Below, piece by piece: positions 1-34,258 of a DNA stretch of 34,258 nt (the first letter of the stretch is position 1; every line of letters begins with the position of its first letter). The DNA comes from a virus, in IMG/VR virus record IMGVR_UViG_3300030333_002402, positions 1 through 34,258 of that record. One strand, 5' to 3'. A program made the position numbers and the translations under genes. The notes under the pieces were generated by a model. That model did no database searches, had not been told where the DNA came from, and saw only the letters and a list, made by a program, of their open reading frames with translations.

Positions 1-38
1 ACAAAAGGTATTAATAATAAAAATAATATCTTTTTCAT
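1..38 (-). CDS. Start of an exported protein (partial, runs off the window)
   Basis: Only the first 12 codons are inside the window. They read M-K-K-I-L-F-L-L-L-I-P-F, a short positive N-terminus followed by an uninterrupted hydrophobic run, which is the n- and h-region of a Sec signal peptide or lipoprotein signal. Its ATG overlaps the stop of the preceding 32-codon gene (TAATG), so the two are probably translationally coupled. The mature part lies outside the window, so no function can be given. That the frame continues is an assumption, because only 38 nt are visible. Confidence 0.55.
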   Translation of the reverse strand, partial: MKKILFLLLIPF

Positions 39-136
39 TATTTACATTTACAGCATTTACCATCTACACAACACCATCCAAAACAAATTATACAATTTGT
101 AAGTTTACATATAAGTTTACATATTTTTTCTTTCAT
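38..136 (-). CDS. 32-aa cysteine-rich miniprotein (9 Cys)
   Basis: This very short gene starts with ATG at 136, four nt after the stop of the nuclease gene, and ends with TAA at 38-40 overlapping the next ATG. The 32-residue product has cysteines at positions 6, 10, 15, 18, 22, 23, 28, 29 and 31, and six lysines. The two ends differ: the N-terminal half is amphipathic with CxxxC and CxxC spacing, and the C-terminus carries CC-x4-CC-x-C. It has no cleavable signal peptide that I can recognise. The Cys pattern could bind metal (zinc or iron-sulfur) or form a disulfide-rich peptide. Tight packing between two genes on the same strand and the stop/start overlap support a real gene, but at 32 codons chance cannot be excluded. 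I recognise no family. Confidence 0.55.
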   Translation of the reverse strand: MKEKICKLICKLTNCIICFGWCCVDGKCCKCK

Positions 137-140
137 ATTT

Positions 141-509
141 TTATCTTTTTCCGCCATGATATTCTACAGCATGACCTTCTTTAATTAATAATTCATTTAC
201 ACTCTCTAAAGTTAATTTCTCTTGACCATCTACAATATCGATGTGTAACTCACCTAAGCATCTACCATATTTTCCTAATCCATGAGATTTTAGTTGTATT
301 GTATTAGCATCTTCCAATAATTGTTTAACTCTATCTTTAGCGGCTAAACCTCTAGCTTTTTCTTCTAAATCTCTTGTTCTTGATTCTGGAGTATTAATCC
401 CCATAAATCTAATTCTTTTTTTAATAGATACATCAAATCCTAAATCTATTTCAGCATCAATAGTGTCACCATCAATAACTCTATCTAATTTTATTTTATA
501 AGTATACAT
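141..509 (-). CDS. Staphylococcal-nuclease-like (thermonuclease) protein
   Basis: This 122-aa protein matches the SNase/TNase fold in order. The Ca-binding/active-site start is V-I-D-G-D-T near residues 11-16. A strand R-I-R-F-M-G-I-N-T-P-E-S follows near residues 32-43 and supplies the catalytic Arg and Glu. K-Y-G-R near residues 80-83 supplies the second Arg, and the C-terminal helix-strand is L-L-I-K-E-G-H-A. All the usual catalytic positions are present, with Asn in place of the common Asp in the xTPE loop. The family cleaves single- and double-stranded DNA or RNA with Ca2+. There is no signal peptide, so it should act in the cytoplasm, for example in host nucleic-acid degradation or as accessory recombination/repair activity; the role is inferred. 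Its ATG overlaps the stop of the upstream thioredoxin-like gene (TAATG). Length is near the minimal size of the domain. Confidence 0.9.
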   Translation of the reverse strand: MYTYKIKLDRVIDGDTIDAEIDLGFDVSIKKRIRFMGINTPESRTRDLEEKARGLAAKDRVKQLLEDANTIQLKSHGLGKYGRCLGELHIDIVDGQEKLTLESVNELLIKEGHAVEYHGGKR

Positions 510-871
510 TAAAAATCACTCATTAATTGATTATCTATTTCTTCTTGTACTTCTTCTTTAGTTGCTAACATTTTGAAACTAAGATCAGCTTGAAATCTAG
601 CAACCTCCTCATCATCTTTAAATATTATTATAGTTGGTACAACAGCTATTTTATATTTTTTTTGATCTTCTGTGTTTTTAGCTACATCTATATAACCTAT
701 AGTTTTACAGTCGTTTAAATCCATAACCCAAGGAACATCATTAGTATTATTCCAACCAGCGTTGAATTGTATTACTTTAATTTGTCCGAAGGTTGCGTTA
801 GACAATAACATAAGGAAAATAACAAGCATAGAGCTAATAAAGAGTTTCCCATTTATATTTAATTTTTTCAT
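509..871 (-). CDS. Exported thioredoxin-fold protein lacking the CxxC site
   Basis: The 120-aa product starts with a positive n-region (MKKLNINGK), a hydrophobic core near residues 11-22, and a likely signal-peptidase region ending around A-T-F-G-Q. The rest follows the thioredoxin pattern: strand I-K-V-I-Q-F-N-A-G-W-N-N where the active-site WCxxC normally sits, strand I-G-Y-I-D-V, helix D-Q-K-K-Y-K-I, the cis-proline strand V-V-P-T-I-I-I-F-K-D, and a C-terminal helix. Trp of the active-site loop is kept, but both redox cysteines are missing; the only Cys lies in N-D-C-K. It is therefore unlikely to be a disulfide oxidoreductase. Thioredoxin-fold proteins without CxxC often serve as binding or chaperone-like proteins. 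Location would be periplasmic or envelope. It sits four nt after the one-TM protein gene and overlaps the nuclease start. Confidence 0.75.
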   Translation of the reverse strand: MKKLNINGKLFISSMLVIFLMLLSNATFGQIKVIQFNAGWNNTNDVPWVMDLNDCKTIGYIDVAKNTEDQKKYKIAVVPTIIIFKDDEEVARFQADLSFKMLATKEEVQEEIDNQLMSDF

Positions 872-875
872 TTAA

Positions 876-1154
876 TTATTGATAAAGTTTGTCTTCTATT
901 TTTTCTATAGACTCTTTGATTTCTTCTACATCTTTTTTTGTGTCCATAATAGTTTGACGTATCATTTGATCTTTCATATCAAACTCCATTCTTGTAATCT
1001 CTGGATCTGGTGGAGCTGGTAATTCTTTAGCCTCAGCTATGTCTGCTTGAAGCATAAACCACATACTAATAATAGTTGCCATCGCAAACCCTATACCTAT
1101 TAACGTTTTAATACTTACATTAAAACCTGTATCTTCATTTAATTCTTTTGCCAT
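876..1154 (-). CDS. Small single-TM protein with C-terminal coiled coil
   Basis: The 92-aa protein has a short polar N-terminus, one predicted membrane segment at about residues 15-37 (from V-S-I-K-T to M-L-Q-A-D), a proline-rich hinge (L-P-A-P-P-D-P), and a charged C-terminal helix with heptad-like Ile/Met/Leu spacing (K-K-D-V-E-E-I-K-E-S-I-E-K-I). This layout fits a small inner-membrane protein that oligomerises through its soluble helix. Holin-like and inner-spanin-like roles are the obvious phage options, but I see no endolysin or outer spanin in the window to support a lysis cassette, so it is left unassigned. It starts one base after the stop of the 98-aa gene and ends four bases before the thioredoxin-like gene. 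Confidence 0.7.
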   Translation of the reverse strand: MAKELNEDTGFNVSIKTLIGIGFAMATIISMWFMLQADIAEAKELPAPPDPEITRMEFDMKDQMIRQTIMDTKKDVEEIKESIEKIEDKLYQ

Positions 1155-1155
1155 T

Positions 1156-1452
1156 TTATCTCATATCCCATTTACCACCAGATTCTCTATACATTCTATC
1201 TCTATCTGATTTTGTTAATTTATCGTAAGTATATCCTTTTTCTTCACTTCCACCGGTAGGCATTGGACCATATTTCTGGCCACGACCAGGTAAATTAGTA
1301 GTAACCATATGCTCTGAATATGGTTTTTCTATATTAGTTTTAACTTGCTTAGAGGTATCTAATCCCGGTCTTTTTGGTATTCTCTTTACTTTTTTATCTT
1401 GTTTTATTGGTGAGTTTCCAAAACCAGAAAACCCGTTCATTGTATATCCCAT
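1156..1452 (-). CDS. Small basic, probably disordered phage protein
   Basis: This 98-aa protein is rich in Lys, Arg, Gly and Pro, with no hydrophobic core, so it is probably largely disordered or needs a partner to fold. Recognisable segments are F-S-G-F-G-N-S-P near the N-terminus, a K/R/P-rich stretch (K-K-V-K-R-I-P-K-R-P), and a C-terminal acidic/basic helix (Y-D-K-L-T-K-S-D-R-D-R-M-Y-R). The start is uncertain: ATG at 1452 gives MGYTMNG, but the second ATG at 1440 (MNGFSGFG) is equally plausible and neither has a Shine-Dalgarno core. I know of no function. It lies 10 nt after the lipoprotein gene and 1 nt before the membrane protein gene. Confidence 0.7.
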   Translation of the reverse strand: MGYTMNGFSGFGNSPIKQDKKVKRIPKRPGLDTSKQVKTNIEKPYSEHMVTTNLPGRGQKYGPMPTGGSEEKGYTYDKLTKSDRDRMYRESGGKWDMR

Positions 1453-1462
1453 AATTGTTTTT

Positions 1463-2563
1463 TTAAAATATTACGTAATTTAATCCTAGTTTAAAATCGT
1501 ACCATTCACGATTCCAATATTTATTGTATTTTCCTTCTAAAAAATAACCTAAACTTTTATTTTGTTTTATACCGTAGATAAAACCAAAAGAATAATCATA
1601 CCACTGGTCATCTGTAATATAATTATGATAACTAAATTCACTACCGTCATTATAATGGTAAGGTAATAAATTACCCCAAGCATGTAACCATGTTTTCTTA
1701 GAGTATTTATAATAATCAAAACCCATAACCATAGAGTGTTGTATTATTTTAGATAATTCATTTCTTTTTCTTTCGGTATAATCAGATAACACTTTTGGTA
1801 TAACTACAGCTTCCCAAACCTCAGAACTAGTAGCAACTATATTACCCGCTGGGTCATAGTACTCGTTGCTATACACATCAACCGTGTAACCTTCTTGCAA
1901 AGCTAAATAGGTGTAATGAATGTTTCCGTTTGATAACAACCATTCATCAAGAGGATCGTAACCATAAGGCTCAGCCAATCTATGGGCAGCCCCTATATTA
2001 AAAGATAAATTTTTACCTTTTCTATATCTATATCTTTCCGACGCCTCAAAGTATTCTACATCCGCAAAACCATCTTGTAAATATTCTAGTTTTAAAGCAA
2101 AAAAGTTTACACACAAACCACTAGGACAACCATCATCAGAGCTAAATCTAATAAAATGATGTTGATCCATATAATCTACACCTTCTTGTCTTTTATAATC
2201 TACTTCAAAAAGATATTCAACTCCTTTAACTTTACCTACAGTAGCCGCATCACTATAGTTTGATTCGGTTCCATCATAAAATGTTTGTGCTTTGTTCTCA
2301 TATCCAAACCTTGCTATCTTACGTAAACCAATAGTAAAATTATAATCATAAGGAGTTGAAATAGTTTGTGTAGATAAACCATTACCCACAGAAAATACTT
2401 CAACATCAGACAATGATGTTCCACCGTTCACAGCGGCATAGAATGTAGAAAACTTTAAAAGTTTTTTAATATCTATATTTGGATTTGTTTGTGAACAACA
2501 TTTTTTTGGAGCTGTACAAGCTGTTAAAATAATTGTTAATAATATTATTAGTTTTTTCACCAT
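1463..2563 (-). CDS. Outer-membrane beta-barrel-like lipoprotein
   Basis: The 366-aa protein begins M-V-K-K, a hydrophobic stretch, and the lipobox L-T-A-C with Cys16 as the expected lipidated residue; two more cysteines follow closely (K-K-C-C). The remainder consists of alternating polar/aromatic beta strands. The last third is typical of outer-membrane barrels: W-Y-D-Y-S-F-G-F-I-Y-G, L-G-Y-F-L-E-G-K-Y-N-K-Y-W and the final Y-D-F-K-L-G-L-N-Y-V-I-F, ending in Phe as barrel-assembly signals usually do. A phage gene with this design suggests insertion into the host outer membrane, for example to alter adsorption or exclude superinfection. It could instead be a virion-associated beta protein, but a lipobox argues against that. 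The acidic Bacteroidota lipoprotein export signal is not seen after Cys16, so it may face the periplasm. It starts 30 nt after the giant protein gene ends. Confidence 0.75.
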   Translation of the reverse strand: MVKKLIILLTIILTACTAPKKCCSQTNPNIDIKKLLKFSTFYAAVNGGTSLSDVEVFSVGNGLSTQTISTPYDYNFTIGLRKIARFGYENKAQTFYDGTESNYSDAATVGKVKGVEYLFEVDYKRQEGVDYMDQHHFIRFSSDDGCPSGLCVNFFALKLEYLQDGFADVEYFEASERYRYRKGKNLSFNIGAAHRLAEPYGYDPLDEWLLSNGNIHYTYLALQEGYTVDVYSNEYYDPAGNIVATSSEVWEAVVIPKVLSDYTERKRNELSKIIQHSMVMGFDYYKYSKKTWLHAWGNLLPYHYNDGSEFSYHNYITDDQWYDYSFGFIYGIKQNKSLGYFLEGKYNKYWNREWYDFKLGLNYVIF

Positions 2564-2593
2564 TGTTATATAGTCACTTATTTTTGAAATTAT

Positions 2594-5500
2594 TTAGTCA
2601 TGATAGTAACACAGTCCGCTTTTGTTACTTGTTTGCATTTTACATCTTTTACCATCATTCTTTATTTTTTTACATTGAGATTTTTTACCATCAACTCTTT
2701 GTTCCACTTTTTCATGTATTGTGCATCTCATTCCGGCTTTAGGTACAACTATACTACATCTTTTACCTTTAGAGTTTATATTAGCACAAGTGTATTCTTT
2801 CTTTTTTTCACCTTTTTCCTCAGCTTCTTTTTCTTCTTTAATCTCTTCTTTTATAGTATTATCTATTTCTAATTGTTTAAGAGCTTCTTCTTCTTTTTTC
2901 TTTTCTTCTCTTTTTTCTTTAGCTTTTTGTTTCTTTTCTTCTTTAACAATTGTCTTAACTAATTCTATTTTATCACTTTTAACATTTAAATCCCAACGAT
3001 TCCAACCTAACATTAAAGCTATTCTTTGCCAAGTAGCATTATCTTCATTAAGAGATTCTCTAATATTTTTAGTTTTATTAATAATTCTATCCGTAGGAAC
3101 GTTTGTAAAAGCGGACACAACATTACCTATAGCATCCCAAATTGGATTATCAATATCAAACGTATCCATTTTATTAATAACATCTCTATTATAGTTCCAA
3201 GATCTTCCAGCACTTCTAAGTTTTCTAATTTTAGATCCTATAGGTGGAGATAGTTGAAGTCCCTCAACAACAACATTATCAAAATCTCGATTCCAACCTT
3301 TACCTTCTTCTTCACCAAATTTTATTATCATATTTTTAATAGTTGAAATCACAGCACCACCAACGCCTGTACCTCTTAATATACTATCAAGTATACCATT
3401 ATACAATCTTTGCATCTTCTTTTCTTCTGTTTTAGCTCTTTTTTCATCGTCTTCATCATCGTCAAATGCCAATGCAAATAGTGCTGATTGTAGACTAAAG
3501 AAGATTACATTTTGTACAGCTCCATAATATAATATTCTTGATATATTAGTTTTCCAATCACCTCTACCATTAACTAAATCTGATATTGCTTTTTTAGTTA
3601 ATCTCATATACTGCATAGGAGTGTTTTGGAATGCTAATATTAATCTACCAAGAGTAGATGCTTGTTGTTGTGATATTAAATCAGGCCTAGAAGACTGTTG
3701 TGTTTCTTCTGCAATCTCTTGGAAATCTTCAAAAGCTTTTGTTTCAGCTTCTTTTTGACTTAAACCTTCTTTTAAATATGTATTAACTCTATTTCTATAA
3801 AAAGTAGCACCACCAGATGATATAGCAAAACTATCCGCTATTTGTGTTGGTAAGAAACCTTTTTGTAATAAATAGTTTAACGCAGCCATAACTGGATTTT
3901 TTGATCTACCAACAGCTTCTGTTAATTCAGCAGTATTAACATCTGTCTTTAATCCTTTACGCCTCTGTTTCAACATATCTGAATTGAATAAGAATGTAAA
4001 GTCTTTCCAGAATTGTTTTTGATTAGCAAAAGCCATAGCAGCTTTAGCTATATTATTATCACCCCAATTTATAAAGTTAACAGTAGATAAAGTCTGTAAT
4101 ACAGCTGACCTAGCATTAAAGAACATGATAGCACCAACTGAATTGTTTATCCAATTTTGGAAAGCATTAACAAGTCTATTACTACCTGTAACTCTATTTG
4201 TACCTTTTTCCATACGGTACAACATATCTTCTAAAGCTTCTCTGAAATTAGCTCCATATATAGCTTCAATTTTATTTAAATTCTTTTCAGAAAATATTAT
4301 ATCTTTATTTTCTATCCATTCAGCTAAAAATTCTGCTCTATTAACTTTATTAGCTCCTTCTAAATCTGACATTATATTTCCAACTAACCATTCTCTACTT
4401 GGTTCAACATATCCTTCTGGTCTTTTAGATATTAGACTTAAAACACCAGCGTAATCTTTTAATCTTTGATCATTGTTAATCACCTCTAAAAGCATTGCTT
4501 TATCAGATTTAGACAAACCAGGTATTTCAAAACCAGCTTTATCCCATAAATAAACTCTTACAGCATCTGAATAACGGAAATCTTTTTGTCCTTCTATTTT
4601 TTTAGTTAACTTTTTACGAACATCAGGCATAGCTTTTCGCAAAGCATTATAATCATTCCACATTCTTTGTTTAGCCTCATTAAGCTCTCTATATCCTCTA
4701 GCAAAAGGATCTAATAAAGCTTTTTTAAACCAAGCCATTTGTAAATCACCTTTTTTACCTTTAGCTAGAAATCTATATAATAAACCTTTAAAATCTTCAG
4801 CAGACGGTGGAATAAAAAAGTCAAACCTACCCTTACCTTTACCTCTTAATTTTGCTTTAGCAGCAGAGAATTCTTTTTCAGATTGCATACCAGTTGTTTC
4901 TTCTAATATGCTATTAAACTCTCCATCCATTGTTTCACTAAATTTAATTTTAGCTTGTTGAGTAGGTGATTTAATATCAGATTGATTCAACATGTTTTTA
5001 ACTGCAGGTATGTTTCTTATTGATTCAGTTGTTTTTATTTTAACTTTACGAGTTTTTGGTTTTACCACTTCAAAATCAAGCTGTGTTCCACTACCATATT
5101 CGTATATATCAGTTTTCCAACCTAGTTTCTTACCTAACTTATCCATTAAAATAGTATATACTCTAGCTCTACTTTTATCTTTAGTCAAAGCGCTAAAACC
5201 AACTGTTTCTATATTAGGTTTTTGTTTTATTACATCTAACAATCCATTATAAACAATACCTAAAACTTTAAATTGACTACCAGTACCAGTCATTTCTTGA
5301 GTTAGACCATATTCTGTAACCAAATCAAATTCTAATTCGTAATTAGTATTATTTAAATCTGTAGGGTATAATGTTATTTTATAGTTCTTACCATCTACAT
5401 TAAAATTAGTAGTCATGTAACCAATACTATCTTCTTTCCAGTTTAAATTCTGTTTAGTTGATAAGCTACTTTCACTAAATTTAACTTTAGCCTGCTGAAC

Positions 5501-8500
5501 TTTTGATTTAACATCAAATTGATCAAGCATGTTTTGTACAGCTTGGACATTCTGTAAAGCATCGTCGGCAAAATAGAAATCATTATAACCTTCACCAACC
5601 TTATCAGCTATCCACAGTGCTTTAGCTTCTGATGTAGAGTTTCCTAATCCTGTTATATTTTTCAAAGGTATATTTAAACCGTTAGCTTTTAAGAAATCAA
5701 ATATAGGTTTTTGTGCCGCTGGTGGTCTAGCGGTCAATACAAACATATTTTTAGGACCAAATTTCTTTTGTAATTTTAAAGCTTTATTAAATAGAGGTGC
5801 TAGTTTACCCTTAACAACTTTATTAAATTCTGAAAAATCAAACTTATAACCTTTACCTAATAAATTTTGATATGTAGCAGCGTATTGTTCAGCATTTAAA
5901 GTTCCTGTTGTTCCGTCTGGAGCTGTAAATCTAACTAATGATTCAGTTGTAGCTAAAGTATCATCAAAATCTAAAACAGTAATACCTTTTGGTGTTTCTG
6001 AAAACTTAATTGTTCTTGCATTTTTAATAGCATTACTTATAACTTTAGCATCATCTAGTTTTTCTTTAGAAACAGTTTCTACTGTTGTTTCAGAAAACCT
6101 AACTATTTCAGCTATTGATTCAGAAATTAAATTTTCCCCATTTAAATTTATATTTTTATTCGTTGCTCCATAAAAAGAATTTATATTTAAATCTTTAATG
6201 TTGTTTAAAACAAACATCCTAGCTAAATCTTGATCGCTAGTAGTAGTTAGTTCTTGATCTTGTTCCCAAGAGTTTATTTCAGCTCCAAATATTTGAGTAT
6301 AAGATCTTATAATATTTTTAAATTTATTTCTAAAAGTTTCTCTTGCGTCTAAATCATTAGGATCTTTTTGTAGCTTTTCAACTGTGTTTAATAGTTCTAT
6401 AGTAGATTCTCTAAGCATGTTAGAACTAGGTTTAGCATGTTCTCCTTTCATTCTTAAGTGATCTACTATGTAACTATTTAAAACTTTTTCCAAATATTGA
6501 TCAAATAGTTCGCCGTTTTTAATAGCTCTCCATTTTTTTAAACCTCCTTCTTTAGAATTTAATATTGTTAATATTTTTCCAATTCTTTCATTTGCTGATC
6601 TAACAGCCGCTTTGTAATCTGGATGATTGTCATTTATTTTAACATCACTAAGTTTGTGTTTTTTAGCATCAGCCTCAGAGGCAACTCCAACTTTATCTCC
6701 TTTTTTATATTCAAAACCATCAATTTTTTTATCTTTAGTGGCTATACCTACGTAAGGAGCTTGAGTTTTTGAATACCACTGCACACCGGTCACTGTTGTT
6801 AATCCTCTTTGAGCTTTAGTATTACTCGATGCTGACTCTTGAACCCTGATTAGTCCAGCTTTAGTTTCAATAGAAATATCTGGATTAGCTAATATTTCTA
6901 ATATTTTTTCATGAATATATTGATTTGCTAAAGGATTATTAATATTCGCTGCTTCAACCTCTTTTATTAGTTCAGCTTTATATTTTTTTATTTTTTCATT
7001 TACATTTAGTTGAGAAAACTGTATATCTCTTATTTTTTTAGCTAAACCATAACCTGAATTAATTATTCTAATAGCATTTACATCAAAAGGTAAATTCTCT
7101 TGATCTTTTTCTTTTATTCTTTTTTCAAACTTATCATTTATTTCTTTATAACGATCTTTTGGTATTACACTATACGTTCTTAGTAAATTACTAGCATCGT
7201 AATCTCCTTCTTTATCTATCTTTTCAGCGCCTTTTAAACCAAAATATGTTTTACCAAGAGCTTTTATAAATGAAGGTGGTAAATAGTCCATTAATTCTAA
7301 TATACCATCAGCATATTGTTGTTGACCAACTTCATCACCCGTTTTGTCTTTTGAATATAAATTAACTATAGGATTTTTTTTGTTAAAATATTTTAATAAT
7401 GGCATTTTAAATTTAGTGGGGTTTTCTGCAAATTTTTCATGGAAACCATCAGCTTCTAATTCCATTATAGTTGCTGGATCAACACTATTACTATATACCT
7501 CTTGTTCAAATTCATTTGTACCCCAACCATGATTATTTGCCGCGGCAACTATAATAGGTATATCCCTTTTAAATTTTTTATGACTAACCATAGACGCTGC
7601 CTCGTTCACGTTATCACTAGCTGTTTCACTAAATCTTGCACTAGGATTTCTTTTAATAGCTTCAGTTAATTTAGCACTTTCTTTAGTTACTCCTTCTGGT
7701 AATACACCTGGATGAAAAACAGCATCTAAACCTAATTCATTAACAAGAGCGTTTACCAATGATTTATATTGAGTCTCTCTACCTTTTATAAATATATCTT
7801 GAAACTGTTGAGGCGTCATCTCTTTTAACGCCCAAGTCTCATTACCACCTTTTTCATTCATAACAAACGAACCCTCTAAAGATGCTTGTGTTTCTGCTGA
7901 TTCTTGAACGCCTAATCTACCTAAACTTTCGACTAAAGCATTTTCACCTTTAAATCTATTAGCATATTTTACACCAACTAAAGTTTGTATTTCATTTTGT
8001 TTAGTTTCTAATAACTTTTTAAATTTATCAGATTTTTGTGTACCTATAAGTTTTTTAACTTTCTTAGCAAACTCTGTTTTTAAGAATGCTTTTTCTAAAG
8101 CTTGTCTAAACTTTTTCTCTGTTTTCTTGTTTGTTAAAACTTCATCAAAGTTTATAGGGCCTAATATATTTCTAACCTCTTCTAACACTTCGTTATATAA
8201 AGCACTATTATCTTTTATACCTAATATTCTTCTTGTTTTACCAGTTTCAACTTCTTGGCCAGCTTTATCATTTTCAATTTCTTTTAATTGAGCTAATAAA
8301 TCATCTGCTCTACGTTGAGTAATTTGACCAGCATCAAGCATACTTTGAACTTTTTCTCTAGCTGCCTCAAAGTTAATACCAACGTCTTCACCTGCTTCAT
8401 AAGCATTGTCAAGAGCGTCACTTCTTTTCATTATACCTTTACCACCGTATTCTTGTACAGATTCTATACCAAGTCTTCTAGCTAAGCTTTGTGCTCTTTT

Positions 8501-11500
8501 CCAACCTCTATTTACTATAAACTTTTCAACACCTTGCCTACCATCATACTCTCGTATAACCATGTTGTTTAATTCTGATTTAAGAGATTCTCTATAATCA
8601 TTTCTACTTATATCTCCTCTAGCGTCTATAGCGATTGGATCATATAGTTTTTTGGTTAAAGTTTCTGCTATTTTATTCACTGGTGTTTTTATAGCGTCAA
8701 TTACACTAGCTTCTAACCTCATAGATCTTTGGTCTTTTATAGGGTCAACACCTCTTTCTTTAGCTATTCTATCCATTTCAGCTTGACGAGTTCTTATGTC
8801 TTTAACATCTTCAAGAACGTTTTGATCATTAATCTCTGTTTCAGAGAATTTTAATTCACCTATTTTAGCTCCACCTGGTCCAGCAATAGCTAATATAGAT
8901 TCTCTAACTTCACCAGCTTTAACATCTGCAGCGTAATCTATAATAAAGTTTCTTACACTATTACCATCTTTAAATTCTATATTATCATAACCTCTTAATT
9001 TAAACAAGTTTATAAATGGTTCTTTAATCCTGTTAAGAACATCTTTCTTTGGGTTTATTTGATTTAACCTTATAGCATCACTATAATAAGTTATATATTC
9101 ATGCGCGTATTGTTCAAAAGCTTTTTCACCAATTATATTATCGTCTTTATCTCTTATGTATCTTTCAGTACCACCATCCATTCTCTTATCTAAAACAGCT
9201 CTTTCTTTTGACGAAAGTTTACCAAGAAAATCTTTTATTAGTTTAACACCTTCTTCAGTTATAGTAACCTCTACGTCATTGCCTTGTTTGTCTTTAACTA
9301 TTCTGACATCACCGTGAAACGTGCTTTCAGTAATAGCGTGTAATACTTCGTGTGAAGCTACACTTATAGCCCCTGTTTCTTTAGCTCTAGTACGATTAGA
9401 AACCCACATACCACCTGGTGTGAAAAACCCATCTTTACTTCTAATAACATGAGAAGGAGTTTGTGTATCACCAGTTTCACGTACGTATATTTCATAGAAT
9501 TCTTGAGGTGTTTGTGCAATATTAAAACCAGTTTTTACACCTCTTTCTTGTAATTTTTCAGTAGTCTTTTTTGAAACCTCCTCATCTTGACGCATGTTTA
9601 TTTCGTCAAGCATGTCATTCTTTTGTTTTTCTAATTTATAGTATTCGTCAGTAATTTCTTTTATAAGATTTTGTTTGGCTTCAGTAGATATAGATCCGTC
9701 TTCTTTGATATTTCTTATAAGCTCTAGTGTTTCAACAAATTTAATATCAGTATCAAACACCAATCTTCTTTGTTCAGGTGTCATTTCATCAATTCTATCT
9801 ATAGCTTTAGTTAATACCTTTGTATTATCAGCTACAATACGAGCAATTCTTTCTTTTAATATTTTTCTAGTTTCTGGCGCTAAATTAGGATTTTTAAGTT
9901 GACTTTCTATTTCGCGTATTTTTTTAGCACTATCAGTTAATTTAGAAAGTTCACTTTTTGGTAAAAACGGATATACAACTTGTTTAAATACTCTAGGTGC
10001 TTTTATAATACGTTCCATTAACAACCCATTAAACGCAGCTTCATCTATACCCTTGTATATACTTATTTTATCTCCAGCTAATATCATACCAAAGTTTTCA
10101 CCCATAGTGGCTAAAACCTCACTACCCGACTCTAAAGTCGCACCTGTCACACCTGTTAATATATTTTTAGGATTAAGAAGATTACGCATACCTGCTCTAA
10201 AACCATTTCTTAATATATTTTTTCCTCCAGCCGCTTCAATTAAAGGTAAAGTAACAAATCTTTCTGTTAAATATTCCGCGCCAAAAGTAACTCCACTAGC
10301 AATATACATATCCCACATAGAGTAACTACCTCCATGTTTGTTTTTTTCTAGCATTTCTTCAAATTTCATACCAGCGGCTGAACTAGATAAAGTGATTAAT
10401 CCTACCTGCGGTGCTGTTACTAAAGCTGCTAATTGAGGTATAAAATCAGCTGAAGCACCAACTATATATTCTCCCCAATCATAAAGACTACCTCCTTTAG
10501 CATCATCCCAAGTTGTTCTTTCTTGAACACCTTTTAATCTTTGTTCTTGAAAGTTGTTAATAGCAGTACGTACTTCGTTTCTATCTATCGGTATTACACC
10601 AAACAGTGGAGATGCATTTTCCATTGTTTCAAAAACAGCTTGGGTTACTTCATTGATATTACCATTCTCATCAATATACCCGTTTTCAACAAGAAAATCA
10701 TTCCATATAGGTTCAAATATTAGACGTCTAGGAGCTTTGGTAACATGAAAAACAGCAGACTCAACACCCATAGCTAAATCAACCCCTTTTGTTTTGAGAT
10801 ATGTTGCAAATTGAGCAACCTCACTATGGTTTCTACTTAAACTATTTATAAAAATATCTAAATCTCCAGAATCTTCTATTTGATCTAACAAATCATCGTT
10901 TAATAATTGATAAGACCTAACCATAGTATTGGTTTTATCTAAAATAGAATTGTAATTACTATAATCATATTCAAGTTCGTTTTTCCATTCCTTACCATCA
11001 GTATCGATATACGGTGTATTATACTGCTCTACTAATTGATTGTGATTTGTTACAGCGTTTTGATATGACGTAATATCTTCTTTATTTTCATTTAACAATA
11101 AATGGTACTCATCATAAATAACTTTATATTTACTATAGTTTTCTTCATCTAATCTTCCTTCTTCATCTGTTAATTCAGAAAAAGACTGCATTTTATTTTG
11201 TAGATCTTCTAAATCATTTAAAACACTAGGAATATCTTTATATTTTTCAAGTTCATTATTAGACTTTTCAAATTTATTTTTCCAATTTAATTCTTTTTCT
11301 TTAATTTCGTCTCTTTTTAAAATTAAATCATCTTTATTTAAATTGATAAAATCTTCTTGTATTTGTAAAGTTTGTTTAGTTTTAACTATTTTTGGTGGTT
11401 CAATCCTCTTACCATCTACAGTTGTTTTATAACCTATCTCATCATAATAATCTTTTAATTTATCTAAGAATATTCTTTGTTCTTCTGGTAAAGCGCTGAT

Positions 11501-12433
11501 ATTAGCCTTGTCTAATATCCATTTAAAATCTCGAAATGTTTTAGCTCCAGATACAAACGTGTCTCCCCAATCTATATTATCTTCTATCCATTGTGTTAGT
11601 CCACGTTTTATAAACTTAGCTTTTTCATCTCTTAAATATAATTCTTTAGCAAGTTCAATTCTTCCTTCTTCAGAAGGTGATTGAAAATTTTGTTTAAAAG
11701 CTTCATCTGCTTTTCTTAAATAACTAGCAAAAACTGAATTTTGATTATCTTCTCGTAACTTTTTATAATTAGTTATTTCCTGGTCATAAGCGTTTCTAGA
11801 GTCTGCTGCTGTATATTCACGTATATTACCCTCGGCATCCATAACATTTTTAGGTAAAACCGTAGAGCTTGGAGCAGTAGGCATGTCCATGTTTTCAATA
11901 TCTAGATAATCATTAACTTCTTTATTTATTTGTTTTTCAATTTTACTAACATCATCTTTGTCGGTTTGAAACAAATCCATAAATTCTTTAGCACTTACAC
12001 TATTTATATCTTTGTCAATTCTAGATTTTATATCTTTTTTTACCTTTTTAATAAAGCTAGTAGGAACATCTTTACTACTAACTACAGTTTTAGTTGTTTC
12101 ACCTGTTATCTTATTAAAGGTATTTTTAATATAATGACTTTTTGGATCGTAAACTTTTTCTTTTGTTCCGTCGGTTTTTTCAACAGTATAATATGGTTCT
12201 GGATCATATTCGTAAGAAACATCTTCTGCTAAAGGAGATGTACCTTCAAGTGGGGCTTTAACTACTTGTTTAACAACTTTATTATTACTGTTGTTAATTT
12301 TATTCATTAAATCATTAAACGGATCAAATTTTTTCTCCTCTTCTTCTTTTTTTCGTAGAACCTCAGCTATAGCCTCTGGTGATTCACCATTAGCTTCCAT
12401 TTGATCGATAAGTAAAATAGATTCTTCAGACAT
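2594..12433 (-). CDS. Giant polyvalent virion-type protein (3,279 aa): HEXXH, HAD, GNAT-like and zinc-knuckle modules
   Basis: This is the largest gene of the window, in one open frame with no sign of frameshift. Layout: residues 1-560 charged and helical; about 560-830 with hydrophobic stretches (around 650-690 and 705-730) that could contact a membrane; H-E-V-L-H at 1028-1032, a gluzincin-like zinc-peptidase signature, with H-E-Y-I-T-Y-Y-S-D-A-I downstream as a possible third ligand; helical regions to about 2140; a HAD-like phosphatase region with D-F-D-D-T from D2155, L-T-A-R-P, and F-A-D-D at 2288-2291; a GNAT-like region at about 2320-2455 (T-G-T-G-S-Q-F, F-S-A-L-T-K-D-K-S-R); a conserved C-terminal helical block with further hydrophobic stretches near 2768 and 2978; a long Lys/Glu helix; and two Cys3His knuckles at 3216-3278. 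(K/R/Q)FS(E/Q) motifs punctuate the middle. The architecture fits phage 'polyvalent' proteins thought to be packaged and ejected with DNA. The position after the internal-virion-type genes agrees. Enzymatic activities are predicted, not shown. Confidence 0.85.
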   Translation of the reverse strand: MSEESILLIDQMEANGESPEAIAEVLRKKEEEEKKFDPFNDLMNKINNSNNKVVKQVVKAPLEGTSPLAEDVSYEYDPEPYYTVEKTDGTKEKVYDPKSHYIKNTFNKITGETTKTVVSSKDVPTSFIKKVKKDIKSRIDKDINSVSAKEFMDLFQTDKDDVSKIEKQINKEVNDYLDIENMDMPTAPSSTVLPKNVMDAEGNIREYTAADSRNAYDQEITNYKKLREDNQNSVFASYLRKADEAFKQNFQSPSEEGRIELAKELYLRDEKAKFIKRGLTQWIEDNIDWGDTFVSGAKTFRDFKWILDKANISALPEEQRIFLDKLKDYYDEIGYKTTVDGKRIEPPKIVKTKQTLQIQEDFINLNKDDLILKRDEIKEKELNWKNKFEKSNNELEKYKDIPSVLNDLEDLQNKMQSFSELTDEEGRLDEENYSKYKVIYDEYHLLLNENKEDITSYQNAVTNHNQLVEQYNTPYIDTDGKEWKNELEYDYSNYNSILDKTNTMVRSYQLLNDDLLDQIEDSGDLDIFINSLSRNHSEVAQFATYLKTKGVDLAMGVESAVFHVTKAPRRLIFEPIWNDFLVENGYIDENGNINEVTQAVFETMENASPLFGVIPIDRNEVRTAINNFQEQRLKGVQERTTWDDAKGGSLYDWGEYIVGASADFIPQLAALVTAPQVGLITLSSSAAGMKFEEMLEKNKHGGSYSMWDMYIASGVTFGAEYLTERFVTLPLIEAAGGKNILRNGFRAGMRNLLNPKNILTGVTGATLESGSEVLATMGENFGMILAGDKISIYKGIDEAAFNGLLMERIIKAPRVFKQVVYPFLPKSELSKLTDSAKKIREIESQLKNPNLAPETRKILKERIARIVADNTKVLTKAIDRIDEMTPEQRRLVFDTDIKFVETLELIRNIKEDGSISTEAKQNLIKEITDEYYKLEKQKNDMLDEINMRQDEEVSKKTTEKLQERGVKTGFNIAQTPQEFYEIYVRETGDTQTPSHVIRSKDGFFTPGGMWVSNRTRAKETGAISVASHEVLHAITESTFHGDVRIVKDKQGNDVEVTITEEGVKLIKDFLGKLSSKERAVLDKRMDGGTERYIRDKDDNIIGEKAFEQYAHEYITYYSDAIRLNQINPKKDVLNRIKEPFINLFKLRGYDNIEFKDGNSVRNFIIDYAADVKAGEVRESILAIAGPGGAKIGELKFSETEINDQNVLEDVKDIRTRQAEMDRIAKERGVDPIKDQRSMRLEASVIDAIKTPVNKIAETLTKKLYDPIAIDARGDISRNDYRESLKSELNNMVIREYDGRQGVEKFIVNRGWKRAQSLARRLGIESVQEYGGKGIMKRSDALDNAYEAGEDVGINFEAAREKVQSMLDAGQITQRRADDLLAQLKEIENDKAGQEVETGKTRRILGIKDNSALYNEVLEEVRNILGPINFDEVLTNKKTEKKFRQALEKAFLKTEFAKKVKKLIGTQKSDKFKKLLETKQNEIQTLVGVKYANRFKGENALVESLGRLGVQESAETQASLEGSFVMNEKGGNETWALKEMTPQQFQDIFIKGRETQYKSLVNALVNELGLDAVFHPGVLPEGVTKESAKLTEAIKRNPSARFSETASDNVNEAASMVSHKKFKRDIPIIVAAANNHGWGTNEFEQEVYSNSVDPATIMELEADGFHEKFAENPTKFKMPLLKYFNKKNPIVNLYSKDKTGDEVGQQQYADGILELMDYLPPSFIKALGKTYFGLKGAEKIDKEGDYDASNLLRTYSVIPKDRYKEINDKFEKRIKEKDQENLPFDVNAIRIINSGYGLAKKIRDIQFSQLNVNEKIKKYKAELIKEVEAANINNPLANQYIHEKILEILANPDISIETKAGLIRVQESASSNTKAQRGLTTVTGVQWYSKTQAPYVGIATKDKKIDGFEYKKGDKVGVASEADAKKHKLSDVKINDNHPDYKAAVRSANERIGKILTILNSKEGGLKKWRAIKNGELFDQYLEKVLNSYIVDHLRMKGEHAKPSSNMLRESTIELLNTVEKLQKDPNDLDARETFRNKFKNIIRSYTQIFGAEINSWEQDQELTTTSDQDLARMFVLNNIKDLNINSFYGATNKNINLNGENLISESIAEIVRFSETTVETVSKEKLDDAKVISNAIKNARTIKFSETPKGITVLDFDDTLATTESLVRFTAPDGTTGTLNAEQYAATYQNLLGKGYKFDFSEFNKVVKGKLAPLFNKALKLQKKFGPKNMFVLTARPPAAQKPIFDFLKANGLNIPLKNITGLGNSTSEAKALWIADKVGEGYNDFYFADDALQNVQAVQNMLDQFDVKSKVQQAKVKFSESSLSTKQNLNWKEDSIGYMTTNFNVDGKNYKITLYPTDLNNTNYELEFDLVTEYGLTQEMTGTGSQFKVLGIVYNGLLDVIKQKPNIETVGFSALTKDKSRARVYTILMDKLGKKLGWKTDIYEYGSGTQLDFEVVKPKTRKVKIKTTESIRNIPAVKNMLNQSDIKSPTQQAKIKFSETMDGEFNSILEETTGMQSEKEFSAAKAKLRGKGKGRFDFFIPPSAEDFKGLLYRFLAKGKKGDLQMAWFKKALLDPFARGYRELNEAKQRMWNDYNALRKAMPDVRKKLTKKIEGQKDFRYSDAVRVYLWDKAGFEIPGLSKSDKAMLLEVINNDQRLKDYAGVLSLISKRPEGYVEPSREWLVGNIMSDLEGANKVNRAEFLAEWIENKDIIFSEKNLNKIEAIYGANFREALEDMLYRMEKGTNRVTGSNRLVNAFQNWINNSVGAIMFFNARSAVLQTLSTVNFINWGDNNIAKAAMAFANQKQFWKDFTFLFNSDMLKQRRKGLKTDVNTAELTEAVGRSKNPVMAALNYLLQKGFLPTQIADSFAISSGGATFYRNRVNTYLKEGLSQKEAETKAFEDFQEIAEETQQSSRPDLISQQQASTLGRLILAFQNTPMQYMRLTKKAISDLVNGRGDWKTNISRILYYGAVQNVIFFSLQSALFALAFDDDEDDEKRAKTEEKKMQRLYNGILDSILRGTGVGGAVISTIKNMIIKFGEEEGKGWNRDFDNVVVEGLQLSPPIGSKIRKLRSAGRSWNYNRDVINKMDTFDIDNPIWDAIGNVVSAFTNVPTDRIINKTKNIRESLNEDNATWQRIALMLGWNRWDLNVKSDKIELVKTIVKEEKKQKAKEKREEKKKEEEALKQLEIDNTIKEEIKEEKEAEEKGEKKKEYTCANINSKGKRCSIVVPKAGMRCTIHEKVEQRVDGKKSQCKKIKNDGKRCKMQTSNKSGLCYYHD
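2597..2788 (-). other. Tandem Cys3His zinc knuckles at the C-terminus of the giant protein
   Basis: Two units with identical spacing, C-x9-C-x10-C-x2-H, occupy residues 3216-3240 and 3254-3278. Both contain G-K-R-C at the second Cys (K-G-K-R-C and D-G-K-R-C), and both end in C-x2-H. The identical spacing argues for a tandem duplication of a small metal-binding fold. Similar short Cys/His domains are frequent in Bacteroidota and their phages, where function is unknown; nucleic-acid binding is a reasonable guess. They are separated from the rest of the protein by a long Lys/Glu-rich helix. Confidence 0.75.
4931..5005 (-). repeat. 25-codon linker repeat, copy 2 (after the GNAT-like module)
   Basis: This copy encodes A-V-K-N-M-L-N-Q-S-D-I-K-S, P-T-Q-Q-A-K-I, K-F-S-E-T. 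It aligns without gaps to copy 1 at 5468-5542, with 17 of 25 residues identical by eye and clear similarity at the DNA level. It lies directly downstream of the GNAT-like segment of the giant protein, ending in the KFSE motif at residue K2497. Confidence 0.85.
5468..5542 (-). repeat. 25-codon linker repeat, copy 1 (between HAD-like and GNAT-like modules)
   Basis: This copy encodes A-V-Q-N-M-L-D-Q-F-D-V-K-S, K-V-Q-Q-A-K-V, K-F-S-E-S. It immediately follows the fourth HAD motif (F-A-D-D-A-L-Q-N-V) and precedes the GNAT-like segment. Together with copy 2 it brackets that segment, as would be left by recombination-mediated insertion or duplication of a module. The first residues of this copy also belong to the terminal helix of the HAD-like region. 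Confidence 0.85.
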
Positions 12434-12434
12434 A

Positions 12435-13436
12435 TTATTTAGGTAAATTTCTGTAATATTCTAGTTTTTCTTCAGCAGACATACCAGCTGTAGGAGTGTT
12501 TATTTGTGGTTTTACTTCTTGCTCATTGTCATAAGCTTCTTGAGTCATAAAAACATAAAAATCTTCTAATAATTTTTCCATTTGATTACTGTTATGATGA
12601 TTCCACATATTAGGTAGTAATACATCCTTTATATTATTAGGATCTTGTCCTGGATTTTTAGCCATCCAGTTTTTAATATTATTAACTATATCTGGTTGCT
12701 CAAAATAATGATCCATGAATGATCCATTGAAATTACCAACGTTAACTATAGCATCATAACCAGCTGATTTTATAGCTTTAATACCACCATTATCTCTCAA
12801 AGAATTCAACATTTGTTTAACTGTAGATCTCACAAGTTGCGCGTTAAAGTCTTTACCGTTTTGCTTTTGATTAATTCCTTCTTGTTGTATCATTTCGTTC
12901 AATCCTTCTTCAATAGATTTACCAACGCTAGCTGGTGTTAATTTTGGTAAATTATTAATAGCTATAAGATTTCCTCTAGGTCCCATTATAGTGCTGCCTT
13001 CAGGATGAAGAGAAACAGATCTATCTAGTTCATCTGGTAAAAGAACTAAATCCTGAAGAAATTCAATGTCATCAATATCTTCTTGTCTAGATATACCGTC
13101 TACATTATCCCAATTTCTTGTTTTATAATCAGCTAAAAAATATAAATCATTTTTTATTTTTTCAAAACTTTGTTTTATAGTGTTCATATTTTTAACACTA
13201 AGTTTGTATTCTGGTGAGTTAATATCTTTTTTAGCTTCTATAGCAGCCATTTGTTTAAACAACATGCTACCTTCTATAAAAACACCCATATTATCATCAG
13301 TTTGCATTACTTGCGGAAATTCTTCCACATTAATCTTTTCTTGTGTGCTTCTAACTTCTTTAGATAGTTCTTTTTTTAAGTTAAACTTTTTACCTTTAGC
13401 GTTTAACATTGTTAATACAGAATTCATTTTTTCCAT
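12435..13436 (-). CDS. Helical internal-virion-type protein (333 aa)
   Basis: I do not recognise a named family. The 333-aa product is soluble and predicted mostly helical. It has a Lys-rich start (L-N-A-K-G-K-K-F-N-L-K-K-E-L), an acidic middle section around I-D-D-I-E-F-L-Q-D-L-V, a G-P-R-G-N-L turn, and a C-terminal P-T-A-G-M-S-A-E-E-K-L tail. It has no signal peptide or membrane segment. Its stop is separated from the giant protein's ATG by a single base (TAA-T-ATG), so the two are almost certainly translationally coupled and probably needed in a fixed ratio. With the preceding Ala/Gln-rich protein and the following giant protein it occupies the place where short-tailed phages encode proteins packaged inside the head and ejected with DNA. 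A virion cargo or chaperone-like role is inferred from position only. Confidence 0.7.
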   Translation of the reverse strand: MEKMNSVLTMLNAKGKKFNLKKELSKEVRSTQEKINVEEFPQVMQTDDNMGVFIEGSMLFKQMAAIEAKKDINSPEYKLSVKNMNTIKQSFEKIKNDLYFLADYKTRNWDNVDGISRQEDIDDIEFLQDLVLLPDELDRSVSLHPEGSTIMGPRGNLIAINNLPKLTPASVGKSIEEGLNEMIQQEGINQKQNGKDFNAQLVRSTVKQMLNSLRDNGGIKAIKSAGYDAIVNVGNFNGSFMDHYFEQPDIVNNIKNWMAKNPGQDPNNIKDVLLPNMWNHHNSNQMEKLLEDFYVFMTQEAYDNEQEVKPQINTPTAGMSAEEKLEYYRNLPK

Positions 13437-13440
13437 AATT

Positions 13441-14127
13441 TTAACTTATTATATTAGACCAAGTTTGTGCTAAACGATTTTTTCTATCAGTCTCTGTTTG
13501 TATTCTTTGACCAAGTTCTTCTTGTGATATACCCATTAATGTTGCTTGTTTATCAAGTTCAAATTGTTGTTTATCAGCCTCACCTTGTAATCGCATTGCT
13601 TGAGCCTGCGCCGCCCCACCTAATACTTTTTCTTGCGCTGCAGCTTCCATTTGTTGAACGCTAGCTGCTCCTTGAGCCGCGAGTTTTTGATTAGCAGCCT
13701 CTTGTTGACCTATAGAAGCAGCTGCTCTTGCAGAGGCTTGAGTGGCTTGATTAGCTAAAGCTTGTATATTACCAGCAGTGAAACCACCACCTTGAGACAT
13801 AGCGTCTAAAACATTAGCTTGTTGTTGTTGAGCCATTTGTTTTTCAAACTGAGCTTGCTGTTGATTAACAGTTAAATCTTCATAAGTATTTTCAAATTCA
13901 GTTTGTAAATTAGCCATTGGATTAGTTACATCTTGATAGACGTTAGTAAACTCTTGATTTTTAAAAGCTTCTAATTGTTTGTCGTAATCTTCTTGCGCTT
14001 CTTTTATTTTCTTTTCATTTTCTTTTCTAGCTTTAGAATGCCACCACTTTTTTATAGGGCTGATTTTTTTACCATCTTTACCTTTGCTAGAGTGAACGTG
14101 TCTTTCTTTTATTAAACCTACGGCCAT
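13441..14127 (-). CDS. Ala/Gln-rich helical internal virion (ejection-type) protein
   Basis: The 228-aa product starts with a basic segment (about residues 1-45, many Lys and His). It then forms long helices very rich in Gln, Ala and Glu (Q-Q-Q-A-Q-F-E-K-Q-M-A-Q-Q-Q-Q; A-A-A-Q-E-K-V-L-G-G-A-A-Q-A-Q-A), with a glycine hinge S-Q-G-G-G-F-T-A-G near the middle. Such Ala/Gln-rich helical proteins with a small-residue hinge are typical of podovirus internal core proteins that leave the capsid with the genome and form a channel (T7 gp14 is the best-known type). I base this on composition and gene position between tail genes and the giant internal-type protein, not on a specific motif. No signal peptide. 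The gene ends five bases before the next start. Confidence 0.65.
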   Translation of the reverse strand: MAVGLIKERHVHSSKGKDGKKISPIKKWWHSKARKENEKKIKEAQEDYDKQLEAFKNQEFTNVYQDVTNPMANLQTEFENTYEDLTVNQQQAQFEKQMAQQQQANVLDAMSQGGGFTAGNIQALANQATQASARAAASIGQQEAANQKLAAQGAASVQQMEAAAQEKVLGGAAQAQAMRLQGEADKQQFELDKQATLMGISQEELGQRIQTETDRKNRLAQTWSNIIS

Positions 14128-14190
14128 ATTTTTTTATTTTATTGTTCTTATTTTGTTTATAATTACAGTTTTTACGCTTTTTTTACTTTT
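14128..14190. other. 63-nt AT-rich spacer, nothing recognised
   Basis: This is among the longest spacers between adjacent genes in the window. It is almost pure A/T with short homopolymer runs. I found no hairpin, no ORF worth calling, and no clear flavobacterial promoter pattern (TTTG ... TAnnTTTG) on the minus strand. Confidence 0.5.
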
Positions 14191-15564
14191 TTAACTTTGA
14201 GTTAAGAAATTATCTAAGTTTAAACTAAGTGTTACGTTTGTATGTCCCATGTTAGTTATAATACCATCACCTTTTATAATAGCTGTTCTACTACTACCCG
14301 TTATAGTTAAAGGTGTATCATCTGGTAACGTTTGAGCGTCACTTAAAGTCATAACATTAGTACTAGTATTAATAGAATCTACATGCGGTCTACGTGTTGT
14401 AGCTGTACACCCTGAACCAACGACTCCTATACCGCTAACATAGGTTGTACTACGCGCTATTATACCATCTGAACTATCAACCGTTACATTAGCGCTACTA
14501 GAAACAGCACCATTAACAGCTGTAGTCACGTCTTGTAGTTCAACACTTAAATTATTAATTTCATAATTTACACCTGAAACATCTTCTGCAGCAGTAACTC
14601 CTTCACCATCAAACGTTAAAGTTCTACCACCAACAACAGTTTGAGTATTTGATAAAACAAGTATATTTTGATTATTAACAACTTTAGTTTCGGCTACAGT
14701 CGCTGTTGCACTTTGACCGTCAGTACCTATATCAGTACCTGTTACGTTAGCGCCTATATGTATATTGTCAATACCAGCAACATGTATATCTGTGGACGCA
14801 TCGGTATTTGTTGTAGAAACAGTTGTAGAAGAAGTTGTTCTAAAATCAGAAGCTAAAGGTTGTCTAGATATAATCATACCATTACCAGAAGACATTGTTA
14901 CTGTCCAATCAATATCAAATCTTGTTGATCTATCTATACTACTGTTACTAGTAAAATTACGAGGTTTTGTAACGGTAACAGCTGTTGGAAACGTAGCCCA
15001 ATGACCGTTAGCTGAGTACAATGACAGTGTAACTGTTACATCTGTATATTGATGTATTCTTCTACCAAAAACAACTTCCATATTATCGTTATCATCAAGA
15101 CTAGACGTTATTTTTTCAACATTATTTATGGTGTCAGTACCCATTTTATTTATAGTAACAGTATACGTTTCTTTTTTACTTTCAGATGGAAAGTTTATCA
15201 CGCCAGTATCAACACCACTAGCACCAATTGTTTTTACATGCGCATTGTTTTGAGTACTAGCAAAAGTACCTGTGTTGAAATTGTAAAATTTACCATCTGT
15301 ACCTTTTTTGACACTTATATAATAACTAGCTCCTTCATCACCTTTTACTTCGTATTTTCTAGATTGCCCACCAATAGGTATATCTTTTTGTGAAATATTT
15401 AAACTATTTATAAATTTTTTATCAAAAGCTCCTTCTATAACCTCTTTGCCATAAAGCTCTTCATATTCAGCATCAGATGTTAAAACGCCATCTGGTGTAA
15501 AGTGATAACCAAATGGAGCGATTTCGTCTGTTAAAGTACTTATAGTGTATTTTTTATATGCCAT
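14191..15564 (-). CDS. Beta-rich, Thr/Ser-rich virion surface protein (457 aa)
   Basis: The product has a more conserved-looking N-terminus (about residues 1-110, including F-G-Y-H-F-T-P-D-G and a Lys/Gly/Tyr-rich strand region). This is followed by some 340 residues of Thr/Ser/Val-rich beta strands with little charge, typical of fibre, spike or capsid-decoration proteins. Two internal segments resemble each other: V-T-G-T-D-I-G...I-L-V-L-S-N-T-Q-T-V-V-G-G-R-T-L-T and V-S-G-I-G-V-V-G...V-M-T-L-S-D-A-Q-T-L-P-D-D-T-P-L-T. The same pattern occurs once in the neighbouring 198-aa protein. No enzymatic motif is visible. The gene follows the 198-aa gene by six bases. I infer a role on the virion surface (tail or head fibre) from composition and position; host-glycan contact is possible but not shown. 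Confidence 0.65.
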   Translation of the reverse strand: MAYKKYTISTLTDEIAPFGYHFTPDGVLTSDAEYEELYGKEVIEGAFDKKFINSLNISQKDIPIGGQSRKYEVKGDEGASYYISVKKGTDGKFYNFNTGTFASTQNNAHVKTIGASGVDTGVINFPSESKKETYTVTINKMGTDTINNVEKITSSLDDNDNMEVVFGRRIHQYTDVTVTLSLYSANGHWATFPTAVTVTKPRNFTSNSSIDRSTRFDIDWTVTMSSGNGMIISRQPLASDFRTTSSTTVSTTNTDASTDIHVAGIDNIHIGANVTGTDIGTDGQSATATVAETKVVNNQNILVLSNTQTVVGGRTLTFDGEGVTAAEDVSGVNYEINNLSVELQDVTTAVNGAVSSSANVTVDSSDGIIARSTTYVSGIGVVGSGCTATTRRPHVDSINTSTNVMTLSDAQTLPDDTPLTITGSSRTAIIKGDGIITNMGHTNVTLSLNLDNFLTQS

Positions 15565-15570
15565 AATTAT

Positions 15571-16167
15571 TTATTTACTGCTTTCTATTATACCAGATGA
15601 TATAGCAAACATTTCTGCTTTTTTAGTGGTGTGATTAACTAGTTTTATGTCTGCATAATAACCTATTATACCAGATGTGTTTACAACTCTATTTTTAGCA
15701 AACATTATAAAATCACCCGGAGTTGGTTGTGGTATTGGGTTTGCAGGATTAAATATATGTATTTCCGCTGGGGCTGTATTTATAGTGATAATATCACCAT
15801 TAGCAACAGGGCCTGTAGTTGGTAAGCTAAGAGTTGCATTACCACTAGTCCAAGCCGTTATTATTGTACCCGGTGCTATATTTTGACCAGTTATCAACAT
15901 TCCAGGAGTAATTTGGGTTAAGGTATTACTTAATGTTAAGTTATTTTGACCACCACTATGATTAATAGTCATAGTAAAATTTAAAACAAAATTAGAACCC
16001 AAAGGATTTAACACATTAACTACATCACCTATTTTTATCATATTAGGCTGTGAAGCTGTGTTAAAACTATTATTTGGAACCGGATTGGTTGGTACATAAT
16101 AAGCCGTGTCACCTATTTGTAAAGAGGTGTTTAAAGAACTATTAAATGTTATTGATAATGTTGGCAT
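15571..16167 (-). CDS. Beta-rich structural protein (198 aa)
   Basis: This 198-aa beta-rich protein has three parts. The N-terminal strand region contains L-Q-I-G-D-T-A-Y-Y-V-P. A middle segment at about residues 60-130 reads like a small decorative beta module (I-T-P-G-M-L-I-T-G-Q-N-I, A-P-G-T-I-I, A-T-L-S-L-P-T). The C-terminal part contains G-D-F-I-M-F-A-K-N-R and ends A-E-M-F-A-I-S-S-G-I-I-E-S-S-K. The last part looks like the conserved structural core; the middle module looks like an insertion and recurs in the 457-aa protein downstream. There is no signal peptide and no catalytic motif. It sits between the giant tail protein and the Thr/Ser-rich protein, so a small tail or decoration component is the likely role. 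Confidence 0.65.
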   Translation of the reverse strand: MPTLSITFNSSLNTSLQIGDTAYYVPTNPVPNNSFNTASQPNMIKIGDVVNVLNPLGSNFVLNFTMTINHSGGQNNLTLSNTLTQITPGMLITGQNIAPGTIITAWTSGNATLSLPTTGPVANGDIITINTAPAEIHIFNPANPIPQPTPGDFIMFAKNRVVNTSGIIGYYADIKLVNHTTKKAEMFAISSGIIESSK

Positions 16168-16185
16168 GTTTACTTTTTAAATTTA

Positions 16186-19100
16186 TTATAAAGCTCCGTT
16201 TTGTACGTGTCCTCCAAATGGCGGTATAATAAACGCATTATATACTGTGCTATCTTGAATCATGTTTATGTTATTAGGACCTGCTGTTAAAGAAGTACAA
16301 CTACCAAGATTAGTCATGTTACCATTTGGATAATGCATTAAACTACCAGTGCTATTTGGTACAGCTGTAGTATTGTTAGCAGGTACCATATGGTTTCCAC
16401 AAATGTATTGTATTTGAAGATTATAAATAGTATAATCAACATTCATAGCACCACCATTTGGGGCTGTTTGTCCGTCATCATTTTTAAAATCTTCTGAATT
16501 ATTTGTGCTAAGTGTATAATAACAAGTGTCACCCACACAAGTTATGTGCGGACCTGACAAGTCTTCTCCAACATTTAGATATATAAAGTTGTTTCGAGAT
16601 TGACCAGTTGTCCAATTAGTTCTATATGTAGGAGCTCCGATATAATAAAATAAACGAACTCTAGATATAGTACTATGATTTGCTGGGAAACCAGTTCCAC
16701 CGTCAAATATACGTTCATCTTGACCAGTAGCTGGATCATATATTAAATTACTAAACTCTACAACGAAATCATAACCGGTAGGCAGTTGATTAGCTAAACA
16801 ATCAGGATCACCTGTACCTGCACATCCAGAAACACCTGTTATAGGATTATATCCTCCAGTACTACCACTTCCTAATGTGTAAAAAGGATGTGTAGTTGCT
16901 ACGCTTCCGGCAAGTGATGAATATTTTACGTAAATATTAGGACTTACGTCACACGCGGTAACACTAGTAGTCTCTGGACAAGTATATAAACAACAAGAGG
17001 TATCTACACCCGTTAAATCGTATGGTCCAGTTGTAGCGCTTGAAGAACTACCTAGTAGTGGCACTGGAGGTCCTGGTTGATAACCATCATTAGATAAAGG
17101 TGGATTTACAGGTGGTTCACATCCAGTAAAAGCCTCGTTTATACCATCACCTATATAATTACCTATTCCTTGACTACTATTTAAACAACCAGCAGTATAT
17201 TCACACATGCTTAGTGGACCAGCTACAGGATTTATATAACTCTGTGGCTGGGGTGCAAATGGTGTCGCCGTAGTATTAACTGTATTTACAGCGTTTGGAT
17301 CCATACAATGCTGTACCGGTGGTTGACCATGATACATTTCTAGATCTATGGTTGCTGTAGAAGAGTAATATCCAGCTCCTTGATTACACGCTGTGCTTGT
17401 ACATTCCGTTTTGTATTCAAACTGATACCATGTTGTACTATCAAAACTGCTTCCAATAGTACTTCCTGATGGCCAAGCACCAGTCCAACTACTATAAGAA
17501 CCACATCCAGTATTTTGGCCCAAAGTACATTTTCTCCATCGAACTAATACTTCTGTAGATGGATTGTTAGGATTTACGGTAGAAGTATATGTAGAAGGAG
17601 TAAAAGTTAATATTACACTTTGGAAATTACTTGTAACCGTTGAACTTGTAAATGTTACGTTAGTTGGAAGACTACATGTGTAGTCACAACTACCGTCATT
17701 TGTAGTAGCTGTTGGATTATAATTTGTAGCACATATATCTGTACAACCAGAAATATCATAATTACATAAACTAGCATCATGAACCCAGCTACCTATATTT
17801 GTACCACTAAAATGTGGCGTTGTGTTTGCAGAATACTGTTGTCCACCCCATTCATAAGGGTTGTTAGCAGGTGTTGCTGTATCTGTACAAGTATTATATG
17901 TACAACTACCATCATCTATATTTGCATTAGGATCATAATTACCATCCGCGTTTGGATCTGTACAACCATAATAATCAGTGGTAATACCACTTAAACCGCC
18001 ACCAAATATCCAATCAGTATACACAGAACCTGTTTGGCCTGTACCCCAAACTGTTCTAGTACATTCTAATCTTATTGCAAAGTCGTAACTTGTACCAGGT
18101 GTTAAATTTGGTATTTGAGTATTATAAGCATGCGGTACTACTGAGTTAAAGGTATTTGTTGTCGGTACTACCACAGCTTGAGTATCAACAAAAGTTTGAG
18201 TAGTATTATCAAAAGCCCAAGGTGTTGAGGGTACACCTGTTGAAGTACTACCAGATATTCTATAAGCTACTATTGGATTAAAAGAAACAGCAGCGTTGTT
18301 ATTAACAGGTTGATCTGTGTGGTTTGTGAATGATAAGGTAAGTTGAGTTCCTTGACCTTGTTGTGAAAAAGAAACTTGCATGTTATCAAAAGTATCATTA
18401 CCAATATTATCTAAAGGACCACAGTTAACACAACAACTACTACACGCTACGGATGCATTTGGATCAGCATTAGGCGCGCCACCAGGATAATAAGAGTAAC
18501 CCATGGTACCAACAAGACAACCTTCATAAGTACAACATTCATTATTACCAGGACCCGTACCACTTGCATCGCAAGCTAAAGCAAGAGGATCATTGTTATA
18601 GTTAGTCGCGTTTGGATCTGTACAAGCATAAAAAGGATAAGTACAAGAACCATCATCAGTATTAGCGCCTGAATTATAGTTGGTTGCATTTGGATCTGTA
18701 CAACCAAGAACTACAGCTACACAACAATCACCAGGTAACGTTCCAGGACCAGTACAATTAATAGTATTATTATCACAACCCGGATTAACACCGTCACATG
18801 GTGCGTTAGCATTTGAATCATAATTAAAAGCAGTAGGGTCCACGCATCCATATATTGGAAGAATACAAGAACCATCGTCTACAGTTACTTCAGGTACAAC
18901 ACCACTACCTGGTCCACCGTAGTTAATAGCTGTTGGATCACTTAAACAACCCAATACAACCGCAATACACGAACCATCATCAAAATCAGCTGATGGGTTA
19001 AAATTCATAGCTGTTGAATCTGTACAACCTGGTGTATAATAACAACTTCCATCATTTGTAATAGCTTGAGGATCGTAGTTTATAGCGTTTGGATCTGTAC

Positions 19101-22100
19101 AACCAGAAGCTGTTAATACAGTAACAGTAGCAGCGTCTGATATACCTTGAAAAGAAAATTGTGATGGATCTATATCAGATACAATACTTGTTGGGCTACC
19201 TTTTATATAGTTAAACCATTTGCATTCTTTATCTATAAATTCATTAACAGTACCATGTTCGCAATTGGTTTTTATTTTTTCAACATACCAACCTTTTTTC
19301 TGCGATAAATTATAATATTGATTATCTGTATATGTAACACCATTAACGGTACCACTAACAAAAGGATCTATTCTAGCTTGACTACCTTCGTAATTTAACG
19401 TTTGAAAGTTTTTAACTATTTCAGGATTAGCGTTTAATAAAACATTTATTGTAGAAGGAGTAAACACTCCATAAAAAGTATTTCTTTCCGTATTATTTTC
19501 AACATGATGTTGATATAATAATCCTGATTTTATAGTATAGTATTCACCACTTAAACTTAAGGCACTTTCTGGTATAAACGATTTAAAACTAGTCCAACCT
19601 TTTACTTTTTCACTAAATGATATAGTATGATGTTTTTCCCCATCAACCCACATAGTTAAATTATAACTACCTCTTTTTATATCATAACTACCATATAGTG
19701 TTGTTCTTACTTTTAATTCATCATTAAAATAATCACTCATACCATAATCAGATATAGGTGTTATACCATCTCTTGATAATCTAATAACCTTACCTCTTTG
19801 TCGATCTGTAAAATAAGCTCTATAAGCTTCAGAAGCAAAAGATTCTGGATCTTTTGATATACCATATTCACCACTAAAAGGAATGCTTTGTCCTAAAACT
19901 CTATTTGTAGCAAGTAATTGAGGGTTTTCATCAGCGTTAAATACAGCGTCTTTATTAGATAATACTTTTATAATTTTATCCTCACATAATGTTACTAAGT
20001 CAGTATCTCTAGCATGTAATTTTTGTACGCTACCATATGATGGATTTAAGTCTTTAGTTATACCTTCTGCAGCTATAAATTGATTTAAATTATTTATGCC
20101 TGTTTTAGCGTTGTATAAACCAGAAAATATTAAACTACTTTTTAAATGTTGTTCTTTGTACTGGTCTTCTCCAGGTCTAGAAACTTTAACACCGTTGCTT
20201 AATTGTAAAGCATTGAAATCATCTCTTATTCTATCAGATTCAACACCGTTTCCAAAAGAAATACAATTATACCAAGATAATCCTATTGTACTATTCCATA
20301 TTGTTGGTAAAAAGTACCAATAGTGACCTGCTAATGCGCTGTTTCTGTTCCAATCTTCCTGTGTTCTATTAAAATCTAATTCTAAATCTATAGAAACACC
20401 ATTTGGTAAATCTATGGTAAGAATACTACCGTTTCCTACTGCTTGAGCTATAATAGGGTTAGCTCCACCTGGATCACCCCAATGCCAACATCCAGTAACG
20501 TGGTTTGGATCATTAAATATTGGCACGGAGTTATCACATTGACCACCACCTAAAGTACCTCGTGTAAGATTTATTAAAGTATTGTCAGTAACTAAAATAC
20601 GTATATGGCTTTCTGGCACGGGTTGTCCACCAATATTCTCAAATCTAGTTCTAAACTCACTATATACTACTTCTATATTTGGACCCACTACAGGCAACAT
20701 ACCGTTAGGGGCAGACGTAGACATTGTGCTAAAATTTGTTGGATTTAATTGAGAGTTAGGTATTAACTCTTGTACCTCACGATCAGACGCTAATACACCT
20801 TTAAATTTTCTAGTAGCTTCATAGTAAAGATCTAAACCTTCTTTTTGTTTAGGTTCTGTTTCCCATATAGTTGGGTTATCACTCATTTCTAAATCAAAAC
20901 TTTCTGAATCTACATAATCACTTATAAATTCTATAGGAAAATCAACACCAGTACCTCGTATTGGTGGACCTATATTGTTACCACTATTAATATTTTGACT
21001 TTGAAGATAAGTAATAAAGTCATCTCCATTTGGATCAACAGGTTCTATCTCAAGAATAAAAGTTATTCTTCTATTATGCGCTTTACCAAATCTAATTTTA
21101 TTTTGCTGTGTTCCAAATGTTCTTTGAAAGTTAGCCATAAATCCTGTGGCATCTTGATGTTTAAATACTACAGGATCTGTAGAACTTGTGTTTATAGAAT
21201 TATTATCTTGCGCGTTTGTTTCTTTTAAAGAAGTGTGGTTATACCTTCTTTGCATGCTCCAATCAACTATTTTAAAATGTGTATTATCACCGTTTATAAT
21301 AAATTTTTGATCTTGCTTTTTAAAACCACTTATCATTTTTTGAAAATTATCTAAATTTTCAGCTTCTTCCCAAGCCTGGACAGTATTTAAATCAGAAAAA
21401 CCTAAATTTTCACCTAGTACAGTAAAAGATAATTCCATATATATTTTACCAGCATCTTCAAATATACCTCTACCGTAATTTTCTGGATAAGGTGATGCAA
21501 AAGTAGTAGGATATTCGTCAAAACTAATCGCAAGAGCTGGGTTTGGATCATTGTTAGGTTGTATACCAGCATAATACACGTTATCAATAAACCAAAGACC
21601 TTGATCATAATGACCTATTACACCTTTGTTTGCAGCTGTATATCTCCAATCATTCATATGTTGACTAGACCCACTAGTATTAAGAACATAATGATCTACA
21701 ATAAATCTACTACCACCAGTACCACTAGCCCAAGCTGGAGCGTTTAAAGCAACACCAGAGTTGTTACCTATTCTAATAGAACCTGCGGGATCACCACCAT
21801 CAACAGGAGCGTCTGCATCTGCGGCCCAGTAAAGTGCTGTTTGAGAGTCTATTATATAGTTTGTAGTTAAAGGTTGTATTAATGTTGTTATATAAGTGTC
21901 TATTAAACTGTCTCTTATTATTTTAACAAAAAATCTTCCATCAAACTCCGGTTTATTATCTACTTTTTTAACATAAATATTTATACCTATTGTAGAAACG
22001 TTAACGCCAGCTGTTGTTGATTCTAACCACGAACCATCTTCAGATGTTATAGGTTTTTTCAATGTGAAAAAATAAACACCTATATTACCTGTTGCGGTAG

Positions 22101-25100
22101 CGGATGTATCAGTTTCAACTGTAAAATTAGCTACTTCATATTTTTCAGATTGTTTACCTGTTGTTGGCTCGAAAAAACTAACTAAATACGGTTCTGAACC
22201 ATCTAACGCAGAGCCTGTTTCTGTATCCCAAACGGTTTTGTCTATATTAAATGATATTATGCTTTGTTGTAGTATATTTGAACCTGTAATAGCAGGTAAT
22301 AAAGAAGCGATATCAGCACCATTGTTAGCGGGTGGAGTTGATATGTCTGCACCAGCTACTTCGCCTAAACTATTATATGATGTTTTTATAAAATCTGGGG
22401 CTTCGTTTTCTATTGCTACAACCTTATATTTACTAACGTCTGGCACAGCTACATTAGTATCTGCTGGTTTTTTAAGTATTAAATAAGTTTCTTCGTCTAT
22501 CTTATTTCTTTCAGCGGAAGGAAAAGACATCCATATACCATCATCTTCAGCTTTGTAAACTCTATCCATTGCTAGATTATAATATTCACTAGTTGTTTCT
22601 TTTACAAATATTTTAAAATGAGTAGCCCAACTAGGATGTGGATTTTCTACTTTAGCAGCTATTTGATTAGCTTTATCAGATCTTTCCTTAAAAACTTCAA
22701 AAACACTACCTTGACTTGATAAAACAGACGACTCTCTACCAAATTCATCAGAGTAAACAACCCCCAATTGATATTCTCTTTCTGATTTAACAGATTTACT
22801 ACCAAAACCAATTTCAGTTGGTATATTTCTTGTTCTTACACTACCAACTATTAACGGTGTTATTTTATTTTCTGTAGAATCTAAAAGATTATAATCTTGA
22901 ACATAATTACCATAAACAATTCTATTACCAACAACATCTTGTGCTAAAGCTTTTCTAGGCACATTATCAAATGGTCTTAATAATTGATTAGATGGTAAAG
23001 CTGTAAATATACTTTCTGATTCTATAGTATAAGAACCCTGAGCAAAAACACCAGGAGAATTCCAAGCGTTAGCAGTATTAGGAATATATACTACGTCATC
23101 TGGTTTTACATTGTCGACTAGATATATATTAGAAGAGTCTTCATCTTTATAAACAATATCAACTTGAACAACGTCTTCAGGCGTTTCACTATTTATTAAG
23201 TCTTTAACGTGTATTCTTTTAAGGTTGTTTACCATTGCTTTATTAGCAGCGTCTTTAGCATCATATTCAAAAGAACCTGGAGAAAAAACAGCGTCTGTAA
23301 AAGGTCCAAAAGAAGAATACTCACCATCTTCGTATCTATATCTTAAAGCTAGTCTTGGAAGTTTACGTTCAAAAAGATTAGACTCTCTATCTTCCATCCT
23401 AACATCGTACCATTGCCAACCTAAAGGCGTGTCTTGTGATATAGTTAAAATCTCAACTCTAAACATTCTTTGGTGTACATAATGATAAGGATTATCATTA
23501 CGTGATATTGTACCAGTAGGCACACCGCTACTATCTACTGAAAAAGGTGGTGACCACATTGCATAAGGAACATTTAAAGGTTGTAATCCCCACCAGTTAT
23601 TTGCTGGACTTGTTATTTCTTCAGTAATAACACATCTAACATAATCTGCTTCGTCTTCTCTATGTCTAAAAATAACTACATCGCCTATAGCATTAGCACC
23701 ATTTTTCCATGGTATATTACCAAAAGCACCAGCCGTAGGTCCCACTGTAATTAATTGACCAGGGTTGTTTGGATCTTCTTTTTGATATTGAGTTGTATTG
23801 GGTTCGTCTAAATCAGATGGTTGGAATGTTAGTATTATATTTCTACCAGGTAAAGGTAAGGTACCATGCCCATCCCAAGTCCAATCCCAAAATACGTTAC
23901 CATTAGGTATTACAGTATCTCTACTTCCACTACTAGACCCAAAGCCAGCTGTAGGTAATCCTGTAACCGCATCAACAACGTGACGTTGAGCGTGAGTCAT
24001 TATAGTACTATTAGTAAACGCAGCGGTCGTAGCTTCAAGTTCTATTGTTGGTGGTTGTGTTGGAGATTTTTTAATTACAGTTGCATTTTCTAATTTTACA
24101 GGTATGTTTTTGTCTACATCATTTACAACTAAACTTGTGTGTAATAAACCATTAGGATCTGTACCTTGTTTACTACGTGTTATATTTATTTTTTTAGGTT
24201 CTGACAAGTTGTCCGTCCAAAATAACATGTCATCTACTATATTTAAACCTGTTATAAGTTGTTCTTTACGAAAGTTTAATATTCTATCATTTTCTATTTC
24301 GCAAAACCAATATTTTCCATTATTAACATTATTTGTTATTTGTACTCTTTCAACAGGATTAAGCGGTACCTCTATTTTTATTACATCTTTAATAATACCA
24401 GCATAAGCACCACCACCATTTGGTAAAGTACCTAAATCTACTTGTGGTAAAACTTCTTTTACAAAATGCTCAACTTTTCTTAAATATGAAATATTAGTTG
24501 GTACACCTGTTTCGTAGTAATAAAAATTAAGTTTTGCACCTACTTGTATACCGTTTATAGTAGGAACTAAACCATTAGAAGTGTTTAAATTATCTGGTAA
24601 AATTAAATAATCACCTCTCATGTTACCACTTGGAAAACGTATAAAACTTGGTTTAAACCACTTAGTGTGTACATCAACAAAAATAGGATTTGTAACACTA
24701 TCTTTATATTCAAATATTGTATCTCTAAATTCCACACCTTCTCCCGTGGTATATGTAGTACCTAGTTGAAGAGGTGTATGACCACCTAAACCATTAGTAC
24801 CATATAAACCTACCCAATAGCTTTCCCATGGACTAAATGTAGATGTGTTGTCACCACCACTATCTTGTGTAGCTGGTTCTAATAAATTTGTTTTAGGAGG
24901 ACCGGCGTTAAGCCAGTATAAAGAATCTGATTTTTCATCAGGAATACTTCCAACACAGAAGTTCGATGGATCAGCAACGCTAGGTATTTGAGTGTTACCA
25001 AGTAGGTTTTGTACAGCCCCAACATCAGAACCATCTGAGGTCGAAACCTGTACATTCATAGCATCTCTATATTCACCGCTTGGAACAAGTCTCTCATCGA

Positions 25101-25149
25101 GATCTTTGTTCATTTTACCACCGGTAAAAGTGTTTTTAATCTCTGGCAT
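16186..25149 (-). CDS. Giant tail protein (2,987 aa), stabilisation/muzzle-type with Cys-rich modular C-terminus
   Basis: The N-terminus (K-N-T-F-T-G-G-K-M-N-K-D-L-D-E-R-L, then G-E-Y-R-D-A-M-N-V-Q-V) is the conserved start that I associate with large tail 'stabilisation' or muzzle proteins of Bacteroidota and marine podoviruses. About 2,000 residues of beta-propeller-like strands follow, with repeated blade-like phrases such as D-D-M-L-F-W-T-D-N and A-Y-F-T-D-R-Q-R-G-K-V-I-R-L-S. From residue 2016 on the character changes: eight clear GCxDPxAxNY...DDGSC-type repeats, degenerate copies, and two fibronectin-III-like segments (about 2250-2385 and 2490-2605, with L-T-P-G-T-S-Y-D-F-A). A Cys- and Gly/Asn/Thr-rich end follows. 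Cysteine is rare before residue 2016 and abundant after it, suggesting a disulfide-stabilised external domain. It is encoded three bases after the ring-type protein. The N-terminal part should build the tail; the C-terminal third is a likely receptor-contact region (inference). Confidence 0.8.
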   Translation of the reverse strand: MPEIKNTFTGGKMNKDLDERLVPSGEYRDAMNVQVSTSDGSDVGAVQNLLGNTQIPSVADPSNFCVGSIPDEKSDSLYWLNAGPPKTNLLEPATQDSGGDNTSTFSPWESYWVGLYGTNGLGGHTPLQLGTTYTTGEGVEFRDTIFEYKDSVTNPIFVDVHTKWFKPSFIRFPSGNMRGDYLILPDNLNTSNGLVPTINGIQVGAKLNFYYYETGVPTNISYLRKVEHFVKEVLPQVDLGTLPNGGGAYAGIIKDVIKIEVPLNPVERVQITNNVNNGKYWFCEIENDRILNFRKEQLITGLNIVDDMLFWTDNLSEPKKINITRSKQGTDPNGLLHTSLVVNDVDKNIPVKLENATVIKKSPTQPPTIELEATTAAFTNSTIMTHAQRHVVDAVTGLPTAGFGSSSGSRDTVIPNGNVFWDWTWDGHGTLPLPGRNIILTFQPSDLDEPNTTQYQKEDPNNPGQLITVGPTAGAFGNIPWKNGANAIGDVVIFRHREDEADYVRCVITEEITSPANNWWGLQPLNVPYAMWSPPFSVDSSGVPTGTISRNDNPYHYVHQRMFRVEILTISQDTPLGWQWYDVRMEDRESNLFERKLPRLALRYRYEDGEYSSFGPFTDAVFSPGSFEYDAKDAANKAMVNNLKRIHVKDLINSETPEDVVQVDIVYKDEDSSNIYLVDNVKPDDVVYIPNTANAWNSPGVFAQGSYTIESESIFTALPSNQLLRPFDNVPRKALAQDVVGNRIVYGNYVQDYNLLDSTENKITPLIVGSVRTRNIPTEIGFGSKSVKSEREYQLGVVYSDEFGRESSVLSSQGSVFEVFKERSDKANQIAAKVENPHPSWATHFKIFVKETTSEYYNLAMDRVYKAEDDGIWMSFPSAERNKIDEETYLILKKPADTNVAVPDVSKYKVVAIENEAPDFIKTSYNSLGEVAGADISTPPANNGADIASLLPAITGSNILQQSIISFNIDKTVWDTETGSALDGSEPYLVSFFEPTTGKQSEKYEVANFTVETDTSATATGNIGVYFFTLKKPITSEDGSWLESTTAGVNVSTIGINIYVKKVDNKPEFDGRFFVKIIRDSLIDTYITTLIQPLTTNYIIDSQTALYWAADADAPVDGGDPAGSIRIGNNSGVALNAPAWASGTGGSRFIVDHYVLNTSGSSQHMNDWRYTAANKGVIGHYDQGLWFIDNVYYAGIQPNNDPNPALAISFDEYPTTFASPYPENYGRGIFEDAGKIYMELSFTVLGENLGFSDLNTVQAWEEAENLDNFQKMISGFKKQDQKFIINGDNTHFKIVDWSMQRRYNHTSLKETNAQDNNSINTSSTDPVVFKHQDATGFMANFQRTFGTQQNKIRFGKAHNRRITFILEIEPVDPNGDDFITYLQSQNINSGNNIGPPIRGTGVDFPIEFISDYVDSESFDLEMSDNPTIWETEPKQKEGLDLYYEATRKFKGVLASDREVQELIPNSQLNPTNFSTMSTSAPNGMLPVVGPNIEVVYSEFRTRFENIGGQPVPESHIRILVTDNTLINLTRGTLGGGQCDNSVPIFNDPNHVTGCWHWGDPGGANPIIAQAVGNGSILTIDLPNGVSIDLELDFNRTQEDWNRNSALAGHYWYFLPTIWNSTIGLSWYNCISFGNGVESDRIRDDFNALQLSNGVKVSRPGEDQYKEQHLKSSLIFSGLYNAKTGINNLNQFIAAEGITKDLNPSYGSVQKLHARDTDLVTLCEDKIIKVLSNKDAVFNADENPQLLATNRVLGQSIPFSGEYGISKDPESFASEAYRAYFTDRQRGKVIRLSRDGITPISDYGMSDYFNDELKVRTTLYGSYDIKRGSYNLTMWVDGEKHHTISFSEKVKGWTSFKSFIPESALSLSGEYYTIKSGLLYQHHVENNTERNTFYGVFTPSTINVLLNANPEIVKNFQTLNYEGSQARIDPFVSGTVNGVTYTDNQYYNLSQKKGWYVEKIKTNCEHGTVNEFIDKECKWFNYIKGSPTSIVSDIDPSQFSFQGISDAATVTVLTASGCTDPNAINYDPQAITNDGSCYYTPGCTDSTAMNFNPSADFDDGSCIAVVLGCLSDPTAINYGGPGSGVVPEVTVDDGSCILPIYGCVDPTAFNYDSNANAPCDGVNPGCDNNTINCTGPGTLPGDCCVAVVLGCTDPNATNYNSGANTDDGSCTYPFYACTDPNATNYNNDPLALACDASGTGPGNNECCTYEGCLVGTMGYSYYPGGAPNADPNASVACSSCCVNCGPLDNIGNDTFDNMQVSFSQQGQGTQLTLSFTNHTDQPVNNNAAVSFNPIVAYRISGSTSTGVPSTPWAFDNTTQTFVDTQAVVVPTTNTFNSVVPHAYNTQIPNLTPGTSYDFAIRLECTRTVWGTGQTGSVYTDWIFGGGLSGITTDYYGCTDPNADGNYDPNANIDDGSCTYNTCTDTATPANNPYEWGGQQYSANTTPHFSGTNIGSWVHDASLCNYDISGCTDICATNYNPTATTNDGSCDYTCSLPTNVTFTSSTVTSNFQSVILTFTPSTYTSTVNPNNPSTEVLVRWRKCTLGQNTGCGSYSSWTGAWPSGSTIGSSFDSTTWYQFEYKTECTSTACNQGAGYYSSTATIDLEMYHGQPPVQHCMDPNAVNTVNTTATPFAPQPQSYINPVAGPLSMCEYTAGCLNSSQGIGNYIGDGINEAFTGCEPPVNPPLSNDGYQPGPPVPLLGSSSSATTGPYDLTGVDTSCCLYTCPETTSVTACDVSPNIYVKYSSLAGSVATTHPFYTLGSGSTGGYNPITGVSGCAGTGDPDCLANQLPTGYDFVVEFSNLIYDPATGQDERIFDGGTGFPANHSTISRVRLFYYIGAPTYRTNWTTGQSRNNFIYLNVGEDLSGPHITCVGDTCYYTLSTNNSEDFKNDDGQTAPNGGAMNVDYTIYNLQIQYICGNHMVPANNTTAVPNSTGSLMHYPNGNMTNLGSCTSLTAGPNNINMIQDSTVYNAFIIPPFGGHVQNGAL
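17674..19104 (-). repeat. Cysteine repeats of the GCTDPNATNY...DDGSC type in the giant tail protein
   Basis: Units start at residues 2016, 2041, 2067, 2101, 2149, 2175, 2395 and 2468 of the tail protein. The consensus is G-C-T-D-P-x-A-x-N-Y, seven to fifteen residues, then D-D-G-S-C. The DNA of several units is nearly identical at the start (plus strand gtttggatctgtacaa at about 19087, 18690, 18610 and 17950), so homologous recombination between units is possible. A gap between residues 2195 and 2395 holds a degenerate Cys-rich piece and a fibronectin-III-like segment. Such repeats are known from surface proteins of Bacteroidota. Confidence 0.85.
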
Positions 25150-25152
25150 TTA

Positions 25153-26553
25153 TTAATGTTTTATCCACTTAGATTTACCTCTAAGTACTTGAGTAATTTC
25201 TTCTATTTTAATATTTGATAATCTTAATTTTGCCTTTCTAGTTTCAGCAAATTTTTCTTTTTTAAATCTAGCCACAATATATTCTGGAGTATTTATACGT
25301 GTAGATAGAACAGCATAAGCTATATGTTTGTACATGGCTTCTTCAGCAAATTTATGTACTCTCATTTCTTCATTAGTACCTAAACCATCACTTAAGTAAT
25401 CTAATACAACTGTTTTACCAGCTATATTTGAGCTAAAATGTATTATTCCAGAATCACAATCTACAAAAAATGAACCATTAGCTTGTGCATGTTGTGGGTC
25501 TAAGCCATATCTTTCACCTGTTAATTTCCAATAAGTTTCATCTACATAATCATCACCGTTGTTTTCAGATGGAGTTGATGAACTGTAATTAGCTAATGTT
25601 ATTGATTCATCTTCATAACCAACTCTAACTAATTCGATGTTGTCTATAGTCACATTTCCAGCTGTACTACCAACCTGTCTAAAACCAATAGTATTACGTG
25701 GATAAGTATTAGTAGTGGTCATACCTGTTGATAAATCAAATTCATGTGTGTAAGTACCATTAGCACTGACCTGCGGTCCAATCTTATAGTTTCTATTATC
25801 ATTAACTATAACCCACTCATATGTACCAGAACTATAACCACTCAAAGTAAAAGTAATTGAATACTTTTCATTATTCAATATGTGTATATTTCTTAAATTA
25901 AACCCTTGTTGATCTGGTAAGTTATAACCTACTATTTTATTTTGACCAGGAACCTGCTGACTTGTTGTACTATGAAACCAACCTACAGAATTTTCTACTG
26001 GATTTGCGCTTGTATCAGGTAGTAAGTTGTTAGCTTGTGGGGTAGAATTTGTTACGTCGTAATTTAAATACCACGAACTTTGCCCTGTACCAAGACCACC
26101 TTGTAATGTAGAGTTTTGAGTTAGACTACCAGATTCTAAAAGTTGACCATTGTAATTAAAAACTAAATCACCATCACTATCTGTTTGTGGTTTAAAAGGA
26201 TTACCTGTTTTACACAAAGTAGGATATAGTCTATGTTTTATACCTGAAGCATCTGACCAGCTTATTTTAGTCCAATTTACATAATCTTGAGGTATTATCA
26301 TTTGTAAATTATTAGATATTTCCATTTCTATAGCTTTACAAGATTTAAACGTATCAAAAGATAATTCTTGCATAGCTCTTTGAGCAAAAAAACCAACATC
26401 AGATCTTTTTATTTTAGAAATTATTTTATCTTCACCAACATAAGCAATCATAAATTGATTTATAACATCTTTTAATGATACAAATTGATAATTTTGAGAT
26501 TGATGATTATTACCAGTGTAATAATTTCTAGCGGGTAGATTTATTAATGCCAT
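25153..26553 (-). CDS. Connector/ring-type tail protein with inserted beta-sandwich (466 aa)
   Basis: The ends of this 466-aa protein look like one neck/tail-tube protein. Residues about 25-170 include L-K-D-V-I-N-Q-F-M-I-A-Y-V-G and F-F-A-Q-R-A-M-Q-E-L-S-F-D, and residues about 335-466 include F-F-V-D-C-D-S-G-I-I-H-F and the helix E-E-M-R-V-H-K-F-A-E-E-A-M-Y. These match a type I associate with ring or tail-tube proteins of crAss-like and related podoviruses. Between them, residues about 175-312 form a separate beta-rich segment with carbohydrate-binding-module character: it opens N-N-L-L-P-D-T, contains G-W-F-H and Y-S-I-T-F-T-L-S-G-Y, and closes V-T-I-D-N-I-E-L-V-R. The gene is three bases from each neighbour, between the 233-aa connector and the giant tail protein, consistent with a neck location. 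Confidence 0.75.
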   Translation of the reverse strand: MALINLPARNYYTGNNHQSQNYQFVSLKDVINQFMIAYVGEDKIISKIKRSDVGFFAQRAMQELSFDTFKSCKAIEMEISNNLQMIIPQDYVNWTKISWSDASGIKHRLYPTLCKTGNPFKPQTDSDGDLVFNYNGQLLESGSLTQNSTLQGGLGTGQSSWYLNYDVTNSTPQANNLLPDTSANPVENSVGWFHSTTSQQVPGQNKIVGYNLPDQQGFNLRNIHILNNEKYSITFTLSGYSSGTYEWVIVNDNRNYKIGPQVSANGTYTHEFDLSTGMTTTNTYPRNTIGFRQVGSTAGNVTIDNIELVRVGYEDESITLANYSSSTPSENNGDDYVDETYWKLTGERYGLDPQHAQANGSFFVDCDSGIIHFSSNIAGKTVVLDYLSDGLGTNEEMRVHKFAEEAMYKHIAYAVLSTRINTPEYIVARFKKEKFAETRKAKLRLSNIKIEEITQVLRGKSKWIKH

Positions 26554-26556
26554 TTA

Positions 26557-27258
26557 TTATACTTGTTTTTCTTGTTGTACTTTAGCTATTTCTAAAGAAT
26601 TGGATGATTGTATTACGTCTGGTTTTTTGAGTGTTATACCAGCGTAACCTAATATTTTATAAACTAATTCATTCTCCTCAGCGTGGTGTAATTCAAAGTT
26701 AGTAGAAGTACCTGCATTATAGAGAGCTTTTTCATTTAAAACAACATAACCCCAAATAACTTTATTAGGTATTTTTATATAACTAATTTCTGCTCCACCA
26801 GTAAACGCAGGTTGAAAATTAATATTACCATCCTGAACATAGTAAACATAGTTATCTAATGAAACGCCAACACTACCAGTACTTGTTAATGGAGATCTTT
26901 GTCTAAGTTTGTATTCGTTATAATTAATCTCTTCTATTTCTATATTACCAATGTAAATAGAACCTAACTTATATGCGTTTGGTATTAAATTCATTCCCAA
27001 AACACCATTATTTACAGTAAAAGGCGCTGTAGATCGTAATACATTTAGCTTTTCATCTATTAAACCAACCATATCTGAATACTCTGTACTGTTACCATGT
27101 AGATTATGGAATTGATTTATATCATAAAAATACTGCTCTAATATTTCCATTTGAGCTTGATTAGCATATAAATTAAACTCCTGTGGAGTTATATAACCTC
27201 TTTGTTCTTTATTTGCTAAAGCTAAAACTCTTTGATATACTGTGTCTACGCTTACCAT
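26557..27258 (-). CDS. Head-tail connector/adaptor-type protein (233 aa)
   Basis: The 233-aa protein starts with a helical segment, V-Y-Q-R-V-L-A-L-A-N-K-E-Q-R-G-Y-I-T-P-Q-E-F, followed by N-Q-A-Q-M-E-I-L-E-Q-Y-F-Y-D. This helical N-terminal pattern is one I associate with gatekeeper, adaptor or ring proteins that bind below the portal in podoviruses. A beta-rich middle (E-I-S-Y-I-K-I-P-N-K-V-I-W-G-Y) and a C-terminal helix (H-A-E-E-N-E-L-V-Y-K-I-L-G-Y-A-G-I) follow; the last one resembles subunit-packing helices in the ring-type neighbour. No enzyme motif. It lies three bases upstream of the ring protein gene and directly after the 56-aa gene, in the region where neck genes are expected. Family assignment is from pattern and context only. 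Confidence 0.7.
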   Translation of the reverse strand: MVSVDTVYQRVLALANKEQRGYITPQEFNLYANQAQMEILEQYFYDINQFHNLHGNSTEYSDMVGLIDEKLNVLRSTAPFTVNNGVLGMNLIPNAYKLGSIYIGNIEIEEINYNEYKLRQRSPLTSTGSVGVSLDNYVYYVQDGNINFQPAFTGGAEISYIKIPNKVIWGYVVLNEKALYNAGTSTNFELHHAEENELVYKILGYAGITLKKPDVIQSSNSLEIAKVQQEKQV

Positions 27259-27264
27259 ATTTTT

Positions 27265-27435
27265 TTATTTATTATAATTGTACGGAAACAATTCGTTTAA
27301 TTTATCTTTTCTTTCAGTGCAACCACAATCTTTGTTTGTAGCCTTACTAATTTTTTCAACAACTTTTTTTATACCAGTTGCTTTTGTAATTTTTTCTATT
27401 GTATCACCTAATCCTTTTGACTTTTTATTTTCCAT
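27265..27435 (-). CDS. Small conserved-type phage protein (56 aa)
   Basis: This short gene fills what would otherwise be a 230-nt gap. ATG is at 27433-27435 and TAA at 27265-27267, six bases before the connector gene. The product begins with Lys-rich polar residues, then G-L-G-D-T-I-E-K-I-T-K-A-T-G-I-K-K-V-V, a helical amphipathic segment. It then has a Cys pair in D-C-G-C-T-E-R-K and a tail K-L-N-E-L-F-P-Y. I recall similar small proteins (GLGDT...KxTGIKK...CGC..R...LN.LFPY) beside structural genes in marine phage contigs, but know no function. The CGC motif could bind a metal in an oligomer. The clean helix/motif pattern and exact fit in the operon support a real gene. Confidence 0.75.
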   Translation of the reverse strand: MENKKSKGLGDTIEKITKATGIKKVVEKISKATNKDCGCTERKDKLNELFPYNYNK

Positions 27436-27456
27436 ATAATTAAATTTTGTAGTTAC

Positions 27457-27476
27457 GATCGCCCCGTAGGGCGACC
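27457..27476 (-). other. GC-rich hairpin with UACG tetraloop, no U-tract
   Basis: On the minus strand an 8-bp stem, GGTCGCCC paired with GGGCGATC (one G-U pair), closes a TACG loop, giving a C(UACG)G tetraloop of the stable UNCG class. It stands out against an AT-rich background. It begins 14 nt after the stop of the 278-aa gene and ends 21 nt before the ATG of the 56-aa gene. The downstream sequence is GTAACTACAAAA, so there is no U-run and simple intrinsic termination is unlikely. An mRNA 3'-end stabiliser or processing barrier is a better guess. Confidence 0.75.
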
Positions 27477-27490
27477 GCTCTACAGTTTGA

Positions 27491-28327
27491 TTAAGAATTT
27501 AATCGTTTTTCAATATTGGAGTATATCTCCATACCTTCATCAGTTTTAAACCAATGTGCTAAGGCTGTATATGGATGCTCATCAAAAGGTATTGTCATTA
27601 TTTTTCTACCATTAGATCCCCACATGAAATATCTCTGATCAGAAGACAATCTTAATATACCATCTTCAACAGCTCTAATACCAAAATTTCTTAGCATTAC
27701 GTTTTCATCATCCGCTAGTTCTAAGAACAGTTTAGGATTGTTTCTAGCAAATACTAGTAAGTCACGTCTAAGTTCCTTAGAACTCAAATTTGATACCTTA
27801 GAACCAACCTCTACACGTAGAATAGCTTCCGCCATGTCAATATCTACGTTTCTTGCAGCTGTTAAAGCATCAACTTCCATTTCTAATATATCTATTTCTT
27901 CTTCAGCTAACGCAGATGGTATAAATTCGTAATATATTTTATCTTTATACGGGTGATATAAAGAAAGTAATTTTTGTAAAACTGTTTTTTCTTTTGGAAC
28001 AAATAAATTTCCAGATCTAAAAATAATATGCTCTAATCTTTGATCTCCCTTCATTTCATCAACAAAACATGTTTTTTGATTTGAGCAATATTTTAATTCT
28101 CTTTCATAACCTTTTTCTTCATCAAACCAATATATATCTGTTGATTTGATAATTCTTGATAAAGGTTTTTTATTGCCTTTTAAATAATAAATTCTATCTT
28201 TTATCTCCCATTCATTTTTTGGTTTAACTCTTTCTCTTGGTTTTTCTTCAACCATTGGTGTTTCCACCATTACTTCTTCTTTTACTTGAAGTTCTTCTAC
28301 TTCAACTTTTTTTGTTTTCTTTGCCAT
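27491..28327 (-). CDS. Conserved late phage protein of unknown role (278 aa)
   Basis: The N-terminal 40 residues are a disordered Lys/Glu/Val tail (M-A-K-K-T-K-K-V-E-V-E-E-L). The following part is folded, with an aromatic/basic region (R-I-Y-Y-L-K-G-N-K-K-P-L) and a helical segment containing E-L-R-R-D-L-L-V-F-A-R-N-N-P-K-L-F-L. The C-terminus is distinctive: R-N-F-G-I-R-A-V-E-D-G-I-L, R-Y-F-M-W-G-S-N-G-R-K, F-D-E-H-P-Y-T-A-L-A-H-W-F-K. There are two Cys in C-S-N-Q-K-T-C. I recognise the pattern from other marine phage contigs but not a function. Position directly downstream of the capsid gene suggests a head completion or capsid-associated role. Expression relative to the capsid is probably reduced by the terminator between them, and a second hairpin follows its stop. 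Confidence 0.65.
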   Translation of the reverse strand: MAKKTKKVEVEELQVKEEVMVETPMVEEKPRERVKPKNEWEIKDRIYYLKGNKKPLSRIIKSTDIYWFDEEKGYERELKYCSNQKTCFVDEMKGDQRLEHIIFRSGNLFVPKEKTVLQKLLSLYHPYKDKIYYEFIPSALAEEEIDILEMEVDALTAARNVDIDMAEAILRVEVGSKVSNLSSKELRRDLLVFARNNPKLFLELADDENVMLRNFGIRAVEDGILRLSSDQRYFMWGSNGRKIMTIPFDEHPYTALAHWFKTDEGMEIYSNIEKRLNS

Positions 28328-28349
28328 AATATAATATATAATAAAATTA

Positions 28350-28386
28350 ATAAAATAAAAGGCCGAGGCCGAAGCCCCGGTCTTTT
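28350..28386 (-). terminator. Intrinsic terminator after the capsid gene (UUCG tetraloop)
   Basis: On the minus strand GACCGGGGC pairs with GCCTCGGCC around a TTCG loop (nine positions with one A-C mismatch and one G-U), followed by TTTTATTTTA. The stem is at 28361-28382. This is a textbook C(UUCG)G terminator hairpin in an AT-rich setting, 14 nt past the capsid stop codon and ahead of the 278-aa gene. Flanking A and T runs on both sides mean that it could also work on the plus strand. Partial read-through would let capsid mRNA dominate over downstream genes. Confidence 0.9.
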
Positions 28387-28395
28387 AAAAATTGA

Positions 28396-29940
28396 TTAGT
28401 TCAATAACATAAAGTTATTTGCACCTTGAGTAATTAAACATCTTTCTGTTAACATGTGGACTTGCATCGCATCTAAAGCAGATGTAGCAGCTCCAACAGA
28501 ACCAGTAACCCAAGTTTTGAATCGTCTGTCATCAGTTTGAGAAGCTCTATAACGAACATGTAAGAATGGACGTTTTAGATTTCTTCCCATCATTTGATCA
28601 TAAACAGATGAAGTACCAGCTGGGATAAATACACCTCTAATTGCATTAGCTGTGTTAGCACTATTAATACTACCTCTTGTTGCGAAGTCATTTAAGTATT
28701 TCCAATCAGATTTATAGAAGTCATAAGAACCTCTTCTAAATCCAGAGAAACCTAAATTTAATGCCATGTCTTCAGAGTTGTCAAACACACCATAAGATGT
28801 ACCACCAGCTCCGTAAGAATTCATAGAAGCTAACATGTCATCAATAGCTAAAGCAGTAGTTCTGTTACAGAATACCATGTTTTCTTCAATAGCACCTTGC
28901 TTATCAAACTCAGCTAAAATAGCGTCAAAGTCAGATAAATCGTTACCACCACCAGTGATACCAGCGCTCATATTACCTCTTCGCTCTATAGCTTCAAATA
29001 AACCTTCAGTACCAACTTCTTCAGCTGTATTTACATTACTACCTGGTAAAACATCAGTAGCACCATCAAGTAAAGAGTTACCTATTGTTCTAACCATAAC
29101 ACCTTCAATCATTGACATCTCAATGTGATCAGTAAATCTCATTCTAGTCTCACCTTCTGCTTTCAAGTACCATAAGTAACCACTTGTTCCATCTTCACCA
29201 GCAACTTCAACCCAACCAATTCTAGCTGTATCAGAACCTGATACTTCGTAGTAATCTTTCATTATAATTGGTTTGTTACTGAAAGACTTGAATGTAGGTT
29301 CGTTAGCCCCTCTTTGGTCAGTTTGTGATCCGTTAAGAGTAGATGTTGTTGCCGCCATATAAGAGACTCCTTTACTGAATTCAGAACCATAAACTAATAT
29401 AGTTGTGTCGTCTGGATTTGATGTTGCAGCTAATCGTCCTGTACCAAGACCACCGTCGTCATAAACAGCTACGTCAATAATAGCAGAACCCGTTGGTGCT
29501 TCTGTAACTAAAGCTTTGAAAACACCATTAGAGTTTGCTACAATAATAGTATCGTTAACTCTAACACCATGACTAGTAGCAGTAAAACCTGTTGCACCGT
29601 CAATGTCATTTTGAATTGTTATTTGCGATACCGCAGCTGTACCCGGACTTGTACCACCAGCATTACTAGTAACTTGTCCTGTGTATGATAAATGTAATCT
29701 ACCTTGCTCCGACCAAACAACTTGATCAGATGTCATAGGTTCTTCAGCTCCTACTTGTGAAAGAAATCCTGAGATTGTTCTGTTTCCAAAAATCTCAGCC
29801 TCTTTTTCCATAAGATCTGGTAAATATTGTTGCGCCCAGCCCTGTCCAGCTGTCGCAGTAAAATCGATGTAGTTTGTATTTAGTGTTGCTTGCTGTGGAG
29901 CAGGCACACTATTCAAAATACTTCCTGGAGTAATTGCCAT
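28396..29940 (-). CDS. Major capsid protein (HK97-type, inferred)
   Basis: The 514-aa protein follows terminase, portal and a scaffold-like gene, the canonical place for the capsid gene, and is the only gene here followed by a strong terminator, as expected for the most highly expressed virion protein. The N-terminal helix region (W-A-Q-Q-Y-L-P-D-L-M-E-K-E-A-E-I-F-G-N) resembles the N-arm/E-loop entry of capsid proteins. A beta-rich stretch at about residues 90-190 (N-A-G-G-T-S-P-G-T; I-T-I-Q-N-D-I-D-G-A-T-G-F) looks like an inserted domain. The rest mixes spine-helix-like and P-domain-like segments (L-S-D-F-D-A-I-L-A-E-F-D; A-L-D-A-M-Q-V-H-M-L-T-E-R-C-L). Length fits podovirus capsids with an insertion domain. 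HK97 fold is inferred, not demonstrated. I see no prohead protease gene beside it. Confidence 0.8.
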   Translation of the reverse strand: MAITPGSILNSVPAPQQATLNTNYIDFTATAGQGWAQQYLPDLMEKEAEIFGNRTISGFLSQVGAEEPMTSDQVVWSEQGRLHLSYTGQVTSNAGGTSPGTAAVSQITIQNDIDGATGFTATSHGVRVNDTIIVANSNGVFKALVTEAPTGSAIIDVAVYDDGGLGTGRLAATSNPDDTTILVYGSEFSKGVSYMAATTSTLNGSQTDQRGANEPTFKSFSNKPIIMKDYYEVSGSDTARIGWVEVAGEDGTSGYLWYLKAEGETRMRFTDHIEMSMIEGVMVRTIGNSLLDGATDVLPGSNVNTAEEVGTEGLFEAIERRGNMSAGITGGGNDLSDFDAILAEFDKQGAIEENMVFCNRTTALAIDDMLASMNSYGAGGTSYGVFDNSEDMALNLGFSGFRRGSYDFYKSDWKYLNDFATRGSINSANTANAIRGVFIPAGTSSVYDQMMGRNLKRPFLHVRYRASQTDDRRFKTWVTGSVGAATSALDAMQVHMLTERCLITQGANNFMLLN

Positions 29941-29952
29941 AATTTTTTATTT

Positions 29953-31194
29953 TTAATTGTTATTTTTAAATTTATTGTTTTTAATTTTAAACTTAAAATC
30001 AGAAGAATCTTCACCAAGCACTTTAAATTTTAAACCTCCAGTTTCTATTTCACCATGACTTTGTCTTGGGTTCATATCAACGTTTTTGGCTTTTGCTACA
30101 CTATCTTTCATAGCGTCAGCTTTACCTTGCTCGTAAAAATGTTTTGCAATTGTATCTGGATTCATCGCAGTATAAAGAGACTTGTGATAACCTTGAGCGT
30201 CTTTAATATAATTATTTTTATCTAAAAACTTTTTAGTAAAATTATTTAAATCAACTTGAGTACTTTTAATCTCTTCAGGATTATTAACATTGAATCTAAA
30301 TTTTTTATCACCGACATTATATTCAAAACCTTTGAATTTGTCGTTAAAAACAGAATCTGTTTTCTTTATAAAATCAGAATTAATTGCCTTTGTTTCTTCT
30401 TGATTTTTGTTGTATCTATTAAAGAAGTCCATAGCTTTTTGTTGTTCAGACGTAAGCTTTGAACCAGCTTTAATTTCTTCATAATATTTGGACTTTTGCC
30501 TGTCCAAGTGGGCTCTAGCGCTGGCAACTTGCTCTTTTAACGCTAATTTTTTTCTTCTTATCTCTTTTTCGTCATCATTTTCTTCGTCGTAAGAGAAAGA
30601 GTCTTCCATAAGGAAGTTAATTTCTTCTGCATTTAAATGCGGTTTTGTTTTTCTATAGTATTCATGTAGTAAATCTTGATTATCTAGTTTACTATAATCT
30701 GTATTTAATGCTACGTAATCATTTATATCACCACCAGTTTCTTCCATGAAGTCAACTAACTTTTGGATATTTTCAGGAAGAGGTTGACCTGTTGCTTCAG
30801 CTTCTGTTACCGCTTCAATAACTTGCTCTTGTACTTCTTCAACTTTTTCTTTTACTTCTTCATTAGTAATCTCTTCTAATGTTGGAGTTTCTTGTGTTTC
30901 TGTTTCCGGTTGTACTTCTTCTTGTTTTTGTGGGGCGTTGGCATCTTCAGACTTTGGAGCCACTCCCTCGTTGTTAGTGTTATTTTCTTTAACTTCATTT
31001 TCTTCTGGTTTTGGTGGTTTATTTAAATCAACCTTAGTTATAGTTTCTTTATCCATATCTATAGGTTTGGCTTTCATTTTTTCTTTAACCTTAGTAACAT
31101 TACCTTTAGTTTTGTTATTTTTAGGTTGATTTTCTTTTTTTATTTTTAGTTTACCAACTTCGTGGTCTACGATTGGTTCTTCTTTTTTTGCCAT
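29953..31194 (-). CDS. Probable scaffolding protein (413 aa)
   Basis: This highly charged protein lies between portal and capsid genes. Residues about 1-130 are a low-complexity Lys/Glu/Pro/Thr-rich disordered segment (K-E-K-M-K-A-K-P; P-E-T-E-T-Q-E-T-P-T-L-E). The middle is helical and acidic (E-E-V-K-E-K-V-E-E-V-Q-E-Q-V; Y-D-E-E-N-D-D-E-K-E). The end becomes basic (F-K-F-K-I-K-N-N-K-F-K-N-N-N), as in scaffolds whose C-terminus binds the capsid. There are no cysteines and no enzyme motif. Size, composition and position all suit a scaffold; sequence identity to a named family is not claimed. A packaged charged protein is the main alternative. It begins after a 27-nt AT-only spacer downstream of the portal. 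Confidence 0.65.
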   Translation of the reverse strand: MAKKEEPIVDHEVGKLKIKKENQPKNNKTKGNVTKVKEKMKAKPIDMDKETITKVDLNKPPKPEENEVKENNTNNEGVAPKSEDANAPQKQEEVQPETETQETPTLEEITNEEVKEKVEEVQEQVIEAVTEAEATGQPLPENIQKLVDFMEETGGDINDYVALNTDYSKLDNQDLLHEYYRKTKPHLNAEEINFLMEDSFSYDEENDDEKEIRRKKLALKEQVASARAHLDRQKSKYYEEIKAGSKLTSEQQKAMDFFNRYNKNQEETKAINSDFIKKTDSVFNDKFKGFEYNVGDKKFRFNVNNPEEIKSTQVDLNNFTKKFLDKNNYIKDAQGYHKSLYTAMNPDTIAKHFYEQGKADAMKDSVAKAKNVDMNPRQSHGEIETGGLKFKVLGEDSSDFKFKIKNNKFKNNN

Positions 31195-31221
31195 AATATA
31201 ATATAATAATAGTTAATAATT

Positions 31222-33645
31222 TTATCTAGGATCAAATACACCTAAATCAAATCCGCCAGTTAAAGTATCATTACCTGATGATTCAAAGTTTTTAGGTGGT
31301 TTTTGATTAGCTCTTTGATCAATCAACTCACTTTGTTGAGTTGCTTGAATTTTTGTTCTTTTATCTTTACGATCTTCTTTTTCAGATTCCTTGCTCTTTA
31401 AAGCTTCTACTTCCATTTGCTTTAATTGCATGTTTAATTGGAATTCAAAAGCCATAAGTTCTTTTTTAACTCTAGCTTCTTCCATCATTTTTCTAAGTTC
31501 TAATTGAGATTTAATCTCTTCTAATTCAGCTTGACTTTGAGATATAGCTTGATTTTTCATCATTTCAGTTTGAGCCGCATCTCGTTGAGCTTTTGATTGT
31601 GCTTCAGCTTGTGCTTGTATATTCTGCTGTTGCATTAATTGATCTTTCTCTTGTTTCTTTTTTCTACGTACTTTGAGAAGTTGATTAGCTAACTTAACGT
31701 TTTTAATTTCTCTAAGATCAATAGCATCTTCTAATTCTATATTTTGTTGTTGAATAGCTTGTTGAATATTATTTTCTAATAATTGTTTTTCTTCTTCATC
31801 AGGGGCCAATTCAATAAATATACCAAAATCATACAAGTGTAAACTAGATATTTCTTCTAATGTAGCAACATTATGAACACCTATTTGTTGTATAAAAGCG
31901 TCTTTAGTAGGAGAATATTCTATAATATCAGATATTCTAAGCGACAAGCATTCTGCAACGTTAGCCGTTAAATATAATCCAGAGTTTAATATATGTCTAG
32001 TTGCAACGTTAGAATTAGCAGCAGCCATTTTTTGTATACCAACTAAAGACTTTGGATCAGGCATACTAGCATCTCTAGCTTCGTTTAACCCGGTTACATC
32101 TCTTATCATTTGTAGGTAATAATTATAATTAGCAATTAAAGCTTGCATTTTATTACCAGCACCCATTCCGTTTGATATTTCCTGAATAGGTATTTTACCT
32201 GGATTCATATCACCTTCTTGTGTCATAGATCTACCAATAACACTACCAGTCTGGAAGAACATGTTTAATGCTTCTTGAGGATTGTAATTTGTACCATTAC
32301 CTAAATCTATTTCAGCAAGTCCATCGGCATCTAAATAAACACCATCTGGAGTCATTCTAGACATTACCTGTTGTAGTTTAAGATGTGTCAATTGTATCAT
32401 GTCTGCAAAACCAGTTATACGCTTTACTAATGAATCAATTTTACCATTATAAGTTCTAGGTGCTACAATAGAATAATTCATTTTAACTTTAGTATAATCA
32501 CTTTTAGGACGCATCATGTTTCTTGCCATTTCCCATTTAAGTAATCTGTTTGTACCTAAAACCATAGCGCCTTCATAAAGACACTCTATAGATTTTAACA
32601 ATTTAGCATAAGCCCCTTCTTTTCCTTCTGGTGGGTTAAATTGATCGTCTTTTGGTATTATTTTTTCAGCTCCTGTTCCCGTCTCTTTAACTTTATAAAC
32701 TTCGTTCATATAAGTTTTATAATTAAAATATAAAACTTGTATTTTATTAACATCATCTTTATCTGTAGAATACCTATTATGATTATTGTTTCTATAATTA
32801 GATCTATTACTCATTATTTCTTCTAAATCAGATTGAGATAAATGTGGAAATTGTTTTGCTAATTCATTTACTGGAATAGATTTTACTTCACCAACATAAT
32901 ATATATCATCAAAATATGGAGAATCAGTATAAGAATAAACTAAATCCGCGGGATCAACATAATCTATAGTAACACCTTCTGATGTATTAAAGCAAGTTTT
33001 TACAGCTCCTATACCCAATACAGCTAAATCATAGTAAAATCTTTTCTTTATTAACTCGTAATTATTACCTTCCATTAAAACGTTTATAGCTTGTTCTTCA
33101 GCTATTTCTACAGCTTGTTTATAATTAAGCTGCATATGTAATCCTAATTCTTCTTCTGTATCTGGTAATTTTTCTATTTTGTTTTCATATAGATCTATTC
33201 CAAAGTTTTCTAAGACGTAATCATTTAACTCTTTACTACGCATATCTCCCAATATAGATTCCATATATTGTGTTCGTTTACTAACACCATATGGATCTTG
33301 AGAATAAGCTTTTATATCATATGTTCTCTCAGCAATACCGTTAACCACTATATCTACAAACTTCGGTATAATTGGAACAGGCGTCCAATCTAAATTAAGA
33401 TAGGACAAATCACCATTTATAGATAACTCATCCTTATATTTTTGTATAGATTGCTCACCCCTAGCGTACAATCTAAGATTATGAAAATTATTTAAATTAT
33501 TTTTATATCTATTGTTATTTCTATCATTATTAAACCATTCGGTTTCTATAGCTTTTGCTACTCTTAAACCGTAATCATAACTTAGTTTTTCTACGTCACT
33601 TACAACTTGACTCGGGAAATAACTTTTCATGCCAGACTCTGCCAT
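31222..33645 (-). CDS. Portal protein
   Basis: The 807-aa protein follows the terminase gene by two bases, the standard place for the portal. It contains portal-like segments in order: N-L-D-W-T-P-V-P-I-I-P-K-F-V-D and the region around Y-D-L-A-V-L-G-I-G-A-V-K, I-D-Y-V-D-P-A-D-L-V-Y, and the stem/crown region with I-R-D-V-T-G-L-N-E-A-R-D-A. From residue about 612 on it is an extended helical tail very rich in Gln, Lys and Glu (residues about 660-770 with coiled-coil spacing), ending in a Gly/Asp-rich tail (T-G-G-F-D-L-G-V-F-D-P-R). This helical extension is the portal 'barrel' type known from some podoviruses; here it is unusually long. The portal ring forms the DNA gateway and the terminase docking site. 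The start ATG at 33645 is preceded by an A/T-rich leader without a Shine-Dalgarno core. Confidence 0.85.
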   Translation of the reverse strand: MAESGMKSYFPSQVVSDVEKLSYDYGLRVAKAIETEWFNNDRNNNRYKNNLNNFHNLRLYARGEQSIQKYKDELSINGDLSYLNLDWTPVPIIPKFVDIVVNGIAERTYDIKAYSQDPYGVSKRTQYMESILGDMRSKELNDYVLENFGIDLYENKIEKLPDTEEELGLHMQLNYKQAVEIAEEQAINVLMEGNNYELIKKRFYYDLAVLGIGAVKTCFNTSEGVTIDYVDPADLVYSYTDSPYFDDIYYVGEVKSIPVNELAKQFPHLSQSDLEEIMSNRSNYRNNNHNRYSTDKDDVNKIQVLYFNYKTYMNEVYKVKETGTGAEKIIPKDDQFNPPEGKEGAYAKLLKSIECLYEGAMVLGTNRLLKWEMARNMMRPKSDYTKVKMNYSIVAPRTYNGKIDSLVKRITGFADMIQLTHLKLQQVMSRMTPDGVYLDADGLAEIDLGNGTNYNPQEALNMFFQTGSVIGRSMTQEGDMNPGKIPIQEISNGMGAGNKMQALIANYNYYLQMIRDVTGLNEARDASMPDPKSLVGIQKMAAANSNVATRHILNSGLYLTANVAECLSLRISDIIEYSPTKDAFIQQIGVHNVATLEEISSLHLYDFGIFIELAPDEEEKQLLENNIQQAIQQQNIELEDAIDLREIKNVKLANQLLKVRRKKKQEKDQLMQQQNIQAQAEAQSKAQRDAAQTEMMKNQAISQSQAELEEIKSQLELRKMMEEARVKKELMAFEFQLNMQLKQMEVEALKSKESEKEDRKDKRTKIQATQQSELIDQRANQKPPKNFESSGNDTLTGGFDLGVFDPR

Positions 33646-33647
33646 AT

Positions 33648-34258
33648 TTATTCTTTAATTATTTGTGACATACTACCAGTATTACTATACTTTGATATGT
33701 TTATATTTAAACTAGGTTTTTCAATTTTTGCATTTGGTGCGTATAAGTGTCTATTATTAGCCATTACAGCTAAACCACTACTTATTGTAGCATCAAACTT
33801 TGTTCTTTTTGTTATATCAAATCTAGCCCAATCATTTAGTGTTCTATTAAAATATAAATCTCCAAATGTTCCATCTTGCTTCATACCAACGTGATCTTGA
33901 ATATACATCTCGATAGCAGCCGCATGAGCTTGTTTTATATCTTCACTTGAATTTGGTATACCACCAACTTCTTTTTCTGCAACGGATAATTTATTCCATA
34001 TTTTATCCGGTCTATTCATACTAAACCCTCTATAACCTCTTCTTCTAAGATAATAAAGTAATCTAGGTTTATTGTTCTCTGCGAGTATAGGCATTCCATA
34101 AAAAACTATTGCCATTAATACATCTTCAAAAAATATCTCAGCCGTAGGTGGTCTTGATAGGTATTCTAAAAAGAAACTATTCGCAGGAGCGTCCTCCATA
34201 CTAAACCTGGTTAAGCCGTGTAATGCTCCTTTAGATCCTTCTCCATCTACGGTTCCTG
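33648..34258 (-). CDS. terL: Terminase large subunit, C-terminal part (partial, cut by window edge)
   Basis: The frame continues to the edge of the window: reading back from the ATG at 34199 there are 19 further in-frame sense codons (G-T-V-D-G-E-G-S-K-G-A-L-H...), so that ATG is internal and the gene is truncated here. The visible part corresponds to the RNase H-like nuclease domain: I-F-F-E-D-V-L-M-A-I-V-F-Y-G-M-P-I-L-A-E-N-N-style strand-helix, followed by L-R-R-R-G-Y-R-G-F. Near the end comes the acidic-containing segment R-T-K-F-D-A-T-I-S-S-G-L-A-V, where the last metal-binding Asp of terminases sits. The ATPase domain lies outside the window. It cuts concatemeric DNA during packaging and docks on the portal encoded next to it. 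Confidence 0.85.
   Translation of the reverse strand, partial: GTVDGEGSKGALHGLTRFSMEDAPANSFFLEYLSRPPTAEIFFEDVLMAIVFYGMPILAENNKPRLLYYLRRRGYRGFSMNRPDKIWNKLSVAEKEVGGIPNSSEDIKQAHAAAIEMYIQDHVGMKQDGTFGDLYFNRTLNDWARFDITKRTKFDATISSGLAVMANNRHLYAPNAKIEKPSLNINISKYSNTGSMSQIIKE

Follow-up and report, generated by a model that had tools for sequence, protein, structure and literature searches.

The window considered here, meaning the whole stretch of DNA that was analysed, comprises 34,258 nucleotides (bases 1-34258 of an uncultured virus record that is 34791 bases long). Its portal is 35-54% and its major capsid protein 41-46% identical to the counterparts in Elemovirus, Cellulophaga phage phi38:1-type, Maribacter phage Panino and uncultured podovirus genomes. 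Seven packed genes, A to F and K, lie at the end of the late operon, all on the minus strand, and their location, positions and tight packing agree with a sequence-only reading of the same DNA. Consecutive genes are separated by 10 nt (A/B), 1 nt (B/C) and 4 nt (C/D), after which they overlap by 1 nt (D/E), by 17 nt (E/F) and through a TAATG (F/K).

Gene A (1463..2563, minus strand) encodes a signal-bearing, beta-rich protein of 366 aa that is predicted to be an exported outer-membrane beta-barrel. The product of gene B (1156..1452, minus; 98 aa) is small, basic and probably disordered. Gene C (876..1154, minus; 92 aa) codes for a single N-terminal transmembrane helix followed by a charged, coiled-coil-like tail, and gene D (509..871, minus; 120 aa) for a predicted exported thioredoxin-fold protein lacking a CxxC motif. 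Gene E (141..509, minus; 122 aa) carries an SNase-type nuclease domain, while gene F (38..157, minus) encodes a Cys-rich protein of 39 aa if translation starts at the first ATG; a start at the second gives 32 aa, nine of them Cys. Only the 5′ end of gene K (1..38, minus) lies inside the window, its first 12 codons giving the signal peptide start MKKILFLLLIPF. As described below, A, C, D and K form the core of the locus and B, E and F are accessory. The ORF upstream of gene A, gene Z (2594..12433, minus), encodes a giant late protein of 3279 aa that is presumed to be virion-associated and stands outside the unit. No cassette resembling A-C-D-K is annotated after the last giant late gene in MW202828, Panino or elemoE, the elemoE record stopping at that point.

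In scans of IMG/VR, relatives of A were confirmed at 432 viral stretches and relatives of C at 442, so the gene set reflects more than chance. A gene-order table was built from the best 80 loci of each search, with all ORFs clustered. It contained 51 non-redundant “roomy” loci, in which C is flanked by 5 kb or more upstream and 6 kb or more downstream; these are the closest matches and not a random sample. As loci were retrieved through A or C, the presence of those two genes is conditioned in turn, while D and K are unconditioned. All four genes are present in 51 of the 51 roomy loci. Their order is A-C-D-K in 43, C-D-K-A in four, K-A-C-D in three and A-C-D-K-A in one. Gene D follows C with a median gap of -1 nt, and the two lie no more than 20 nt apart in 106 of 111 cases. 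Of the 51 roomy loci, 37 have a homologue of Z adjoining the unit.

The remaining genes are optional, with E found in 14 of these loci, F in 10 and basic proteins in 29. The proposal of a seven-gene, envelope-directed unit thus stands for A, C, D and K, which always occur together, though in several orders, and falls for B, E and F, each of which is missing from many relatives; the conserved unit is one of four genes. No confirmed homologue of B was found in viral contigs in the same IMG/VR search that yielded A and C, and there was one weak local match, so B was excluded as a member. The region between D and K in the relatives holds other basic proteins, mostly unrelated to B. Gene E matches PF00565 (6e-11) and the phrog_452 endonuclease (1e-37), as expected from its earlier description as an SNase-type nuclease, and is an SNase-domain protein and predicted nuclease. 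Among the PADLOC anti-phage defence models, E gave a partial SNase-domain match only (4.7e-6) and A, B, C, D and K gave none.

The AF2 model of A (pLDDT 72.7, pTM 0.68) is all-beta with approximately 12 barrel strands, and A may or may not be a 14-stranded barrel of the PorV/FadL type. Its best matches among solved structures are outer-membrane barrels such as OmpG, CymA and NanC, and the PDB offered generic barrels only; one viral model, A0A516LKJ4, also matches (TM 0.68, 21% identity). The barrel-like nature originally suggested for A is therefore upheld by the model, whereas the lipobox ascribed to it is present in 50 of 108 homologues and is no feature of the family. A C-terminal F occurs in 97 of the 108. 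The near-invariant YWNRE turn and a 75-residue insert equal the strands in conservation (mean column identity 0.97 and 0.78), and both would face outward in the model provided that, as is usual for barrels, the C-terminus lies in the periplasm. A search of 84,980 bacterial and archaeal genomes with A returned four hits. Two of them, L166 and L168, lie on contigs that also carry phage genes, while L167 is a short unit-carrying contig and L169 is a 42-residue fragment. There was no hit in 50,697 catalogued phage genomes (tblastn, two queries).

Gene C is similarly restricted, with no hit in the same 50,697 phage genomes at the sensitivity used. The peak of its hydrophobic helix spans residues 17-35, a TM-like peak recurs in 109 of 110 homologues and 29 columns are invariant across 40 sequences. 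PHROG matches of C (phrog_1009, phrog_473 and others) were weak, scattered and driven by the coil, and were discounted. Judged by sequence comparison, A and C match no known family.

The fold of D is recognisable. Its match to the Thioredoxin family PF00085 falls just under the cut-off (1.4e-4), its profile matches a PDB thioredoxin at 9e-8, and its AF2 model (pLDDT 79) aligns with thioredoxin 6mos (VIA Z 12.3), placing D in the thioredoxin fold. Where the active-site CxxC would lie there is an invariant N41-x-x-N44; the pattern [WF]N..N is found in 109 of 109 homologues, and a CxxC at other positions in only seven of the 109. The description of D as an exported thioredoxin-like protein without CxxC is thus confirmed. 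The C-terminus of D is also conserved among homologues. Bacterial and archaeal genomes yielded one strong hit to D, in the MAG that holds L168, along with weak thioredoxin hits in 148 Flavobacteriales genomes; the catalogued phage genomes yielded a weak, generic thioredoxin match only. A, C and D are, as far as these comparisons can tell, virus-specific families.

Past the window edge, relatives continue with a large exported protein, K. In the close relative L011:12199, K opens with the same 12 residues as in the window (MKKILFLLLIPF), and the window’s own K, of which the window holds 12 codons, is probably of the same type as that of the relatives. There, K is a secreted mosaic of approximately 600-1,370 aa in which a MAM domain is frequent (many matches at 1e-18 to 1e-23). 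In each of the 51 roomy loci, K has a signal-like hydrophobic start and one of two tail types; the Sec signal peptide was scored by a hydropathy criterion, under which the start seen in the window also qualifies. What was taken for the start of another exported protein is accordingly signal-like, and belongs to a core gene whose T9SS tail is seen in relatives beyond the edge.

The tails of the 51 K proteins, sorted by sequence pattern, are classical in 17 and short in 34. At the extreme C-terminus of K, the sorting-domain models TIGR04183 and PF18962 score over their curated cut-offs in L007, L114, L047, L119, L146, L151 and L163. The K of L007 combines a MAM domain with a T9SS type A sorting domain, in a contig whose C and A are 99% and 91% identical to those of the window. 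A sorting domain occurs in 14 of 26 whole unit-bearing contigs, and no control genome scored over the cut-off. The short tail, of the form ITDLLGRPxKxxKNxLLFYIYxDGxVxKKLIK, is missed by the curated models and is carried by about two thirds of complete K proteins. A short-tail query matched 41 of 41 sampled genomes of one marine Flavobacteriales family, a candidate for the hosts, in 3-46 places each. In the ORFs of that family which were inspected, the tail lies at the extreme C-terminus in 17 of 17 and a signal peptide is present in 14 of 17. These genomes carry GldK (7 of 8), PorP/SprF (5 of 5 tested) and 33-62 sorting domains each (8 genomes). We infer that the short tail also acts as a T9SS signal. 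As secreted proteins of the same family share 35-60% identity with parts of K, and as the family also has the short tail, K appears to be a host-type secreted mosaic in a phage operon.

The unit is not confined to one type of phage. In 26 unit-bearing contigs, the portal is 67-75% identical to that of the window in nine, 21-23% identical in two and undetectable in 15, and the portal-negative contigs include ones of 84-95 kb. Three contigs (L120, L121 and L168) have nucleotide-metabolism and replication genes that we read from their ORFs as T4-like. Between the window and L121 or L132, A retains 64-72% identity, although the portals of these two contigs are undetected or 23% identical; such conservation implies that the set has been transferred between phage lineages. 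The four gene orders, together with the contigs in which no relative of the portal in the window is detectable, argue that the set acts on the host and is not bound to one virion. Within the window’s lineage, A and D follow the genome backbone. The two are correlated (Mantel 0.63; 0.60 given Z), but co-variation was dropped as proof of joint evolution because A-RNR (0.81), D-RNR (0.75) and A-r11 (0.74) are as strong or stronger. Since A and D track backbone genes such as RNR, the pattern is put down to ordinary inheritance shared within the lineage, with Z as the outlier.

Computation established the conserved gene set, the lack of a CxxC, the folds adopted by A and D and, in relatives, the signal peptide and T9SS tail of K. 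The reading preferred here, about as likely to be right as wrong, is that A, C, D and K are a phage unit that changes the infected cell at its surface by displaying K through the host T9SS. K would be made late and cross the inner membrane by its Sec signal peptide, whereupon the host T9SS would recognise the C-terminal tail and carry K through the outer membrane. A would sit in the outer membrane as a barrel, D would be a redox-dead, thioredoxin-fold binding protein of the periplasm, and C would reside in the inner membrane with its coil reaching into the periplasm. Together, A, C and D could hold, deliver or anchor K, in the manner of host operons that combine a cargo, a shuttle barrel and a periplasmic tether. 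The displayed mosaic adhesin would then most likely alter binding to the dying cell, for example by repelling other phages or the phage’s own progeny, also from debris. That A, C and D act on K, that K reaches the cell surface, and the purpose this would serve are inferred from these features. Our guess is that superinfection exclusion or protection of progeny is the likeliest purpose of such display, with lysis and adhesion as serious rivals; receptor masking, the other role suggested by the sequence-only reading, is likewise a guess. Rather more doubtful is the stricter proposal that three virus-specific proteins of the outer membrane, periplasm and inner membrane capture T9SS-exported K and fix it on the cell, in a device common to unlike lineages of marine Flavobacteriales phages.

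Host operons offer the nearest parallel. Flavobacterium johnsoniae and Porphyromonas gingivalis pair T9SS cargo with a barrel that acts as shuttle or anchor, and some of their operons add a periplasmic tether (PMC12618676, PMC9143113). The PorP/SprF and PorE operons of these bacteria resemble the phage unit in that the gene for a secreted, adhesin-like cargo with a C-terminal T9SS signal neighbours those for an outer-membrane barrel and for a periplasmic envelope protein. Their cargos bear type B signals, whereas K has a type A or a short host-type tail; the phage genes are viral and add an inner-membrane coil and a redox-dead thioredoxin, and A lies outside PorP/SprF by HMM. Several results count against display of K. 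A has no match to the PorP/SprF family TIGR03519 in NCBIfam at E up to 0.1. Against the T9SS PorV chain 8gl6_F it reaches Z 9.0, a score tied with many barrels. The tail type of K shows no association with the sequence of A, C or D (p 0.16 to 0.58). In addition, a barrel of its own is not required by type A cargo, for which the general PorV of the host normally serves (PMC12618676). Since A falls outside PorP/SprF and the tail type is independent of A, the likeness to T9SS cargo operons is organisational only.

The locus had been described as not a recognised lysis cassette. This holds for the set itself, which is not a standard one, yet recognised lysis genes lie near the unit in 33 of the 51 loci, as an M15 endolysin (phrog_894, 8e-30), the amidase endolysin of L168 or a holin (phrog_3427, 5e-31). 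With these genes so close, the unit is likely timed with lysis, and a lysis role is a serious rival. In such a role, A, C and D would be an unrecognised complex for outer-membrane disruption, a spanin substitute for lysis of Bacteroidota with C as the inner and A as the outer partner and K as a passenger. We consider this unlikely. The layout of C, with an N-terminal TM helix and a presumed periplasmic coil, is that of an i-spanin as defined for two-component spanins (PMC6139136). The M15 gene (median 2.2 kb) and the phrog_3427-like holin (median 0.7 kb) are near the unit, the amidase endolysin of L168 comes directly after D, and the genes examined include no other recognisable spanin. On the other hand, the unit has no conserved lipoprotein that could be the o-spanin: its place would fall to A, a 360-aa barrel with a lipobox-like motif in 50 of 108, and PHROG spanin matches reached only E 0.19 and 0.34. 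Its barrel, T9SS cargo and thioredoxin fold further set the unit apart from two-component spanins. C extends into the periplasm by only about 55 residues, the unit adjoins nucleotide-metabolism genes in the T4-like L120 and L121, and the constant presence of K in 51 of 51 loci would be left unexplained.

An equally improbable account is that K is an adhesin that sticks infected cells to neighbours or particles, releasing progeny near new hosts, with A, C and D aiding secretion only. The MAM domains and host-like secreted modules of K favour it, as does the free swapping of its N-terminal part between phages (similarity r 0.01 against Z and 0.10 against A), which is expected of a ligand-binding part. 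This swapping fits receptor masking or evasion just as well, and no adhesion ligand is known. Hardly credible is the view of K as a virion-attached fibre that retains its signal-like start and T9SS tail as remnants of host-derived domains. In favour of this view, K immediately precedes small genes of 140 aa and genes of fibre-like type in the window’s lineage; the N-terminal type of K gave no clear signal against the fibre or small late genes. Against it, fibre assembly occurs in the cytoplasm, while K carries the signal-like start and one of the two tails in every roomy locus, and the unit is found beside unlike sets of virion genes.

Phage-encoded T9SS cargo has been reported before. A Cryophage encodes type A cargo, called a unique occurrence there, which is like K in being phage protein with T9SS type A sorting domains (PMC7468147). 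These cargos differ in being variable single genes (endoglucanase, GH39 and a PA14 protein), and the available part of that report describes no linked barrel, coil or thioredoxin gene (PMC7468147). ORFs with T9SS domains have also been noted near crAss-BACON genes (PMC6949934). Superinfection-exclusion lipoproteins of the phage T5 Llp type are alike in being phage proteins, made early or late, that are placed in the outer membrane and alter adsorption, and a role may be shared; Llp is a single small lipoprotein, whereas here a four-gene unit includes an exported T9SS protein (PMC9586334). Literature searches for the unit turned up the Cryophage and crAss-BACON reports only and no description of four conserved genes that include virus-specific A, C and D; as far as we could find, the unit has not been reported before.

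To our knowledge, little is otherwise known of how phages of Bacteroidota pass or alter the outer membrane. The locus defines three protein families without a known function, A, C and D, of which D appears to be a degenerate thioredoxin held invariant in phages. The T9SS sorting tails are offered as a marker of flavobacterial hosts for uncultured viruses. If K is displayed as proposed, hundreds of uncultured, probably marine phages would gain a shared and testable step of host takeover, in which a Bacteroidota-specific secretion system is used to change the cell surface.

A signal-peptide variant, SC-x-APKKCCSQ, is sometimes common to A, the outer-membrane barrel gene (window 2525-2500), and K, the secreted surface protein gene (L007:12931 and L161:10882, in two loci carrying the unit in relatives), with frequencies of 52/108 for A and 2/69 for K. 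Its occurrence in both looks as if signal regions had been exchanged between these two genes.

In T4-like contigs, another TM and coil protein (cluster 34) is placed between C, itself a TM helix with a coiled coil, and the thioredoxin-fold gene D (L120:10287-10592, L146:10509-10862); it may be either a copy of C or a protein that works with it. The interval between D and K in many relatives holds a series of unrelated basic proteins (e.g., L013:11716-14220, L007:11722-12445), including DUF6321, a PAP2 phosphatase and others. These share an N-terminal motif resembling SPxKK or NPxKK, also seen in the small basic gene B of the window as GNSPIKQ, which could be a targeting tag.

Flanking the unit, the giant 3279-aa late protein terminates in two Cys-rich zinc-ribbon-like repeats (window 2594-2790) of the pattern CxxxxxxGxRCxxxxxxxxxxCxxH, present in L166 too. 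On the opposite strand, L007:19335-19754 and L013:19765-20163 hold a second gene for a small protein resembling an outer-membrane barrel (PF13505-like, 1.5e-4), adjoining ribonucleotide reductase and a 2-TM protein.

A short tail, ITDLLGR...LLFYIYxDGxVxKKLI, is seen at L013:17449-17583 and in genomes of one marine Flavobacteriales family (that of G027), where it is an abundant C-terminus of secreted proteins. The T9SS sorting-domain models PF18962 and TIGR04183 do not detect this tail, and it may represent an undescribed class of T9SS signal.
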